Positions 1-64,000 of a DNA stretch of 64,000 nucleotides are shown one piece after another (within the stretch, counting starts at the first letter, position 1; each line of letters starts with the position of its first letter). The position numbers were made by a program, and so were the translations under genes. A model generated the notes under the pieces. The model saw nothing but the letters and a program-made list of their open reading frames with translations. It was not told where the DNA came from and searched no databases. The stretch comes from Polyangiaceae bacterium (GTDB lineage Bacteria; Myxococcota_A; Polyangia; Polyangiales; Polyangiaceae). The DNA lies in NCBI GenBank assembly GCA_013214025.1, contig JABSRN010000002.1, positions 124,001 through 188,000 of the forward strand, written 5' to 3'.

Positions 1-390
1 GATGGCAAGCAGCTGTCGGTGTACGAGGCGGACAACAAGCAGCTCTATAAACAGGCGGTGGACAAGAGTCAGTACCCCGCGGCGCTGTCGTTTCTTGCCG
101 GTGCTGGCAAACTCACTGACGAGTTCAACCTCAGGCGTCTGGACTCCGCTAAGTTGAAGTTCCAAGGTGGCTACGTTCTCGTCGGCACACCGAAGACGCC
201 GACTCCCGCCTATCAGAAGGTGCTGATGTACATCGATGCCAAGACCTTTCAGGTACGGCGCATGATGTTGATCGATGCCCAGCGCAATCGGAACCGATTC
301 GACTTCATCAATACGATCGTCAACAAGCCCATTCAGGCTAGCGAATTTCGTTTTCAGGCCCCTCCCGGGACTCGAATCATCAAACCCTAG
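1..390 (+). CDS. LolA-like outer-membrane lipoprotein carrier (3' part)
   Basis: The reading frame is open from base 1, so the gene begins upstream of the window and only the last 129 residues are seen. The visible part resembles the C-terminal half of LolA-type periplasmic carriers: a beta-rich stretch with a phrase reading VLMYIDAKTFQVRRMMLID, then a short region ending in FRFQAPPGTRIIKP, which matches the usual 'F.f..P.g..v' close of the family. LolA carries lipoproteins from the inner to the outer membrane. The next gene starts 38 bp downstream on the same strand, so it may share a transcript with the ABC genes. The family call rests on a partial sequence. Confidence 0.7.
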   Translation, partial: DGKQLSVYEADNKQLYKQAVDKSQYPAALSFLAGAGKLTDEFNLRRLDSAKLKFQGGYVLVGTPKTPTPAYQKVLMYIDAKTFQVRRMMLIDAQRNRNRFDFINTIVNKPIQASEFRFQAPPGTRIIKP

Positions 391-428
391 CCCTGCGCCA
401 CCGAGCACTACCCCTCCCTATTAGCTCG

Positions 429-1466
429 ATGATCGAAGTCAAAAATTTATACAAAGACTACGGCACAGTGGTCGCCGTGCACGATGTTTCCTTCGAAGTG
501 AAGGCCGGAGAGGTCGTTGGTTTTCTCGGTCCGAACGGGGCAGGCAAGAGCACGACTTTGCGCATGCTCGCCGGTTTCTTGGGTGCCACTTCGGGTGAGA
601 TTCGGATCAATGGTTTTGACATCGTCGAAGACGCAATGTCCGCTCGAAAATCTATCGGCTACATGCCAGAAATGTGCCCGCTCTACGGCGAGATGCGTGT
701 CGGCGAGTATTTGCGATTTCGGTCGGAACTCAAGGGCGTGCCGCGCCGTGACCGCAAGAGCGATGTGGACACTGCCATGACCGATGCCCGCGTATCCCAC
801 ATGAGCGAGACACGCATCCAGCATCTCTCCAAAGGTTATCGTCAACGTGTCGGTCTGGCCGACGCACTGATTGGTCGTCCTCCGTTGCTGATTCTCGACG
901 AACCCACGGCTGGTTTGGATCCGAATCAGATTCGAGAAGTCCGCCGTTTGATCCGCGGTCTGGCTGGAAAACACACGGTGCTGGTCTCGACTCACATTCT
1001 TTCGGAGGTGGAGACCACTTGCGACCGGGCTGTGATCATCGACAAGGGCCGGACGGTCGCCTCCGGCACCATCGACCAGCTCCGCACGGAGCGGCGCACC
1101 CTCGGCGCCGTCTTGCGGCTTCACGATCCCGTGGACACTCTGGCTGCGGTGTTGGATTCAGCAGGAGGGCTGTCTTCCTGGAGTCAAACCATCACTACGG
1201 AACTGGGCGTCGAGCTCAGCGCCAATGAAACGTCCCCCTACTCCAGGGTAAGCGTCGAGTACGCCCCGTCTCCGCTGCCCACTCAAGATGTGCTTGAGCA
1301 GATTGTAAAAGCCCTGGTCGCCTCCGGCGTAGGAGTGCGAGAAGCTACGGAAACCAAGGCGAGCTTGGAGGACGTATTCGCGCAGCTCACCCGAGATACC
1401 GGAGGTGGGCCGACGGAGTCGCAGCCCGCGACCGTGGTGGACGATTCAGAGGAGGCCTCGACATGA
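429..1466 (+). CDS. ABC transporter ATP-binding protein, GldA-like
   Basis: 345 aa. The nucleotide-binding domain fills the first ~220 residues: Walker A GPNGAGKST, Q-loop region around GYMPEMCPLYGEM, ABC signature LSKGYRQRVGLA (a common variant of LSGGQ), Walker B LLILDEPTAGLDP, and the switch His in STHILSEVE. The C-terminal ~120 residues are an accessory region seen in gliding-type and copper-type (NosF/GldA) exporters. It overlaps the next gene by 4 bp, so translation is probably coupled. With the permease and the GldG-like protein that follow, it forms a GldAFG-type exporter. The substrate is unknown. Such clusters are common in bacteria that do not glide, so gliding is not implied. Confidence 0.93.
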   Translation: MIEVKNLYKDYGTVVAVHDVSFEVKAGEVVGFLGPNGAGKSTTLRMLAGFLGATSGEIRINGFDIVEDAMSARKSIGYMPEMCPLYGEMRVGEYLRFRSELKGVPRRDRKSDVDTAMTDARVSHMSETRIQHLSKGYRQRVGLADALIGRPPLLILDEPTAGLDPNQIREVRRLIRGLAGKHTVLVSTHILSEVETTCDRAVIIDKGRTVASGTIDQLRTERRTLGAVLRLHDPVDTLAAVLDSAGGLSSWSQTITTELGVELSANETSPYSRVSVEYAPSPLPTQDVLEQIVKALVASGVGVREATETKASLEDVFAQLTRDTGGGPTESQPATVVDDSEEAST

Positions 1467-2206
1467 GGGGTTTTGTCGCCGTCTTCAAGCGAGAGATGCT
1501 CGGCCTGTGGGTGACACCGCTGGCATGGATCGTGACCGCGGTGTTCCTCACTCTCCAGGGCTGGAGTTTCTACACGCTGGTGGAGTACTACGCGAAGTTC
1601 ACCACCGTCTCTGTCGACCAGGGCCCCTTGCAGGCCTATTTCGTGTCGCCGTTCATCGTGATGTCGTTGATGATGATCTGCCCGGCCCTCAGCATGCGGC
1701 TCTTCGCCGAAGAGCGTCGCAGCGGCACCATCGAGGCACTGCTGACCGCTCCGGTGTCCGCCGTGGGCGTGGTGTTCGGAAAATACGCAGCGGTGCTCGC
1801 GACCTACGGGCTGATGTGGCTCCCGACTTTGGCTTACCCCATCATCCTGCGTAACACGGGGCACGTGGACTGGCCGGTGGTCGCTTCCAGCTACCTGGGG
1901 ATATTCGGCATCGGCGCGAGTTACTTGAGCATCGGCATGTTCATGAGCGCGATGACACGCAGCCAGCTCATCGCGTTGGTGCTCACCATCATGGTGCTGT
2001 TCGGTACCTTCATTCTCGGCCTCGGGGAGTTTATCTTCGACGAAGGTCCACTCCGAGACATGTGTACGCACATCTCGGTGCGAGGGCAGCTCGGAGACTT
2101 TGCCAAGGGCATCATCGATCTGCGCCGAGTGGTCCTAGACGCCACCGCCATCGGTCTGCCGCTGTTCATGACCGTTCGGGTAGTGGACTCGTGGAGGTTC
2201 GGCTGA
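1463..2206 (+). CDS. ABC-2 family permease, GldF-like
   Basis: 247 aa, hydrophobic, about six membrane segments (for example around WVTPLAWIVTAVFLTLQGWS and LIALVLTIMVLFGTFILGLG). The motif RLFAEERRSGTIEALLTAP is the hallmark of ABC-2 permeases of the GldF/NosY group. The start overlaps the stop of the ATPase gene (ATGA) and its stop overlaps the start of the next gene (TGATG), which indicates one translationally coupled operon. Confidence 0.92.
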   Translation: MRGFVAVFKREMLGLWVTPLAWIVTAVFLTLQGWSFYTLVEYYAKFTTVSVDQGPLQAYFVSPFIVMSLMMICPALSMRLFAEERRSGTIEALLTAPVSAVGVVFGKYAAVLATYGLMWLPTLAYPIILRNTGHVDWPVVASSYLGIFGIGASYLSIGMFMSAMTRSQLIALVLTIMVLFGTFILGLGEFIFDEGPLRDMCTHISVRGQLGDFAKGIIDLRRVVLDATAIGLPLFMTVRVVDSWRFG

Positions 2207-3837
2207 TGACAGAGCCCGTGCTTCCTCCAGCCCAGACCACTCCAGCCGGTTCGAAATCTGCCAAGCTTGTGGTGCCTCGAGCCCGAGACGCGGCCCAGAC
2301 GGTGCAGCGCTACGGAGCGGTGGGCATATTCGCGGCGTCCATCATCGCCGTGTGTCTCAACATCTTGGTGTATCGCTTCTACAAGCGGTGGGACGTCACG
2401 AATCGTGGCGTGTACACGCTCAGTCACGCCACCCTCGAAACACTGCACGCTCTCGACGATCAGATCGATATCGTGGTCTTCCTCAGTAGCTCCAACCCGC
2501 TGAGCATGAGCGTCCGGCAGATGTTGACGTCCTACGGTAGCGAGACCACGAAGATTCACGCCCGCTACGTTGACCCCGATCGCAACGCAGCGGAGTTTCT
2601 GGCCCTGCAACGCAAATACGGGATCGTCGCGGGCAAGACGGAAGATGGGCAGCTGGTCACCGATGCCAGTCTGGTGATCGCACGTGCCGATCGTTACTGG
2701 TATGTCAGCACTGACGACATGGTCGTCTACGACGAAAAGGACGGTCGGGCTCGTCCGAGCCTGGAGCAGGCCTTGACCGAAGGCATTCGAAACGTCTTCG
2801 AGTCGGAGCGGGTTCGCGTTTGTTTTACGACGGGGCACCAGGAGATTTCCATCGACGACGGCGGGCCCACCGGGCTCGCGGAACTCCGCTACCGCCTCGA
2901 AAAGAATAACTACGAGGTGAAGGCCGTGGACCTCACTTCGCCGGCTCGGGACCAGTCCCTCACCGGCTGTGCTGTGGTGGCGGTCGTGGGGCCCGAAGTC
3001 GCTCTGGGTTCCGGCCCCGCTCAGCGCTTGAAGGATTTCGTGCTGGCCGGTGGGAGCGCTCTGGTGCTCAGCAATCCGATCCTGGACGAGGACAACCGCA
3101 TTCGCTCGGGCGGCTTGGAGCCCTTGCTGAGCCTAGCGGGTATGAGCTTTCATCACGATTTTGTGATCGAGCAAAATATTGAATTGGCCTTTCCCGGAGG
3201 TTTGGGCGAGCGATTCCTAGCCACCCCGAAGCCCCACGCCATCAATCGCGGCCTATTCCTGGGCGACGAGGTCGGCGCCCGAGTACTGATCCGTAACGCC
3301 CAGAGCCTTAGCCGAAGTGGAGAGAGCCGGGCGGTCCCGCTGCTCAAGACGAGTGACCAGTCCTTCGCGGTCGATGACATTCGCCCCTTCGTCGAAGAGG
3401 GCCGGGCACTGAGTTCGAATGGAGCGGCCCGGACCGGTCCTCTGACGGTGGCGATGGCCGCCGAGCTTCCGGCCAAGAAGCCCACCAAGAAGGCCACAGG
3501 CGACGCCAAAGCTCCGAAAGCCCACGGAGCGCGCATCGTAGCGGCAGGTTCCGCCAACCTCGTGTTCGGTCGAAATTTCCGCGAGGCGCCTCTTCGGGGC
3601 ACGCGATTGTTTATCGAAAGCGCGGTGTCGTGGCTGGCCGCTCAGCCGCCGCTCGTGAGTGTGCCTCAGAAGCAATCCCATCCGGCGGGCATCGATCTCA
3701 CCGAAGAAGGGCTGGCCAGCATCTTCAAGTACGTACTGCTGTATCTGCCGGCGGGGGCGATCGTTCTCGGATTCTTCGCCATGTATCGTCGGAGAGTCGG
3801 CGATCGCCGGCGCGACACCGTTCAGGAGGCGTCGTGA
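2206..3837 (+). CDS. GldG-like ABC auxiliary protein
   Basis: 543 aa from the ATG that overlaps the permease stop; an in-frame start at 2062 would lie inside the permease gene and is rejected. There is one membrane segment near residues 30-50 and another near the C-terminus (LLYLPAGAIVLGFFAMY), with a large extracytoplasmic domain between. The text YTLSHATLETLHALDDQIDI matches the start of the ABC auxiliary (GldG) domain, usually 'ysLSp.T...l..L...v.v'. Residues ~415-450 form a Lys/Pro/Ala-rich linker (PAKKPTKKATGDAKAPK). It probably works with the exporter. It overlaps the next gene by 4 bp. Confidence 0.88.
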   Translation: MTEPVLPPAQTTPAGSKSAKLVVPRARDAAQTVQRYGAVGIFAASIIAVCLNILVYRFYKRWDVTNRGVYTLSHATLETLHALDDQIDIVVFLSSSNPLSMSVRQMLTSYGSETTKIHARYVDPDRNAAEFLALQRKYGIVAGKTEDGQLVTDASLVIARADRYWYVSTDDMVVYDEKDGRARPSLEQALTEGIRNVFESERVRVCFTTGHQEISIDDGGPTGLAELRYRLEKNNYEVKAVDLTSPARDQSLTGCAVVAVVGPEVALGSGPAQRLKDFVLAGGSALVLSNPILDEDNRIRSGGLEPLLSLAGMSFHHDFVIEQNIELAFPGGLGERFLATPKPHAINRGLFLGDEVGARVLIRNAQSLSRSGESRAVPLLKTSDQSFAVDDIRPFVEEGRALSSNGAARTGPLTVAMAAELPAKKPTKKATGDAKAPKAHGARIVAAGSANLVFGRNFREAPLRGTRLFIESAVSWLAAQPPLVSVPQKQSHPAGIDLTEEGLASIFKYVLLYLPAGAIVLGFFAMYRRRVGDRRRDTVQEAS

Positions 3838-6053
3838 AAATCGTCGTTCGAGTCCGGGCAATGAACCTCACCATCGGAGCTGTCGCAATAGCGTTGGTCA
3901 TCAGTGTGTTGGCGACCGCCGGCAAGGTCACGACCAGTGAGCGACGGGAGCGAGAGCTCGATCTATTGAGCGCCTTCCGTCAGTCGGACATTACTCGTTT
4001 GCGGATCGAACGAAAACTAGGCGGATTTGTCATCGAACGGGAGTCCGTAGATGACGGTGGAATCGCCGAATGGCGGATCACGTCTCCCATCCAGGAAGAG
4101 GTCGAGGTTTTCTCGATGGAGCGCTACCTGGGGACCTTAGAGTTTGCCGGGTTCGAGCGCGTTCTGAAGCCCGAGGCCATCCACCGCAAGGAGATGGGCT
4201 TCGACGACCCCCGTTGGGTCGTGCACGTGGATATGGGCGACATTCGCTACCGCCTGCGACTCGGAAAAGACGCTGTATCGCCTGCGGGGTCGGCGTACCT
4301 CGAGGTCGCCGGTGAGAACGTGCCACGCAAGGGCATTTACATCATCAAATCTAGCTTGATCCGCGAGCTGGACGCCCCACTGGACATCTTCCGGTCGCGA
4401 AGTCTGATGCCCTATCTGTCCACGTCTCTGTCGGAAATTCACTTGGACGGGGACGGTGGCGAGCGCCGATTCCGGCGAGCAGAAGGCGGCGGTTGGCGTT
4501 TTGATGGCATGGCAGCGGACGTCAACGTGGATCGAGATGCCCTCGACCGTATGTTGCTGCAGTTCGCACGCACCAAGGCAGAGACCTTCATCGACATCGT
4601 GGCGGCCAAAAAAGCGCTCGCTGGCGATCTAAAGATCAAAATTACGCTGGTGCCGAAAGATGGATCTCCCCGAGGCACGGTCAGCGTCGGGGGCCGTTGT
4701 CCCGACGAGCCCTCGGCCTTGGTCGCCGTACGCTCCGAGCCGGATCCCGTCGCTGCCTGCGTGCCGGCGAGCATCATGTTTGGCCTCGGTATGTCAGTGG
4801 TCTCTCTCAAGGACTACAGCCCATTCTATTTGCGAACCGACGAGGTCGAGAGCATCACCATCAAGGCGGGCAAGAAGGTTCTGGATTTTGCGCGCAAGGA
4901 GCACGGCTACACTCTGCGCGCACCAGAAGTCGCGGAAGTGGATGCCGCCGCTGGCGACCGTCGGCTCAACACCCTGACAGGATCCCTCGGGGAGCTGATC
5001 GAAGATGCCGATCTAGTGCAGCTCGGTCTCCAGCCCGCCCAGGCCACTGTGGTTCTCACCAGAGTGACCGATCAAGAGAAGAAGGCGTTCACGGAGACCA
5101 TTACTGTGGGTACCCCCGCCACGGATGGCTCGGTGCATATTCAGCGCAAGAGCGATGGCGCGGTACTCAAGATGGCGCCGGAAGCCGCCCGAGCCCTACG
5201 CGCAGATTCCTCCTTGGTGCGAGAACTCGGCATCTTCGATTTCGGGCGGGAAGATATTCGAGCCTTGGAATTGCAAGCGCGCGGCAACCATCAGGTGCTG
5301 ACGCGCGGAGAGAGTTCGGCGGATCAATTCGTGATGACGGAGCCCGCCGGCTACCCCGCGGACCACGTCTTGGTACTGGATTTGGTCAATCGTTTGCGCA
5401 AGCTCCGCGCGACGCGTTGGGCAGCTGACGAAGACGATGGGACCTTCGGCTTTGATACCCCGGCCGCCGTCGTGCGCTTCTCCGCTCAGCCCAGCGTTCA
5501 AAAGGACCCGAAATGGCATGAATTTGTCGTCGGCGCCCGTGCCAGTGACGGCTACTTTGCCAAGGAGAGTAAGAGTTCCGCGGTATTTGTGATCAGCCGA
5601 CGCCTGGTGATGGCTACTCGAGCGCTGCTGATCAATCGCGATCATTTCATGATCTCAAAGAACCTAGCGGCGAAAATCCGCTTGAGCACACCGTCGGCGA
5701 CGGTGCAGCTGATACGTCAAGGCAAAGGGTTTATCCAGGGTCCGGGTCAGCCGCGCCTGTTCCGATCTCAGATCGAAGAGATCATCGAGACGCTTCCCTA
5801 CTTGCTTCCACGAGGGGCAGTGCACCTGGGCGCGCCGACCCCGGCGGAGGGCTTTGAGCAGCCATTGCTGCTGGTCGACATCGAGGCGCTGCCGGGCCAC
5901 GGCGGGGGGTCGAAAGCTCGTCGGTTCCGCATCGGCAACGGTGACAGCTACAATTTCGAGGCGATTTACTACGCCCGTACATCGGATATTGACGCCACCT
6001 TCGTGTTGCCCCGCCAGCAGGTGCGTCGTTTGCTGGACGCGCTGCCGGAGTAG
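3834..6053 (+). CDS. DUF4340 domain protein
   Basis: 739 aa from a GTG overlapping the GldG stop (GTGA). The listed longer frame from 3630 would run inside gldG. It has one N-terminal membrane anchor (LTIGAVAIALVISVLATAG) followed by repeated beta-rich units. The pattern 'I..L.ier....ivieR......W.it.P....vd...v..ll..l' near residues 45-110, then 'vd.....fGLd.P...v', is typical of DUF4340 proteins that close GldAFG-type operons. The domain looks repeated (~residues 45-200, 330-480, 490-640). Its function is unknown; it is probably an extracytoplasmic partner of the transporter. Confidence 0.82.
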   Translation: MKIVVRVRAMNLTIGAVAIALVISVLATAGKVTTSERRERELDLLSAFRQSDITRLRIERKLGGFVIERESVDDGGIAEWRITSPIQEEVEVFSMERYLGTLEFAGFERVLKPEAIHRKEMGFDDPRWVVHVDMGDIRYRLRLGKDAVSPAGSAYLEVAGENVPRKGIYIIKSSLIRELDAPLDIFRSRSLMPYLSTSLSEIHLDGDGGERRFRRAEGGGWRFDGMAADVNVDRDALDRMLLQFARTKAETFIDIVAAKKALAGDLKIKITLVPKDGSPRGTVSVGGRCPDEPSALVAVRSEPDPVAACVPASIMFGLGMSVVSLKDYSPFYLRTDEVESITIKAGKKVLDFARKEHGYTLRAPEVAEVDAAAGDRRLNTLTGSLGELIEDADLVQLGLQPAQATVVLTRVTDQEKKAFTETITVGTPATDGSVHIQRKSDGAVLKMAPEAARALRADSSLVRELGIFDFGREDIRALELQARGNHQVLTRGESSADQFVMTEPAGYPADHVLVLDLVNRLRKLRATRWAADEDDGTFGFDTPAAVVRFSAQPSVQKDPKWHEFVVGARASDGYFAKESKSSAVFVISRRLVMATRALLINRDHFMISKNLAAKIRLSTPSATVQLIRQGKGFIQGPGQPRLFRSQIEEIIETLPYLLPRGAVHLGAPTPAEGFEQPLLLVDIEALPGHGGGSKARRFRIGNGDSYNFEAIYYARTSDIDATFVLPRQQVRRLLDALPE

Positions 6054-6071
6054 CTTGCACTGCCGGAGTAG
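6042..6071. repeat. 12-bp direct repeat duplicating a gene end
   Basis: The sequence CTGCCGGAGTAG, which holds the last codons and stop of the DUF4340 gene, is repeated exactly 6 bp later (6042-6053 and 6060-6071). It is likely a slippage or small duplication event. Confidence 0.8.
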
Positions 6072-6078
6072 CCGAGCC

Positions 6079-6519
6079 TCAGTTGAGTTGTTTGTTGGAG
6101 GAGCGACGGCTCCAGATGGTGTCCCAGTTTTTTCGGTACGTGTCGGTCGCGATCTGAGCGGGTCGGCCCTCGCTGGAGATTCGTGTCTCGGGGGGCGCGT
6201 ACTGGGTCTCCACATCCATGATGGCGGGGGATTCTGCGCGAGGCGTCAGCGTGACGATCTCGCCATGGATCGGCTTGCCGGATTCCAGAGGCCGGACGGT
6301 GGCGGCTTCAATCTGCTCGTTGCGCCGTCGCAGAATGTTGAGCCCCTGCCGGTCCTTCGTTACAGCGACAGCGACCGCGATATCCGATCCTTCGACAGCC
6401 GTCGAAGGATCGGATATCGCGGTCTGTGACGTTTTCGCCTTCGTCAGCTCCGCAGTTCTGTCGTCGGCGGGACTGTTGCCGCCTGTGACCGGAGACCGTT
6501 TGGGAGGAGCACTGGCCAC
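6079..6519 (-). CDS. conserved-looking protein of unknown function
   Basis: 146 aa, convergent with the DUF4340 gene, 25 bp between stops. The N-terminal ~65 residues are low complexity (Pro/Ser/Ala-rich, then AVAVAV). The C-terminal ~75 residues read like a folded domain: NILRRRNEQIEAATVRPLES, then GKPIHGEIVTLTPR, then ATDTYRKNWDTIW. I do not recognise a family. A perfect palindrome (6373-6424) lies within the low-complexity part, so that segment may be an insertion tolerated in a linker. No signal peptide. Confidence 0.6.
   Translation of the reverse strand: MASAPPKRSPVTGGNSPADDRTAELTKAKTSQTAISDPSTAVEGSDIAVAVAVTKDRQGLNILRRRNEQIEAATVRPLESGKPIHGEIVTLTPRAESPAIMDVETQYAPPETRISSEGRPAQIATDTYRKNWDTIWSRRSSNKQLN
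6373..6424. repeat. perfect inverted repeat, 24-bp arms, 4-bp loop
   Basis: The left arm (6373-6396, beginning GACCGCGATATC) and the right arm (6401-6424, ending GATATCGCGGTC) are exact reverse complements, with AGCC between them. The element lies inside an open reading frame and keeps it open. It has no T-run after it, so it is not a standard terminator. Confidence 0.95.
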
Positions 6520-6604
6520 GTCTTTGGTTTAGCACGGCGATTTGGCTTAGCACAGTGGGTCGTCGCCACGCAGGCGGGTTGGCTCGTCGCGTGGATCCGA
6601 AGAC

Positions 6605-7441
6605 TTACAGCCCCAGGGCGTTCTTGTGAACCCAGCCCTTTTTGCCGCGGGCGCCGTATTCGACGAGGTAGTAGTCGGCTTCCAGGGAGTTGACGACGAC
6701 GCGGGTGCCGTAAAGTAGCCGTGAAACCACTGCGCTGGCTTTTTCCGCTTCTGCGTGAACTTGGGCGGATTGCCATATGACGGTGGCGATGCCACTGGCC
6801 ACAGTGCGCGCTTTGCCCGGTTTCTCCCCCTCCTCGGGATGCCGGACGCTGCCGGGGGGCACGAACTCTGTGAAGTAGAACACCATGTAGCGAGACTGCT
6901 CATGGTCAATGTCCCGGAGCGAGGCGGATTCGAACTCTTTCTTGGCGCAAGCGATCAGTGCCGTGGCTTTGGACTTGGCCAAGGTCGTGCTCTTGCCGCG
7001 CACAATCTTGACGATCCGATTCGCGGCGAAGTCCAAGTCGAATCCGAGCGACAGGGTTCCCGATAGTCCTTTAGCGGCGTCGCAGTTTCTCAGGTTGGCG
7101 AGGCGCGCCTTGGCGATGCTATCGATATCGATCTTGTCGCATTGTTTGAGCCGGCGGCCACGCTCGTCCTTGCAGTTGACGATCTTGGAGCTGCCTACGG
7201 TCACTGTCTGCACGCTAGTGCGCGCCACTACAGGCGTTTTGGCTTTCGGTGCGCTAGCAGCTGTCGCGTTGCCGTTGCTAGCGGACGGCGTCGGGGCCAC
7301 TGTTTGGCTTCGCTCCACGGGAGCGCGGGGTACCAGTACAACTCCCGCTAGGCCTGGCCAGAACACGCCGATCAGAAATCCGAGCAGCGCGATGAGCCCA
7401 ACTCGGCCGAGCCGGGCCCTGTCGGAACTGGATGTTGCCAT
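6605..7441 (-). CDS. membrane-anchored protein with C-terminal SH3-like domain
   Basis: 278 aa from the ATG at 7441; a GTG at 7501 is an alternative giving 298 aa. It has one N-terminal membrane segment (VGLIALLGFLIGVFWPGLAG), a Ser/Ala/Pro linker, then a Cys-containing domain (NCKDERGRRLKQCDKI ... NLRNCDAA ... ALIACAKKEF) where pairs of Cys may form disulphides. The last ~60 residues (AEKASAVVSRLLYGTRVVV ... YYLVEYGARGKKGWVHKNAL) resemble a bacterial SH3 (SH3b) domain, often a peptidoglycan or protein-binding module. The overall family was not recognised. Confidence 0.7.
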   Translation of the reverse strand: MATSSSDRARLGRVGLIALLGFLIGVFWPGLAGVVLVPRAPVERSQTVAPTPSASNGNATAASAPKAKTPVVARTSVQTVTVGSSKIVNCKDERGRRLKQCDKIDIDSIAKARLANLRNCDAAKGLSGTLSLGFDLDFAANRIVKIVRGKSTTLAKSKATALIACAKKEFESASLRDIDHEQSRYMVFYFTEFVPPGSVRHPEEGEKPGKARTVASGIATVIWQSAQVHAEAEKASAVVSRLLYGTRVVVNSLEADYYLVEYGARGKKGWVHKNALGL

Positions 7442-7604
7442 CGCTATTTTTACGGGTTCCTGGGACGTCACTGTTGCCTCGTCTTTGCAGGCTATTAGCA
7501 CGAGGGTGGCCTATTGGGGCGATGTCACCGCGCCGCGCGGAGCACAGCTGTCGTGGGCGTCAAGAGCGAGGCTGGGGGACTGCAGAACCCAGGGCCGGAA
7601 TCGT

Positions 7605-8549
7605 CTAGCTGACGCGCTTCTTGCGGGATTTGCGCAGAGCTGTGCGCTTCGGGGGCTTGCGCGTTTTGCCAGTCGTGACCAAAATTTCCATCACATCTCC
7701 CCGGCCGTCCTTTTTGGAATTGATGCGGCGGGGGACGGGCACGAGATCCAATGGGAAGTCGTCGAACAATGAGCGGGTGAGCGGAGTGTTGGAGTTGCTC
7801 AGTACGGAACAGACGCCCCGCGAGCGGAGGGCGTCAAAACACTCGGCCAGTCGCTTGTGGGCCTCTTCGCCGAAAGCTTCGCGGTGGTAGGCGGTGAAGC
7901 TCGCCGTGTGCGAGAGCGGCACGTAGGGTGGATCGAAGTAGACGGCATCCCCCGCCCGGGCATCACGACATAGCTCCGAAAAATCCGCGACCTCCAGACT
8001 GACGCCTCGGAGTGCCCTGGAGGCGGCGCGCAGCCGTTCCGGATCGCAAATGGTCGGATTGACGTAACGTCCGAAGGGCACGTTGAACTGTCCCGAGCGG
8101 TTGACTCGGTAGAGGCCGTTGTAGCCGGTGCGGTTGAGGTAGATGAGCCTCGCAGCTCGTTCGTTCAAATCTAGATTGGCGGGTTTTAGCGCGCGGGCTG
8201 CGTAGTAGGTGTCCTTGTCGTACTCGTAGTGTTCGAGCAGTTGGATCACGCCTTTGGCCCCTCGGCGAAGGGCCCTATACACGTCGATCAGATCCTGGTT
8301 CTTGTCCGACAACACGGCACGCGAGAATCGCTTGTCGGCGGCGAGTGCGAAAAACACCGCGCCTCCCCCGATGAAGGGCTCGTAGTAGGTATCGATAGAC
8401 GCCGGCAGCCGCTCGAGGATCCGGGGCAACAGATGAGTCTTGCCCCCCGCCCATTTGAGCACCGGGCGCGGGGCCTTTCCTCCCGCTGACCGTGCCGTTG
8501 ACGGTCGGATATCGTGGGGTCGACTCGGTAGCGTGGTGGACTTGGGCAT
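7605..8549 (-). CDS. D12-class DNA adenine-N6 methyltransferase (Dam-like)
   Basis: 314 aa. It contains the ordered motifs of alpha-class (D12) N6-adenine methyltransferases: KWAGGKTHLLPRI (motif X) near residue 33, the AdoMet-binding YYEPFIGGGAVFFAL (motif I), the catalytic DPPY (in VYFDPPYVPLS), and YNGLYRVNRSGQFNVPFG, the Dam/DpnM substrate-binding block. The family methylates adenine, often in GATC. No restriction endonuclease gene is next to it, so it may be an orphan methylase. The C-terminus is very basic (about 20 residues rich in Lys/Arg). It ends 28 bp before the regulator gene. Confidence 0.93.
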   Translation of the reverse strand: MPKSTTLPSRPHDIRPSTARSAGGKAPRPVLKWAGGKTHLLPRILERLPASIDTYYEPFIGGGAVFFALAADKRFSRAVLSDKNQDLIDVYRALRRGAKGVIQLLEHYEYDKDTYYAARALKPANLDLNERAARLIYLNRTGYNGLYRVNRSGQFNVPFGRYVNPTICDPERLRAASRALRGVSLEVADFSELCRDARAGDAVYFDPPYVPLSHTASFTAYHREAFGEEAHKRLAECFDALRSRGVCSVLSNSNTPLTRSLFDDFPLDLVPVPRRINSKKDGRGDVMEILVTTGKTRKPPKRTALRKSRKKRVS

Positions 8550-8577
8550 GGGCGGCGTCGCCGGGTGCCGGCGATCT

Positions 8578-11500
8578 TTAGTGTTCGGTTAGCCCTGGGC
8601 TTGTGCGCCGTAAAGAGCGGCCGGCAGGAACGCTAATATTGAGGCGCTTCGTCATCTTCTGCAGACCAAAGCGGGAGATTCCGAGGATCTCCGCCGCCCG
8701 AGTTTGGTTGCCGGAGGTGCGTTCGAGGGCGGATTCGATCAACTCCGTCTCCAAAGCGTCCACACGACTGCGGAGCCGCAATCCGCTGGGGCCGGCGGCA
8801 TCATGATTTCCGGCGGCGACGGGGTCCGACAGGTGTTCGGGCAAGATCAGCTCGTCTGCCATCACCAGGGCTCGGCGGATCTCGTTCTCGAGTTGACGGA
8901 TATTGCCAGGCCAGGAGTAGGAGGTCAGGCGGTTCATGGCGGCGGCGGACACAGTCATCTGGCGTCCGTCGGCGTGTTTCTTGAGCAAGGCAGTGGCGAG
9001 CTCCGGGATGTCTTCTGGCCGTTGCCGGAGGCTCGGTACGTCGAGCCGCACTACGTTCAGCCGGTAATATAGATCCTCCCGGAAGCGCCCGTCCTTCACC
9101 ATCCGTTCGAGATCTTGGTGGGTGGCGGCGATGATTCGAACATCGACTTGTTCATTCGCCTCCGCTCCGACCGGTCGGACTTCGCCGGACTCCAGGGCGC
9201 GCAGCAGCTTGGTCTGCATGCCGTGGGACATCTCACCCACTTCGTCCAAAAACAGACTGCCACCATCAGCGAGTTGGAACAATCCGGCGCGGCTCCGGGC
9301 CGCTCCGGTGAAAGCGCCCCGAACATGGCCGAATAGCGTGGACTCGAGTAAGCCTTCGGGGATCGCCGAACAGTTCTCGGTGACGAAGGCGGCCTCGGAG
9401 CGGCGGCCATTGTCGTGCACGGCGCGTGCGATCAATTCCTTACCGGAGCCTGACTCGCCCAATACCAGTACCGGGATGTCTGAGGCGGCGACGCGATCGA
9501 CCATCTTGAGCAATTGGGTCAGCGTGGGACTGCGCCCAACGATGTGGGAATAAGGATGGCGGGTCCCTCGGTGGGCGTGCAATTCGCCGAGCTCGGCCCG
9601 TACCTGTTCGAGCTCGCCTTCCCGACGGGCTAGTGTGCTTTCCAACTTAGCTTCGGCTCGCTGGGCACGTCGTGCGGCGCGCCGAAGTGTGAGTTGACTG
9701 CGCGCATCGGCGATGGCGGTTGCCGCGAGCGCGCCCACCAGTTTCACCCAGGACAGCTCTCGTTCTCCGAAGGCGCCGCGTCGCACTCGGTCGTCCAGGT
9801 AGGCGACGCCGAGTACTTCCCCTTGGGCCATCAGGGGCACCGCCAACACACTCCTCAGTTTCAGAGCGTGCACGCTCTCGTGCAGCTCTGGCAACTCGCC
9901 CGACGCATCGACGGCGACGACTGGCTCACCGCTCTCGGCGGCTCGCTGGGCCAAGGAGCGACTGAGCTCCAGTTGCTGGCCGGTGAGATCTTCCCTCGCG
10001 ATATTTCGAGCAGCGCGCACCACCATGCGGCCCCCCGGGGCACGCAACAGCAGGATGCCTCGTTCGACACCGGTCCACAGCACCAGGGCGTCGAGGACTT
10101 GTTCGAGCAGAGGGCGTAGCTCGTCCCGTCGGCTCAGAGCGTGAACGAGAGTTTCGATGTGCCCGAGTTGCTCCGGCACGATCTCGGAACGCTGGGGGGC
10201 GTGCACGGATTGCACCCAAGGCAGCGCTCGGACGAGGGATTTTAGTTCGGCGGGGGCGCCTTCCTCGAGCTGTCGGGCGAGGGCGCTAGCGGCGACGCTG
10301 AGACGCTGGGCCGACTCTCCGTCGCCGCACTGCGCAGCTAGGGCTGCGCCGGCAGCCAAGGCGGGGGCGCGACTGGCTAAGGGAGCTTGGGTGCTACAGA
10401 GGGCCGAAAGCTGAGCGGTCAATTCGTGGCTGGGCCCCTGCTCGGCGGACCAGCTGGCGGCTCGGGCTCCCCACCAATCGAGCCGGGCGTCGGGCGCGAT
10501 GTTGCGGTCCCTGGCGTATTCGTCTCCAGCGATGGTATCGACGTGTGCGCCCCGTCGCAGCAGGCGTGCCCCCACCCGCAAACGATCCGCCGGGGTCATC
10601 TCTCCCAGCAGTGACTGGGCGCGTTCGGCGTGTTCCACAGCTTGGCTGTCCCGGGCTCCGAGCACATCGGCCAAGGCCAGGTGCGCGTAGGCACGGCAGA
10701 CGTCATCGCCGGCCAGTTTGCCACGCGAGATTGCGTCGTCGGCAGCCGTCTGGGTTTGCTCTGTCGCGCCGAGCAGCGAAAAACACACCGCGCGGCTGAG
10801 GGCAGCGCGTGCCGCCTGACGAGACTTCCCGAGGGACTCGAAGAGCAGGAGACTGCGTTCCCCAGCTTCGAGGGCTTGCTGCAGTTGCCCGCCGTCGGCC
10901 GCGGCGGCGGCTACTCCCGTCAAGTACGTGGCCTCTTCCAACACAGCACCACTGCGTGCGGCAAAGTCGGCCGCGGCCCCAAATCCTTGTCGTGCCTCTT
11001 CGTTGCGTCCTGTGGCGTGAAATCGATTGGCGTCGAGGGCCACGGCCCGGGCCCGTTCGTCGTCGTAGACGGCAATGCTGTGCAGTTGACTGCCAGTCAC
11101 GGAAGCCTGGTGCCATTCCTGGCGACCCAGTTGCAGCAGAGTTTCGCATTCGAGCCAGGTTCTCGATTGCTGGCGTGCGGTTTCGTCGGCGGCTCCCAGC
11201 AGCCGCTCGGCATTACGACTGTCCCCGCGATCGAAGGCTAGACGCGCCTGCAGCCCGCAGACGTCTGCATGCGCGGTGCTGTCCCTTGGCTCGCTGTTTC
11301 GCAGGGGCTTCAGTAACGCTTCGCAGCTCTCCGCCAAGCCTTGTCGGCGAAGTATGTCGGCCAGTTCGAGCGTTGCCGCTGTGCCGCTCAGCCTCGACGC
11401 GATGCCGGCGGCTCGTTGCAGTTCCCCCCGTAGTCGAAGCCGCCGGCTAAGCAGTAAACCCAGAGTTTGGTGGGGAGAATCGGCCAGCAACAGAGACTCC

Positions 11501-12747
11501 GCTTGTTCGATGGCGTCTTCGTCCCAGACGGCAGAAGCTAAGCGGATCCCCAGTTGCAACGGATCGCAGGCCGCGCGCGGGGCCCGGCTAGAGGATTGTT
11601 CAAGCAGGTCGCCTACGCGGAGTCGCTGGGGTGCAATCTCACGGCTCTGGCGCAACAATACGTCGACTAGTTCGGAGTCGGAGTCGAAGGGCAGGCGGGG
11701 AAAGCTCGCCGCGCTCCGTCCCACCACCGCAGTCAACAGGCGACGCCGACCCAGGCTGTCTAGATCGGTCAGTTCTGACACGGCGCCGGTGCACGGGAGA
11801 CCCTGAAGTGTCAGTACGGAACTTAGCCGTTCGCTCTGCTGCTGCAACCATTGTCCGGCGATGCCCTCCACCGAGTTGGTGATCTTTTGTGCGCGGGCGG
11901 CGCGGGCGATGTCGCTTCGGCGGAGGCGCAAGTAGGCGCCGCGGATCTGCGCGTGGTGAACAGCTGTGGCCGCGGGTGGCTGCCCCAATTGCTCAAGAGC
12001 CAGCTCCGCGCGGCGCGCGACCCAGGAAGCGGAGCTGCGCTGATGGGGCGAGTCGCTCAGCAAGGAAGTGATGATCTCCGCGAGACTGCGCGGGAGCTTC
12101 GAGGAATCGACGTGGGTGGTGCCGGGTTGTTTGCGCAGGCTGGGTATCGCCAGTTCCGCCAAGCAACGTCCTAGTGCCCAAAGATCTCGGCTCTGGGCAT
12201 CGCCAAATCCACTCCAGAGCTCCGGCGGTAAATAGCGAGGCGTCGCGCCCTCGGGCTGGCGGAGCTCGCTGGTACTGCTCAGCCCCAAATCGATGACCGT
12301 GGTGATACCGTTGTCGTCGATCAGCAGGTTGTCGGGCTTGATATCGCCGTGGGCCCGGTCGTTTTGGTGCAACGAACTGAGAGCGTGGGCTACGCAGCGG
12401 GTGATCTGGAGCATGCTGAGCTCCGAGAGTGCCGCGGAGGGAGAGCCCGGTTGACCGGCCGCGTGTCCCAGCAGAATGAAGGCGCGACCGGGCGTCAGCT
12501 GAAGCTCAGGATCACTTCGCAGGATCCGGCCGGCCCGGTAGAAGTCCGGCAGATAGGGCGAGCTAGCGGACAGCAGGCACTCGGCCTCCGTCGCCAAGCG
12601 ATGATCGTGTTTCGGTGCGCTCGCTACCTTCAGGGCTAGCCGCTGTCCTCGGGCGTCCGTAGTTTCCCAGACGGTGCTGCTCGCGCCCTGCCCGAGGGCG
12701 GCTGTGATTTCGAAACTACCGGCGTCGCCGACCAAGGTTGCCAACAT
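8578..12747 (-). CDS. Ser/Thr kinase - TPR - GAF - sigma-54 activator - Fis fusion
   Basis: 1389 aa. (1) Kinase domain, ~residues 12-270: Gly loop LGQGASSTVWE, LALKVAS Lys, catalytic loop HGDIKPDN, metal loop IDLGLS, PPELW; all key residues look intact. (2) ~300-800: helical, TPR-like Ala/Leu-rich repeats. (3) ~840-1000: GAF-like domain. (4) ~1060-1300: AAA+ sigma-54 activator with Walker A GESGSGKE, the sigma-54 contact GAFTGA, Walker B GGSLFLDEVGEM and an R-finger region. (5) Fis-type HTH, TSGNQTRAAEILGISRFGLQ. It probably senses a signal and activates sigma-54 promoters. AGGAG sits 7 bp before the ATG. Related kinase-EBP fusions are known in myxobacteria. Confidence 0.95.
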   Translation of the reverse strand: MLATLVGDAGSFEITAALGQGASSTVWETTDARGQRLALKVASAPKHDHRLATEAECLLSASSPYLPDFYRAGRILRSDPELQLTPGRAFILLGHAAGQPGSPSAALSELSMLQITRCVAHALSSLHQNDRAHGDIKPDNLLIDDNGITTVIDLGLSSTSELRQPEGATPRYLPPELWSGFGDAQSRDLWALGRCLAELAIPSLRKQPGTTHVDSSKLPRSLAEIITSLLSDSPHQRSSASWVARRAELALEQLGQPPAATAVHHAQIRGAYLRLRRSDIARAARAQKITNSVEGIAGQWLQQQSERLSSVLTLQGLPCTGAVSELTDLDSLGRRRLLTAVVGRSAASFPRLPFDSDSELVDVLLRQSREIAPQRLRVGDLLEQSSSRAPRAACDPLQLGIRLASAVWDEDAIEQAESLLLADSPHQTLGLLLSRRLRLRGELQRAAGIASRLSGTAATLELADILRRQGLAESCEALLKPLRNSEPRDSTAHADVCGLQARLAFDRGDSRNAERLLGAADETARQQSRTWLECETLLQLGRQEWHQASVTGSQLHSIAVYDDERARAVALDANRFHATGRNEEARQGFGAAADFAARSGAVLEEATYLTGVAAAAADGGQLQQALEAGERSLLLFESLGKSRQAARAALSRAVCFSLLGATEQTQTAADDAISRGKLAGDDVCRAYAHLALADVLGARDSQAVEHAERAQSLLGEMTPADRLRVGARLLRRGAHVDTIAGDEYARDRNIAPDARLDWWGARAASWSAEQGPSHELTAQLSALCSTQAPLASRAPALAAGAALAAQCGDGESAQRLSVAASALARQLEEGAPAELKSLVRALPWVQSVHAPQRSEIVPEQLGHIETLVHALSRRDELRPLLEQVLDALVLWTGVERGILLLRAPGGRMVVRAARNIAREDLTGQQLELSRSLAQRAAESGEPVVAVDASGELPELHESVHALKLRSVLAVPLMAQGEVLGVAYLDDRVRRGAFGERELSWVKLVGALAATAIADARSQLTLRRAARRAQRAEAKLESTLARREGELEQVRAELGELHAHRGTRHPYSHIVGRSPTLTQLLKMVDRVAASDIPVLVLGESGSGKELIARAVHDNGRRSEAAFVTENCSAIPEGLLESTLFGHVRGAFTGAARSRAGLFQLADGGSLFLDEVGEMSHGMQTKLLRALESGEVRPVGAEANEQVDVRIIAATHQDLERMVKDGRFREDLYYRLNVVRLDVPSLRQRPEDIPELATALLKKHADGRQMTVSAAAMNRLTSYSWPGNIRQLENEIRRALVMADELILPEHLSDPVAAGNHDAAGPSGLRLRSRVDALETELIESALERTSGNQTRAAEILGISRFGLQKMTKRLNISVPAGRSLRRTSPGLTEH

Positions 12748-12755
12748 AATTGACT

Positions 12756-12796
12756 CCTATATGCGCAATATTGATTAGCAATATTGCATATATAGG
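12756..12796. promoter_or_regulatory. AT-rich inverted repeat over the regulator's leader
   Basis: The arms 12756-12773 (starts CCTATATGCG) and 12779-12796 (ends TATATAGG) pair at 16 of 18 positions around a 5-bp centre. The repeat is 9 bp upstream of the regulator ATG, and its proximal arm contains the AGG of the ribosome-binding site. It could be an operator or an RNA stem that hides the site. It is strikingly AT-rich for this window. Confidence 0.7.
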
Positions 12797-12870
12797 TTAT
12801 CTATGACAACTGAGTGGTCAACGTTTGTCCGCTCCTGGCCGGCTTCCAGCGGTGCTTCGACCGAGGTTTT

Positions 12871-13956
12871 CTATGGGTCCTGACATTCGTTCAGCAGTGC
12901 GCCTGCTCGGATCCATCCGCTGATTGTCCGCAGCTCCTGCAGATCGCCGAGGGCCAGGGGCGCGGGGGGCATGGGGGTGGCGTGTCCGAACCACTCGGAT
13001 AGCGACGCCCGTTGGGCGGCAGTGGGGGCAGCACATCCGCCGGCAGCCAGAGGCACTCGGTACTGGGTTTGGCAGGCGGTCGCCTCTGAGCCGTACGTGT
13101 CGCCAAGCAGCAGCTTGTATACGAGGTAACTGGTGTCGGGCCGGCCGGGCCAGATGACGGGCATCGCGATGCCAAAGCGCAGGGGATCGAGTTGGCTCTG
13201 CCCGACCACCGGCGCGTTGTCCGTTTGCACGGCAACGTGGCGAATCGCGCTGCCTGCGAGATCGCTGCCACTGGCGAGTCGAAGGCCCAGGGCGGCGCCT
13301 GCGCCAGCGTGGCAATCGCTGGCGGCGCAGCTTCGCTCATGAAAAATCTCCAGCACATCGCGGCAGCTCGGGGCAGGGTCTGCGGCTGGCACGGCTTCGG
13401 CTGCGCTGCCCGTGTAAAAGCCGAATTCCAGAGGCACCTCGCCCGAGCTCAGCGCGGTACCGTCGATGGCACGGAACCCATTGTCGGCTTCATCGATCGG
13501 GAGATGCACATCTACGTGATAGAGCCTATTGGATTCCCATTGGAAACCGGCGGGCAGGTGATAGCTAACGACCCGCTCGAGGGGATCGTATTCAGGGTGG
13601 AGCAGCACGTATGCCTGCTCGTTGGGCACATACACACGAAGCTCTTCGGGATCAGCTAGCCCATCCTGGGGCGGCTGGGGAAGCAGGTAGCCACCACTGC
13701 CGCTGTACACGCGAATGGACTGACGGACTGCCGTGCGCGGCAGCAGAAAACGGTCGAAGCGGAGCTCGATGACGGCGTTCAGTGGAACGCCACAGGTCAC
13801 GTCGCCGGATGGACAATCGTAACCGTCCCCGGCTGCCGGATAGCTAGCGAGCAGTCTCAGGGACGGCGGGTCGTTGCCTACCGGGGCCGCAAGATCGCAG
13901 CCAGTGGATAGCGCCACGCCCCCAGCAAAGGTTACCCAAGCGATCGCCCGCGACAC
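12871..13956 (-). CDS. lipoprotein with CX4CH haem-like motif
   Basis: 361 aa from the GTG at 13956, chosen because it gives a lipoprotein signal at once: IAWVTFAGGVALSTGC with lipobox LSTGC. A longer frame reaches 14373 but overlaps the small gene upstream. The N-terminal half (LNAVIELRFDRFLLPRTAV ... YVLLHPEYDPLERVVSYHLP) resembles Ig-like beta domains of surface proteins. The C-terminal half begins EIFHERSCAASDCHAG, a CX4CH motif found in cytochrome-like modules of myxobacterial and planctomycete surface proteins, and contains further paired Cys. It ends the operon started by the beta-barrel and multihaem genes. Haem binding is possible, not shown. Confidence 0.72.
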   Translation of the reverse strand: MSRAIAWVTFAGGVALSTGCDLAAPVGNDPPSLRLLASYPAAGDGYDCPSGDVTCGVPLNAVIELRFDRFLLPRTAVRQSIRVYSGSGGYLLPQPPQDGLADPEELRVYVPNEQAYVLLHPEYDPLERVVSYHLPAGFQWESNRLYHVDVHLPIDEADNGFRAIDGTALSSGEVPLEFGFYTGSAAEAVPAADPAPSCRDVLEIFHERSCAASDCHAGAGAALGLRLASGSDLAGSAIRHVAVQTDNAPVVGQSQLDPLRFGIAMPVIWPGRPDTSYLVYKLLLGDTYGSEATACQTQYRVPLAAGGCAAPTAAQRASLSEWFGHATPMPPAPLALGDLQELRTISGWIRAGALLNECQDP

Positions 13957-14003
13957 CGCGTTGGAGCGTTGTCGAAGGTCGGTCGAGAGGCTGGGCTGAG
14001 GGA

Positions 14004-14258
14004 TCAGCTGCCGGCGTAGATCTTCAACTGGTCGCCGACGGAATCGTCCGTGACTCCCTGAGAGATATTCTCTTTGAGACAGTCGGCTAGGACCAGCAAC
14101 ATGTCGTCGATCCCTTTGTCCTCGATGATCTTGGACAGGACCCGGCGGGCGTCCCGACTGTCGTCCTCCCGGAGGAATCCACGGATAGTCTCGACAGAGA
14201 CATCCCCTTGAAAATCCAGGTAAAGATTGTCGAGCAAGTAACGAGCGAGCTCCTTCAC
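14004..14258 (-). CDS. small protein of unknown function (84 aa)
   Basis: The start GTG at 14258 follows a perfect AAGGAGG 6-8 bp upstream, which fixes it; an ATG further upstream at 14315 lacks this. 84 aa, acidic, helical, without signal peptide or Cys: it begins VKELARYLLDNLYLDFQGDV, continues through SRDARRVLSKIIEDKGID and ends with DDSVGDQLKIYAGS. It lies between the 13-haem cytochrome and the CX4CH lipoprotein on the same strand. It looks cytoplasmic, so it is not an obvious part of the conduit. No family was recognised. Confidence 0.75.
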   Translation of the reverse strand: MKELARYLLDNLYLDFQGDVSVETIRGFLREDDSRDARRVLSKIIEDKGIDDMLLVLADCLKENISQGVTDDSVGDQLKIYAGS

Positions 14259-14360
14259 GGAAGGCCTCCTTAAGGCAAGCCGGACACTTCCGGGCAGGCC
14301 ATGGCCTATACTCATGTGAGGGTGATTCTCGCAAGAAGATATCGGTTTGCCCCGGCGATT

Positions 14361-15869
14361 TCATCGGCCACAACTGTATAAGTGTGAGTCATCGGGGCTG
14401 TGGCAACTCAGGCAGGCCCGTCGGTTCTTCTTCCAGGCTGTAGAACAGCGAGAGAGAAATCCGGCTCTATGGGGATTCACGCCAACTGTTCCGTTTCGCC
14501 CGCTCCCGCCCACCAGCCGGCTGGAATGGCACTGCACGCAGTCTCGTTCCGTGTGGCAGCTGATACAGGCGCTCAGATTGCGGCTCGCCTGGGTGCCGTG
14601 GTGCTTCATGGTCTTTGGACCGTTGGTCCAAACTTCCGGTGGCGGATGAAAGCTGCCCCGGGCCACCACGGAGCCAGGGCCGGTTTCGCTCTGTCCGGCG
14701 CGCTGGTGGCAGCTCACGCAAAATGACTGGGCACGATGGCACGTCCCGCAGCTCTGGGGATCTTGCTGGGCGCCCATGGCGTGCAGGTTCAGCCAGTCGT
14801 TGGGGTGAACGTTCCTCGGTCGTAGCCGGCCGTCGTGGCACGCCACACATTCGTTCTGTTGATGGCAGTTGGCACACAGGGCGCTGTCGGCTGCGGCCAC
14901 CTCGGCGTGATGCATGGCGAAGTCGGCGCCGTGCTGAGCGCCGCCCAACCAAGGGGGGGGCAGTAGGCTTCCCGAATCAAACTTCGTGATCAGCGTGTCC
15001 CCGCGACTCAGATGGCAAGTGGGGCAGGCGCCCTTCGCCTCACCGCGGTTGGCAGCCGGCGCGTGGTGACAATCCAAGCAACGCTGCATGCGCGGCATCT
15101 GAGCTCTAGTGGCCAGACCCACTTGCCGAAGGTCCCCGTGACACTGAGCGCAGGCGATGTTTCGCTGGAAATGTTTGTTATGAGAGAACTTGAGATTCGG
15201 CGTTGGGATAAATGTCCGCTTCGTTAGAGCGCCTGACGCGGTGGTGCCGCCGACATGACAGTCAGCGCAAGGCATCGTGGTGCTGGCATCCTTTGCAGAC
15301 TCGCTGATTCCCACTCCGCCAGCTGGCTCATCTTGGCCTCCGCTATCGGAAGTTCTCGGACCGCCGGCGTCGGCATTCGCTATCGGGGAGTTCTTTTGGG
15401 TTTGTGTCGTCGTCTGGGACGCGGCTGGTGTTGTCGGCATGACCCGGCGCACGACCCGGGCATTCAACGAGCTGTGATCTGATTCATGGCAGCCGTCACA
15501 AACAAGAGGCGAGGGAAGCAAACGATCTGCACTCTTGTTCGAACTCTTGGCGCGTTGATGACAATCCAGACACTTCATCTCCAATTCGACCAGGTGCTGT
15601 CGATGATCGAAACGAAGAGCCAGTCGCTGAGGTGGGAAGATGGCTTCGCTTGGGAATGGATCACCGTGGGCTCCGGGCGGGAGCGCGGGGGGGCGGGGAG
15701 AGCTGGCGGCAGCCACAACGCCCGAGACATTCGGTTGGGGAGCGGAGACAGTTGGCGACGCTGTGGAACCGGCAGGCTGAGCTTTGCCGGCGGCGAGAGG
15801 CGGCATGCCGAGGGCACACAATACGCTGACCACGCAGGTGAGCAGCAGCAGCGGGGTGAGGCGGCTCAT
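14361..15869 (-). CDS. 13-haem c-type cytochrome
   Basis: 502 aa with an N-terminal signal peptide (LTPLLLLTCVVSVLCALGMPP). I count 13 CxxCH motifs: CLDCH, CDGCH, CADCH, CAQCH, CLDCH, CPTCH, CANCH, CVACH, CGTCH, CVSCH, CISCH, CVQCH, CLSCH. Many extra His residues (FSHNKHF, MHHAEV, MKHHGT) could be distal ligands. A ~100-residue Ser/Thr/Ala-rich stretch separates the first two haem sites from the rest. Its ATG overlaps the stop of the upstream beta-barrel gene, so they are probably co-translated. It likely carries electrons in the periplasm or across the outer membrane. Confidence 0.93.
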   Translation of the reverse strand: MSRLTPLLLLTCVVSVLCALGMPPLAAGKAQPAGSTASPTVSAPQPNVSGVVAAASSPRPPALPPGAHGDPFPSEAIFPPQRLALRFDHRQHLVELEMKCLDCHQRAKSSNKSADRLLPSPLVCDGCHESDHSSLNARVVRRVMPTTPAASQTTTQTQKNSPIANADAGGPRTSDSGGQDEPAGGVGISESAKDASTTMPCADCHVGGTTASGALTKRTFIPTPNLKFSHNKHFQRNIACAQCHGDLRQVGLATRAQMPRMQRCLDCHHAPAANRGEAKGACPTCHLSRGDTLITKFDSGSLLPPPWLGGAQHGADFAMHHAEVAAADSALCANCHQQNECVACHDGRLRPRNVHPNDWLNLHAMGAQQDPQSCGTCHRAQSFCVSCHQRAGQSETGPGSVVARGSFHPPPEVWTNGPKTMKHHGTQASRNLSACISCHTERDCVQCHSSRLVGGSGRNGTVGVNPHRAGFLSRCSTAWKKNRRACLSCHSPDDSHLYSCGR

Positions 15870-17368
15870 CGGACCACCGCTAAATCGAGCAGAGCGACTA
15901 CACGAAAACGATGGCCCACAAGCGGATTGATGGCGTGGTCGAATTCCAAACGTAGGGACGTCTCCGGCAGGGCGCGGGCTTCGACCCCGAGCATATAGGA
16001 ATAACTATTCCAGTCCGGATGTCGACTCAGTTCATCCTGGGTACGGAAGGCGGAGAACCGAGCGAGAACGCTGGCGGTTTCGTCCCAGATCGAACGATCG
16101 GCGCTGAGCCCCGCGCCCATCTGTTGACGGAGGGCTCCGCTGAATCCAGAGACACGAATGCGGGCTGTGCCGTGGGCGTGCTGGAGTCGAGTGGTGACCT
16201 CAAACAGAGGCGCCATATCAAACTTGTCACGGCCGTTTTCATCGCGCCCGCCAAAGCGTCGCACCCCCGTGCGGGTAGCGGCGAGGAGTCTTCGATTGAT
16301 TTCCCAGCTGCTACGGATCGCCGCATCGTGGGTCGGAAATTGCGCGAACCAGTTGAAGATGGAGTCGCCGTCAAAGCTGGGCAGGTAGTACTCGTAGCTC
16401 GCTCCCACGGTCAGGGTCGGTGCCGGCAGGGCGTCGACTTCGACGGAGGCTTCAGCGAGTCGACTGGCGTAGAGATCGTACATGGCGACACTGCGCGCAT
16501 TGCCCACATTTTGCCAGCTGGCGCGGGCAGAGCCGCCGATCCGTTGACTGGCGGTGCGCGCACTCGAGAGGGTCACGAAGGGCCCGTTCGGTGCCGGCAG
16601 GATGGCCGTCACCACCTCGCTTCTCGAGATCACGTGGCGATATGCCAGTCGCCCCGACACCGGTAGATCGGACGGAGTCTCGACCGCAAAGCCGTAGGCC
16701 GGAGCCACCTTCTCGTCGTCGAGGTACTCGGGCCACAAATTTGCCGGCATGCCCTCGCGGTCCCCCCGGAGCACACCGTCCGCGCTGTATCGCGCTGACG
16801 AAAAGCCGGGCGCCCCCACTCGCGGCTCCAGTCCGCCGAGGGCCTCCAGTCGCAGATACGGTAGGGGTGAAAGTCGCAGCCAGGCGCCGTCGAAGGACCA
16901 GAAGCCGAGAGCATCGATTTGCAACTGTCGGCCCAGTCTCGCGTTCAGATGCCCCCCCAGCAGGCGTCGGGCCTCCAGGTAGGCGACGATGAGGTCGACG
17001 GGAGCTTGTTCCAGGCCCGGTACGTAGGCTCCGGTTTGCTCGGGATTTCTCTCAGCGTTTCTTTGGCCGGTGTCGGCGTCCAAACGGATTCGCGCGACAA
17101 CTCCGAGACTGGGCTCGTCTGTGTCGAAATCGCCCTGGAGGTTCTCCGCTACGAAACCCAAGGAGCTGGTCTGCCGTCGTCGCTGCACGATCACTCCGCC
17201 GGGAGAGCCGACGTCATACAACTGCATTTGGTGCTCGGCCTGGATCCAGGCGCTGTACCCGTGGGCGGGTAGGCTGATGAGTCCCCCCGCCGAGCCGAGC
17301 AGGATTGCTGCAAGGGCTGCCGTTCGTTTGGGCGCCTTCGTCGGTCCGGTCTCTGAGGGGCGGGGCAC
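15866..17368 (-). CDS. putative outer-membrane beta-barrel partner of the cytochrome
   Basis: 500 aa. The signal peptide is near residues 14-38 (AALAAILLGSAGGLISLPAHG), followed by YSAWIQAEHQMQLYDV. The rest is rich in alternating polar and hydrophobic stretches with Arg, Tyr and Trp, as in transmembrane strands: YLRLEALGGLEPRVGAPGF, LTVGASYEYYLPSF, RLEFDHAINPLVGHRF. There are no CxxCH motifs. The last residues are hydrophobic (VALLDLAVVR). The following gene, a 13-haem cytochrome, overlaps its stop, which is the arrangement of porin-cytochrome conduits (MtrB/MtrA in Shewanella). No similarity to MtrB could be tested. Confidence 0.7.
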   Translation of the reverse strand: MPRPSETGPTKAPKRTAALAAILLGSAGGLISLPAHGYSAWIQAEHQMQLYDVGSPGGVIVQRRRQTSSLGFVAENLQGDFDTDEPSLGVVARIRLDADTGQRNAERNPEQTGAYVPGLEQAPVDLIVAYLEARRLLGGHLNARLGRQLQIDALGFWSFDGAWLRLSPLPYLRLEALGGLEPRVGAPGFSSARYSADGVLRGDREGMPANLWPEYLDDEKVAPAYGFAVETPSDLPVSGRLAYRHVISRSEVVTAILPAPNGPFVTLSSARTASQRIGGSARASWQNVGNARSVAMYDLYASRLAEASVEVDALPAPTLTVGASYEYYLPSFDGDSIFNWFAQFPTHDAAIRSSWEINRRLLAATRTGVRRFGGRDENGRDKFDMAPLFEVTTRLQHAHGTARIRVSGFSGALRQQMGAGLSADRSIWDETASVLARFSAFRTQDELSRHPDWNSYSYMLGVEARALPETSLRLEFDHAINPLVGHRFRVVALLDLAVVR

Positions 17369-17479
17369 GGTGACCGGGCTAGCCTAATACCTCAGGCCCC
17401 CCGGCGGCCGTCTTTTCATGCCTGCATGGGAAATTCTGCACGCTGGGATCTGTCGCGAGCGGGTGGGGGCCCGGGGCGC

Positions 17480-18769
17480 CTACGGAAATACTCCGCGGTC
17501 CGCGTAGGTGGCCATCAGCCGCTCCAGGGCGACGGCGTAGCAGGCGGTGCGGTAGTTGCAGTCGCGGTCGGCGGCGAAATCGTGCATGCGCCGGAAGGCG
17601 TCTTTCATGGCGATCTCCAGCTTGTTTTCCACGTCGGCTGCGGTCCAGCGTTGAGCGCTGCGGTTTTGGACCCACTCGTAGTAGCTCACGGTCACGCCGC
17701 CGGCGTTGCACAACAGATCGGGCAGGACATGCACCCCGCGTCTCTCGAGTTCTTGCTCGCCGGCGAGAGTGCAGGGCGCGTTGGCGGCCTCCACGACCAG
17801 TTCGACCTTCAGCAGGCGGGCTTCGGCTTCGTCCACTTGATGCTCCAAGGCTGCCGGGATGAAGATGTCCGCCTCGGTGCCGAAAAAGTCGTTTCGGCTG
17901 ATCTCTTCGGCATTCCTGTAGCCTTTGATTGAACCGTTGGCGATGACGTACTGCTGCAAGCGGTGCGTGTTGAAGCCTTCCGGATTCTTGTAGTAGCCGC
18001 TGTGATCTCCGACGGCGACCAGAGAGACGCCGAGCCCGCCCAGTAGCACCGACGCGTTAGAGCCGACGTTGCCGTAGCCCTGCACGATCGAGCGTTTGCC
18101 TCGCAGTTCGAAGTGATTTCGCGATGCCCAGTCCACGATGCAATGCACGACGCCTTGACCGGTAGCGCTGACTCGCCCGTGCGTGCCGCCACTGGTGATC
18201 GGTTTGCCCGTCACCACGGCTGAGACGGTTTGTTTGGTGACCACCCCCGTGGTGTTCATATAGGTGTCCATCGCCCAAGCCATAGTTTGCGGGCTGGTAC
18301 CCATGTCGGTGGCAGGGATGTCGTAGTCGGGCCCGATATTCGAGCCGAGGGCATGAAAGAATCTACGGGTGATGTGCTCTAGCTCCTTGGGCGAGACGGA
18401 TCGCGGGTCGAACTTGATGCCCCCTTTGGCGCCACCGAAGGGGATATCCATCAGGGCGCATTTGTAGGTCATGAGGCTCGCCAAAGCCTTGAAGTGGTCC
18501 AATGAGCAGTCTGGATGAAATCGCATGCCGCCCTTGTAGGGGCCCAGGATGTTCGAATGTTGTACGCGGTAGCCCTTGAACATTCGGTACTCGCCGTTGT
18601 CCATGCGAACTGGGAAGTGCAACACCAGTGCGGTTTTCGGTTGGCTCAGAAAGGTGAGGACCGACGCGGGGGCATCAGCCAACACTCCGGCTCTGTCGAG
18701 GTAGGTTTGGACCAGCTTAAAGAAGCGGTCGCGGCTAGGGTCGGCGGGAGGGGCTAGAGAGTCGCTCAC
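17480..18769 (-). CDS. Glu/Leu/Phe/Val-type dehydrogenase (glutamate dehydrogenase)
   Basis: 429 aa, normal length for the family. N-terminal dimerisation/catalytic domain with YKGGMRFHPD and the catalytic-lysine motif PFGGAKGGIKFDP. The C-terminal NAD(P)-binding domain has GYGNVGSNAS (Rossmann, GxGxxG variant), the substrate region TDMGTSPQTMAWAMDTY and GRVSATGQGV. The enzyme interconverts glutamate and 2-oxoglutarate, or a branched amino acid and its keto acid; the substrate cannot be settled from the motifs. The gene lies 82 bp downstream of cdsA on the same strand. Confidence 0.93.
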   Translation of the reverse strand: MSDSLAPPADPSRDRFFKLVQTYLDRAGVLADAPASVLTFLSQPKTALVLHFPVRMDNGEYRMFKGYRVQHSNILGPYKGGMRFHPDCSLDHFKALASLMTYKCALMDIPFGGAKGGIKFDPRSVSPKELEHITRRFFHALGSNIGPDYDIPATDMGTSPQTMAWAMDTYMNTTGVVTKQTVSAVVTGKPITSGGTHGRVSATGQGVVHCIVDWASRNHFELRGKRSIVQGYGNVGSNASVLLGGLGVSLVAVGDHSGYYKNPEGFNTHRLQQYVIANGSIKGYRNAEEISRNDFFGTEADIFIPAALEHQVDEAEARLLKVELVVEAANAPCTLAGEQELERRGVHVLPDLLCNAGGVTVSYYEWVQNRSAQRWTAADVENKLEIAMKDAFRRMHDFAADRDCNYRTACYAVALERLMATYADRGVFP

Positions 18770-18851
18770 CGGCTTAGAGTAGCGCCATCAAGCCATCGGG
18801 CCAGTTTTTCGCGGATTGCGGAACGGCTCGCTTGCTCAACTGGAGCGCTCG

Positions 18852-19682
18852 CTAGCCGACCAATCGGCCTGTATGACTTAGGTATAGATACACCAAGGGG
18901 CTAACCACGAGCACCGCATCGAGACGGTCGAGTATTCCACCGTGGCCCGGTATGGCTCCACCCGAATCCTTGATGCCGCAGGAACGCTTAAGGAGCGACT
19001 CGACTAAGTCTCCGAGTTGACCCAAAGCTCCGCAGACGAGGGCAAGCACGATCGCGTGCACAAGCGGAATGGCAGGCACGAACAGCAGTTGGGAGGAGAC
19101 AGCACCAACGACGGAGCCGCCAAGACTTCCGAAGAAGCCTTCCCACGTCTTCTTCGGGCTTACGGCCGCGTAGAGTTTGTGTTTACCGAAGGCTCGCCCG
19201 GCGAAGTAGCCCCCCGTGTCTCCCCACCAGGCGATCAACAGCACAAACACGACGGCCCCACCGCCTTGGTCTCCCATGTCGCGGCGCAGCATCGCGTTGG
19301 TCGCGAGCAAGCCGCCAACGTAGAGGGGTCCCGCGACCCCCCCGAGCATGCGGAGGGCGCCGGTCTTGATGTCGCCGAGGCGCCAAAGTGGAACGAGCAG
19401 ACCAACTAGTGGGACGACCAGTAGGACCGTCAAGAGGGCCTGGGCATCGGTGTGGAAAAAGTAGACCGCCGCGCCTACTGCGACCGTGGAAATCACCCCT
19501 ATGATTCGGGCGACCCGGTCGTCCGGGTGGGTCATGTGAAAAAACTCGTTGGCGCCGATGGCGGTCGCCGACAGGATCACAAGCAACCAGGCCCAAGGCG
19601 GCGCGAAGAACAGGGTGCACAGAATGAGGGGCGAGACCACGGCAGCGGTGGTCAAGCGAACGGCAAGATTGCTTTTGGACAA
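18852..19682 (-). CDS. cdsA: phosphatidate cytidylyltransferase
   Basis: 276 aa from TTG at 19682, the first plausible start before the first membrane helix; the open frame runs to 20051 but overlaps the SDR gene. The CDP-DAG synthase signature is clear near the C-terminus: LLKRSCGIKDSGGAIPGHGGILDRLDA. About seven or eight membrane segments. It makes CDP-diacylglycerol from phosphatidate and CTP in the inner membrane. SYGKHKLYAAVSPKKTWEG-like text (FGKHKLYAAVSPKKTWEG) is the conserved upstream block. The start is uncertain because no good ribosome-binding site precedes the TTG. Confidence 0.88.
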   Translation of the reverse strand: MSKSNLAVRLTTAAVVSPLILCTLFFAPPWAWLLVILSATAIGANEFFHMTHPDDRVARIIGVISTVAVGAAVYFFHTDAQALLTVLLVVPLVGLLVPLWRLGDIKTGALRMLGGVAGPLYVGGLLATNAMLRRDMGDQGGGAVVFVLLIAWWGDTGGYFAGRAFGKHKLYAAVSPKKTWEGFFGSLGGSVVGAVSSQLLFVPAIPLVHAIVLALVCGALGQLGDLVESLLKRSCGIKDSGGAIPGHGGILDRLDAVLVVSPLVYLYLSHTGRLVG

Positions 19683-19741
19683 CGGGAATGGGGGTAGCAA
19701 CCGCCGGCGTTGCGAACAAGCATCTGACGCTCCGAAATGGA

Positions 19742-19776
19742 AAAACGCCGCCCCTGGAACCCAAGAGCGGCGTTTT
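19742..19776 (-). terminator. Rho-independent terminator after the SDR gene
   Basis: A perfect 10-bp stem (AAAACGCCGC at 19742-19751, GCGGCGTTTT at 19767-19776) with a 15-nt loop. Read on the minus strand it ends in TTTTT. It lies 44 bp past the SDR stop and before the cdsA start. Confidence 0.82.
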
Positions 19777-19819
19777 CGACCCGAGGGTCGGGGTGGATAA
19801 TCCCCGTGGGACTCGAAGA

Positions 19820-20728
19820 TCAGTCCTGCATGATCTTTCCGAGCAGTTTCATCTCGTCGGTGGTGCTCGCCGGGATGATGAAAGGCTCGTGGGCGCGGAT
19901 GGCTCCGATATTCTCGTGGATTGACTCCAAAGACGGGATTTCCCCGCCCTTGGGCGCCATCCAACCCTCGGCCAGGCCGATGAAGATTCGCGCGTAGCGA
20001 CGGCCCCCGATCTCGAAGATCTCGTGGGTGAAATCGCAGGTCTCGGAACACAGGAAGCCCACCAGAGCGGTGACGTATTCTGGATCGAGGTAGTCAGCCA
20101 TTTTGCCGAGCAGCTCTTCGGTGAGTCGAGTCTTGGCCACGGGGGCGATGACGTTGCTCTGAATGTTCGAGCGAGCGCCTTCGACGGCGATGACGTTGCT
20201 CAAGCCGACCATGCCCATCTTGGCAGCGCCGTAGTTGGCCTGTCCGAAGTTGCCGAAGATTCCGGCGGAGCTGGCGGTGAATACGAAGCGACCGTAGTTG
20301 TTCTCCTTCATCACCTTAAACGCAGGCTGAGAGACGTAGAAGGCGCCTCGAAGGTGAACGTCGAGCACAGCTTCGATGTCCTTGAACTCCATCTTGGCGA
20401 AGCTCTTGTCGCGCAAGATACCGGCGTTGTTCACGACGATATCGACCTTGCCGAATGCGTCTACGGCGGACTTGATGATACCCGCGCCGCCTTCGGCGGT
20501 GGACACAGAGTCGTAGTTAGCGACGGCCTTGCCGCCAGCGTCGGTGATTTCTTTGACGACTTCGTCAGCAGCGCGGGAGCCGGAGCCGGAGCCGTCTTTG
20601 CTGCCGCCCAAATCGTTGACGACGACGCTAGCGCCGCGGGAAGCGAGCTGCAGGGCGTAAGTTCGGCCCAAGCCGCCGCCGGAACCGGTGATGACCGCAA
20701 CGCGGTCGTCAAATCGAATATCACTCAT
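19820..20728 (-). CDS. SDR, multifunctional-enzyme-like 3-hydroxyacyl-CoA dehydrogenase
   Basis: 302 aa. Short-chain dehydrogenase/reductase with cofactor motif TGSGGGLG, NNAG, catalytic Ser in FTASSAG and YGAAK. The phrases ASRGASVVVNDLGG and SRAADEVVKEITDAGGKAVAN and NAGILRDKSFAKM are characteristic of the SDR part of peroxisomal multifunctional enzyme type 2 (HSD17B4) and its bacterial relatives. The likely reaction is oxidation of a (3R)-hydroxyacyl-CoA with NAD. Fits the fatty or sterol acyl-CoA theme of the region. Confidence 0.9.
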   Translation of the reverse strand: MSDIRFDDRVAVITGSGGGLGRTYALQLASRGASVVVNDLGGSKDGSGSGSRAADEVVKEITDAGGKAVANYDSVSTAEGGAGIIKSAVDAFGKVDIVVNNAGILRDKSFAKMEFKDIEAVLDVHLRGAFYVSQPAFKVMKENNYGRFVFTASSAGIFGNFGQANYGAAKMGMVGLSNVIAVEGARSNIQSNVIAPVAKTRLTEELLGKMADYLDPEYVTALVGFLCSETCDFTHEIFEIGGRRYARIFIGLAEGWMAPKGGEIPSLESIHENIGAIRAHEPFIIPASTTDEMKLLGKIMQD

Positions 20729-21032
20729 GGGAGTTTGGCCTCTTTAGGTGTGCAATTTTGTCTGGCCTGCTGGTCCGGAAGCGCCGGGAATTGACGCGTA
20801 CGGCCCCAGAGACGACGTTTGGTTAGTAAAACGGTTCAAAAGCTGGGCTGATGGCTCAACTGACGGCCCGTCAGATTTGGAAGCTAGATCACAACTCATG
20901 GCGGTTGCAAGGGGGGCTGTGCGCCGCCGGCTTTCCATGGGATTCCGTGCGGATTCCGCCAATTGCCGGCGCAGTGAGCAGATGCCGAGGCAACCCGGCG
21001 CGAGAATTCGGACGTCGCCGGGTTCGGCCGAC
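20729..21032. other. intergenic stretch, 304 bp
   Basis: Between the SDR start and the lipoprotein stop, both on the minus strand. It should contain the SDR promoter. Open frames here are short and lack a good ribosome-binding site; I see no RNA gene, repeat or clear terminator. Confidence 0.4.
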
Positions 21033-22142
21033 CTACTTCTTGGGGTCGGCCTTCTTGGGGTCGGCCTTCTTGGGGTTGGCCTTGTCCGTCCCCGCTTCGG
21101 ATCCGGCAGCATCGGCGCCAGCGTCGACAGGTTTTGGATCGATCACGCTCGAACGAATCAGCTCGTAGCTGCCGGTTAGATGCCCGTCGCCGGTGACTTT
21201 GGTGGCGCGGCCCTTTTTGGCGTTCTCGTCTCGGGCGACAGTGATCTTACCCGTGATTTTTGCCGACCGCAGGATGGTCGTCTGCACGTCGACCTTCGCC
21301 GCGATTTTGAGATCGAAGGTGGAGATGATGTCCTGCTCCTCGGCGCGCGTCATCACCAGCTCAAAATCGACATTTGCAACGGCTCGTTCGTCGACCTGGT
21401 TCACAGACTTGACCGTGAAGCTACCGCTCACGGCGTCAACCGAATCGAGGCTCACGAAGGCCTTCATGATCAGATCTTTGCCGTCCGTCTTCTTGTTGAG
21501 CTCGACAGGTTCGGCTGCCAGCAGGGCTGCCAGAGGTGGAGTATTGGTGAGCCTCCCGAAGGCCATATCGAGCGTCAGCCGCTCTTTCTCGTTGGCGGCT
21601 CTTCCGGAAGTGAGACCGAACACAAATCCTTCGCCGGCCTTTTGCAGCTTGTAGGTCTTTCCCCTGAGAACGCTGAACTCGCTTTCGATCGGCTTCTCTT
21701 CAGGGCGCTTGATCTTGCTCTGGCGCGAAAAATCTAAGAAGTGAGCGTGGGCGGTAACGGGGGTGCCTTCGTTGACGGCCATGGCTTCCAACCGCACGTG
21801 ATAGCTCAAGGTCATGGCCTCTGTGCCGCCGGAGCCATACTCCTGGCCGACCCAAAGCTGCACCGCACGGAATAAATCCTGGCTCAGCTTGTACTCGACG
21901 GTATCTCCGACCTCGCTGGGCGGAGCTATGAAGGTAACCGCTTTGGATGGGTCGACCCTTTTCGGTTTTGGCGTCGCGGCAGGCCGGGCTTGCCCCGACG
22001 CGCTCGGCGCCGCCGAAGCGGCTGTTGCCGATGGTGCCGACGCCTCGTCGTCGCAGCCAAAGCTGAGGACCGAGAGGCAAAGCAGAGAGACGGCTTGGAG
22101 ACCGTAGCGTCCCGGCCAAAGAGCTGTGAGCTTCATACTCAC
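21033..22142 (-). CDS. lipoprotein of unknown function
   Basis: 369 aa. Lipoprotein signal VSLLCLSVLSFGCDDE (lipobox LSFGC), then an Ala/Pro/Ser linker to ~residue 60. The body (~70-340) is beta-rich with phrases such as VGDTVEYKLSQDLFRAVQLW and SGSFTVKSVNQVDERAVANV, reminiscent of proteins with a repeated lipocalin-like or DUF6263-type fold, but I do not recognise it. The C-terminus carries a short repeat (NPKKADPKKADPKK) made by tandem 15-bp units at 21037-21081. It follows the acyl-CoA synthetase gene with a 29-bp gap, so the two probably form an operon. Confidence 0.78.
   Translation of the reverse strand: MSMKLTALWPGRYGLQAVSLLCLSVLSFGCDDEASAPSATAASAAPSASGQARPAATPKPKRVDPSKAVTFIAPPSEVGDTVEYKLSQDLFRAVQLWVGQEYGSGGTEAMTLSYHVRLEAMAVNEGTPVTAHAHFLDFSRQSKIKRPEEKPIESEFSVLRGKTYKLQKAGEGFVFGLTSGRAANEKERLTLDMAFGRLTNTPPLAALLAAEPVELNKKTDGKDLIMKAFVSLDSVDAVSGSFTVKSVNQVDERAVANVDFELVMTRAEEQDIISTFDLKIAAKVDVQTTILRSAKITGKITVARDENAKKGRATKVTGDGHLTGSYELIRSSVIDPKPVDAGADAAGSEAGTDKANPKKADPKKADPKK
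21036..21081. repeat. three tandem 15-bp units
   Basis: TTCTTGGGGTCGGCC occurs twice in a row and once more as a one-base variant (TTCTTGGGGTTGGCC). The units encode the Lys-Pro-rich tail of the lipoprotein. Confidence 0.85.
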
Positions 22143-22171
22143 GAGACTCTAGCGCAGGGCTTGGCTAGCGC

Positions 22172-23728
22172 TCAAATTCGCGTGTCGTTTCCCTGCCAAT
22201 AGGGCGCACGCAGCGTGCGTTTGTGGAGTTTTCCGCTGCCGTCTCGGGGCAAAGCCGCCGAAAAGTCGACGCTTCTCGGGACTTTGTACTTAGCGATGTG
22301 GGCGGTGCAGTACTCGATGATCTGCTTTTCGAGGTCGGGCGTGGGCGCCAAACCGTCTGTCAGCTGAACCACCGCTTTTACGCTTTCACCCCATTCCTTG
22401 TTCGGAATGCCGAAGACGGCCACATCCACTACGTCGGGGTGCCCCATCAGAGTGTTCTCGATCTCCGCCGGGTAGATGTTCACGCCGCCGGAAATGATCA
22501 TGTCGATCTTGCGGTCGCACAGGAAGAGATAGCCGTCCTCGTCGAGGAAGCCGATGTCGCCGACCGTGAAGAGGTTGCCGCGCCGGTTATCGGCTGTCTT
22601 CTTCTTGTCGCCGCGATATTCGAAGTCCTGCATCAACAGCATGTAGATGGTGCCGGGTGTCCCGGGGGGACACGGTTCTCCGTCGTCGTCGAAGACGTGG
22701 ATCTCGGCGCCTTCCCAGGCGCGCCCGACCGACCCTGGATGTTCGAGCCATTCCTTCGGCTTGATCAGCGAGCCGCCGCCTTCGGTGGCACCGTAGTACT
22801 CGTACACCACGGGCCCGAACCACTCGAGCATCTGGCGCTTGGTATCGATGGGGCAGGGAGCCGCGGCGTGCAACACGTTGCGGAGAGAAGAGACGTCGTA
22901 CTTGTCCCGCACGGCCTTGGGCAGCGCGAGCAGGCGGTGAAAATGCGTCGGCACCATTTGCATCTGGGTGACACGATGTTTGTCGATCATCTGCAGCGCT
23001 CGTTCCGGGTCCCAGCTGCTGAGCAACACAACTTTGTGCTCCAAATGCAGACTGAACCACGCGTAGCTCAATGGCGCCATGTGGTACATGGGAGCGGGGC
23101 AAAGGTGCACGCCATCCCCCCCGGGCAGGATATCGAATTTCGCCAGGTGCATGCCCATGAAACCCACCAGCATATCGGCGTCCATGGGTAGCAGCGCGCG
23201 TTTGATCCCTTTGGGTTTGCCCGTCGTCCCCGACGTGTACTGCATGAACTGACCCGACGGCGTTTGCTCGGGACGAGTCGTGGGCTGTCCGGCTAGCAAG
23301 GATGCGAAACTGGGATAGTCGCTGTTGTCGTCGTCGGAAGAGCGAACTTCAAAGCAGTGTTTTGGATCGATCCCGGCCTCTTTGATGGCACCTATCGCTT
23401 GCTCGGCAAAGCGCTCATGAAAGATGAAGAACTTCGACTCAGAGTCCCGAATGATGTAGCCGAGTTCGGCGGACGTGAGAGACGTGTTCAGGGACGCGAG
23501 GAAGGCCGCGCATTGCATGGTACCCGCCAGCATCTGGACGACCTCCACGCCGTTGGGCAGGAGCATCGCCACGCAGTCCCCCGGGGCAAAGCCATGGGAC
23601 TTTAGACCGTGAACGATCTGGTTGGCTGCGCTCAGGATCTCGCCCGCGGTGTATTCCTTGTCGTCGGCATCGACCAAGGCGATGCGCTTGGGATCGGCTT
23701 CTGCTGCTTTCCAAAATCCTTGAATCAT
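22172..23728 (-). CDS. acyl-CoA synthetase (AMP-binding)
   Basis: 518 aa. ANL-superfamily adenylate-forming ligase: P-loop YTSGTTGKPKGIKRA, YYGATEGGG (A5), TVGDIGFLDEDGY (A7), hinge DRKIDMIISGGVNIYPAEIE (A8) and the C-terminal catalytic Lys in DGSGKLHKRTLR (A10). GGAGG-type ribosome-binding site directly before the ATG (GGAGGGGAC). It activates a fatty or other carboxylic acid to its CoA thioester, so it is a likely entry enzyme for the acyl-CoA pathway here. The substrate is not readable from motifs. Confidence 0.93.
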   Translation of the reverse strand: MIQGFWKAAEADPKRIALVDADDKEYTAGEILSAANQIVHGLKSHGFAPGDCVAMLLPNGVEVVQMLAGTMQCAAFLASLNTSLTSAELGYIIRDSESKFFIFHERFAEQAIGAIKEAGIDPKHCFEVRSSDDDNSDYPSFASLLAGQPTTRPEQTPSGQFMQYTSGTTGKPKGIKRALLPMDADMLVGFMGMHLAKFDILPGGDGVHLCPAPMYHMAPLSYAWFSLHLEHKVVLLSSWDPERALQMIDKHRVTQMQMVPTHFHRLLALPKAVRDKYDVSSLRNVLHAAAPCPIDTKRQMLEWFGPVVYEYYGATEGGGSLIKPKEWLEHPGSVGRAWEGAEIHVFDDDGEPCPPGTPGTIYMLLMQDFEYRGDKKKTADNRRGNLFTVGDIGFLDEDGYLFLCDRKIDMIISGGVNIYPAEIENTLMGHPDVVDVAVFGIPNKEWGESVKAVVQLTDGLAPTPDLEKQIIEYCTAHIAKYKVPRSVDFSAALPRDGSGKLHKRTLRAPYWQGNDTRI

Positions 23729-23933
23729 GTCCCCTCCAGTACACCTGTCCCGGTGTCAGGAGCGAACAATAGCACAATACTTGTGACCTTGTTCCTTGAT
23801 TGCCCGCCCGTTGTGGCTGCACTGTACTGTTTTGTCGGGCGTGCTCGTCACCAAGTGGATTGAACATGCAGAGCACGTACTAGCTGCAGAGCACGATCTG
23901 GCTGCAGGGCTCGGCGGTTGCTGACAACCGGGC

Positions 23934-24590
23934 TCAACCGCTCTTTTGGAATATGACGACGTTGGGGGCGGGGTTTCGCCAGCTCATGCCGAAGCGTTCG
24001 GCTATCCAGCGCATGGTTTCTAGCTCAAAGAAGGAAACGTGCGTGGGGTCCCGATGGTACCACCAGTCATCGAAGACAGTGCTCGGGTCGAAAATCTCCG
24101 TCATGACGCCGAACCACCCACCAGGTTTTAACAAATCATAGATTCTGGTGAATTGTGTCGCCGGATGATGAAAGTGCTCAACCACTTCGGTGCTGGTGAT
24201 GAAATCGTACTGGCGTAGCAGTGCCTCAGGGTTGGGCTGGTAGATCGGATCGTAGTTGTCGACGATGAAACCCTGTTCTTCCAGCATCACGGAGAGGGTG
24301 GGACCGGGTCCCGCCCCGTAGTCCAAACCTTCGCTTCCCGGGCGCAGCAGTGGAATCAGCGGAGTCGTGAGTTTCGTGAGGAAGCGTCGATAGGACGGGC
24401 TGTTCGGCGAATTTTCGTGGGTGTCGTAGTGGGCCTTCTCTTCGGCGCGACTCGGCAATTGGGAGGGTTCGAGGAAACGCAGCCGGCAGCGGCGACAACC
24501 CGCATACTGACGATCGCGAATTATCGCCAAATGGTCGCTCGCCGCGCTGCCACACAAAGGGCAGCCGGGGTTTCCCTGACCGAGCAGCAT
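23934..24590 (-). CDS. class I SAM-dependent methyltransferase with N-terminal zinc ribbon
   Basis: 218 aa. The N-terminus has two Cys pairs (CPLCGSAASDH ... CRRCRLRFLEP), a small zinc-ribbon often fused to Methyltransf_23 proteins. The AdoMet site is GLDYGAGPGPTLSVMLEEQG, followed by an acidic residue (NYDPIYQP) and post-I motif EVVEHFHHPATQF. Function and target are unknown; relatives act on small molecules or sugars. A 6-bp stem with a 4-nt loop (CGGTTG-CTGA-CAACCG) lies just past the stop at 23914-23929. Confidence 0.85.
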   Translation of the reverse strand: MLLGQGNPGCPLCGSAASDHLAIIRDRQYAGCRRCRLRFLEPSQLPSRAEEKAHYDTHENSPNSPSYRRFLTKLTTPLIPLLRPGSEGLDYGAGPGPTLSVMLEEQGFIVDNYDPIYQPNPEALLRQYDFITSTEVVEHFHHPATQFTRIYDLLKPGGWFGVMTEIFDPSTVFDDWWYHRDPTHVSFFELETMRWIAERFGMSWRNPAPNVVIFQKSG

Positions 24591-24931
24591 GGCCCGAGGA
24601 TCTCACGTTCTGCTTTTCTAGGTGCGCGTCGTCGGTTCAGTGCATGCGATTGTTTCAAACCGGGCGGTCTGGCCCCGTAGCTTGGCCGGCGGCTCAGGGC
24701 AGGTCCGTTGGCCGCGCTCCGGGAGGGCGAATGCGCTGGGGTTTTTGCCCTCTCCGATGAGGAGATCGCGGGGCCGCTCGACAGCCCAGCTCGAGGCGGA
24801 TTCGGGCGTCTGGCCCGATACCTATGGTCAACCTCTCGCCCCCCAGAAAGTCATACAAACAGCGTTTTTCCAGCGCTTTGCCGCGCTGGGTGAACCTGAT
24901 ATAGCCGGCGGGATTAGCCCTAGGAGACACT
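24591..24931. other. divergent intergenic region, 341 bp
   Basis: It separates the methyltransferase (minus) from the acyl-CoA dehydrogenase operon (plus), so promoters in both directions are expected. TAGGAGA at 24921-24927 is the ribosome-binding site of the next gene. No other structure was recognised. Confidence 0.4.
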
Positions 24932-26077
24932 GTGGAATTTGATTGGTCTGTAGAAGATGCGGCGTACCGTAAAGAGTTCGTCGACTTCTTAGGTGAGATA
25001 CTCCCGGAGAATTGGGACGAGATCAGCAAACACGGCCCCGGCAGTGATTTGCAGGCCGAGTTCTCGAAGAAATTCTGCGGCAAAATGGCCGACAAAGGCT
25101 GGCTGACCCAGCACTGGCCCGCGGAGTACGGCGGAAAAGACGCCGGCGCCTGGCGTCACGCTGTGGTGGGCGAAGAGTGTTGGGCCATCGGCGAGCCCCG
25201 CGGCTCCCAGTACATGAATGTCAACTGGGTGGGGCCGGCTGTCATGCAGTACGGCACCGACGAGCAAAAGAAGCTGCACCTGCCCGCCATCGCCAGCGGC
25301 AACATCTTCTGGTGTCAGGGTTTCTCAGAGCCCGAGGCGGGCTCTGACTTGGTCAGCCTGCGTACCCTCGCCATTCCCGATGGCGACGACTACGTCATCA
25401 ACGGCACCAAGATCTGGACGAGCTATGTGCAACACGCCAACTACTGTTTCTTGTTGGCCCGCACGGATCCGGACTCCAAGCGTCACACAGGCATTAGTGT
25501 TTTCTTGGTGCCCATGGAAACCCCCGGCATCGAGGTTCGAGAGATCCCCAGCGTGGTCGGCGCGCGTTACTTCCACGAAGTGTTCTTCACCGACGTGCGA
25601 GTCCCCAAGGGCTGCATGCTCGGTGAGGTCAATGCCGGCTGGGAGGTCGTCAACTTTGCGCTGCAATACGAGCGAGTCGGCGCGGCCCGTTACGCACGAG
25701 CGGCGCTGACTCTCGATCACTTGGCCAAGGTCGCCAAAGAGACCGGGTTGATGGACGACCCCATCGTGGTGGACAAGCTGGCTCAGGCTCGCTGTATCTG
25801 CGAAGCAGCTCGTATGCTCACCTATCGCGTTATCGACACTCGCGCCAAAGACGCGAAGCCGACGACAGACACTCAGCTCGCACGGATTGCGGGCACCCGA
25901 ACGGACCGCGCCATTGGCGAACTGGCCGTAGAAATTTTGGGTCCGGATGCTCTTGAGTACGGATCCTTTGCAGACGCTAACTTCCGACTCGCGATGACCG
26001 CGGGTGTGGCTGTGGGTGCGACCGAGGTTCAGTTGAACCTGGTGGCGCGGCGTTTCCTCGAGCTCCCGAAGAAGTGA
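24932..26077 (+). CDS. acyl-CoA dehydrogenase, large-subunit type (FadE29-like)
   Basis: 381 aa from GTG with TAGGAGA upstream. Motifs: WPAEYGGKDAG, FSEPEAGSDLVSLRT (acyl/FAD binding), GTKIWTSYVQHANYCFLLAR, YERVGAARYARA. In the C-terminal block, where simple homotetrameric enzymes have the catalytic Glu in 'YEGTSEIQ', this protein has VGATEVQLN, so that Glu is absent. In heterotetrameric actinobacterial FadE pairs the base lies elsewhere or on one subunit only. The next gene starts 8 bp later and encodes a shorter dehydrogenase-like protein, so an alpha2beta2 enzyme is likely. Confidence 0.9.
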   Translation: MEFDWSVEDAAYRKEFVDFLGEILPENWDEISKHGPGSDLQAEFSKKFCGKMADKGWLTQHWPAEYGGKDAGAWRHAVVGEECWAIGEPRGSQYMNVNWVGPAVMQYGTDEQKKLHLPAIASGNIFWCQGFSEPEAGSDLVSLRTLAIPDGDDYVINGTKIWTSYVQHANYCFLLARTDPDSKRHTGISVFLVPMETPGIEVREIPSVVGARYFHEVFFTDVRVPKGCMLGEVNAGWEVVNFALQYERVGAARYARAALTLDHLAKVAKETGLMDDPIVVDKLAQARCICEAARMLTYRVIDTRAKDAKPTTDTQLARIAGTRTDRAIGELAVEILGPDALEYGSFADANFRLAMTAGVAVGATEVQLNLVARRFLELPKK

Positions 26078-26084
26078 GGCTGTC

Positions 26085-27020
26085 GTGGATTTTGAACTAA
26101 GCGAAGACCAACAACAGATTCTCAAGTCCGTCAAAGACTTGCTCGGCCAGCACGCGGGCCCCACTCGCAACATTGAGCTGCAGCCTAATGCCGCATACGA
26201 CACCGAGCTACACGACGCACTCGAGGAGAACGGCTACACCGAGATCGCCCGAATGGACGAGATGGGTCCGCTAGAGGCCGCTCTGATTGCTGAAGAAGTC
26301 GCTTATGCGGCGGGTGTGGTGGCTTTTGCCGAGTCCGCTTTGGTAGCCACCGGCGTCAGCGACGAAGAGATCGAGGGTCCGATATCGCTAGCGACAGTTG
26401 CCGACAGTGGCAAACCCATTCGCTACGCGTGCACCGCGAAGACCTTGCTCATTCTCGATGGCGACGAAGCCCGAGTGCTGAGCCTCAAGGACGGTGACAT
26501 CGAAAAGGTCGAGAGCAACTTCGGTTACCCCATGGGTCGCTACAAGGGCGAGCTCAAGGGCGCGGGCAAGTCCCTCGGCGCCGGGTCCGGCGACAAACTG
26601 CGCAACTGGTGGCGAGTGGCTTTGGCAGTGGAGACCGTAGGCTGCATGCGGGCGGCCCTGTGGCACGTGGTGGGTTACCTCAGCGAGCGGCGTCAGTTTG
26701 GCGTGGCCATCGGTAGCTTTCAGGCCGTGCAGCACAAACTCGCTGACAACGCCGTGACGATTCATGGCGCTCGCTGGTTGGCTTTGGAAGCTGCGTTCAA
26801 GGGCGCACAGAAGGACCAAGCGGCAGTGGCTGCGGCCTTCGCCCTAGAAACAGCTGGCACGGCGTTCACAGACTTTCATCAGCTCGCTGGCGCCATCGGC
26901 TTCACTCGCGAGCACAACCTGCACGTCTGGACCATGCGTCTGATGGCGCTGCGGGTAGAGCTTGGCGGTGTGCATAGCCACCGGCGAGCCATCGCCGAAG
27001 CCCGCTGGGAAGTCCAGTGA
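26085..27020 (+). CDS. acyl-CoA dehydrogenase, short-subunit type (FadE28-like)
   Basis: 311 aa, shorter than a standard ~380-aa enzyme. Recognisable ACAD blocks: ALIAEEVAYAAGVVAFAESAL in the N-terminal helical part, WWRVALAVETVGCMRAALWHVVGYLSERRQFG in the helical C-terminal part, then IGSFQAVQHKLADN. The usual 'SEPEAGSD' middle domain is reduced or replaced by a short beta region (residues ~105-165). It overlaps the next gene by 4 bp. Probably the partner subunit of the preceding or following protein. Confidence 0.85.
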   Translation: MDFELSEDQQQILKSVKDLLGQHAGPTRNIELQPNAAYDTELHDALEENGYTEIARMDEMGPLEAALIAEEVAYAAGVVAFAESALVATGVSDEEIEGPISLATVADSGKPIRYACTAKTLLILDGDEARVLSLKDGDIEKVESNFGYPMGRYKGELKGAGKSLGAGSGDKLRNWWRVALAVETVGCMRAALWHVVGYLSERRQFGVAIGSFQAVQHKLADNAVTIHGARWLALEAAFKGAQKDQAAVAAAFALETAGTAFTDFHQLAGAIGFTREHNLHVWTMRLMALRVELGGVHSHRRAIAEARWEVQ

Positions 27021-27985
27021 GTCTAGATCTCACGTTCAGTGACGAGCAGGCGGGCATCCTCGATGCCATTCGCAAGTTCACCAAGGAGCGCTGCCCCGGC
27101 GAGACCGTCCGGGAACTCGCCGGAAAGTTTCCGACTGAACTTTGGGCGGAGCTAGCCGAGCTCGGTGTGTTGCCCATCGCCACAGAAGACGGCGGCGGTG
27201 GGGCCCTCGAAGTGGTTGCAGCTATGGAGGCGCTGGGAGCCGCGGTCTTTCCCGGCCCCCTCGCGGAGACCTTTCTGGCGACTCAGATCCTCGAGGGAGA
27301 CGAGCTCCAAGAAGTCGGCGCCGGCGAGAGCATTGTTTCTCTGAGCGCAGCACCCCGGGGCGACGCTTTGAGTCTCGTGCCCTGGCCAGAGCAAGCCAAG
27401 GTGTCCCTGCAGATCGACGGCACCAATATTTATCGCTGCAAGACGGTCGGGAGCCCGGAAATGGTGACCAGCCTCGGAGGCGATCCTTACGGCCGAGTGA
27501 AGCTGGAACGCACGGGCGAAGTGAAGAACGCCGCCCGTGGGCTCGCGCTATTCGATATCGCGGTCAGCGCCTATATGGCAGCCGCCGGTGACGATTTGGT
27601 TGAAGTCACCGCTGAGCACGCCCGAACGCGCAAACAGTTCGGGCGCACCCTCGGTGAGTTCCAAGCCGTGGCGCATCCGTTGGCAGAATCGAGCATTGCT
27701 CTCAGTGCCAGTCGCACCTTGGCGCGCGCCGCCGCATGCGCGTTTGATGAAGGCCGAGACGACGCGAACGGTCTGGCCGCGGGAGCTAGGCTCTCCGCTC
27801 GCAAGAGTGCTCTGTTCACGGTTTACGCTAGTCACCAGATTTTCGGCGCCATGGGCATCACGCTGGAGGGGCCTGTCTATCACGTGTCCCGGCGCATCCG
27901 TCAGCTGAGCTCAGCTGGTGCGAGCGTCGCCGTCGCTCACGAAGAGGCACTCGCTCTCTTCGGTATCAATGCCGTCAGCGCCTAG
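27017..27985 (+). CDS. acyl-CoA dehydrogenase, second short-subunit type
   Basis: 322 aa. Blocks: ELAELGVLPIATEDGGGGAL, VVAAMEALGAAVFPGPLAETF, EVTAEHARTRKQFGRTLGEFQAVAHPLAE and SHQIFGAMGITLEGPVYHVSRR. The SEPEAGSD middle motif is missing, as in the gene before. Two adjacent short subunits and two long subunits in one operon suggest two different heterotetramers. The start GTG overlaps the previous stop. Confidence 0.85.
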   Translation: MSLDLTFSDEQAGILDAIRKFTKERCPGETVRELAGKFPTELWAELAELGVLPIATEDGGGGALEVVAAMEALGAAVFPGPLAETFLATQILEGDELQEVGAGESIVSLSAAPRGDALSLVPWPEQAKVSLQIDGTNIYRCKTVGSPEMVTSLGGDPYGRVKLERTGEVKNAARGLALFDIAVSAYMAAAGDDLVEVTAEHARTRKQFGRTLGEFQAVAHPLAESSIALSASRTLARAAACAFDEGRDDANGLAAGARLSARKSALFTVYASHQIFGAMGITLEGPVYHVSRRIRQLSSAGASVAVAHEEALALFGINAVSA

Positions 27986-27994
27986 GGAAACAGC

Positions 27995-28855
27995 ATGACC
28001 AAAATCGCCGACTACCATCAGATCGATCTGGATAAACCCCTCGACGGAGTGATCTACGAGCGCTCGAACCACATCGCGACCATCACACTCAACCGTCCCG
28101 ACCGCGGCAACGCGCTCGCCCCGAATATGCACGCCGTCATGCGAGCCATTTGGACGGACGTTCGCGAGAACGACGACATTCGCGTCGCCATCATCCAAAG
28201 CTCAGGAGAAAAACACTTCTGCACGGGTTTTGATGTTGACGAAGCCGACTCTGACGAAGTGGATGACGTGTTCAACAACCGTCCCGCCAAAGAAGCAGTA
28301 TTCTGGTCGCCACACCAGAACGGCGTGTGGAAACCTGTTATCTGTGCCGTCAACGGGCTCGTTGTCGGCGGAGGGCTTCACTTTGTCGTCGACTCCGACA
28401 TCGTGTTGGCCAGCAAGAACGTCAAGTTTATGGACACCCACGTGAACATCGGCATGGTGGGCGCCGTGGAGAATATCGGTCTCGCCAAACGATTGCCCAT
28501 GGGCATGGCCTTGCGCATGACACTAATGGGCAAGGCGTTCCGCTTGCCTGCCGAGCGAGCTTACCAGGTGGGCTTGGTCGATGAGCTGGTCGAGACCCCT
28601 GCGGACGTGGGCCCCGCAGCTCGTGCGATGGCCGAGGAGATGTTGAAGAACTCGCCCCAAGCCATGGCGCTCTCCAAGCAGGCCATGTGGGAGTCGATGG
28701 AACAGGGCTACAGCGCCGCCATGGAAAACGGCTGGCGACTGCTCAAGCTGCAGTGGAGTCACCCTGACTTTGAAGAGGGCCCGAAGGCTTTCGGAGAGCG
28801 CCGAGCGCCGAACTGGGATCCGAACCCCAATGCACGCATTGGAGACAAGTCGTGA
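27995..28855 (+). CDS. crotonase-fold (enoyl-CoA hydratase/isomerase family) protein lacking both catalytic Glu
   Basis: 286 aa. Family features: IATITLNRPDRGNALAPNM, oxyanion region EKHFCTGFDVDEAD, VNGLVVGGGLHF (second oxyanion Gly). The place of ECH Glu144 ('P-E-I-L-x-G') reads T-H-V-N-I-G, so it is His, and the place of Glu164 ('M-E-M') reads L-R-M, so it is Arg. A simple hydration mechanism is therefore doubtful; other crotonases hydrolyse, decarboxylate or cleave C-C bonds. In the acyl-CoA dehydrogenase operon; 9 bp after the previous stop and overlapping the next start. Confidence 0.9.
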   Translation: MTKIADYHQIDLDKPLDGVIYERSNHIATITLNRPDRGNALAPNMHAVMRAIWTDVRENDDIRVAIIQSSGEKHFCTGFDVDEADSDEVDDVFNNRPAKEAVFWSPHQNGVWKPVICAVNGLVVGGGLHFVVDSDIVLASKNVKFMDTHVNIGMVGAVENIGLAKRLPMGMALRMTLMGKAFRLPAERAYQVGLVDELVETPADVGPAARAMAEEMLKNSPQAMALSKQAMWESMEQGYSAAMENGWRLLKLQWSHPDFEEGPKAFGERRAPNWDPNPNARIGDKS

Positions 28856-29973
28856 AGTTCACTTTTTCCGATGAAGAAGAGGCCTTCCGCGCAGAGGTGA
28901 AGGAGTTCTTGAAGGACTACCAGGACCTCAACGGCTTTTTCGACCAGGGGCACGACTGGCCCTCGGTGCGTGAATTTTTCAAGGCCATGGCGGCAAAGGG
29001 TTACCTATCTGTCTGCTGGCCCGAAGAGTATGGCGGACTGAATAAGTCGGCGAGCTACGAGTACATTGTCTGGGACGAGGTCGCCTACGCCCGCTGCGCC
29101 CGCCCCCCGCTCGGGCCCGGTATCGTAGCCAAGACCATCATTCGTTATGGCGACGACGAACAAAAGAAGCGTTGGCTCAAGCCATTGCGAGATGGTGAGA
29201 TGCATTTCTCACTGGCTTACTCCGAGCCGGAAGCGGGCTCGGATTTGGCAAGTGTTCGTTGCCGCGCGGAGCTCAAGGGTGACAAGTACATCGTCAATGG
29301 CCAGAAGTGCTGGCAGTCCTACGCCCAAGACATGGACTACTTCTGGCTGCTGTGTCGTACGGGGACCCAAGAGAGTCGAGGCCGTGGTTGCTCCCTGATG
29401 ATCGTGCCCAAGGACGCCCCTGGCATTACTGTCGCGCCCCTGCCGCTGATGGACGATGACCAACTCAACGAGGTGTTTTTCGACAACGTTGAGATCCCCG
29501 TGAACCAGCGAATCGGGCCCGAAAACGGCGCTTGGAAGCTAATGAACGCAGCGCTTGCGGACGAGCGCCATATTCAATTCCCGCCCTCCCGTTTGCGCCG
29601 CGACCTCGAGGACGTGATCTCGTGGACCCGGGATCAGGGATTGCTCGACGACCCTGTCGTGCGAAACACGCTGGGCGATCTCGCCAGTCAGGTCCTAGAA
29701 GGCGAAGTCCTGGGCCTCTCCGTGCTCGACGCCATGATGCGTGGCGAACACGGAGTGATGGAAGCTGCCGCTAATAAGGTCGCGCAGACCATCTCCTGTC
29801 AGAACATCGCGCGGGCGGTCACCGAATTTGGCGGCCCCGAGTCCTTGGTCAAAGGCACTCTGAGCGAGCTGATATGGCGCCAAAGCATGTGGGAAACCAT
29901 CGGTGGCGGTACGTCCGAAATCATGCGCGGCGTGATAGCTCGAAACAGTTTGGGTCTCGTCGCGAAGACCTGA
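28852..29973 (+). CDS. acyl-CoA dehydrogenase, large-subunit type
   Basis: 373 aa. Motifs WPEEYGGLNKSASYEYIVWD, AYSEPEAGSDLASVRC, GQKCWQSYAQDMDYFWLLCR, and MWETIGGGTSEIMRGVIARN at the C-terminus. As in the first subunit, the usual catalytic Glu of 'YEGTSEI' is Gly (GGGTSEI). Likely partner of one of the short subunits. Last gene of the operon; the next gene runs in the opposite direction. Confidence 0.92.
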   Translation: MKFTFSDEEEAFRAEVKEFLKDYQDLNGFFDQGHDWPSVREFFKAMAAKGYLSVCWPEEYGGLNKSASYEYIVWDEVAYARCARPPLGPGIVAKTIIRYGDDEQKKRWLKPLRDGEMHFSLAYSEPEAGSDLASVRCRAELKGDKYIVNGQKCWQSYAQDMDYFWLLCRTGTQESRGRGCSLMIVPKDAPGITVAPLPLMDDDQLNEVFFDNVEIPVNQRIGPENGAWKLMNAALADERHIQFPPSRLRRDLEDVISWTRDQGLLDDPVVRNTLGDLASQVLEGEVLGLSVLDAMMRGEHGVMEAAANKVAQTISCQNIARAVTEFGGPESLVKGTLSELIWRQSMWETIGGGTSEIMRGVIARNSLGLVAKT

Positions 29974-29979
29974 GCTAGC

Positions 29980-30005
29980 TGCGGCTCAGTAGTGCGGCTC
30001 AGTAG
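29980..30005. repeat. perfect 13-bp tandem duplication at a gene end
   Basis: TGCGGCTCAGTAG is present twice in a row (29980-29992, 29993-30005). The second copy holds the stop codon of the minus-strand gene, the first lies just past it. This is the second gene-end duplication in the window. Confidence 0.9.
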
Positions 30006-31762
30006 CGCCCCTCGATGCCCACCACGGTGCGGTACTGGAGCAGCCGCAGCACCGGGGCATGAGTGACCGGGCGCAACATCGTCAAGGTAAGAGGGTCGAA
30101 GCTGAGGGCGGTGTGCTCGCCGGGCTCCCAGCGTAGGCCCACCATACGTAACTCCGCATACACTCCGGTGGTTCCGCTGTCGTCCAGCGGTGTGGCGTAG
30201 CGCAGAGTACTGGTGCCGAGCGCTACGGCCGTCCGCAGATAGCCTTGTCCGTAGATGTATTCTCCGCCAACACCGAGGTTCAGGACTCCGGGGCGAACGC
30301 CGGCATTGAACTCCGTCGAGACCCAATAATTTCGCTCTACGATGAGCGTCGCTCCCCAGGCGCCGAAGCGGTAGCCACCGCGCAAAGCGTACCCAAAAGA
30401 CACGTTGATCAGAGAATGGTTGCTGCTATCCGACAGGGACGAGCCGTGGAGTTCGAGGGCGGCGAAGGCTTCGTTTTCTCTGGCGTGGGCGTTCTCCGTC
30501 CAGCTGCCAGCGAGACCCAGCGTTAGCAATAGCGCGCCGGTCATCGGTCGCAGCGCGTGCCCTGGGCGACGGCGCAGGGGAGGTCTGGGCGGGGGGCGGC
30601 GTCGGGCGGCAAACAATGCGAGGATAGCCAAGTAGCCGAGGCCCGCGGAGCAGGCGTCCGTGTCGGAGTCGCGCCCGATCCGGCATTCGCAACTCGGTAG
30701 GTAGGGGCCGGTTTGCCCTTCTTCGGCAATGCTCAGCCACGGTGTGCCGCAAAAATCGTTCGCTTGGGTGCAGCAGCTGCGCTCGATAGCGTTGGCGTCA
30801 TCCGCAATCAGCGCGGCGTCGCAATCAGGTTTGTAGGTAATCCAACCGCAATCCGTACGAGCCGTTTCTCCCTCGGGGCAGGCCGAGAGTCCCGTCTCTA
30901 GTCTCGTCCAGTTTCCTTCGGCGGCGCCGGCGGCGGCGATGACCAGGGAGCGGCTTGTGGCGGTGGCGCGGTTGACGAGCACTTCGATGGGGCCGTGACA
31001 ATCGTCGAGCCCATCGGAGTGGGGCATGCCGTCGCGATTGACGCTCAGCTCCCCCGTTAGGGCCTCGGTGTAGTTGAGGACGGAATACACGTAGGCGCCG
31101 TCCGCGCTGCGGATAGTATGAGAGTGCGCGTCTTGGATGGCGTGGATCGCTTGGCCGAGAATGTAGAAAGGCTCCCATACAGGCAGCGGCACCGCGTCGT
31201 AAAAATCTAGGTAGAGCTCGGCTTCGATGATTCGCTCACTTGGGGGTTTGGATACGGCCTCGACGTATTGGTCCACGTACTCGCGAATGACATCGTGTGT
31301 GCCGTTGATAGCGCTCAAATCTCCGAGTAGCCCGTCGTCCGCCGGGGCCCGAAGCGAGTGTTTGTATTGTCCAATGGCGCTGGGATCGGCGTGAATTCGT
31401 CGCAGAGCGTTGAGATCGCTCACTGAGTGTCCGCTGGTATCCGGCGCACGCACCCCCAGCACCACGCTCAGGATGAAGAAACGGACCACGGGGTCCTCTT
31501 CGAAGCGCGCTATCACCTCCGGGTTTGTGCGAAACAGATCACCGCGGAGTAGCGGGGGCAGCAAGCGCTGGGCGAGTTCGTCCCAGGTGCCGTCTGGCAG
31601 AACCAGCTGCGGTGGCGGAACCTGAAGCAACAGTTCGACTACCGCTTTCACGGTGAGCCTCTCGTGGCAAGAATCGCTAAATCCTGTTTGTAGAGTATAG
31701 GCTGACGCGGGTGCGACAAAGCTCGTGACCAGGGCGAGGGCGAGACCGATTCGCGTGGCCAT
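29999..31762 (-). CDS. MYXO-CTERM phospholipase-C-like protein fused in frame to a beta-barrel domain
   Basis: 587 aa from ATG 31762, just before a signal peptide (IGLALALVTSFVAPASAYT). (1) ~20-330: helical, with SCHERLTVKAV and GQAIHAIQDAHSHTIRS, similar in style to zinc-dependent phospholipase C / S1-P1 proteins; then Cys-rich (SCCTQANDFCGTPW, PSCECRIG). (2) ~385-420: ACSAGLGYLAILALFAARRR, a MYXO-CTERM-like Cys/helix/Arg sorting tail. (3) From M at 30544: a second signal-like helix (MTGALLLTLGLAGSWTENAHA) and a ~160-residue beta domain closely similar to the whole neighbouring upstream protein. One continuous frame, but possibly two proteins: an independent start at 30544 would yield 181 aa. 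Confidence 0.75.
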   Translation of the reverse strand: MATRIGLALALVTSFVAPASAYTLQTGFSDSCHERLTVKAVVELLLQVPPPQLVLPDGTWDELAQRLLPPLLRGDLFRTNPEVIARFEEDPVVRFFILSVVLGVRAPDTSGHSVSDLNALRRIHADPSAIGQYKHSLRAPADDGLLGDLSAINGTHDVIREYVDQYVEAVSKPPSERIIEAELYLDFYDAVPLPVWEPFYILGQAIHAIQDAHSHTIRSADGAYVYSVLNYTEALTGELSVNRDGMPHSDGLDDCHGPIEVLVNRATATSRSLVIAAAGAAEGNWTRLETGLSACPEGETARTDCGWITYKPDCDAALIADDANAIERSCCTQANDFCGTPWLSIAEEGQTGPYLPSCECRIGRDSDTDACSAGLGYLAILALFAARRRPPPRPPLRRRPGHALRPMTGALLLTLGLAGSWTENAHARENEAFAALELHGSSLSDSSNHSLINVSFGYALRGGYRFGAWGATLIVERNYWVSTEFNAGVRPGVLNLGVGGEYIYGQGYLRTAVALGTSTLRYATPLDDSGTTGVYAELRMVGLRWEPGEHTALSFDPLTLTMLRPVTHAPVLRLLQYRTVVGIEGRY

Positions 31763-31776
31763 TCTTTGCAGCGCCC

Positions 31777-32376
31777 TCACAGCGAGTCCCACTCGCCGTG
31801 AAACGTCGTCATGTACTGAATTTCGATCAATGGGATGCCCGTGAGTACTGGGATCATGAGCTTCGCGGCGAGTGGATCGAGACCGAGCCGCCAGCTTTTC
31901 GATGGTTGCCACGTCAGCCCTAGGGGGCGCGCATCGGCAAAGACGCCGATAGCCCCGGCCTCCTCATCGACGCTCGTTTCTTTTACGAGCATCGATGCCC
32001 CGAAGGCGAGGGCGCTTCGGGCGAAGCCGTCTAAGAACTGATAACTCGCGCCCAGCCCAAAGTTGACAGCAGATACCCGTTCGGTGGCGCCGGTGATCTC
32101 CGGCGACTTCCAGGTATTAAATTCTAGAACCGTGAACGCGCCCCAGTGCTCGTAGCGGTAGCCCGCGCGTGCAGCCAGCGCAGTGGCTCTGGCGAACTGT
32201 TCGCGGTTACTGACAACGGCCAGACCGAGCTCGGCCTGCACGTAGAGCCCGGTCGGCGCGGGGCTGGGGCTCGGTGCAGCGCTGGGTTTCGCCGAGGCGA
32301 CACTGGGGAGGCATACAGCAGAGCTGTACACCAAGATCAGAGGGGCGAGGTGTTGGCAAGTGCAGCGCGGAAGCAC
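31777..32376 (-). CDS. outer-membrane beta-barrel-like protein, paralogue of the neighbouring gene's C-terminal domain
   Basis: 199 aa with a signal peptide ending near SVASA. The mature part, e.g. YVQAELGLAVVSNREQFARA, RAGYRYEHWGAFTVLEFNTW and GASYQFLDGFARSALAFGAS, reads as alternating strands. Lined up with the C-terminal 150 residues of the next gene, shared positions include GYR-WGA, GVRA/GLGASY, G-R-A-ALG-S, GVYAE-R/GVFADAR, GL-W-P, L-LDPL and the closing IEI-Y/LLQY. It lies 14 bp upstream of that gene on the same strand, so the pair is probably a tandem duplication within one operon. Confidence 0.78.
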   Translation of the reverse strand: MLPRCTCQHLAPLILVYSSAVCLPSVASAKPSAAPSPSPAPTGLYVQAELGLAVVSNREQFARATALAARAGYRYEHWGAFTVLEFNTWKSPEITGATERVSAVNFGLGASYQFLDGFARSALAFGASMLVKETSVDEEAGAIGVFADARPLGLTWQPSKSWRLGLDPLAAKLMIPVLTGIPLIEIQYMTTFHGEWDSL

Positions 32377-32618
32377 GGGTGGGATACTAGGTTCAGGAAT
32401 CGAAGAAAGCTAGGCGCGCTTCGTACGCTGCACGACTGCTGTGCGGGACCGCTGGGACAGCGCCTTGCCGATAGTGGGCATCCGGGTTTGGCGATATGGA
32501 ATCGTTGATTCCAGCTTTGAGACAGGGATTTCGCTCTTCGCACATAGCGTTTGCGGACATAGCGATGATGGGGAGGGCGCTGTGGCCCGCGTTCCATTGG
32601 CTGCAGGATCGGGAGCGG

Positions 32619-32662
32619 ACAGCCGGGTGAGGACTGAGCCGCTCAGTCCTCACCCGGGCTGT
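32619..32662 (-). other. large hairpin over a gene end
   Basis: Arms ACAGCCGGGTGAGGACTGAG and its near-complete reverse complement (one extra base) pair across a 3-nt loop. It covers the last codons and stop of the 90-aa gene. No T-run follows, so it is a hairpin rather than a textbook terminator; it may protect or end the transcript. Confidence 0.7.
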
Positions 32663-32915
32663 TAGAGTCTGCGCTGTTAGAGTCTGGGCCGCTATCTTGG
32701 GCGGAGCCATCGATGCCGCCGTCTCCACAGCTGCAGGGACCAAAACCGCTGAGATCCGCCAGGCAATGCCGTTGGCCTTCGCAGCTACCGGTCGTACACG
32801 CGATACGGGTGTCGTAGACGCACTTCGCTCCGCCTGTGCCTGAGACCGGCGCATGGCAGCGGGTTCCCGCGAGACCAAACAGAAGGAGCGCGACAACGGA
32901 GCCTTTAGGAATCAT
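32643..32915 (-). CDS. small Cys-rich lipoprotein-like protein
   Basis: 90 aa. The N-terminus VALLLFGLAGTRC gives a plausible lipobox. The mature part has paired Cys (KCVYDTRIACTTGSCEGQRHC ... PCSCGDGGIDG), resembling the 'C..T...C.G...C......G.C.C' adhesion-type segments frequent in myxobacterial proteins, and an acidic tail (DSGPDSNSADSNSPGED) made by a repeated GCTGTTAGAGTCTG unit. Function unknown. Confidence 0.65.
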   Translation of the reverse strand: MIPKGSVVALLLFGLAGTRCHAPVSGTGGAKCVYDTRIACTTGSCEGQRHCLADLSGFGPCSCGDGGIDGSAQDSGPDSNSADSNSPGED

Positions 32916-32966
32916 GGCGGCAGGCTATCGGAGAGGGTGACAGATAGCCACCCGCCAAGCTTTCCC

Positions 32967-33953
32967 TCAGGAGAGGGTCTCCAAAATCCACTCGCCGACG
33001 ACGGGGAATACCTCCTCCGAGGCGCGCCTGCCGAGGACCAAGTCCAAATGACCGTAGTCTGCGGAGTATCCGTTGATCCTGCTGAAGACGACGTGGCGTT
33101 TGTTGGAAGACCCAAGGGCGTTCAGTGCTGCTGCGACGCCTACCGGTGTGCCCATCTTGTCGCCCGCTCCCGATATCAACAGACTGGGCGTGTGGGCGCC
33201 AGCCAGCTTGGCGCGGTAGTCTACGCTGCCGTCGGCGGATTCAAACTTACGGCTGAGCGCCCAGCCTGCCATTTGTAGCAACTTTTCCTGGGGGACATTG
33301 CTGAAGGAATCCAGACTGGCTTGCATGGCGAGTCGGGGATCAATGTTGTCGATGTTGAACGCCAGACTCACAAGATTGGTTTTGATCAGCCAGGGCCAGG
33401 CGCGGGCGGCAGCGTCACGGAGAGGAATTTGCCTCTTGGGCAGTGGAAGGTGAATCGCCTTGTACGCCAGTCGGCTCAACTTTGGGGTCTTGAGTACGGG
33501 AAATTCGATGGGGGATGCGATAGTGACGAGCGCGTCCGGCATGGTCTCCTCGCGAGTCGCCGTGCTGAGGTGGGCGTAGCCCGCCATGCCTCCCATGCTG
33601 TGGCCGAGCCAACAAATCGGTCCCGCTCCGGCTCGTCGCACGTAGGCGATGAGTGTGGGGACGTCGATGGTCGCCAATTCGTCAAAGTTCCATGTGGTGG
33701 GTCGAGCACACATGGGGGTCGCGTGGCTGAGTCCTCGCCCGCGGAGTTCCGCTACCCAAACGTCGAGGCCCTGGGCGTTCAGATGCCGAGCCAAAGACAG
33801 CTGTTTGAAATCCATGAAGTGACGGTTACAGCCGTAGCCACCACTCAAAATCACCGTCGGGGCGCCGGGCGGGCCCTGGTAGTGGCTGAGGGAGAGGGCC
33901 CAGCCGTCGGGGGTGACGGCGAACCGCAATTCGGGGTTGGGGGCTCTAGACAT
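32967..33953 (-). CDS. alpha/beta hydrolase
   Basis: 328 aa from ATG 33953. Typical fold order: VILSGGYGCNRHFMDFKQLS (oxyanion region), nucleophile elbow LGHSMGGMAG (Ser), and a catalytic His in NGYSADYGHLDLVLG near the C-terminus. A Rieske/lipase-like 'cap' helical part lies between ~residues 150 and 240. Substrate unknown; could be a lipase or esterase feeding the acyl-CoA pathway. A start 15 bp upstream (33968) is possible. Confidence 0.9.
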   Translation of the reverse strand: MSRAPNPELRFAVTPDGWALSLSHYQGPPGAPTVILSGGYGCNRHFMDFKQLSLARHLNAQGLDVWVAELRGRGLSHATPMCARPTTWNFDELATIDVPTLIAYVRRAGAGPICWLGHSMGGMAGYAHLSTATREETMPDALVTIASPIEFPVLKTPKLSRLAYKAIHLPLPKRQIPLRDAAARAWPWLIKTNLVSLAFNIDNIDPRLAMQASLDSFSNVPQEKLLQMAGWALSRKFESADGSVDYRAKLAGAHTPSLLISGAGDKMGTPVGVAAALNALGSSNKRHVVFSRINGYSADYGHLDLVLGRRASEEVFPVVGEWILETLS

Positions 33954-34201
33954 AGGGGATCTCAACAAAACACGCCGCCGCGACGTATATACAAGCGGCC
34001 GACGGGGGCCACCAATTTAGCGACCGAACTGAGCGCCGGCCCGCTTCGGCGGGGCGATCCCGCCGCCGTTTCGCTTGGTTTGACGATCGCTGGGAATTGT
34101 GCGAGCGAAGGGGCGTTGGACGGCCCCCCGGAAGGCGGAAAACGTCCCCGTTTTCACGCCTTATCAGCCGTCCCTGACGATTCCCCAGAACTGGCACTCC
34201 T

Positions 34202-35002
34202 ATGGATTTTGAGACCATCATCTACGAAAAGCGCGGTCCCATCGCGATCATCACACTGAACCGGGTGAAGCGTCACAACGCTATCAACAGCGTGATGAGC
34301 TGCGAACTTCCCCAAGCCTGGGAGGACATCAAGGCCGATCCGGCAATTCGAGCCGTGGTGGTCACCGGTGCAGGCCCCAAAGCCTTGTGCACAGGAATCG
34401 ACGTCATGGACGTGGCAAGCGGGAGCGCAAGGGTGGGCAAGGACGAAGACCGAGGAAAGTACCGCTCGCTCAAATTTACCGCACTGCAGAACCAATGTTG
34501 GAAGCCGGTTGTTACGGCGGTCAACGGTATGGCCCAGGCGGGGGGGCTTCACTTCGTGGCCGATAGCGACTTGGTGATTTGCTCGAAGAAGGCGACCTTC
34601 TTCGATTCCCACGTCAAGGTGGGCCTGGTGGCGGGTTGCGAACCCATTGGTTTGATTCGCCGTATGGCATTCGAACCGGTGATGCGCATGGCAGTTGCCG
34701 GGCTGGTCGAACGAATGAACGCCGAGCGGGCACTCGAGCTGGGATTGGTCAGCGAGGCATTGGAGCCCGAGAAGCTTTTGGACCGCGCGTTGGAGCTGGC
34801 AGGACTGATTGCGAAGAACGCCCCCACAGCAGTCGCCGAAAGCAAGAAGGCGATCTGGGAGAGTCTGAACTTGGGCGACGGAGACGCGGAAGCCATGGGT
34901 CAAAAGCTGATCCAGCAGTACGCCGGCCACAGCGACAGCAAAGAGGCGGAGAGCGCTAAACGAGATGCACGAGCCCCGAACTGGGCGGAATACGGCGCGT
35001 AA
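34202..35002 (+). CDS. crotonase-fold protein lacking both catalytic Glu (copy 2)
   Basis: 266 aa. IAIITLNRVKRHNAINSVMS, oxyanion region PKALCTGIDVMD, VNGMAQAGGLHFVADSDLVI. As in the copy at 27995, the ECH Glu144 position reads S-H-V-K-V-G (His) and the Glu164 position reads M-R-M (Arg). The copies share HFVxDSD, the motif F-D-S/T-H-V and VGLVxG. Probably a member of the same functional subgroup. Ends 28 bp before the third copy. Confidence 0.9.
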   Translation: MDFETIIYEKRGPIAIITLNRVKRHNAINSVMSCELPQAWEDIKADPAIRAVVVTGAGPKALCTGIDVMDVASGSARVGKDEDRGKYRSLKFTALQNQCWKPVVTAVNGMAQAGGLHFVADSDLVICSKKATFFDSHVKVGLVAGCEPIGLIRRMAFEPVMRMAVAGLVERMNAERALELGLVSEALEPEKLLDRALELAGLIAKNAPTAVAESKKAIWESLNLGDGDAEAMGQKLIQQYAGHSDSKEAESAKRDARAPNWAEYGA

Positions 35003-35030
35003 GCCGCTAGATTTGGGAAAGACGAAAAAC

Positions 35031-35801
35031 ATGACTGAATACAAAACCGTACTGTTGGCTCGTGAGGGCCACGTGGCCACTGTGACCCTGAATCGTCCGG
35101 AAGAGGGCAACACCATCAACGCCGCGATGGCTGAAGAATTGGGTGCCGTCTGGGCAGAGCTGGCTCGGGACGAACAAGTCTGGGCGATTGTACTCGCCGG
35201 TAGCGGCGCAAATTTTTGCCTGGGTGCCGATTCGAACGACGGCAGCGCCCTCCGATTTACGAGCATGGATTTCAGCGTTGGCAAACCTGTGATTGCCGCC
35301 ATCGCTGGACTCTGCGGCGGCGCGGCTTTGGCATTTGTTGCAGATAGCGACATCGTGATCAGTTCCTCTGGCGCTACGTTTTGCGATGGGCGAACCACTC
35401 AAGGTCAAGTCTCCACCCAAGGCACTTTGCGTCTGGCACGAAAGATGCCCCTGGAGGCAGTGATGCGCATGGCGTTGCTCGGAGAAGCGGAGAAGCTACA
35501 AGCTCCGCGGGCTTTTCAGCTGGGCATGGTCAGCGAACTGGTGGACGGCGACGTGGTCGCCCGAGCCCAAGAACTGGCGGCGAGTTTGGCAGTGAATTCG
35601 CCGAGCGCGATGTTCCATAGTCGGCACGCCGTTTGGGAAAGCCTCAACATGGGCTTGGAGGACGCGATGGAGTACGGCTTCGCGTTTGTGACGAAATTCG
35701 CTCACAAGTTCGATGACGCGAAGGAAGGGGCACGGGCATTCATGGAGAAACGAGCTCCTGCCTGGAAGTACGCGCCGCCCCCGAGTCAGAACGACGACTA
35801 G
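35031..35801 (+). CDS. crotonase-fold protein lacking both catalytic Glu (copy 3)
   Basis: 256 aa from ATG 35031; the longer frame from 34965 overlaps the previous gene. VATVTLNRPEEGNTINAAMA, GANFCLGADSNDG, IAGLCGGAALAFVADSDIVI. At the Glu144 position it reads F-C-D-G-R-T-T-Q-G (Arg) and at Glu164 M-R-M (Arg). Thus all three crotonase-like proteins of the island lack the two acid residues used by enoyl-CoA hydratase. Confidence 0.9.
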   Translation: MTEYKTVLLAREGHVATVTLNRPEEGNTINAAMAEELGAVWAELARDEQVWAIVLAGSGANFCLGADSNDGSALRFTSMDFSVGKPVIAAIAGLCGGAALAFVADSDIVISSSGATFCDGRTTQGQVSTQGTLRLARKMPLEAVMRMALLGEAEKLQAPRAFQLGMVSELVDGDVVARAQELAASLAVNSPSAMFHSRHAVWESLNMGLEDAMEYGFAFVTKFAHKFDDAKEGARAFMEKRAPAWKYAPPPSQNDD

Positions 35802-35890
35802 TCACAGCCGACTATCTCAGGGTTGGATTCCACTGACATCCGGCGTTCTGGGGCTAGTCCTTCGAGCTAGCATCCCCTAGGGTGCCGCCC

Positions 35891-37033
35891 ATGAAACGTG
35901 CTGCGGCTGTGTGCGGTATTGGACAAACGGAGTTCGCCAAGAACATCGGGCGGTCCGAAAAACGAATCGCGGTGGAGGCCATTCGACTGGCCTTGGACGA
36001 TGCCGGTCTGCAGATCTCCGATGTGGACGGACTGGTGCGATTCAACATCGAGACCAGTGACGAGGTGGACATCACCGGCAATCTGGGCATCGAAAACCTC
36101 CGCTACTTTGGTGAGGTCGGTTGGGGCGGCGGTGCGGGCTGCGCCACCATCACCCAAGCGGCCATGGCGGTGGCTACGGGTCAGGCAGAAGTGGTGGTTT
36201 GCTGGCGCGCCAGAAATCGCGGCTCGGGCGGACGTCCTTGGGCGGCTACCGGCGCGGGAGTCCCTGGCCACGGTCAGTTCAGCTTGCCCTACGGGCTGGT
36301 GCGCCCGGTGGACCAAATCGCCATGATGGCTAGGCGCCACATGTTCGAGACTGGTGCCACGGAAGAGCATCTTGGGGCGGTGGCGGTTAGTTTCCGCGCC
36401 CATGCTCTGCGGAACCCGTTGGCGTCCATGCAAAAGCCAATGACCCTGGATGACTACCTTGCGTCTCGCATGGTTTCCGAACCCTTGCGGAAATTTGATT
36501 GCTGTTTGGAGAGTGACGGCGCGCTGGCCGTTGTCGTGACTTCCGTGGAGCGCGCACGAGATCTCAAGCAGAAGCCCGCGGTGATCTTGGCGGGGGCCCA
36601 AGGCACCGGTCCCGAGCACACGCCGATGACCAACTATCACGCACCCGAGTTCTTGAAGACGGCGTCGCCCTATGTTGCCAAAGAGCTCTTCGCTCGAGCG
36701 GGCGTGAAACCCGCGGATATCGACGTCGCGCAGTTTTACGACGCCTTCACTCCCTTGGTGCTTCTCTCCATGGAAGAGTATGGCTTCTGCGCCAAGGGCG
36801 AAGCCGGTCCGCTAGCAGCCGAGGGTTATCTCTCGTGGGACGGCGGTAAACTACCGAGCAACACCAGCGGCGGTGGGCTCAGCGAGGCCTACGTGCACGG
36901 CTTCAATCTAATTCTTGAGGGTGTCCGTCAGATCCGCGGTACCTCCACCAGCCAAGTGGCTGGGGCCGAACTTTCTCTCGTAACTAGTGGTGCCGGCGTG
37001 CCAACTAGCGCCGTCATTCTTGCAAGCGATTAA
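35891..37033 (+). CDS. thiolase-fold lipid-transfer-type protein, Ltp2-like (candidate retro-aldolase)
   Basis: 380 aa from ATG 35891 (a GTG at 35882 is possible). Thiolase-superfamily fold of the SCP-x/Ltp group: MKRAAAVCGIGQTEFAKNIG, AVEAIRLALDDAGLQISDVDGL, WGGGAGCATITQAAMAV (Cys84). The SCP-x 'H-D-C-F' His is Tyr283 (AQFYDAFT) and the thiolase 'G-H-P' His is Tyr334 (GGGLSEAYVHG). Loss of both His and presence of Tyr are features of the Ltp2-type aldolases that cut sterol side chains. A DUF35 gene follows after 4 bp, the same partnership as Ltp2-ChsH2. The substrate is inferred only. Confidence 0.85.
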   Translation: MKRAAAVCGIGQTEFAKNIGRSEKRIAVEAIRLALDDAGLQISDVDGLVRFNIETSDEVDITGNLGIENLRYFGEVGWGGGAGCATITQAAMAVATGQAEVVVCWRARNRGSGGRPWAATGAGVPGHGQFSLPYGLVRPVDQIAMMARRHMFETGATEEHLGAVAVSFRAHALRNPLASMQKPMTLDDYLASRMVSEPLRKFDCCLESDGALAVVVTSVERARDLKQKPAVILAGAQGTGPEHTPMTNYHAPEFLKTASPYVAKELFARAGVKPADIDVAQFYDAFTPLVLLSMEEYGFCAKGEAGPLAAEGYLSWDGGKLPSNTSGGGLSEAYVHGFNLILEGVRQIRGTSTSQVAGAELSLVTSGAGVPTSAVILASD

Positions 37034-37037
37034 GCCG

Positions 37038-37451
37038 ATGACCCCAGCCCGACCCATTCCTCAGCCCGACGAAGTCACCCAGCCTTACTGGGACGCCGCC
37101 AAGCGCGGTGAATTGGTTATGCAACGATGCGGCAGTTGTCAGCGTTGGATCTTCCAGCCCAAGCTGGCGTGCCCAAGCTGTCACAGTGACGAACTCGTTT
37201 GGGAACCGGTCAGCGGCAACGGCACGATCTACAGCTTTGTTAAAGTGCACCCGCCCGTGCTTCCGGCGTTTAAAGAGAAAACGCCTTACTTGGTGGTGTT
37301 GGTGGAGCTCGCTGAGGATCCGGGCCTGAGGGTTCTTGGAAACCTACTGGATCACGACACGAGTGCGGCCAGAATCGGTCACCCCGTGGCGGTGGTGTAC
37401 GAATCGCTGGATGACGGTGTGGTGTTGCCGCAGTGGCAACTGACGGACTGA
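37038..37451 (+). CDS. DUF35 OB-fold zinc-ribbon protein
   Basis: 137 aa from ATG 37038. The N-terminal zinc ribbon CGSCQRWIFQPKLACPSCHS has four Cys; the OB-fold part GNGTIYSFVKVHPPVLPAF and KTPYLVVLVELAEDPGLRV is typical of DUF35 (acyl-CoA-binding OB-fold). Such proteins stand next to thiolase-like partners, as in the Ltp2/ChsH2 aldolase where the DUF35 domain is needed for activity. Four bases separate it from the thiolase-like gene, so they are co-expressed. Confidence 0.92.
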   Translation: MTPARPIPQPDEVTQPYWDAAKRGELVMQRCGSCQRWIFQPKLACPSCHSDELVWEPVSGNGTIYSFVKVHPPVLPAFKEKTPYLVVLVELAEDPGLRVLGNLLDHDTSAARIGHPVAVVYESLDDGVVLPQWQLTD

Positions 37452-37511
37452 CGGGTCTCGTTCGAGGGGGTTCCGAAGAGCCTATGGGCCAGCGCCCAGC
37501 CGGTGACGGTT

Positions 37512-38300
37512 CTAGGAGCGAGCCAGACTGATCATTCCGCCGTCGACGAGAATCGTCTGTCCTGTCATATAGGCGGAGGCATCGCTGGCGAGGAACACCG
37601 CTACGCCCTTCATGTCATTCTCGCTCCCGGAGCGACGAAGGGGAATGCCACGGTTGAAGTCATCGAGCTTGTCTTCGTCGGAGGTGACGTGGGTCATCAT
37701 GTCCGTCATGAATGGGCCGGGCGCGATGGCGTTGACTCGGATCTTGTGCACTCCCAGTTTTACGCCCATGTCGGTCGTCAGAGCGACGACAGCTCCCTTG
37801 CTTGCGTTGTAGGCGATGACGGGCTGCTCTTCTTCGGGGGCACCGCGGAACGCGCTAGTGCTCGCTACGTGGATGATCGATCCGCCGCCCTTTTCCTTCA
37901 TGTGAACGATCATGCGTTGCGAGAGCAGCCACAGACCCCGAACGTTCACGTTGAACACTTTGTCCCAGGCCTCAACGGGATATTCCAAAGTGGGTGCGGC
38001 CCAGACGATGCCGGCGTTGTTGACCAATATGTTCAGGTGATCGGTTTGATCCAGGACCTGATCGGCGAGGGCATCGATGTCCTCCTTTTTGCCGACGTCG
38101 GCCTTGACCGCGATGGCCTTGCCACCGTCCGCTTTGATTTCGTCGACGACCGTCTGACAATTTTCGAGCTTCCGAGATGCGATGAATACCGTCGCGCCGG
38201 CCTCAGCGAGCCCTTTTGCGATGAACCGCCCAATCCCTCGTCCGCCGCCGGTCACGAGGGCAGATTTGTTACTCAGGTCGAACAGTTGTTGTACGCGCAT
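37512..38300 (-). CDS. SDR family oxidoreductase
   Basis: 262 aa from ATG 38300, chosen because the Rossmann motif follows closely. ALVTGGGRGIGR, VKADVGKKED, NNAG, catalytic Ser in HVASTSAFRG and YNASK; the C-terminus FLASDASAYMTGQTILVDGG is the classical SDR end. Likely a hydroxyacyl-CoA or alcohol dehydrogenase. Convergent with the DUF35 gene. A 13-bp palindrome sits 18 bp upstream of the start. Confidence 0.9.
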   Translation of the reverse strand: MRVQQLFDLSNKSALVTGGGRGIGRFIAKGLAEAGATVFIASRKLENCQTVVDEIKADGGKAIAVKADVGKKEDIDALADQVLDQTDHLNILVNNAGIVWAAPTLEYPVEAWDKVFNVNVRGLWLLSQRMIVHMKEKGGGSIIHVASTSAFRGAPEEEQPVIAYNASKGAVVALTTDMGVKLGVHKIRVNAIAPGPFMTDMMTHVTSDEDKLDDFNRGIPLRRSGSENDMKGVAVFLASDASAYMTGQTILVDGGMISLARS

Positions 38301-38317
38301 CACTTCTCCAAAATTTG

Positions 38318-38330
38318 AACGATGATCGTT
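38318..38330. promoter_or_regulatory. 13-bp palindrome upstream of SDR gene (operator candidate)
   Basis: AACGATGATCGTT is a perfect palindrome (AACGAT, central G, ATCGTT) at 18 bp before the ATG. Size and position fit a repressor site (for example of a TetR-family regulator of acyl-CoA genes), but no matching regulator gene is in this window. Confidence 0.4.
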
Positions 38331-38498
38331 TAGCACAACCTGGGGGCCAATCGGGAACGCTTCCGCAGCAGGGGCGGAAGTGCCTAGACACCCCTCCGCG
38401 GCCTGGCTACGTCTGCTGTGCCGGGACACCCGGCGGGTGCTGGTGTCCTCTGTATTTGAGGTCGCCGCGATGCGGCATGAGCGGCACAGGAGAGAATT

Positions 38499-39236
38499 GT
38501 GAGCGAAGTTCTAGCAGGGAAGACCGTCGTAATTACCGGGGCATCGCGGGGCGTTGGCCTAGCGTCTGCCATCGAGGCCGGCGCCCAAGGCGCTCGCGTT
38601 GTATTGCTTGCCCGTTCTGACGCGAGCGAGGCCGCGGAGAAGATAGGGAATGGCTCCTTTGCGATCTCTTGCGACGTTGGCGACGGGCCAGCGGTTCGCA
38701 ATGCCTTCGCTCAAATCCGCGAGCGCGCCGGAGCCGTTTACGCCCTGGTGAACAACGCTGGAATCGGCCGTCCGCAAGCCGTGGACAAGCTCACCGATGA
38801 GGACATCGCCGCTCATGTTGGCGTGAACTTCCTCGGCACCGTGCATACTGTCCGAGAAGCTGTACCGATGATGCGCGAGGCCGGAACCGGGCACATCATC
38901 AACATCTCTAGCGAAACGGTATCGGATCCGTTTCCGTTCCTAGCGCTGTATGCCGGAACCAAAGCGGGCACCGAGACGTTTACCGTCGCCCTTCGACGGG
39001 AAGTGAAGGCATCAGGAATCCGAGTCACGCTGCTACGCATTGGCGCGACCATGACTGATTTCGCGTCCGGATGGGATCCCGAGGTGGCGGGCGCTGCCAT
39101 CACCCTGTGGCAAAAGGAGGGTTATCTTAAGGCCGGCCTTGCCATGGAGCCCCAGCAGGTAGCCCATCATGTGTGCGCCCTAATCGCCGCCCCCCCCGGC
39201 GCCCTCATGGAAAGCATCGAACTACAGCCCGGCTGA
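38499..39236 (+). CDS. SDR family oxidoreductase
   Basis: 245 aa from GTG with CAGGAGAG upstream. VVITGASRGVG, SCDVGDGPA, NNAG, catalytic Ser in NISSETVSD and YAGTK. The end (GALMESIELQPG) lacks the usual 'VDGG' and resembles classical SDRs of the general reductase kind (YdfG-like). Substrate unknown. Divergent from the SDR at 37512-38300 across a 198-bp gap. Confidence 0.88.
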   Translation: MSEVLAGKTVVITGASRGVGLASAIEAGAQGARVVLLARSDASEAAEKIGNGSFAISCDVGDGPAVRNAFAQIRERAGAVYALVNNAGIGRPQAVDKLTDEDIAAHVGVNFLGTVHTVREAVPMMREAGTGHIINISSETVSDPFPFLALYAGTKAGTETFTVALRREVKASGIRVTLLRIGATMTDFASGWDPEVAGAAITLWQKEGYLKAGLAMEPQQVAHHVCALIAAPPGALMESIELQPG

Positions 39237-39759
39237 GGCCGACTGCAAGCGGGGTCGGGGCCTGACTCTTGATCGTCTTGTTCCGCGCGTTGTGCCGTCT
39301 AAATGGTGTGCCAATTGCCATCCATTCACCGATGTCGCGAGTATCGCGATACCTAGGACTTCCGTCGCTGGTTGGTCCGGTCGAGCTTGAGATCCCGATT
39401 TGAGCAAAAGCAGTTTTCAGACGATCGGCGTAAGCAGGGCGGTGGCGTTTGCTCGGGTGTGCAGAGCACCGAGCTGCCGCTTTTCCATTCAGCAACCTTG
39501 CTGTAACGCCTTCAAGCACTCTTCGATGCACCACTGCGGGCGATACTTCTTCTCGACGATCTGCCCTACCTGCAAGACCATCGAAATCCTCCGAGGGAAT
39601 TACTCCCAAGGTAGCTGTCATTTTTCTTACGGCAGACTATTGGGCGGGCCACAGCCAATGGAAGATGACTATTGGCTCAGTACATGATTAAGCAGGGATT
39701 GTTGGAGCCGATATGGGGGTGTTCTGATACCCTCTCCGGTCCAAGAACGGAGATTCCGA
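39237..39759. other. gene-poor stretch, 523 bp, with transposase relic
   Basis: Between the SDR and the TPR gene. Besides the relic at 39340-39599, it contains the promoter region of the TPR gene; CGGAGATTCCGA directly precedes that ATG and supplies the ribosome-binding site. Confidence 0.5.
39340..39599 (-). pseudogene. IS4/Tn5-type transposase remnant
   Basis: Read in one frame on the minus strand: KKYRPQWCIEECLKALQQGC, stop, MEKRQLGALHTRANATALL, then TPIV, stop, KLLLLKSGSQARPDQPATEV. It lines up without gaps with the C-terminal catalytic region of the intact IS nearby (YRARWVIEKYFKALKTGC ... ERRQLESFDTLSTALALFAPVAWKLLLAR). Tyr, Arg and Glu of the YREK signature survive, the Lys is Gln, and two stops (one replacing the Trp of APVAW) break the frame. 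No ends or target duplication were found. The identity to the other IS is too low for a recent copy. Confidence 0.75.
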
Positions 39760-40869
39760 ATGAGAGCAAGTAGATATTTGTTGCGCGCCGTGCAGGCTCT
39801 GAGTGCCGCATCCCTTGCGGCAAGCCTGACGATGGCGACTCCGGCATTCGCCAAGGCGAGCGCCGAGGAGAAGGCCGGGGCTCGGGCGGCGGCCCAGGCC
39901 GGAGCCGATGCCTTCGATGCGGGAAACTGGCGTAAATCTCTCGAGTTTTTTACAAAATCGGAAACGCTGCTGCACGCACCGCCCCACGTTCTGTACATGG
40001 CGCGCTGCGAAGACAAGCTCGGCAAGCTCGTTGAGGCTAGGGAGCACTACACAGAGATAGTTCGCGAATCGCTTGCGCCGAACGCCCCCCAGGCGTTTCG
40101 TGACGCCAAGGAAGCCGCGATTCGCGAACTGGAGGCGATCGAGCCGCGCATCCCTTACGTCAGCGTTTCCGTGCAAGGAGCGGGTCGGGGACCGGTGGAG
40201 GTCAAAATGAACGGGAAGATCGTTCCGCCCGCGCTGGTGGGGATCCCGCGCCCTCTCGATCCTGGCACCTACGAATTCCAGGGGTTTGCCGAGGGCAAGC
40301 AAAGCGATACCAGCACGATTGTGGTCAAAGAGAGCGCCAAACAGACGGTGCTACTGCTTCTTGAGGATCGCGAGCCCCGGGAGTCTGGGGTTGGGACGAA
40401 TGTGGTCGTGGATGACCCAATGGCCAAGCCGAAGGCGGAGCCGGCGGAGACGGCACAGCCGCCAGCCGATGACGACGGAGATAGCGTAGAGATGGACTCG
40501 GACGGCTTAGATCCGTTGTTCATTGGCGGGCTGGTTGGAGTTGGCGTGGGGGCTGTCGGTCTCGGCATGGGCGTAGTCTTCGCGTTGGATTCGGCCTCGA
40601 AATTTGACGAATCCAACGCACTTTGTGCCGATGGCTGCCCGGCTGGGAGCGAGGCGACCGTGGCCGCTCTGGACGACGACGGAGAATCTGCCACACAGTT
40701 ATCAACAGTCGGCTTCGTCGTCGGAGGCCTGGGTTTGGCTGCCGGGGGAACGCTGCTCTATTTGAGTCTGACGGCGGACGACGACGGCGCGGACAGCGCA
40801 GCAGTCGTAGAGCCCACTTTGCGACCGTGGATCGGCTGGCAGTCGGCGGGCGTGGTTGGCACGTTCTAG
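39760..40869 (+). CDS. periplasmic TPR protein with PEGA-like region and membrane tail
   Basis: 369 aa. Signal peptide (ALSAASLAASLTMATPAFA), a TPR-like pair (~residues 50-115: DAFDAGNWRKSLEFFTKSE, VLYMARCEDKLGKLVEARE), then a beta region with PRPLDPGTYEFQGFAEGKQS, as in PEGA-type domains. After an acidic linker come two membrane helices (PLFIGGLVGVGVGAVGLGMG and VGFVVGGLGLAAGGTLLYLS). This architecture is common in Myxococcota; function unknown. Its Ala/Asp-rich linker suggests a surface or periplasmic role. Confidence 0.82.
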   Translation: MRASRYLLRAVQALSAASLAASLTMATPAFAKASAEEKAGARAAAQAGADAFDAGNWRKSLEFFTKSETLLHAPPHVLYMARCEDKLGKLVEAREHYTEIVRESLAPNAPQAFRDAKEAAIRELEAIEPRIPYVSVSVQGAGRGPVEVKMNGKIVPPALVGIPRPLDPGTYEFQGFAEGKQSDTSTIVVKESAKQTVLLLLEDREPRESGVGTNVVVDDPMAKPKAEPAETAQPPADDDGDSVEMDSDGLDPLFIGGLVGVGVGAVGLGMGVVFALDSASKFDESNALCADGCPAGSEATVAALDDDGESATQLSTVGFVVGGLGLAAGGTLLYLSLTADDDGADSAAVVEPTLRPWIGWQSAGVVGTF

Positions 40870-40928
40870 GCAGCGGACCGATGTTGACGGGCTCGACCGC
40901 CCACAACTTTAAATAAAGAGGGTATTCG

Positions 40929-42170
40929 ATGAGTTCATTGCGACAATTAGATGTGCGTGTTTTCAGTCCGCGTAGAGCGGGTGGTTTGATGCTGGTGCTG
41001 GCCCTGTTGGGTCAGGGCTGTGGCGAAGCGACAGAGCGGAGCTTTAACTCCAATGATGGAGGCGTCGCCGGCGGTACTGGGGGCGCGAGCGCGATAGACG
41101 GCGGCACTGGCACCGGCGGTAGCGCGGTGGACAGTGGCACCGGCGGCAGCGCGGTGGACAGTGGTACCGGTGGCAGCGCGGTGGACAGCGGCCCCGGCGA
41201 CAGCGGCAGCGCGAGCTGCGACGCTGATTACTTTGGCAGCAGTTGCGAGCTGTGCACGTGCGAAAACGGCGCATGCGACGACGGCGCCGACGGCAACGGC
41301 GAGTGCACCTCCTGCGACGCCAATACGGGCTGGTTGGGCAACAACTGCAGCACCTGCGACAGCAATTGGACGGGAGGGTCCTGCGGCGTCTGTACTTCGG
41401 GCAACTTCGGAAATACTTGTGCAACGTGCACCTGCGAAAACGGGACCTGCGACGAAGGTGTCGACGGCGACGGCGAATGCGCATCCTGCGACGCCAATAC
41501 GGGCTGGTCGGGCAACAACTGCAGCACCTGCGACAGCAATTGGACGGGAGGGTCCTGCGACGTCTGTACTTCGGGTAACTTCGGAAATACTTGTGCTGTG
41601 TGCACCTGCGACCACGGAACCTGCGATGACGGCGTCGACGGCGACGGCGAATGCGACGCTGGTAGCTGCACCACCGGTTGGGCCGGCGTAAACTGCGACT
41701 CCTGCGCCGACGACTACTGGGGCGCCTCTTGTGATGCGGCGTGCACCTGCGACCGGGGCACCTGCGATGTGTCCGACGGCGAATGCCAAACGGATAGCTG
41801 CGACGACGGTTGGAGCGGAGAAAACTGCGACGTTTGCGACCTCGGTGTGACGGTCGGAAGCGTCTACAACAGCTTCGAGCTCCTGGACGTCACCTTCGAC
41901 GTGAGCGCTCCGGCCGGAGCGTTCAACATGTACGCCCCCGTCGGCACCGACAACCCGGCGACAGTGACGCTGCGCAATGGCGATAGCGACATACTGGGAC
42001 TGGACTACAATTGGCAGACCACCGTGGGCATCGTGAGCTACACCTTCGTGTTCCCGGGCTACTTCAGCATCACCGTGACCAGGGCGGTAGGGACGAGCAA
42101 TCTGTACGGCATGCCCGACGTCGGTGGCCTGTTCACGGGCGACTTCACCATCAACACCGAGTGTAAGTAG
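40929..42170 (+). CDS. EGF/laminin-like Cys-repeat lipoprotein
   Basis: 413 aa. Lipoprotein signal LMLVLALLGQGCGE. Gly/Ser/Asp linker with a GGSAVDSGT unit repeated three times, then ~200 residues of Cys repeats: a unit of 58 residues (CTCENG...C, CDANTGW...GNNCSTC, DSNWTGGSC, GNFGNTCA) occurs twice almost unchanged and partly a third time. The pattern resembles laminin-type EGF modules. The last ~110 residues (VGSVYNSFELLDVTFDVSAP ...) form a Cys-poor beta domain. GAGGG is the ribosome-binding site. Probably a surface adhesin or matrix protein. Confidence 0.85.
   Translation: MSSLRQLDVRVFSPRRAGGLMLVLALLGQGCGEATERSFNSNDGGVAGGTGGASAIDGGTGTGGSAVDSGTGGSAVDSGTGGSAVDSGPGDSGSASCDADYFGSSCELCTCENGACDDGADGNGECTSCDANTGWLGNNCSTCDSNWTGGSCGVCTSGNFGNTCATCTCENGTCDEGVDGDGECASCDANTGWSGNNCSTCDSNWTGGSCDVCTSGNFGNTCAVCTCDHGTCDDGVDGDGECDAGSCTTGWAGVNCDSCADDYWGASCDAACTCDRGTCDVSDGECQTDSCDDGWSGENCDVCDLGVTVGSVYNSFELLDVTFDVSAPAGAFNMYAPVGTDNPATVTLRNGDSDILGLDYNWQTTVGIVSYTFVFPGYFSITVTRAVGTSNLYGMPDVGGLFTGDFTINTECK
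41119..41198. repeat. 24-bp tandem units in lipoprotein linker
   Basis: A unit reading GGCAGCGCGGTGGACAGTGG plus four bases recurs about three times, encoding GSAVDSGT repeats of the Gly/Ser/Asp linker. Confidence 0.8.
41230..41600. repeat. 174-bp near-identical tandem repeat in coding sequence
   Basis: Two consecutive 174-bp units (58 codons each) differ at only a few bases; for example the strings GACGCCAATACGGGCTGG and CTGCAGCACCTGCGACAGCA recur 174 bp apart. A third, more diverged partial copy follows. The copies encode the Cys modules, so unit number may vary between strains. Confidence 0.88.
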
Positions 42171-42181
42171 CGGCGGCGAGG

Positions 42182-42208
42182 CTCGACAGGAGACAACTCC
42201 CTGTCGAG
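42182..42208. other. hairpin after the Cys-repeat gene
   Basis: CTCGACAGG (42182-42190) and CCTGTCGAG (42200-42208) form a 9-bp stem with a 9-nt loop. It lies 12 bp past the stop, before a stronger terminator. Confidence 0.6.
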
Positions 42209-42225
42209 TCGCAGGCGACCTAACT

Positions 42226-42263
42226 AAAAAAACCGGGCTTCCAAAAAGGAGCCCGGCTTTTTT
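42226..42263 (+). terminator. Rho-independent terminator
   Basis: CCGGGCT (42233-42239) and AGCCCGG (42250-42256), loop of 10 nt, followed by a T-run at 42258-42263 and preceded by an A-run, so it can act in both directions. It ends the Cys-repeat lipoprotein transcript. Confidence 0.9.
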
Positions 42264-42441
42264 ATGCCGAATCGTCGTGCCCCGCACGTAACGGGACTCG
42301 CCAAAGGCGAGGACCCCGTGCCGCAGGCACCCGCAGGTCCAAGGGGCCGAGGACGCCGGAGGAGCGCTAGCTCCGAGGACCCCAAAGACAGGGTGTCGTA
42401 GAGCCACAGGCGACGGAACGAGCGAAGCAAATCCCCCCTCA
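42264..42441. other. GC-rich noncoding stretch before the IS
   Basis: No convincing gene. It holds short GC-rich repeats and ends in the 9-bp target duplication. Possibly spacer of the pre-insertion intergenic region. Confidence 0.35.
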
Positions 42442-42450
42442 CCCAAGGGG
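42442..42450. repeat. 9-bp target-site duplication, left copy
   Basis: CCCAAGGGG, identical to 43906-43914 on the other side of the IS. Nine bp is the duplication size made by Tn5/IS50-type transposases. Confidence 0.92.
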
Positions 42451-43905
42451 CTCATGACCATACACAAGTAGCAATCGCCGATCAGGCATGAGCTACCCTT
42501 GTTCATTAATTCAGGGGAGTGGTTGGCGGGCGATGTGGCGGACGAATTTGATGGTTCTGAGCTAGGCGATCCGCGTAGGGAGCGTCGTTTGGGGAAAATC
42601 GCGTCAAAGCTGGGGGACGATCCAGCAGCAAGTTTTCCAGATGTATTTTCGAGATCAGCCGAACTGGAAGGCTTCTATCGTTTCTTAAGAAACGACTCGT
42701 TCGATTGGTCGGACGTGTTGAAGCCGCACGTGGAGGCGACCTGTGCTCGAGCGGAAGAATTGGGCGAGTGTCTGGCGATTCATGACACGACGAATTTCAT
42801 CTTCAAAGGGGATCGTGATGGTTTGGGTCCGACGTCTTCGAAGGGGCAAGGGTTCATCGCCCACTTGTCACTGTTAGTCGGAATGGACGAAGCTCGAACG
42901 CCGTTGGGTGTTGGAGCGATCGACCAATACGCGCGGGCAGGTCGAAAAGGGCGACGTTCGGTTGGCGAGCGACTTGATGACAAGACTTCAGAAGGTCAGC
43001 GCTGGCTAAAGGGAGCTAAAGCGATCAATGAGCTAGCGAAGGACAGGTTTGAGTGCATTCACGTCGCAGACCGTGAGGGCGACACGTTTCCGTTTCTGTC
43101 CGGCATGCTCGAGTTTGGTGGTCGTTTCGTCATCCGGGTAGCGCAAAACCGGCGTGTACTCGACGAGGACGACGAACTGACCCGGCTACACGAAGTAGTG
43201 CTCGGGCTGGAAGCGGAATCATCGTTCGATATCACTGTATCCAAGCGTGAAAAGCGGCTCAACCCGACGCAGGCTAAGAGCCATCCATCGCGTGAAGGAC
43301 GCAAAGTGACCGTGGCGATAGCAGGGACATCGGTGTGCGTAGCGGTCCCGGTAGCCCGTCGAAAGGCGATGCAAATCGAGATGAACCTAGTGCAAGTTTG
43401 GGAGGAGGATCCCGATCCGAACGAACCATCTGTGGAATGGATTCTATGGACGACCGAGCCGATTGGTACGGTCAAACAACTGCGCCGCGTTGTTGATATT
43501 TACCGCGCCCGTTGGGTCATCGAGAAATACTTCAAAGCGTTAAAGACGGGCTGCCAATTTGAACGGCGTCAGCTTGAATCCTTCGATACCCTCAGCACAG
43601 CGCTCGCCCTATTTGCTCCCGTCGCGTGGAAGCTATTGCTTGCGCGCTCTGTGGTTAGAACAGCCCCCGAGCGCCCGCCGGACAGAGTCCTCTCAAAACT
43701 GCACGTGATTTACCTTGAAGGTAAATACAAGAAGCCCCTGCGTACGGCACGCGACGCGCTGTACGCGATGGCAAAGCTAGGCGGCATTTGTCGCAGAACG
43801 GGGAACCAGGTTGGCTGACGCTCGGCCGGGGCTACGAGAAATTGGCCACCGGGGAAGCCTTCTACCTCGACATGCTTAAGCTGCAGACTTGTGATCAATC
43901 ATGAG
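42451..43905. mobile_element. IS element, IS4 family (IS50/Tn5-like), 1455 bp
   Basis: Outer ends: CTCATGACCATACACAAGT (left) and, on the other strand, CTCATGATTGATCACAAGT (right), 19 bp with 14 matches; the inner ACACAAGT/TCACAAGT parts recall the Tn5 end CTGACTCTTATACACAAGT. The flanking 9-bp direct repeats CCCAAGGGG are identical. One transposase gene fills it. The right end falls 31 bp before the 3' end of the acyl-CoA synthetase gene and next to a run of ten G, without breaking a gene. The insertion looks recent because both repeats are intact. Confidence 0.93.
42499..43818 (+). CDS. Tn5-type transposase with C-terminal frameshift
   Basis: 439 aa as read from TTG 42499 (a later TTG after AGGGGAG is an alternative). 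N-terminal block DEFDGSELGDPRRERRLGKI is typical. Catalytic triad in place: Asp96 (IHDTTNFIF), Asp191 (HVADREGD) and Glu342 in the YREK signature YRARWVIEKYFKALK. After ..GGICRRTG the reading frame stops at 43818, but the frame one base over continues from 43803 as EPGWLTLGRGYEKL ... LDMLKLQTCDQS to a stop at 43904, exactly at the IS end. The family's usual ending 'NG.PGW' thus points to one lost base near 43797. The last 33 residues are out of frame; these lie in the dimerisation part in Tn5, so activity is uncertain. Confidence 0.93.
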   Translation: MFINSGEWLAGDVADEFDGSELGDPRRERRLGKIASKLGDDPAASFPDVFSRSAELEGFYRFLRNDSFDWSDVLKPHVEATCARAEELGECLAIHDTTNFIFKGDRDGLGPTSSKGQGFIAHLSLLVGMDEARTPLGVGAIDQYARAGRKGRRSVGERLDDKTSEGQRWLKGAKAINELAKDRFECIHVADREGDTFPFLSGMLEFGGRFVIRVAQNRRVLDEDDELTRLHEVVLGLEAESSFDITVSKREKRLNPTQAKSHPSREGRKVTVAIAGTSVCVAVPVARRKAMQIEMNLVQVWEEDPDPNEPSVEWILWTTEPIGTVKQLRRVVDIYRARWVIEKYFKALKTGCQFERRQLESFDTLSTALALFAPVAWKLLLARSVVRTAPERPPDRVLSKLHVIYLEGKYKKPLRTARDALYAMAKLGGICRRTGNQVG

Positions 43906-43914
43906 CCCAAGGGG
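43906..43914. repeat. 9-bp target-site duplication, right copy
   Basis: CCCAAGGGG, exact copy of 42442-42450. It runs into a longer G tract (43911-43920). Confidence 0.92.
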
Positions 43915-43944
43915 GGGGGGATTACGAAGCGTCCGTCCCAGGCT

Positions 43945-45534
43945 CTACGACTTCAACGACTCGCGAAGCTTGTACTTCTGGACCTTGCCCGCGAGGGTTC
44001 GGGGGAAGTCATCGGTGAACTCGAGACGCTCCGGCGTCTTCTGCTTGGCGATGCCCGACGCCTTGAAGTGCTCGGTGAGCTCCTCGAAGGTGATGGGGTC
44101 TTTCTTGTTGGACGACTGCACAAAGACGCAAACCTTCTCGCCGTACTTGTCGTCCGGGATGGCGACAGCAACCGCTTCGTTCACCTTGGCGTGTCGACCA
44201 AGAACCTCTTCTACTTCTTTGGCAGAGATGTTCTCGCCGCCGCGAATGATGATGTCCTTGATACGGTCCGTAATGGTCAGACAGTTGTTCTCGTTGAGGA
44301 TGCCGACATCGCCGGTTCGGTACCAGCCGTCGTCGGTGAACGCGTCGTTGTGCTCTTCGTTGACATAACCCACGCACATATCGGGGCCGATGCTGAGGAT
44401 CTCGCCGGGCTCGCCGGTTTTGACCTCTTTGCCGTCCTCATCCACCAGCTTGAGATGCACGCCGTCCAAGAGGTGGCCGTCGGTCTGGGAGCGGTACTCC
44501 AAGGGGTCGCCCCAGATGCCCGATGTAGTGCTCGGGTGTTCGGTGGAGCCGTACGCTCGGAACGAGAAGATGCCGTTTTCTTCGGCCGTCTCGATCAGGG
44601 TCTGAGCCACTCCGGCCCCGCCACAACCAAACAGCCGTAGGCTCTTACAGGCCTCCTTTAGATCCGGCGACGTAAGTAGGGTTTGTAGGAAGAACGGCGC
44701 GCCGCCACTCTTGGTCGCCTTGTACTTCGCGAAAAGTTCCAAACACGCTCCCGGATCCCAGCCGTCCATCATGATGACGTCTTGTCCGCCAAACAGAGGA
44801 AGCAATACGTTGCTGATCATTCCGGCAATGTGCCCGAAGGGGTTGGGTGAGACAAACACCTCTTCGCCGATGTTGTCACCAGTGCTCTTGAGCGACTGAT
44901 GAATTTCGGCGGACAGGGAGTTATGCGTGTGCAGTACGCCCTTGGGATCTGCGGTGGTGCCGGAGGTGTAGTTCGTGACATGCACGTCGTCGGCGTGAAG
45001 CTTCGGCGGCTCGTAGTTGGTGTGTCCGCGCTTCTCCAGCTCCTCAAAGCTGACGGCGCCCTTGGGCGCCTCGCCGACGACGATCCACTTCATGTCTTCC
45101 TGGCGGGCTGCGTAGTCGCGGTCGTGATAGGGTAGACCGTTCCAATTGTTCGGCGTGATGAGTCCCTTGGCCTTACTGGCGGTCAGGATGTGGTCGACCT
45201 CTTGCACGCCGTAAACGTGGATGATCGGCAGGACGATGAGCCCGATTTGCAAACAGGCGTGGTAGCCGACAATGGCTTCGGCCCAGCTCGGCATCTGCAT
45301 GGCCATGACGTCGCCAGGCTTGAAACCCATGTCTAAGAGGGCGCCGGCAAGCTTGCGGCCGCGCTCGTAACATTCGCCGAGAGTGGTCTCGCTTGGTTGG
45401 CACTGGGACCAGACGACGAGTTTCTTGTCGCCGAAGCGCTTGATGTTTTCGTCGACAACGTCGCGGATGGTTTTCTCGCTGTAGTAGCCTTCGTCGTACC
45501 AACGTTGGGTGAGGTGGGTTCGTGTGCCTCTCAT
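43945..45534 (-). CDS. acyl-CoA synthetase (AMP-binding)
   Basis: 529 aa from ATG 45534 (the open frame reaches 45693 but its extra N-terminus does not look like the family). P-loop NYTSGTTADPKGVLHTH, YGSTEHPST (A5), DDGWYRTGDVGILNENN, RIKDIIIRGGENISAKEVEEV (A8) and a C-terminal LAGKVQKYKLRE with the catalytic Lys. Similar to cyclohexanecarboxylate/medium-chain ligases. The gene end lies 31 bp from the IS target duplication and is intact. It may load the pathway's starting acid. Confidence 0.93.
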   Translation of the reverse strand: MRGTRTHLTQRWYDEGYYSEKTIRDVVDENIKRFGDKKLVVWSQCQPSETTLGECYERGRKLAGALLDMGFKPGDVMAMQMPSWAEAIVGYHACLQIGLIVLPIIHVYGVQEVDHILTASKAKGLITPNNWNGLPYHDRDYAARQEDMKWIVVGEAPKGAVSFEELEKRGHTNYEPPKLHADDVHVTNYTSGTTADPKGVLHTHNSLSAEIHQSLKSTGDNIGEEVFVSPNPFGHIAGMISNVLLPLFGGQDVIMMDGWDPGACLELFAKYKATKSGGAPFFLQTLLTSPDLKEACKSLRLFGCGGAGVAQTLIETAEENGIFSFRAYGSTEHPSTTSGIWGDPLEYRSQTDGHLLDGVHLKLVDEDGKEVKTGEPGEILSIGPDMCVGYVNEEHNDAFTDDGWYRTGDVGILNENNCLTITDRIKDIIIRGGENISAKEVEEVLGRHAKVNEAVAVAIPDDKYGEKVCVFVQSSNKKDPITFEELTEHFKASGIAKQKTPERLEFTDDFPRTLAGKVQKYKLRESLKS

Positions 45535-46121
45535 GCCGTCGTCTCCTATGTGTGCGCCGGCTCTGGCCGGCAACGGGCGCCTTGTGTGCGTCGGCAGTAG
45601 CCTGCGACGGGACGCGTCATAACGTTTGACGTCATCGAGAGCAATCGCGCAGTGAGCTTCGCAATTGGCCGGGCGAAATATCCAACTACACAAGTGGGCG
45701 AATCATGGAAACCGTATTGGCCGTCTGCGCATCGCGTCGTGGCCTGCGCCAGCGGAATGCCAGGAAACGTTCAGTTGAAAGCGGGAGGCTCAGCGCGCGT
45801 TGGGCATTCTGCAGAGTTGTGCCGCCGGAGAATTCCCGCTGGGGCATGTGCAGGGGGGCGTTGGTGCCTCGCTCGGCGGCCAGCGGATCTCGCACCGCTC
45901 GGTGTCGCTGATAACACAGCGGATGGTGTCTAGGCTCGGTGTTCAGTACCGGAACGAGACACTTCACCGTCTCAGGCCCTCGGTAGGGTCTCAGGCTGGA
46001 CCTCGAATGCCGGAGCGCTCGGAACCGTGTGCTGATTTACTAGGGGATTATCACGGAAATCCTCGGTTAATTGTGTGGGTGGATAATATGTCTGGTGCGC
46101 GATAGGCTGCCCCGCACGCAT
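45535..46121. other. divergent intergenic region, 587 bp
   Basis: Between the acyl-CoA synthetase (minus) and an SDR (plus). It holds TGACGTCA, a short palindrome at 45627-45634. Several short open frames exist on both strands but none has family features or a good ribosome-binding site. Confidence 0.4.
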
Positions 46122-46967
46122 ATGGCCAAAGTTGAATACGAGGATCGGGTCGCGGTCATCACGGGCGCGTCATCAGGCATCGGCGAGCAAATGGCCGTGG
46201 ATCTGGCGCGGCGAGGCGTCACGCTTTGCCTCATCGCGCGACGCAAAGACCGATTGGAACAAACCCTCCAGCGCGTCCAAGAGCACTCGCCGAAATCCAG
46301 CATGATCGTGGGCAGCGTCGGGGATCGCGAGACCTGTGAGCGGCTCATCGCGGAGGCACTAAGCGCCCACGGAGGGATCGATTTCCTCATCAACAACGCG
46401 GGCATCATGCGGCATCGAGACGTAGCCGAGCTCACCGCCGAGGACGCCGAGTCGGTGATGCAAATCAATTTTCTGGGGACGGTTTACCCGACCCTCGCCG
46501 TTCTGCCCCACATGATCGATCGCGGTGAAGGATGGATCATCAATATGGGGAGTGGTACCAGCCACATGGCGCTGCCCCTGGAGGCAATCTACGCCGCGAG
46601 CAAACATGCCATTCGCGGATGGAGCGAAGGGCTGTGGCTCGATCTGAAAGCCCGTGGCATCAGCGTGAGCGTGATTCATCCTGGCCCCATCGACACGGAG
46701 ATGGTGGAGGGCATCGCGGCGACCGGGGAGCCGTCGCGCTTGACGGACGGCTCGACGAAGCTCTACCCACCACAGGTAGTGAGCGACGCGTTGTTTCGGG
46801 TCATCGAGGGGCGGCAGTTTGAGGTGTCTGCACCCCCCCGCTACGGTTTTGTCTACTGGCTGCACGGCGTCATGCCCGGGGCTCTGCGCCGTGGCATTTT
46901 CTGGGACGCCCAGCGGGCGGCTCGCTCCGATCGCGCGCTCCGGGGAGCCTCGGGCGGGTCTAGTTAG
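46122..46967 (+). CDS. SDR family oxidoreductase
   Basis: 281 aa from ATG 46122. VAVITGASSGIG, NNAGIM, catalytic Ser in NMGSGTS and YAASK; C-terminal part with VSVIHPGPIDTEM. Close in style to general SDR1-type dehydrogenases/desaturating reductases. The C-terminal 40 residues extend past the classical domain (WLHGVMPGALRRGIFWDAQR) as in membrane-associated reductases. Its last bases overlap the receiver fragment on the other strand. Confidence 0.88.
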   Translation: MAKVEYEDRVAVITGASSGIGEQMAVDLARRGVTLCLIARRKDRLEQTLQRVQEHSPKSSMIVGSVGDRETCERLIAEALSAHGGIDFLINNAGIMRHRDVAELTAEDAESVMQINFLGTVYPTLAVLPHMIDRGEGWIINMGSGTSHMALPLEAIYAASKHAIRGWSEGLWLDLKARGISVSVIHPGPIDTEMVEGIAATGEPSRLTDGSTKLYPPQVVSDALFRVIEGRQFEVSAPPRYGFVYWLHGVMPGALRRGIFWDAQRAARSDRALRGASGGSS

Positions 46968-47262
46968 CTGCCTGGATGAAGTCTTCTCGTACTTGGAGCA
47001 GCTTGTCTGTTTTGAAGGGGTTGCGCAGGACAGGCTGGTCCACGGACTCGAGGAACGCTTCCATCTTGGGCAGGAAGGCTCCGCCGGTCATGAAGATGAC
47101 TCGTGCGGCATACTCTAGTTGCTTGCGCGTCAGCGCTCGAAACAGATCGATACCGGATGTCTCCGGCATGATGACGTTGCATAGGACAGCGTCGTAGTCC
47201 GGACATTCCTGGAGCAGCTTCAACGCATCGACGGCGTTGCTCGTCACCGTCACGTCGTGCAC
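46960..47262 (-). pseudogene. truncated response-regulator receiver domain
   Basis: 100 aa, starting at GTG 47262 right after an in-frame stop. It matches the receiver domain from the second strand on: HDVTVTSNAVDALKLLQE, DAVLCNVIMPETSGIDLF, RVIFMTGGAFLPKMEAF and PVLRNPFKTDKLL (Thr and Lys positions kept). The first strand with the acidic pair is missing, and the phospho-accepting Asp of 'LDVMMP' is Asn (CNVIMP). It resembles the C-terminus of a hybrid histidine kinase. Probably a relic without phosphotransfer function. Confidence 0.7.
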
Positions 47263-47333
47263 CGCTCAGGCTGCATGGGGATCGGGCCAGGCGTCGACGA
47301 CGGGCCGTCGTTCGAGTCGCTTGTGCAGGCTCG

Positions 47334-48164
47334 TTAAGTCGCGACGCAGGTGCCGGGTTCATCGGGAAGAAGACAGTTGGCCCCGCAATCGCAAACACTG
47401 GCCCCGTCGCATTGTTCGCTCGCATCGCAATCGCTGTCTTGCCAGCACTGGTTGTCCGGCAGTGTGGGGGCTTTACACTGGCCTTCGCCTTCCACAGCGC
47501 AGGACGGCGTATCGACGCAATAATCATTGCCGGTGCAGTCGGCGTCGCTAAAGCAGCAGCTGCTCTCGCGGGGTTTCAGTTCGCAGCTACTCGCGCAGGC
47601 TCCGCTGCTGGCGACGTTCGCGCCGAAGCTTCCGGCGATGCAGGCATTGTCGTAGGTGACGTCATCGCAGCCGCACACGGGTCTTAGAAGTTTGTTACAG
47701 GCAGGATCGCGGGGCGCGCAGGTGCCGAACTCGCTGCATTGCGCCTCAGCCTTTTCGCAGTACTCGTCGACAGTGCAGGCAGAGTTGAGGCGACAAAGGC
47801 GAATTTCGGAAACACCGCCGTCCTCGGTGGTCGAGGCGCCTGTGCCGCCAGTCCCGGTCGTGCCGCCCGTGCCGCCGGAGGACGCGCCGCCACTGCCGGA
47901 GCCGCCCGAGCTGGCGTCCCCGCTGGTCGTGCCGGCTGTGCTGGAACCGCCCGTGCCCGTATTGCCTGAGGTGTTTCCGCCGGAGCCGAGTCCGGCGGCA
48001 TCGGCGCCGCCTTCGGAGGTCGAAGTGGACGGGGTACTGCTGCCACTCTCGCTACACGCAACCAAAAGCATTAGCGCGAGTACGGCGGCCCCCACGGAAT
48101 CAGTCCGCCCGCGCCCGTCTCGTTTCTCTGTCGGAAATTTTGAAGAATCGAGTAAAACGTCCAT
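47334..48164 (-). CDS. Kazal-like Cys-rich lipoprotein
   Basis: 276 aa. Lipoprotein signal GAAVLALMLLVACSE (lipobox LVAC). Gly/Ser/Thr-rich linker (~residues 45-115), then a Cys-rich part. PVCGCDDVTYDNACIAG plus a following Cys is the Kazal-type protease inhibitor pattern; it is flanked by short disulphide modules of the type CTVDEYCEKAEAQCSEFGTC and CWQDSDCDASEQCDGASVCD. Such lipoproteins are common in Myxococcota surface proteomes. Protease inhibition is inferred. Confidence 0.83.
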   Translation of the reverse strand: MDVLLDSSKFPTEKRDGRGRTDSVGAAVLALMLLVACSESGSSTPSTSTSEGGADAAGLGSGGNTSGNTGTGGSSTAGTTSGDASSGGSGSGGASSGGTGGTTGTGGTGASTTEDGGVSEIRLCRLNSACTVDEYCEKAEAQCSEFGTCAPRDPACNKLLRPVCGCDDVTYDNACIAGSFGANVASSGACASSCELKPRESSCCFSDADCTGNDYCVDTPSCAVEGEGQCKAPTLPDNQCWQDSDCDASEQCDGASVCDCGANCLLPDEPGTCVAT

Positions 48165-48381
48165 AGGCGGCGAGCTTAACTCTGGCGGCCGGATTCGTCA
48201 CGGAAGCTTAGGCGGTAGGCTCGCAAGGAACCGGACAGTCGCGCTGCCTTCGCCACCGGCGTGCTGACGACGGCAAAAACCATCAGAGTTTTAGCGCTTC
48301 TAGGTGGCTGGGGGGTAGATGGCGGGCTAGTAGATGCCAGCGTGGCTGGCGGGGAGCTCGACGGGCTAACTCACTCCGCAT

Positions 48382-48816
48382 TTACGAACGGAGACTGGCG
48401 ACGGCTTGTTTGACGTCTCGGCCTTCGAAGCTGGGCCCGTCTTTGTCGAGGGTGCTTTTAAGGTGTTTCATGGCAGTCCCAATGGCTTGCCCGTCGTTGC
48501 TAGCCGCTTTGATGGCCTCGGCTACTGGAGCGAGCAGTTCCGCGATTTTCTCGGGGCTGAGACTTGCGGGGAGGAAGGCACGCAGCACTACGAGCTCTTC
48601 CTTCAAGTTTGCCTGCTGCTCGCCGTCCGTGGCGGCCTCTAGGGTTTCGAGGTTGGATTTGACCAGTTTTTTTAGCACCGCGATGCAAGCGTCGTCGTCG
48701 ACCTCCTCGCCTCGGGCCGTGAGTTCGCCGAGGGCGACCTTCAAGATTTCCTTCTCTACTGTCTTTTTTGCCTTCATGGCGGCGAACATTTGCTTCTTGA
48801 TATCGTCGGCTAACAT
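48382..48816 (-). CDS. GatB/YqeY-domain protein
   Basis: 144 aa from ATG 48816 with GGAGG right upstream, which fixes this start (a longer frame reaches 48849). KKQMFAAMKAKKTVEKEILK, VLKKLVKSNLETLEAATD and FLPASLSPEKIAELLAPVAEA are characteristic of YqeY, with the C-terminal MKHLKSTLDKDGPSFEGRDV. Family members carry a helical domain related to the tRNA-binding tail of GatB; role unknown. Confidence 0.93.
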   Translation of the reverse strand: MLADDIKKQMFAAMKAKKTVEKEILKVALGELTARGEEVDDDACIAVLKKLVKSNLETLEAATDGEQQANLKEELVVLRAFLPASLSPEKIAELLAPVAEAIKAASNDGQAIGTAMKHLKSTLDKDGPSFEGRDVKQAVASLRS

Positions 48817-48935
48817 GCTTCCTCCGGGGCTACGGCGTCGAGATAGCACGGACCCGAAGGCGCGTGTCAGGCGGTAATTGGGCTGTTTTCTGGAAGCCTT
48901 GCGGCGTGCGAGCGCCCCGGGCTAAGGCTGCGGCC

Positions 48936-51470
48936 ATGTTCTCTGGATCGCGGCTCCGAGAGTTTCTCAGCGGGCGAGTTTTGCTCGTGGTGCTGGCCGG
49001 GAGTTTGGCGCTCGGTGCCCGCAGTCAGATCCCGGATCCTCCGGAGTTGAGCGTGGCAGGCCTAGCGGGCATGTTGGGTGAGGCGGTGGGCGGCCCGGTC
49101 GCGGCAGAGGACATCGCCTGGGCACCGAGCAGTGGCGCGGTGGGGGATGTCTTGTGTGGCCGACGCGTACTGTTCCTTGCCCGGACCAATTCGGACAGCC
49201 CCCGGGATCTGTACTTGGCCCGAGTGCGCGTCAGTCTCGGGGGGCAGCCCGTCCTTCTCAACTCTCTCTACAACCTGACTCGAACCCCAGTCGGCGATGA
49301 GTCCGCGCTGCAGTTGGTGGGCTCGCGAGCGGTTTTCGCGACGACGGCGTTCGAGCAGGTGCAGGGCGTCACGGTTCTGGAGCTTGCGGGGGTGCGGCGC
49401 GAAGATCGCCCCGCCTCTTGGTGGGGCGTCGCACTTTCCCGATTGAGTTCGCTGCTGGGAACCGGCGCGGAAATGGGCCGAAGCAGTATCGTCTTGGAGC
49501 TGCCGGTGCGGCGAGCGGCGCTTGAGCTCAATGCGGAGACCTTGACTGTGGACGTCGGCGAGTCTCGGCGAAATCTGACATATCGATTGAATGACCGGAC
49601 GCTGACCGGCGAAGCGGACGCGCGCCCTTACGGCGCGTCCTTGCAGATTCATGCCGAGCGAGACAAAGCGCTCGTGCTCTGGGTGGTCGATACGGTACGG
49701 GCGGTCGTGGGTCCAGTGCCGATCGCCCAGCTGGAGACCCTCGTTTTTGGTGCCCGCGACGCCGTCAAGCGGGCGGTCTACGCAGTGCTCCCCGGGGGGG
49801 CCACCCATCGCTTGAGCGCTGGGCAGAGCGCGTCCGCTGAGCTGGCTAAGGAGCGACTCGAGCCTCCCTCGGAAGCCGTGTGGCCGCCGGCTGCGATCCC
49901 GTCCATTTGGGAAGCGTCGGCTGAAGGCGAGGGCGAGTGGTCCTCTGTCCGACTGCCGGGCAAAGCACCCGATCCGGGGCAAGCCGAGTTGTTTGCCCAG
50001 ACAATGATCCGACCCGATCCGAATCGACCGTACGTAGAGCTTCAGCTCACGGCGATGGACATGCGGCGGCTCGAGCTGCGCATGGAAGCGGGCTACGAAG
50101 ATCCTCGGCCGCTCACGGGACCTCCCGGAGCCGGCCATTTGCCCAAGGATCCCGACGTCTCTCGACGAGTCGTGGCGACCTTTAACGGCGGCTTCAAGAC
50201 GACCCACGGCGAGTACGGAATGATGGTCAATCGCCGTGTCTTGGTTCCACCGGTCAGTGGAGGGGCGACGGTGGTCTTGCGGCGCGGTGGCGATGTGGGC
50301 TTCGGCAGCTGGCCCTCCGCCTCGAAGATCCCGCCTGACTTGCTCAGCTTCCGGCAAAATCTCGAGCCGCTGGTGGACGACGGCAAAGCGAACCCCAGCG
50401 GGCGCGCCGCGTGGGGCTGGCACCTCGCCGGCGAGTCGGTGTTCACGGAGCGCACGGCGCTGTGTCTGACTCACCAGCAGCAGGTGCTCTACGCTTGGAG
50501 CCAGGCAATTAGTGCGCCGGTGCTCGCCCGTGGACTGATCGCGGCCGGCTGCGACTACGCAATCCACCTGGATATGAACCCTAAACACTGCGGTTTGGTG
50601 TTTACGAGCATCGAGAACCTGGTCAAGCAAAAGTTGGAGACCCGGCTGGCACACCCGGCGATGAATATCGATCCGCGGCGCTACGCGCTGTGGTCTGCGA
50701 AGGATTTCTTCTACGTATTGCGTCGGGTTACCCAACCGCCCCCGATCGAGGGAAGCGCCTGGAAACTGAGCCCCGGGGATCAGGGCACAGAGCCTGGCTG
50801 GCCGGCGATTTATCAGACGACCCGGCGCCTGGGACGATTGGACGTGCAGATCTACAGTCTGCAAAACGGTCGGGTGCACTGGCAGCTACGAGCGGGTAGC
50901 AAGGAACCGAAGAGCCCGGGCATGCGGCCCCAGAAGGCCCTACTGAGCGAGTTTCAGCATGAGCGAAGTCTGCTGGCGGTCGGTCTGGGGCACGCCACCC
51001 AAGGCGCCCGTTACGGCCTGGGCTTTGATGGCGGCGCCTCGCTGGCACTCCGACAGGTGTACGCCACCGTAGTGTTGGAGTCGCCGTTGCCACCGCGGAT
51101 ATTCCCGCCGGGTCAACGGCCCAAGCTCGGTCCGGGGCAGGACGCCGTGCAGCTGCCGCTCTTGGCCAAGAATGGCAAGCTGGTCGGAGCGGCGGCAAGC
51201 CACGGGGCTATGCGGCAGCGTGGCGCACTGTGTGTGACGGAAGACGGTCGTACTCTGATCGCGAAAAGTCTGCATGACAGCAGCGCCCCGCTGGGCAGCA
51301 CACTGTTGGATGCGGGTTGCGATACTGTGGTGGAACTGGACCGCGGGTCCCACCACGCAGCGTTTGTGGAGCTCCGAGGCAGTCAAACGCCGCCCCTGTC
51401 CGCTTACGAGACGACGGTGCTGCATGCCTTAGATACCGAACTGCGGTCGTCCGCAGCTCGCTGGCCGTGA
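48936..51470 (+). CDS. phosphodiester glycosidase-like protein with second partial domain copy
   Basis: 844 aa from ATG 48936 in front of a signal-anchor-like helix (SGRVLLVVLAGSLALGARS). N-terminal ~350 residues: beta-rich, family unknown. Residues ~390-610: phosphodiester glycosidase (NAGPA/DUF2233) features RRVVATFNGGFKTTHGEYGM, WGWHLAGES, AGCDYAIHLDMNPKHCGLVF. A shorter, similar end lies near residues 730-820: GALCVTEDGRTL ... LLDAGCDTVVELDRGSHHA, which repeats the 'AGCD..(V/I).LD' signature, so a second diverged copy. In vertebrates the domain uncovers mannose-6-phosphate; bacterial members are secreted glycan-modifying proteins. Confidence 0.8.
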   Translation: MFSGSRLREFLSGRVLLVVLAGSLALGARSQIPDPPELSVAGLAGMLGEAVGGPVAAEDIAWAPSSGAVGDVLCGRRVLFLARTNSDSPRDLYLARVRVSLGGQPVLLNSLYNLTRTPVGDESALQLVGSRAVFATTAFEQVQGVTVLELAGVRREDRPASWWGVALSRLSSLLGTGAEMGRSSIVLELPVRRAALELNAETLTVDVGESRRNLTYRLNDRTLTGEADARPYGASLQIHAERDKALVLWVVDTVRAVVGPVPIAQLETLVFGARDAVKRAVYAVLPGGATHRLSAGQSASAELAKERLEPPSEAVWPPAAIPSIWEASAEGEGEWSSVRLPGKAPDPGQAELFAQTMIRPDPNRPYVELQLTAMDMRRLELRMEAGYEDPRPLTGPPGAGHLPKDPDVSRRVVATFNGGFKTTHGEYGMMVNRRVLVPPVSGGATVVLRRGGDVGFGSWPSASKIPPDLLSFRQNLEPLVDDGKANPSGRAAWGWHLAGESVFTERTALCLTHQQQVLYAWSQAISAPVLARGLIAAGCDYAIHLDMNPKHCGLVFTSIENLVKQKLETRLAHPAMNIDPRRYALWSAKDFFYVLRRVTQPPPIEGSAWKLSPGDQGTEPGWPAIYQTTRRLGRLDVQIYSLQNGRVHWQLRAGSKEPKSPGMRPQKALLSEFQHERSLLAVGLGHATQGARYGLGFDGGASLALRQVYATVVLESPLPPRIFPPGQRPKLGPGQDAVQLPLLAKNGKLVGAAASHGAMRQRGALCVTEDGRTLIAKSLHDSSAPLGSTLLDAGCDTVVELDRGSHHAAFVELRGSQTPPLSAYETTVLHALDTELRSSAARWP

Positions 51471-51507
51471 AGGAGTCAGCCGGGCTCCAGCCGAGGGCTC
51501 TGTTTGG

Positions 51508-52443
51508 CTAGGCGGCTTCTTGTTCGCCGAGGATGCCGCGAAGTCGCGCCATGGCGCGGGAATGCAATTGCGAGATGCGGGGTTCGCTCACACCCAGCAT
51601 TTGCCCCAGATCCTTGAACTTTACGCCGCGGAAGTAGTGCATGGTGACGATTCGTCGCTCGCGGTCCGGCAGTTGAGTGATGGCTTTTTCTAGGGCCTGG
51701 CGGGCGAAGCGGGCGGCGACGGTGGCCTCGATGTCGGATGACGTGGAAGTAGACAGGCAGCGCGCTTGGTCGGTCTCGCTTACCTCGTCGAAGCGCAGCA
51801 CCACGGGGGCGTAGCTACGGGTGGAGCCAGCGGCGGCGGCTTCTGCGGCAGCGGCGCGCGCCCGTCGCGGTAGCCAGTCTTGTGCGCGCAGCTCGTCCAG
51901 GATGGCACCGCGGATGCGAACCCGTACGTACCAGTCGAAATTTCGACCCTTTTCGTGCCCATGTTTGCGGATGGCGTCCCAGAGTCCACTCATGCTAGCG
52001 GCGATTAGGTCGTCGCGAAGTACGTTGCGCGGCAGTTTCCGCTGAAAACCGCCTGCTATTTGTCGCGCCAGAGCGGTGTAGCGGGCGACCAGCTCGTCGG
52101 CTTCCCTCTGGGTGAGCTTTTCGGCTCCTCGCGCCGGTACGTCGGAGTGCGGCTTGCTGTAGGCCGTAAAGTTCGGCGGCGGCATCTCAGATTCAGCCCG
52201 GGAGAGCGCTCGCTCCGGCAATCGCCGTTTGGTCGTTCCCAGCGTCGTCGCTCCGACGGCGCGGCGACGTTTCCGGGTTGCCTTTCGCTGGGTCGCCCCG
52301 GCTTCGCTGACACGGCTCGCCACTGGGACTAAACGTGAGACCTCGACTTTGCAGCGCCGGGCTACTTTACGTGACTTACTGTTGTTCAGGCTGATCGCGA
52401 GGGACTCAGCTTTGGCTTGGACGGTTTCTGACTGTTCGGGCAT
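51508..52443 (-). CDS. sigma-70 family sigma factor, FliA-like, with basic N-terminal extension
   Basis: 311 aa. Region 2 (~residues 115-180): RYTALARQIAGGFQRKLPRN, LIAASMSGLWDAIRKHGHEKGRNFDWYVRVRIRGAILDELR (FliA/WhiG/SigF style). Region 4 (~255-305): ALEKAITQLPDRERRIVTMH YFRGVKFKDLGQMLGVSEPRISQLHSRAM. It has no clear region 3 of the classical length. The first ~105 residues are basic and disordered (KSRKVARRCK, RKATRKRRR), not typical of FliA. No flagellar or anti-sigma gene is adjacent. Targets unknown. Confidence 0.9.
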   Translation of the reverse strand: MPEQSETVQAKAESLAISLNNSKSRKVARRCKVEVSRLVPVASRVSEAGATQRKATRKRRRAVGATTLGTTKRRLPERALSRAESEMPPPNFTAYSKPHSDVPARGAEKLTQREADELVARYTALARQIAGGFQRKLPRNVLRDDLIAASMSGLWDAIRKHGHEKGRNFDWYVRVRIRGAILDELRAQDWLPRRARAAAAEAAAAGSTRSYAPVVLRFDEVSETDQARCLSTSTSSDIEATVAARFARQALEKAITQLPDRERRIVTMHYFRGVKFKDLGQMLGVSEPRISQLHSRAMARLRGILGEQEAA

Positions 52444-52840
52444 CGCTCAGTTCCTAGAGCATTGAACGTGCCATCTTAGAAAAAGCCCTCATTCCACTGT
52501 GGGTCAGCGTTATCACACCATCGCTCTGGGTGATCATTGACCCATGCGAGCCGGGTATTGACGTAGATATCTGGCTGATGACAAATCACCAGGAGTAGGG
52601 CTGGATGACACAGAACCAAGGGAAATAATGTGTTCAAAGAACATGCGACTGCGTTTGAGGGTGGATGACCCTGCTTCTAGGGTGGCCTTGCCCCATGGGT
52701 AGAAGCGACCCCAGGCGCAGCGCGGCACACAACGGATGTGGTTTTGTTCTGAGCGGCCATTAACAGCTCCCAACGAGTCGAGGCAGCCAAGAGCTGACGT
52801 GCCGGTGTTGGGCCTGTGACAGTGCTGGAGGCGGCGCGCG
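52444..52840. other. intergenic stretch, 397 bp
   Basis: Between the sigma factor start and the LysM-DUF882 gene end. One minus-strand frame reads HQPDIYVNTRLAWVND HPERWCDNADPQWNEGFF up to a stop near 52478, possibly the end of a decayed gene; I do not recognise it. No clear promoter or terminator. Confidence 0.3.
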
Positions 52841-53743
52841 CTAGGGTGTGGCGGAGTCCGTTGCCGTCGCCGAGCGCGCTTTGGGACGATGCTGAGGTGC
52901 TTCTCCGGCTCGGGAGTAGTCGGTCCACTGGGTTCCGGTGGCCCGAACGTCGACGTGCACGAAGGTGGAGTTGGGGTAAGCGCCGACACCCAGGTTGGGC
53001 AGGGTGTACAGGTAGGCGGCTAGAGCTTCGTTTGGCACCCCGGGGATCGACAGGTCAACGGCACGACCGTGTTTGTGACGGGAGGCACGGGCGTAGGAGT
53101 GCTTCCGAAAACCGCTGACGATCTTCAGCGGTCGGCCACCGAAACGGTCACTGACCTTCACGATAAGTCGGATCAATTGGGGGTCGATGGCGATGGATTC
53201 GCCCGTTCGCCACGATGCCAACACCTTCCGGAATGCCTTGTGGGCCCTGCGAGGTACCCGATTCCCCTTCACGATGGCGAAGCCCGACCAGGAACGACCT
53301 GTTCCTTTTAGGACCACATATCCGGGGCGGCGAGCGGGGCGGGCGTATTTGCGCCAGCGGATCTTAGCTTTTGTCTTGGCCTTTCTCTTTCTCTTCTGAA
53401 CGCTCGTGGAGCGCCGGGCGGAATTGTCCTTGGACTTGCCGAGTTGTTTATCGAAGCGACCGTCGCGGAGCAGTTTGGCTGCTTTTTTTCCGTCCTGATC
53501 TTTTTGGCTGGGAATCACCAAACGCTGCTTGGGTTTTATCTTGTGAGACTGAGACAGCCCATTGGCCGTGAGGATGGCGGCGACTGGGATATTGTAGCGC
53601 TTGGCGATTTTACCGAGGGTTTGCCCTGAATAAATCGTGTGAACGACCGCGCGGTCGAAGTTTTTTTCGCGCGCCGCCTGGGCGTATTGGGGGGCGAGAG
53701 CCAGCAGGGCCCCCAACAAGAGGGTCGAAATCAGCCGCTGCAT
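52841..53743 (-). CDS. secreted LysM - DUF882 (peptidase M15-type) protein
   Basis: 300 aa from ATG 53743, just ahead of a signal peptide (MQRLISTLLLGALLALAPQY). LysM domain at ~35-80 (HTIYSGQTLGKIAKRYNIPV AAILTANGL, peptidoglycan binding). Basic linker (KRKRKAKTKAKIRWRK), then a DUF882/YcbK-like C-terminal domain with SGFRKHSYARASRHKHGRAVDLSIPG and VHVDVR, whose His/Asp residues are the zinc ligands of M15-type peptidases. Probably cuts or remodels peptidoglycan. Divergent from pilM across a 130-bp gap. Confidence 0.88.
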   Translation of the reverse strand: MQRLISTLLLGALLALAPQYAQAAREKNFDRAVVHTIYSGQTLGKIAKRYNIPVAAILTANGLSQSHKIKPKQRLVIPSQKDQDGKKAAKLLRDGRFDKQLGKSKDNSARRSTSVQKRKRKAKTKAKIRWRKYARPARRPGYVVLKGTGRSWSGFAIVKGNRVPRRAHKAFRKVLASWRTGESIAIDPQLIRLIVKVSDRFGGRPLKIVSGFRKHSYARASRHKHGRAVDLSIPGVPNEALAAYLYTLPNLGVGAYPNSTFVHVDVRATGTQWTDYSRAGEAPQHRPKARSATATDSATP

Positions 53744-53873
53744 ATGGAACCGAGGCCCAGAGACCCCCAGATGTGTCCCCCTGTTTTTTGACGGCTGAGG
53801 TCGGAGAGTGACAAACTTTCTTTCGCGTGCCGGCATGGCGCAATACGCCGAGGCAAGGGCAGAGTGAGGAAGC

Positions 53874-54950
53874 ATGGGTGAAGGGAAAAACTTAGTTGGG
53901 GTCGATATCGGATCAAGTTCGGTAAAGGTCTGCCAGCTGAAGGAAACTCGGAAGGGCTATCAGCTCTTACGGCTGGGATACGCGGCCCTTCCCCCGCAGA
54001 CCATTGTGGATGGTCAGGTGATGGACGCGGGCACGGTTGTCGATACCCTTCAGCGGGTTTTCGAGGAAGCGAAAATTCGCCGCGGAGCTCAGGTTGGCCT
54101 GAGCGTCTCGGGCCAGAGCGTGATTATTCGTAAGATCACGGTGCCGATGATGACCTCGGCGGAGCTAGAAGAGCAGATCCACTGGGAGGCTGAGCAGCAT
54201 ATTCCCTTCGACATCAAGGATGTACAGGTGGACTACCAAGTTCTAAGGCGGCGTCCCGAGGCGAGCCAAATGGACTTGCTCCTGGTGGCAGCTAAGCGCG
54301 ACCAGATCCAAGATTACGCCCAGCTAGCGCGGGACGCGAAGCTGAAGCCTGTGGTTTGCGACATTGACGCGTTCACTGTGCAGAATTTGTTCGAGATGTC
54401 TCGCGGGCTTCCGCCGGACCAGACCTTCGCGTTGATCAACATCGGGGCGAGCCTGTCCTCGCTGAACATCATCACGAACGGGGTGAGCGCGTTTACCCGT
54501 GAGATCGCCAATGGTGGGAACGTCATCACTGAAGAGATTCAGAAACAGATGAACGTTCCCCAGGAGCAGGCGGAAACCTACAAGTGTGGTGGCGGAAAGC
54601 CGGTAGACGGCGAAACTCAGGGCATGGTCCCTGGCCAGGTCGTCGAGGTCATCGAATCGGTGACGGATTCGATCGCCGCCGAGATCCAACGGAGTTTGGA
54701 CTTTTTCATGGCTACCAGCGGCGAGGGCGAGATTTCTCGCATCTACATTACCGGTGGCTCCGCGAACCTCGCGACACTGGCTTCTGCTATTGAGCGGCGC
54801 GCCAGAGTGCCCGTGGAAGTGTGGGTACCGACGGAGCGCATCATCGTCGAAGCCAAAGAAGTGAACCGTGAGATTCTCCAGGAGCGTGCGGCTCAACTTT
54901 CGGTCGCCCTCGGCTTGGCGCTCCGCAAGGACCGGGAGACCCGAGTATGA
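53874..54950 (+). CDS. pilM: type IV pilus assembly protein PilM
   Basis: 358 aa. The actin-like/SHS2 ATPase fold with LVGVDIGSSSVKVCQLKE, VGLSVSGQSVIIRKITVPMM and YITGGSANLATL (phosphate-binding). Cytoplasmic protein that binds the PilN tail and forms the inner-membrane alignment complex. First of four genes overlapping by 1-4 bp (PilMNOP), so a single operon. Confidence 0.95.
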   Translation: MGEGKNLVGVDIGSSSVKVCQLKETRKGYQLLRLGYAALPPQTIVDGQVMDAGTVVDTLQRVFEEAKIRRGAQVGLSVSGQSVIIRKITVPMMTSAELEEQIHWEAEQHIPFDIKDVQVDYQVLRRRPEASQMDLLLVAAKRDQIQDYAQLARDAKLKPVVCDIDAFTVQNLFEMSRGLPPDQTFALINIGASLSSLNIITNGVSAFTREIANGGNVITEEIQKQMNVPQEQAETYKCGGGKPVDGETQGMVPGQVVEVIESVTDSIAAEIQRSLDFFMATSGEGEISRIYITGGSANLATLASAIERRARVPVEVWVPTERIIVEAKEVNREILQERAAQLSVALGLALRKDRETRV

Positions 54951-55564
54951 TTAAGATCAACTTACTCCCCCAGAAGCGGCGCGCCCAAGCGGAAGGCAGC
55001 CAGCTTTGGTTGGTTGTCATTCTGTTGCTGGTGACCCTTGAGGCCATCGGTTTGTTCGTGTTCCACGCGACCAAACAGGAGGAACTCGAGTCCCAGGAGC
55101 GGAAAAACAAAGAGCTCAGCAGCCAAATCGCTCAGTCGAAAGCTCTTGTCCAAAACCACAACGACGTGACGGGCAAATTGAAGGATCTGCGCGCCCGAGA
55201 GGACGCGATCTCCAAACTACAGAGTGCGAGAACAGGTCCCACGGCCGTCTTGCTTGAGCTGGCACGCTTGCTCACGCCTGGCCGCGGGCCGAGTGTCGAT
55301 CCCGACCACATCGCGCAGCTTCGCCGGGAGAACCCGCTGCAGGTATACAATCCGAACTGGGATGGTCGCCGCGTCTGGCTGGAGAGTTTCAAGGAAAAAG
55401 GTCTCAAGGTTGCCCTAAAGGGCCTGGCTAGAGACGCAGAAGACGTGAGTGAACTGGCGCGCCGAATGGATCTCTCCAACTATTTTTACGAAGTGAAAAT
55501 CCGCAAGGGGAAACGGTCGGCTAGCATGGTCAAGTTTGAGCTGAGGGCGCGGGTGAGATACTAA
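54947..55564 (+). CDS. pilN: type IV pilus assembly protein PilN
   Basis: 205 aa. Starts MIKINLLPQKRRAQ, the PilM-binding 'INLLP' motif of PilN, then one membrane helix (LWLVVILLLVTLEAIGLFVF), a coiled coil (~50-90) and a periplasmic ferredoxin-like domain. It overlaps pilM by 4 bp. Confidence 0.95.
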   Translation: MIKINLLPQKRRAQAEGSQLWLVVILLLVTLEAIGLFVFHATKQEELESQERKNKELSSQIAQSKALVQNHNDVTGKLKDLRAREDAISKLQSARTGPTAVLLELARLLTPGRGPSVDPDHIAQLRRENPLQVYNPNWDGRRVWLESFKEKGLKVALKGLARDAEDVSELARRMDLSNYFYEVKIRKGKRSASMVKFELRARVRY

Positions 55565-56157
55565 TGGCTAAGCAAAGTCCTTTGGCTAAGCTGCCCGCTG
55601 CAGCGAAGTTCGGTGTCGGTGGTCTGCTTATCGTACTCACTGCCCTTGTGTACTTTATCGTGTTTTTTAGCGATTTGGACACGAGCGTTAGCTCCGCGCA
55701 GAACAAGGAAACCAAACTTCGTTCGGACTTGGCCGGAGCGCGGGCGGCGGAGCACGCCTACCAGAAAGACCTCGCCGAGTTGGCGGACCGCGAGCAACGG
55801 CAACGGGATCTGAACAAGATCCTACCGGCGACGACGGAATATCCCGCGTTCCTGAGTGCGATTCAGGCGGTATCGAACAGCGCCGGCATCACCCTGCTTT
55901 CCTGGAGTCCCAGCAAGGAGGTCTCGGGTCCGTACTACGCCAAGGTCCCGATGAAGCTGGTAATCAAGGGCCGTTATCACCAGATTGCGAAGTTCTTCTA
56001 CAACGTGGGTCAGCTCGATCGCATCATCAACATGGAAAATATCACCGTGGGTAAACCTGACATTACGGGCGATGAAGTGAAGCTGAACGTAAGTGTGCTC
56101 GCCACTGCGTTTCACTCTGGTGTGAAGAAGAAAAAGAAGAAGAAGGGTGCCCGCTGA
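55564..56157 (+). CDS. pilO: type IV pilus assembly protein PilO
   Basis: 197 aa. One membrane helix (FGVGGLLIVLTALVYFIVFF), a coiled coil, then the PilO domain (TTEYPAFLSAIQAVSNSAGI ... VIKGRYHQIAKFFYNVGQL). It pairs with PilN in the periplasm. The tail is Lys-rich (KKKKKKK). Start overlaps the pilN stop by 1 bp (TAATG). Confidence 0.94.
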   Translation: MAKQSPLAKLPAAAKFGVGGLLIVLTALVYFIVFFSDLDTSVSSAQNKETKLRSDLAGARAAEHAYQKDLAELADREQRQRDLNKILPATTEYPAFLSAIQAVSNSAGITLLSWSPSKEVSGPYYAKVPMKLVIKGRYHQIAKFFYNVGQLDRIINMENITVGKPDITGDEVKLNVSVLATAFHSGVKKKKKKKGAR

Positions 56158-56735
56158 TGCGCACCGCAACGCTGACAGTTATTTTCTTATCGCTATCCGT
56201 TCTGGTGGCCTGCGAAGAAGAAACCACCACCGAGGCTGGTGCAGCGGCCGCAGCGCCCCCGCCCAAGCAGAAGGCTAAGAAAGTCGAGGTCGTTGCCGAA
56301 GCGCCGCCTAAGGTGGAGTTTCAGGAAATCGATTTCACTGAAACAGAGCGCAGTCGCGATCCCTTTCGTTCCTTCGAAAAGATGTTCGAGGAAGAAGCGA
56401 AGACTCGAGTTCGCTCCCAGCGTGAAGTATTACTCGACGAGTACTCTGTGGATGAGTTGAAGCTCATCGGAATTGTTTCTCGCATCCACCCCGCGCGCGC
56501 CATGCTGGTCGATCCCCACGGAACCGGCCACGTGGTGAGCCGAGGGCAGTTTGTCGGTCGCGCCGAAGTTGTGGCTGGCGGAACCTCTGGTGCATCGTAC
56601 GAAATCAACTGGCGCGTCGATCGCGTTCGGGATTCGGACATTGTGCTCGTGCGAGAGGATCCGGCCAATCCCGATGTGCCGAGCGCGACTCGAGTGATCG
56701 TTCTGCATCCCGAAGACACCGTCGCCCAGCGATAG
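56157..56735 (+). CDS. pilP: pilus lipoprotein PilP
   Basis: 192 aa. Lipoprotein signal TLTVIFLSLSVLVACEEE (lipobox LVAC), an Ala/Pro/Lys-rich linker, and the PilP domain DEYSVDELKLIGIVSRIHPA ... MLVDPHGTGHVVSRGQFVGR. It links the PilNO complex to the PilQ secretin. The ATG overlaps the pilO stop. Confidence 0.94.
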   Translation: MRTATLTVIFLSLSVLVACEEETTTEAGAAAAAPPPKQKAKKVEVVAEAPPKVEFQEIDFTETERSRDPFRSFEKMFEEEAKTRVRSQREVLLDEYSVDELKLIGIVSRIHPARAMLVDPHGTGHVVSRGQFVGRAEVVAGGTSGASYEINWRVDRVRDSDIVLVREDPANPDVPSATRVIVLHPEDTVAQR

Positions 56736-57063
56736 CGTCGGGTGTCCCCGTGAATCCACGGCATCCGATGGTTGGGTCTCGGACCGGCTCTGCTTCGTCA
56801 GTGTCAGCCGCGTGCCGAGCGTAGTTCGGACCCCTGAGCGGGAGAGCCCGGCAGACGGCGTGGTCGGGAGCCGCGGTGCTCCGTCCAGATCACGCCGTCT
56901 GCCGGGGACCCGGAGCCGTCGTGCTCATGCTGGCTGTTGAGGTCCGGTCACTCTTTTCGCCCGGAATTTGTTCCCGATGGACGCTCCAGGCTACGGTTGG
57001 GAGTCGAAGCCTAGGAAGACCTGCGATGGCCCTCCTACGCTCACCTTACGGAGCCCGGCGAAC
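56736..57063. other. pilP-pilQ spacer, 328 bp, with large inverted repeat
   Basis: Unusual gap within an otherwise tight pil operon. Arms CCCGGCAGACGGCGTG (56847-56862) and CACGCCGTCTGCCGGG (56891-56906) are exact complements around a 28-nt loop that has its own short stem. A terminator, attenuator or RNA-processing site is possible; no T-run follows. Remainder unremarkable. Confidence 0.6.
56847..56906. promoter_or_regulatory. 16-bp-arm inverted repeat between pilP and pilQ
   Basis: Perfect 16-bp arms and a 28-nt loop. On RNA it would be a long stem about 160 nt before the pilQ start and could modulate read-through into pilQ. Confidence 0.7.
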
Positions 57064-59448
57064 ATGAGCTTGATCCCATTGTCACTCGACAAAAAAACGC
57101 TTACAACTATGGAAAACAACAAGGCTTTTTCCTCCACTGGCCGAGGCCCCATGGGCGCGCGACGCTCGCAGTGGTGGGTGTGTTTGCTGGTTGCCGGCGC
57201 GATGTGCACGGCCCCGGTAGCCCTCGCTGCGAGTCGCTCGGCGACAGACGTCCAATTGAGTCCCAGTGGTACATCTGGTGGCGCCGAGCTCGTCGTCAGC
57301 TTCGACAAGGTGCCTGCTTATTCAGCGCGCCTCGCCAAGGGCGGCAAACGGCTGATCATAGATGTGCCGGATTCCGACATCGAAGGAGCACCGCCAGCGA
57401 TTGTGGATGGCGTGGGCATAGTGGGTGGCGTGCTCACCCAGGCCTTTCAGTCCGGCAAGAGTCAAGTCACGCGGGTGCTCGTCACTCTCAAGGAGGAAGC
57501 GAAGTACTCCGTGCGGGTTCAGGGCAAGACGCTCGTTATCCGGTTTGAGCCGGGTAAGGCCGGGGTCGTCGATTCTGTCAACAAGCCAGGCAAGGCTCGA
57601 CCCGCCGCTGGGGCTACCGGCGTAACAGACGTACGTTTTCGTCACGATCCGCGGGTGGACCGCGTGCTCATCGAGCTGTCGAGTGGAACCGAGTACCGTC
57701 TGCTCCGGGAGAGGGCAGGCCGAAGTCGACTGCGCATTGAGACCGCCGCACTACCGGAGTCATTGGAGCGAACCTTGGACGTTTCGGCATTCGGCGGTTC
57801 TGTTCGGGGGGTTTCGAGCTACCGGACGAGAATTCGCGGAAAATCCGTAACGATGATCGAGGTGGACCGGGAAGAGGGCCTTCGCAGCGCCCTAGAGAAA
57901 ACCGGCTCCACTCTGGCCTGGTCTTTTTATCGACCGGGAGCCGTACATTCTTCGGTGAGTGGCATTGCGACCGATGGCGGAATTGCCCGCAAGAGCCGAA
58001 CCATCCACATGGAACGCGACTACTTGGACCTTCCCGAGGTGGTGACCCGTGTGGATGAATCCGCGTTGGCGGTGACGGAGACCGTCACCGAAGGCGACCA
58101 AGCTTCAGCCTTCACGCCGGCACTTGCCGGTCAGCCCCGACCGCGGTTTCAAGGTCGACGAATCGATCTCGACCTCAAAGACGCCGACATTCATAACGTG
58201 TTGCGTCTGTTGGCCGATGTTGGGCGCATCAACATCGTCACGGCCGACAATGTTAAAGGCAGCGTTACCATCCGAATGAAGAACGTTCCTTGGGGCCAGG
58301 CCCTGGAGACGGTCTTGCAGGCTAAGAAGCTCGGCATGGTCCAGAAGGGCTCCATCGTCCGCGTCGCGCCGCAATCCGAGCTCGACAAGGAGCGGACTTT
58401 GGCCATCGCGCGGGCCAAACAACAACTCGCTCTGGCTCCGTTGGAGACCCGCATCATTCCGGTGAGCTACGCGGATGCCGCCAGCATTCAGCAGCGAGCA
58501 GCAGACCTCCTGTCCTCGCGCGGAACCATCGCCGTTGACGAACGAACGAACGTAATGATTGCTCGGGATGTTGTCGGCAATTTGGCGCAAATCGAGGAAC
58601 TCACTCACTCCTTGGATACGCAGACTCCCCAGGTGTTGATCGAAGCTCGAATCGTGGAAGCGACCAGCCGCTATCTTCGTGAGTCCGGCATCCAGTGGGG
58701 TGGCGATGTGAACTTCTCGCCTGCGACGGGTAACCCCACTGGCTTGGCCTTCCCTAGCTCGATCGGCATTGCCGGTGGCGCGAGTGACGGTCAGACGCCC
58801 ACGGCAGGTCTGTCACCGTTTCAGAATACCGTGACCAACCCGAACTTTGCGGTCAATATGCCAGCTGCCACGGGTACTGGCGCTGGTGGTGCGATTGGCT
58901 TCACCTTCGGCTCTATCGACAACACCCTGAACTTGAACCTTCGGCTGTCGGCTGCTGAGACCCGAGGCATGTTGCGTATCCTAAGCAGTCCGCGCGTGCT
59001 CACCCTGGATAACAAGCAGGCCAAGATCAGTCAGGGCACCCTGATTCCGTTCTCTCAGGTAAGCGCCCAGGGCGTGCAAACCACCTTTCAGAACGCGAAG
59101 ATGGAACTCAAAGTGCTCCCCCACGTCACCGCTGACGGAAGCGTCTCCATGCACGTTAAGGTTAGCCGGGACGAGCCGGACTTCAACCAGACTTCGGCCC
59201 GCGGCGATCCGACCATCCTCAAGCGGGAGGTCGAAACGGATCTGCTCGTGATGGACGGCCACACCGCAGTCATTGGCGGGATTTTCACCCGCAACAGTGG
59301 TCGTAACCGTGACCAGGTTCCGTTCTTTGGCGATATCCCCTTGCTGGGCCTGCTGTTTCAGCACCGCAGCGAGAGCGATATTCGGTCTGAGCTGGTGGTG
59401 TTCATCACTCCTCGCATCGTCAACCGCGCCGAGTCTCTCGGCCGCTAG
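57064..59448 (+). CDS. pilQ: type IV pilus secretin PilQ
   Basis: 794 aa from ATG 57064; other in-frame starts are ATG 57109 and 57151, and the frame is open from 56968. Signal peptide near CLLVAGAMCTAPVALAASRS. Two AMIN-like domains (~ELVVSFDKVPAYSARLAKG and VTDVRFRHDPRVDRVLIELS), then STN/N0 domain (RIDLDLKDADIHNVLRLLAD), N1, and the secretin barrel: VLIEARIVEATSRYLRESGI, FGSIDNTLNLNLRLSAAETR and the C-terminal block FFGDIPLLGLLFQHRSESDI. It forms the outer-membrane pore for the pilus. Confidence 0.95.
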   Translation: MSLIPLSLDKKTLTTMENNKAFSSTGRGPMGARRSQWWVCLLVAGAMCTAPVALAASRSATDVQLSPSGTSGGAELVVSFDKVPAYSARLAKGGKRLIIDVPDSDIEGAPPAIVDGVGIVGGVLTQAFQSGKSQVTRVLVTLKEEAKYSVRVQGKTLVIRFEPGKAGVVDSVNKPGKARPAAGATGVTDVRFRHDPRVDRVLIELSSGTEYRLLRERAGRSRLRIETAALPESLERTLDVSAFGGSVRGVSSYRTRIRGKSVTMIEVDREEGLRSALEKTGSTLAWSFYRPGAVHSSVSGIATDGGIARKSRTIHMERDYLDLPEVVTRVDESALAVTETVTEGDQASAFTPALAGQPRPRFQGRRIDLDLKDADIHNVLRLLADVGRINIVTADNVKGSVTIRMKNVPWGQALETVLQAKKLGMVQKGSIVRVAPQSELDKERTLAIARAKQQLALAPLETRIIPVSYADAASIQQRAADLLSSRGTIAVDERTNVMIARDVVGNLAQIEELTHSLDTQTPQVLIEARIVEATSRYLRESGIQWGGDVNFSPATGNPTGLAFPSSIGIAGGASDGQTPTAGLSPFQNTVTNPNFAVNMPAATGTGAGGAIGFTFGSIDNTLNLNLRLSAAETRGMLRILSSPRVLTLDNKQAKISQGTLIPFSQVSAQGVQTTFQNAKMELKVLPHVTADGSVSMHVKVSRDEPDFNQTSARGDPTILKREVETDLLVMDGHTAVIGGIFTRNSGRNRDQVPFFGDIPLLGLLFQHRSESDIRSELVVFITPRIVNRAESLGR

Positions 59449-59525
59449 TTCGCTAGCCAGCGACTGCCGATCAAGCCTACGGGCTTGGGCGGTTTCGGTT
59501 TGTGAGCCGGCGAAGTCGGCAGAGT

Positions 59526-60719
59526 TCAGGCTTCGCCGTCGCCCGGCAGGCTGAAATCTGCCGGGCGAGCGATCGCCGCATCCACCACAGTCCCGATGGC
59601 GTGGGCGTCGACGTTCGTCCAGTAGACGTGCCAGTCGTCGCGACGAAGCATTCCGTCGCAAAGCTTCAAGTACCAGTTTTGAACCGGGTTGCCTGGCCGC
59701 GCGCGCCAGTACACCGACGGATACTCGCGGGTCATCTCGTCCCAGAGGTCCCGGGCCAGGCCTTCGCCTTGGGCGACCCGGCGGACGGCGAATTTAGTGA
59801 GAAAAGGCGCTACAGGAGATGACTCCAGGATGGCCACGGCGCGGTAGTTTTCTTCGATGTAGAGGCTCTGAGGGGGGCGAGCGAAAAGCTCCGGCCCCAG
59901 CGTTTTGTTGAAGCTCGTTTCGAGCAGCGCTCGCAGCCTCGCGCAGTCTACTGTGTCGTAGGATTTGTGGCGCTGGATCTGAGAGCCCCGACGAATGAGT
60001 GTGCCGGCGCCGCGGACCGTGAACAACTCGGCAAGCAAGTTCAGTGGCGACGCCAGGCTTACAACAAAGCGGCTGCTATCTTGAGCTCGAAGTAACTCAG
60101 CGGCGAGTCGCACGAGCCGCTGGTCGTCGCTCCCTAGCCTGGGTATCAAGCTTGTCTCGTCGCTCATCAGATTCACCAGCGAGATAACTTCGGTAGACTG
60201 CTGCCCGGATGCTGGCTGAGGGACTAGCCCGCCGTGCCTTCGGAGTATCACCAGCTTGGAACTCCCTAAATCTCTGGTGAGTGAAGCCAGCGCTGCGAAT
60301 CGGGATTCGGCTGTGCTACCCGATTCGCTGTCCACCGAGACCACGGGCAGCGCCGTCTGATCTAGCGTATTTCGTAATTTTTGGGTGGCGAAGCTGTCGC
60401 CGGTGGAGCTTAGCTCGACACTCACTCCGGCGGAAGCGAGGGCATCCGTCAGCATTTTCGCACCCTCGGGGGATTGTTCGGGATCAAATAATCCGAGAAC
60501 GATCGGGGCATAGAGCCCGAGCTCCGTCAGAAAGCGCAGCTGCTCGACCAGGCTCCCTAGGGCGTATCGAACGACTGAAGCTTCCACCGCGATCACTGCG
60601 AATTCGCTCCGGGGCAGATCTCGGAACAGTTTCAGGTAAAATTCCGCATCGGCGCGCTTACCGACGCTTTTGAGGAACGTGAGCACGACCTCGGCTGAAT
60701 TTGGCTTAACGGGGGGCAC
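59526..60719 (-). CDS. N-acetylglutamate synthase-type protein with degenerate kinase domain
   Basis: 397 aa from GTG 60719. N-terminal ~250 residues resemble the amino-acid-kinase domain of NAGS/NAGK (LTFLKSVGKRADAEFYLKLF, FAVIAVEASVVRYALGSLVE, ELGLYAPIVLGLFDP). But the ATP-site 'KxGG' reads VEASVV and the later 'G.GP' part is also changed. The C-terminal ~140 residues are the NAT domain: LTKFAVRRVAQGEGLARDLW and VYWRARPGNPVQNWYLKLCD, with the 'WR.R..NP...WY...DG' signature. So acetyl transfer (first step of arginine synthesis) is likely and kinase activity is not. Confidence 0.88.
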   Translation of the reverse strand: MPPVKPNSAEVVLTFLKSVGKRADAEFYLKLFRDLPRSEFAVIAVEASVVRYALGSLVEQLRFLTELGLYAPIVLGLFDPEQSPEGAKMLTDALASAGVSVELSSTGDSFATQKLRNTLDQTALPVVSVDSESGSTAESRFAALASLTRDLGSSKLVILRRHGGLVPQPASGQQSTEVISLVNLMSDETSLIPRLGSDDQRLVRLAAELLRAQDSSRFVVSLASPLNLLAELFTVRGAGTLIRRGSQIQRHKSYDTVDCARLRALLETSFNKTLGPELFARPPQSLYIEENYRAVAILESSPVAPFLTKFAVRRVAQGEGLARDLWDEMTREYPSVYWRARPGNPVQNWYLKLCDGMLRRDDWHVYWTNVDAHAIGTVVDAAIARPADFSLPGDGEA

Positions 60720-60832
60720 GGGACTGTTGATACGGAGCGATTAGGTGGACGGCCCCGGGTTCTAGCCTGCCCCTCGCGGCCCGAGCAAGCCGGGGTCTTG
60801 TTTCTTGATGACCAACACCCGGGGCGTTAATG

Positions 60833-60857
60833 ATGCCCTTCGAACTATCGAGGGCAT
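60833..60857 (+). promoter_or_regulatory. 7-bp stem hiding the ribosome-binding site
   Basis: ATGCCCT (60833-60839) can pair with AGGGCAT (60851-60857), directly before the ATG at 60858. The second arm contains GAGGG, the Shine-Dalgarno site, so folding would block translation start. Observed only as sequence complementarity. Confidence 0.5.
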
Positions 60858-61553
60858 ATGAAGATGAAAAAATTCAGGGGAATTTCCACTCAGTTGAGGA
60901 CCCGAGCGCTGATCTACGGGATAGCCGGCGTCTGTGCGCTGGCCCTCGGCGCTTCCGCCCAGGCTTCCGGCGACTCCGGCACCCACCGATATCCTTACGA
61001 TCCCGTCTGTCCCTGGGGCCGCCTTGCCGACGGAAACGGCATGCTACGGCGATGCGTGTCCGCAGAAGAGGCGAGTGCGCTGCTCGGCGGAACGGTCACG
61101 AAACCTCGGCCCGAATCCAAGCCCACGGGGGCCAGCGGGGCGACCCCGGTGCTTGAATCGGCACCCCTAGCCGTCACGCCCGTGAAGCCGACAGTGCTGC
61201 CCAAGGAAGAGCCGAAGAAGGAACCGGTAGCTCGGGCGGTTAGGCTCACTCTGGCGAAGGTCACCGCAGATACGGGAGAGTTGCCCAAGGCCCTGAAAAA
61301 TCTCGCGAAAGCGAACGAGAAGTTGGTCGCCTGTGTCGCCCCGAAGGGAGCGTTGCAGGGCAATTCCGGTGAAGTGGAGTTGCGTTTCCTGGTTCGAGAA
61401 CGCGGGCGAGCCGAGGGCACGTCGGTCAAGCGTCGGCGTCACGTGTCGGATTCGGCCGCCAGATGCATGGCTTCGGTACTGGACCGGCGTTTCGTCGGTT
61501 ATCCGTCTGCCCCCATCGTTGGGGCGACATTGTTCATTGAGGTGAAGCGCTGA
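60858..61553 (+). CDS. periplasmic protein with AgmX/TonB-C-like C-terminal domain
   Basis: 231 aa. Signal peptide LIYGIAGVCALALGASAQAS, a short Cys-containing part (YDPVCPWGRLADGNGMLRRC), a Pro/Lys/Ala-rich linker (~75-115), then a domain: NSGEVELRFLVRERGRAEGT, then SVKRRRHVSDSAARCMASVL, then RFVGYPSAPIVGATLFIEV. The last part follows the 'G.v...f.v...G.v......s........v......F' pattern of AgmX/PglI and TonB C-terminal domains. Function unknown. The MutS-like gene follows at once. Confidence 0.75.
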   Translation: MKMKKFRGISTQLRTRALIYGIAGVCALALGASAQASGDSGTHRYPYDPVCPWGRLADGNGMLRRCVSAEEASALLGGTVTKPRPESKPTGASGATPVLESAPLAVTPVKPTVLPKEEPKKEPVARAVRLTLAKVTADTGELPKALKNLAKANEKLVACVAPKGALQGNSGEVELRFLVRERGRAEGTSVKRRRHVSDSAARCMASVLDRRFVGYPSAPIVGATLFIEVKR

Positions 61554-63424
61554 GCTCTGTAGATCCAACAGACGCTCCAGCCGATTACTACGGTGCCCGG
61601 GTTGAACGATTTCGGGCGGAGGCCGATGCCCTGGCAGCTCGCTCGGCCTTAGTGTCGAACTTTCGTGGCTTGGCCTTCGGCGTTCTGGTGATCAGCTCCC
61701 TGTTCGTCATTTTCGGTGACGTAGAGCCATGGGTTCAGGCTTTATCCCTCGCTAGTTTGGCGGTGTTCGCCTGTCTGGTGGCCGTGCATGCTCGTGTGAT
61801 CGACTCAGAAGATGAAGCCCTCCGCTGGTTGGCCGTGAGTCGCCATGGCGTGGATCGCTGTTCGGAGCTTTGGAAAAAATTTGACGGAGATGGTTCTCGC
61901 TTTGCCGACCCGGACCATGACTACTCCGGCGATCTCGATCTATTCGGCCCGAGTTCGTTGTTTCAGCGAATCAGCACCGCCCACACCTTAGCGGGCCAAG
62001 ACGCGTTGGCGGCTCTGCTCTGTGGCGACGCCGATCTTGCCGCGGTGTCGGGGCGCCAGCAGGCCGCCCGCGCCCTGAGTCGTGACCCCGAATTCTGTCA
62101 GCGCTTTGAAGTGGCGGCACTTTCCTCAGTGGAGCCCTCCGGCTCTCGCACTGTGGGCGTGTCTCGTCCGGGAAACCGCCCAGCCGCCACCCCCGATCCC
62201 GCGTCTTTGCTCAACTGGGCGGAAACGAAGGCGGAAGTGACGGTGACCGCTGCTGCCGTATGGGGCAGTCGGCTGCTGCCCTTGATGACGGTGAGCGCGA
62301 TGCTCGCCACTTGGCTCGGCGGGGCGCCTCCGTTCTATTGGTTCGGGATCGTGCTTCACGTGATCTGGCTCAGTACTGTTCGCGAACAATCAGGGCGCTA
62401 CTTCGCGGCGGTCTCGCAGACCCAAGGGGTGTTTCGCCGCTTTGCCCCGCTGCTTGAGCTGTTGGAGGACCACTCCTTCGACTCCGCGCATCTGCGAGTT
62501 CTCAAGGAGGCTTTACGACACGAGGGACGTGTGGCGTCGGCAGATATGCGGCGCTTCGAACGAGTCGTTGGCTGGTTTGAAGCCCGTCATAACGGCATGA
62601 TTTACCCGTTTCTGAACCTCGTGTTGCTGTGGGACTTGCAGTGTGTACTGGCTCTTGAGACCTGGCGACGGGATGTAGGCCGTGATGTGCGTGGATGGTT
62701 CGATGCGGTCGGTCAACTGGAAGCTTTGGCTAGCCTAGGCACGCTGGCCCATGACGAGCCCGGCTACTGTTGGCCGGAGGTCGTAGAAGGCCCGCCGCGC
62801 CTCGACACCATCGATTTGGCTCACCCGCTGCTGAGCGGTCGCGTGCGTGTCGGTAACAGCGCCAGCCTAGACGGCGGAGGTTGCGCCATGTTGGTAACTG
62901 GCTCAAATATGTCGGGCAAGAGCACCTGGCTGCGCAGCGTAGGCCTTGGGATCGTACTGGCTCTTGCCGGCGGTCCGGTGTGCGCGGAAAAATTGAGACT
63001 GGGTCCGGTTCGCCTGCGCACCAGCATGAGGATGAGCGACTCCTTGGACGAAGGGATCAGCCACTTCTACGCGGAGCTAAGAAAAATTCGCGTTGTGCTG
63101 TCCGACGATGATGCCGGGCTCCCGGTTTTCTTCCTGCTCGACGAAATTCTCCACGGCACCAACTCCCGTGAGAGACAGATTGGTGCGCGTTATGTCTTGG
63201 ATCAATTGCTACAGGGCGGAGCTTTGGGTCTGGTGTCGACCCACGACATCGAGCTGTGCCGCCTGACGGCGGAAAAAATGCAGCGGGTAACTCAGAAGCA
63301 TTTTCGAGAAACCGTTTCGGACGACGTCATGAGTTTTGACTATCAGCTGCGTGAAGGTCCGGTGAGCGGCGGTAACGCGCTCCGATTGATGCGACAAATC
63401 GGCATCGATGTACCCCTTGAATAG
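61550..63424 (+). CDS. membrane-anchored MutS-like ATPase
   Basis: 624 aa if translation starts at CTG 61550, overlapping the previous stop (CTGA) behind TTGAGGTGAAG; the first GTG is 61652 (590 aa). The upstream frame reads ADYYGARVERFRAEADALAA, which looks like real coding. Two membrane segments near residues 37-75, and another pair near 260-285. C-terminal MutS ATPase: Walker A TGSNMSGKST, Walker B VFFLLDEILHGTNSRERQ, STHD (His) and a Gly/Asn motif GGNALRLMRQIGI. The N-terminal mismatch-recognition domain of MutS is missing. Resembles the membrane MutS-like 'DNA mismatch repair protein' family; role unknown. Confidence 0.85.
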   Translation: MSSVDPTDAPADYYGARVERFRAEADALAARSALVSNFRGLAFGVLVISSLFVIFGDVEPWVQALSLASLAVFACLVAVHARVIDSEDEALRWLAVSRHGVDRCSELWKKFDGDGSRFADPDHDYSGDLDLFGPSSLFQRISTAHTLAGQDALAALLCGDADLAAVSGRQQAARALSRDPEFCQRFEVAALSSVEPSGSRTVGVSRPGNRPAATPDPASLLNWAETKAEVTVTAAAVWGSRLLPLMTVSAMLATWLGGAPPFYWFGIVLHVIWLSTVREQSGRYFAAVSQTQGVFRRFAPLLELLEDHSFDSAHLRVLKEALRHEGRVASADMRRFERVVGWFEARHNGMIYPFLNLVLLWDLQCVLALETWRRDVGRDVRGWFDAVGQLEALASLGTLAHDEPGYCWPEVVEGPPRLDTIDLAHPLLSGRVRVGNSASLDGGGCAMLVTGSNMSGKSTWLRSVGLGIVLALAGGPVCAEKLRLGPVRLRTSMRMSDSLDEGISHFYAELRKIRVVLSDDDAGLPVFFLLDEILHGTNSRERQIGARYVLDQLLQGGALGLVSTHDIELCRLTAEKMQRVTQKHFRETVSDDVMSFDYQLREGPVSGGNALRLMRQIGIDVPLE

Positions 63425-63554
63425 CTCCTGAATCGACCCTGGAAACGCTAACTGAGGGGGGTTGTCGGTGGACCGGCCGGGCCGTACGAGTTGCCGTTGA
63501 CGAACGTCGACGCGGATGTTTACCTGCGCGAGATACATGTAGGGGGAGTCGAAA

Positions 63555-63683
63555 ATGAGTAAACATTTGGAATCATGGATGTTTTCAGACGACGGGGAGG
63601 CTCTTGGGGGCAACGCTTCGTGTTGGACGCACGATCCGCGGAGTTTTGGTTTTCAGCGTCCTCGGGCAGTGAAACAATTGTAG
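63555..63683 (+). CDS. possible 42-aa peptide
   Basis: ATG at 63555 after a strong GGGGGAG site 6 bp upstream. 42 codons: begins MSKHLESWMFSDDGEALGG and ends VKQL. It has no similarity I recognise and no signal peptide. Could be a small protein or chance; a different frame of the same stretch echoes the start of the downstream FHA gene. Confidence 0.3.
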   Translation: MSKHLESWMFSDDGEALGGNASCWTHDPRSFGFQRPRAVKQL

Positions 63684-63708
63684 GTCCTCGGACAGATGTC
63701 CTCGGAAA

Positions 63709-64000
63709 ATGGATTGTGAGCAAGTCGTTGTGACGGAGTTTGAGGAGAAGACCCGGGTCACCCAGGTGACCGCTAGCCTACCGAGCGAAACGGGATCCCG
63801 GAACGACTGCGTCGTGGTCATCTACTCCAAGGAGACCGGCTTGCTCGGCAAGCGCTTCGTGTTGGATCAGGAGACCATGCGAATCGGGCGTGGCGCAGAC
63901 AATCATGTCGTTCTAGAGGGCGATTCAGTGTCCCGCCAGCATGTTCGATTCGAGCGCCGCGGAGAGTTGTGGTTTGCCGTAGACGAGGGCTCGACGAACG
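63709..64000 (+). CDS. FHA-domain protein (5' part)
   Basis: ATG 63709; the window ends inside the gene, 97 residues visible. The FHA domain signature is seen: KRFVLDQETMRIGRGADNHV, then VSRQHVRFERRGELWFAVD and EGSTN, with the conserved Arg, Ser/His and Asn of phospho-Thr recognition. The N-terminal ~35 residues are unconserved. In Myxococcota many such genes continue as an FHA-GGDEF cyclase; the rest cannot be judged here. Confidence 0.88.
   Translation, partial: MDCEQVVVTEFEEKTRVTQVTASLPSETGSRNDCVVVIYSKETGLLGKRFVLDQETMRIGRGADNHVVLEGDSVSRQHVRFERRGELWFAVDEGSTN

Follow-up and report, generated by a model that had tools for sequence, protein, structure and literature searches.

A candidate porin-cytochrome electron conduit with a 13-haem cytochrome in the Polyangiaceae

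Most of what is known about extracellular electron transfer comes from anaerobes that respire metals. Does a gene cluster in a bacterium of the Polyangiaceae encode an outer-membrane electron conduit, and if so, does it belong to one of the kinds already described? The cluster (positions 12871-17368, minus strand) lies in a window of 64,000 nt, by which we mean the whole stretch of DNA analysed (Polyangiaceae bacterium, GCA_013214025.1, contig JABSRN010000002.1, forward-strand positions 124,001 to 188,000). Its genes encode, in this order, a barrel protein, a cytochrome with 13 haem motifs, a small helical protein and a lipoprotein (Table 1). An earlier note on this DNA had compared them with the MtrCAB conduit; all four genes were found at the positions and in the order it gave, and the genes of the barrel candidate and the cytochrome overlap by exactly 4 bp, as it had stated, with the sequence ATGA. 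Our results favor reading the locus as a conduit of the porin-cytochrome kind that carries electrons across the outer membrane and whose lineage is separate from MtrAB, and we consider this probable.

Table 1. Coordinates of the features of the locus, in positions of the window.
Feature	Positions	Strand	Basis
Predicted beta-barrel (porin-like), 500 aa, signal peptide, 22 predicted strands	15866..17368	-	AlphaFold2, structural match, homologs
13-haem c-type cytochrome, 502 aa, signal peptide	14361..15869	-	motifs, PF14522, ActA profile match
84-aa helical protein, no signal peptide	14004..14258	-	relatives at same place
Lipoprotein, most likely monohaem c-type: lipobox, Asp+2, Ig-like (Big_5) region, C-terminal cytochrome c domain	12871..13956	-	alignment A6
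Haem motif CAASDCH (CX4CH) of the lipoprotein	13309..13329	-	same alignment column as relatives' CXXCH
Lipobox Cys and Asp at +2 of the lipoprotein	13894..13899	-	family count vs background
Kinase-GAF-sigma54 activator-Fis HTH regulator, 1389 aa	8578..12747	-	Pfam; long homolog in relatives' loci

The barrel and the 13-haem cytochrome

As a functional class, porin-cytochrome conduits are recognized by a barrel gene beside the gene of a secreted multihaem cytochrome, and this is the arrangement found here, with the barrel identified by prediction. The AlphaFold2 model of the 500-aa protein (62 sequences) displays 22 long strands with a mean pLDDT of 85.6 and a pTM of 0.78; a 22-strand beta-barrel is thus predicted with good confidence, in agreement with the fold proposed in the earlier note. 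When the model was compared with known structures, MtrB of the Mtr complex (Z 15.1, rmsd 4.2, 368 residues) gave the lowest rmsd and the longest alignment among the matches listed, which also included ushers, OprD-type porins, siderophore receptors and mitochondrial porins. Foldseek placed OprD-type porins and ushers in its top ranks with low TM-scores, and this speaks to the barrel fold only. These matches to the model support a barrel, but should not be taken to demonstrate an MtrB function. Neither Pfam nor NCBIfam yielded a match for the protein, and its relatives showed only weak generic barrel matches. The search against MtrB and PioB families that the earlier note had recommended gave no match to the MtrB_PioB profile (PF11854) in the window protein, in 61 relatives or in the whole genome, a result that should be interpreted mainly with respect to the barrel family itself because the control genomes were matched only once, and weakly. 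Of the 98 Polyangiaceae genomes searched, 85 have a homolog of the barrel, complete Sorangium cellulosum genomes among them, and the barrel profile matched in 110/377 Myxococcota genomes.

The cytochrome contains the 13 CxxCH motifs that had been claimed for it; when its residues were shuffled 20,000 times, 0.10 motifs arose on average and at most 3. All 13 are conserved in 68 aligned sequences, partly by selection since these rows were picked for having 13 motifs. The same alignment revealed 13 further conserved histidines (12 at 100%, one at 99%), which played no part in the choice of rows, and whose number is as expected from sequence if all 13 haems are bis-His coordinated. The protein matches the cytochrome c7 family (PF14522, E 7e-19), and its N-terminal half is homologous to ActA of alternative complex III (PDB profile match, E 3e-15); its PDB profile matches are of this c7/ActA type and not to MtrA. 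In the structural comparison the moderate model (pLDDT 66, pTM 0.53) found partial matches, to ActA at a Z of about 5.5, and since even ActA was matched only partially the lack of MtrA there is no evidence. Profile matches to the cytochrome occurred in 143/359 Myxococcota genomes, including those of the second clade described below. One family (f38) holds a shorter version with 7 haems that corresponds to the C-terminal half only and still lies beside a barrel (L170, L171, L175, L176, L178), as well as 13-haem forms (L177, L193).

ActA itself is a pentahaem protein encoded next to other Act genes, whereas the window cytochrome carries 13 haems and is encoded next to a barrel. The true ActA of this genome is found elsewhere, with 5 haem motifs, beside NrfD and ActD genes of an alternative complex III and with no barrel partner. 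A search with the NrfD_2 family was uninformative, as it gave no matches anywhere, controls included.

Linkage, lineage and known conduits

The association of barrel and cytochrome was consistent across the phylum. Within the same family the barrel, cytochrome, small protein and lipoprotein follow in the same order in 20/20 neighbourhoods, and among 80 named relatives, all labelled Myxococcota or the older Deltaproteobacteria and some of them, such as Sorangium cellulosum and Minicystis rosea, represented by complete genomes, nearly all whose contig extends far enough have the four genes. In the distant neighbourhoods the barrel gene directly adjoins the cytochrome gene in 20/20 (13 haems in 18, 7 haems in two), so that adjacency of the pair was unbroken in all 40. 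The expectation that the conduit genes would be linked in related genomes therefore held for barrel and cytochrome everywhere examined; it failed for the lipoprotein in 18 genomes of other families, where its gene lies far from the cytochrome gene or on another contig, yet co-occurs with it.

Weaker cytochrome matches form a second clade (clade II; loci including L179, L181 and L185-L191), mostly of about 346-372 aa with 11-14 haems, and these are also encoded beside barrels. Further cytochromes with 8-16 or 23-34 motifs lie nearby in 9/13 of these loci, and judged from gene content the layout of clade II is that of the three-part Pcc conduits. The clade of the window cytochrome and clade II split as sister clades with support of 100/99, and some genomes of the window's family carry both. 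Together, the homology to clade II and the well-supported split place the window pair as a homolog of the three-part conduit core but in a separate, distinct lineage within the porin-cytochrome superfamily, as far as sequence comparison can tell.

The Pcc conduits (OmbB-OmaB-OmcB of Geobacter, and those of Anaeromyxobacter) likewise combine a porin gene with that of a periplasmic multihaem cytochrome. The window differs from them in having a 502-aa cytochrome with 13 haems (its relatives range from about 370 to 510 aa), in belonging to a clade other than the phylum's Pcc-like clade II, and in carrying a lipoprotein with one haem motif where Pcc has a 12-haem outer cytochrome; multihaem partners are found at clade II loci. 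Pcc is set apart here by description, homology of the window pair having been shown to the Pcc-like clade II of Myxococcota genomes only. The two-gene clusters reported from Anaeromyxobacter in 2014 consist of a porin and a 12-14-haem cytochrome of 338-344 aa, and nothing more (PMC4245776). MtrCAB, MtoAB and PioAB also pair a barrel with a multihaem cytochrome, and the structural comparison matched the window barrel to MtrB, among others; however, this barrel lacks an MtrB_PioB match and has 22 predicted strands as opposed to 26, the cytochrome has 13 haems with c7/ActA profile matches as opposed to the 10 haems of the MtrA type, and there is no outer decahaem cytochrome. The MtrCAB parallel of the earlier note consequently stands as a functional likeness, a barrel with a multihaem cytochrome, but the MtrB/PioB profile finds no match and the lipoprotein may not be an outer one. 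PCC3 and PCC4 of iron oxidisers are again composed of a porin and multihaem cytochromes, PCC4 without an extracellular cytochrome, but PCC3 porins have up to 42 strands, and both systems carry a five-helix inner membrane protein, which was not seen in the window cluster (PMC5566968).

Porin-cytochrome conduits are a known kind, and the pair here is a distinct 13-haem lineage, spread through the phylum, with a monohaem lipoprotein and no multihaem outer partner at the locus. The porin-cytochrome systems of the phylum have so far been described mainly from Anaeromyxobacter, and a search of open-access papers turned up no account of a Myxococcota conduit with 13 haems. The earlier statement that such systems are little described in the phylum was in this sense roughly right, although it passed over the two-gene clusters of 2014 (PMC4245776).

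The lipoprotein and the neighbouring genes

The most likely start of the lipoprotein gene is GTG 13956 (361 aa) and not 14373, in agreement with relatives. Its CAASDCH motif is present as claimed, and a C(X2 or X4)CH motif arises by chance in fewer than 1% of shuffles of the protein. The haem site recurs in 67/71 family sequences, as CX4CH in 42, CX2CH in 24 and CX3CH in one, with no motif in four; C210, C215 and H216 are invariant in the family alignment, and conserved Met-Pro stretches could supply a sixth haem ligand. With one invariant haem site and candidate sixth ligands, the lipoprotein is most likely a monohaem c-type protein. Its C-terminal domain showed weak cytochrome c matches, and Big_5 and PSCyt1 matched 21/38 and 6/38 members, respectively, all at weak E-values.

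Among 164 genomes of the order, the lipoprotein was present in 112 of the 116 that bear the cytochrome (Fisher p 4e-35, a significance inflated by shared ancestry, which the test ignores). The four exceptions are genomes of 64-88% completeness, and the reverse situation, lipoprotein without cytochrome, occurred in a single case with a weak partial match. Because co-occurrence holds even where the two genes are unlinked, it argues for a shared role of lipoprotein and cytochrome.

The family is further characterized by aspartate at position +2 after the lipobox cysteine, present in 56/59 members with a called lipobox, compared with 2/82 other lipobox proteins from the same loci; the alignment in Table 1 was picked for Cys-Asp and was left out of this count. 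In E. coli Asp+2 is the classical inner-membrane retention signal for lipoproteins, the inner-membrane signal reported for Myxococcus xanthus is Lys+2 and not Asp+2, and in Klebsiella PulA Asp+2 is required for type II export to the surface (PMC3222651). The lipoprotein had been taken for the outer component of the conduit; it carries a single haem motif, and the nearly invariant Asp+2, for what it indicates, favors an inner-membrane location. We therefore lean towards the view that it may be an inner-membrane electron donor and not an analogue of MtrC.

For the small protein the most likely start codon is GTG 14258, preceded by AAGGAGG; this gives 84 aa, the length of many relatives, and the protein shares 47-66% identity with 20 relatives at the same place. 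It was considered as a part of the conduit and dropped, since it is class-wide (105/144 genomes, mostly single-copy) and often unlinked to the conduit genes elsewhere in the genome; its distribution indicates that it is probably not a conduit component. In several other families it adjoins the lipoprotein gene, also at a distance from the genes of barrel and cytochrome, and for this reason the two form a second module. The regulator listed in Table 1 lies downstream of the lipoprotein gene, and in about 18 related loci a long homolog of it does so too. This recurrence suggests that expression is regulated, with the regulator as a candidate for control of the locus. A gene for a D12-class N6-adenine DNA methyltransferase (7605-8549) follows downstream of the regulator. 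The glutamate dehydrogenase gene upstream of the locus (17480-18769) was left out of the locus because it recurs in about 10/80 named loci and not generally. Elsewhere in the genome (L197, 856-2835) we noted a 659-aa protein with 7 CxxCH motifs, a lipobox-like start and a weak NapC/NirT match.

A possible electron path and its alternatives

We propose that the cytochrome would be held in the barrel, forming a continuous chain of haems across the outer membrane by which carriers in the periplasm could exchange electrons with something outside the cell. The part that crosses the membrane is probably the C-terminal half with its 7 haems, since one family's version keeps only that half together with the barrel, and the N-terminal ActA-like half with 6 haems would reach into the periplasm. 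The lipoprotein would then probably be a periplasm-facing carrier on the inner membrane that links the quinol pool to the 13-haem wire; the alternative complex III of this genome provides a route from quinol to the periplasm. As to direction, outward flow seems the likelier, with Fe(III), humics or an extracellular reductase as acceptor, but this is a guess. The host groups with named isolates (Sorangium, Polyangium and Minicystis) are aerobic, and respiration outside the cell is not established for them, which counts against the conduit reading.

The same conduit could be built with a surface-exposed lipoprotein that acts as the terminal electron exchanger, a reduced functional stand-in for MtrC or OmcB, exported for instance by a PulA-like type II route. 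Such a surface position would accommodate the near-perfect co-occurrence with the cytochrome, the operon shared with the pair in Polyangiaceae, and the need for Asp+2 in PulA surface export (PMC3222651). However, a single haem offers little contact surface, Asp+2 is a retention signal in E. coli, and many loci of distant relatives have the barrel-cytochrome pair with no clear lipoprotein, so that we regard this arrangement as unlikely. It is in our opinion improbable that the conduit serves a surface reductase or oxidase encoded elsewhere in place of minerals, in the manner of DmsEF with DMSO reductase: a weak similarity to the DmsE profile (E 0.0012, far below the DmsE cut-off) and conservation in soil aerobes whose genomes are large and encode many secreted enzymes would be in keeping with it, but a non-exhaustive look at the neighbours found no recurring enzyme gene at the locus.

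A further view dispenses with the complex altogether, and treats the barrel as an ordinary porin and the cytochrome as a soluble periplasmic electron store. The barrel does also match OprD-type porins and ushers, and the insertion of the cytochrome is something that we infer; yet the adjacency of the two genes is never broken in 40 neighbourhoods and clade II homologs of both stand with outer multihaem cytochromes, which leaves this view very unlikely. Returning to the conduit, its broadest version would be a separate class found throughout the phylum and used by predominantly aerobic predatory and soil myxobacteria, in which the 13-haem wire is itself the surface contact, a monohaem lipoprotein tethered to the inner membrane feeds that wire, and a single small set of genes, with no multihaem outer cytochrome, bridges both membranes. 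We advance this version tentatively and consider it doubtful.

That a single site of the lipoprotein is CX4CH in some relatives and CXXCH in others amounts to a natural experiment on haem attachment, and cultured strains are open to testing (Sorangium cellulosum So ce26, Polyangium fumosum DSM 14668 and Minicystis rosea DSM 24000). If a conduit of this kind is standard in Polyangiaceae, electron exchange with the surroundings may be a capacity of a large group of predators and degraders in soil.
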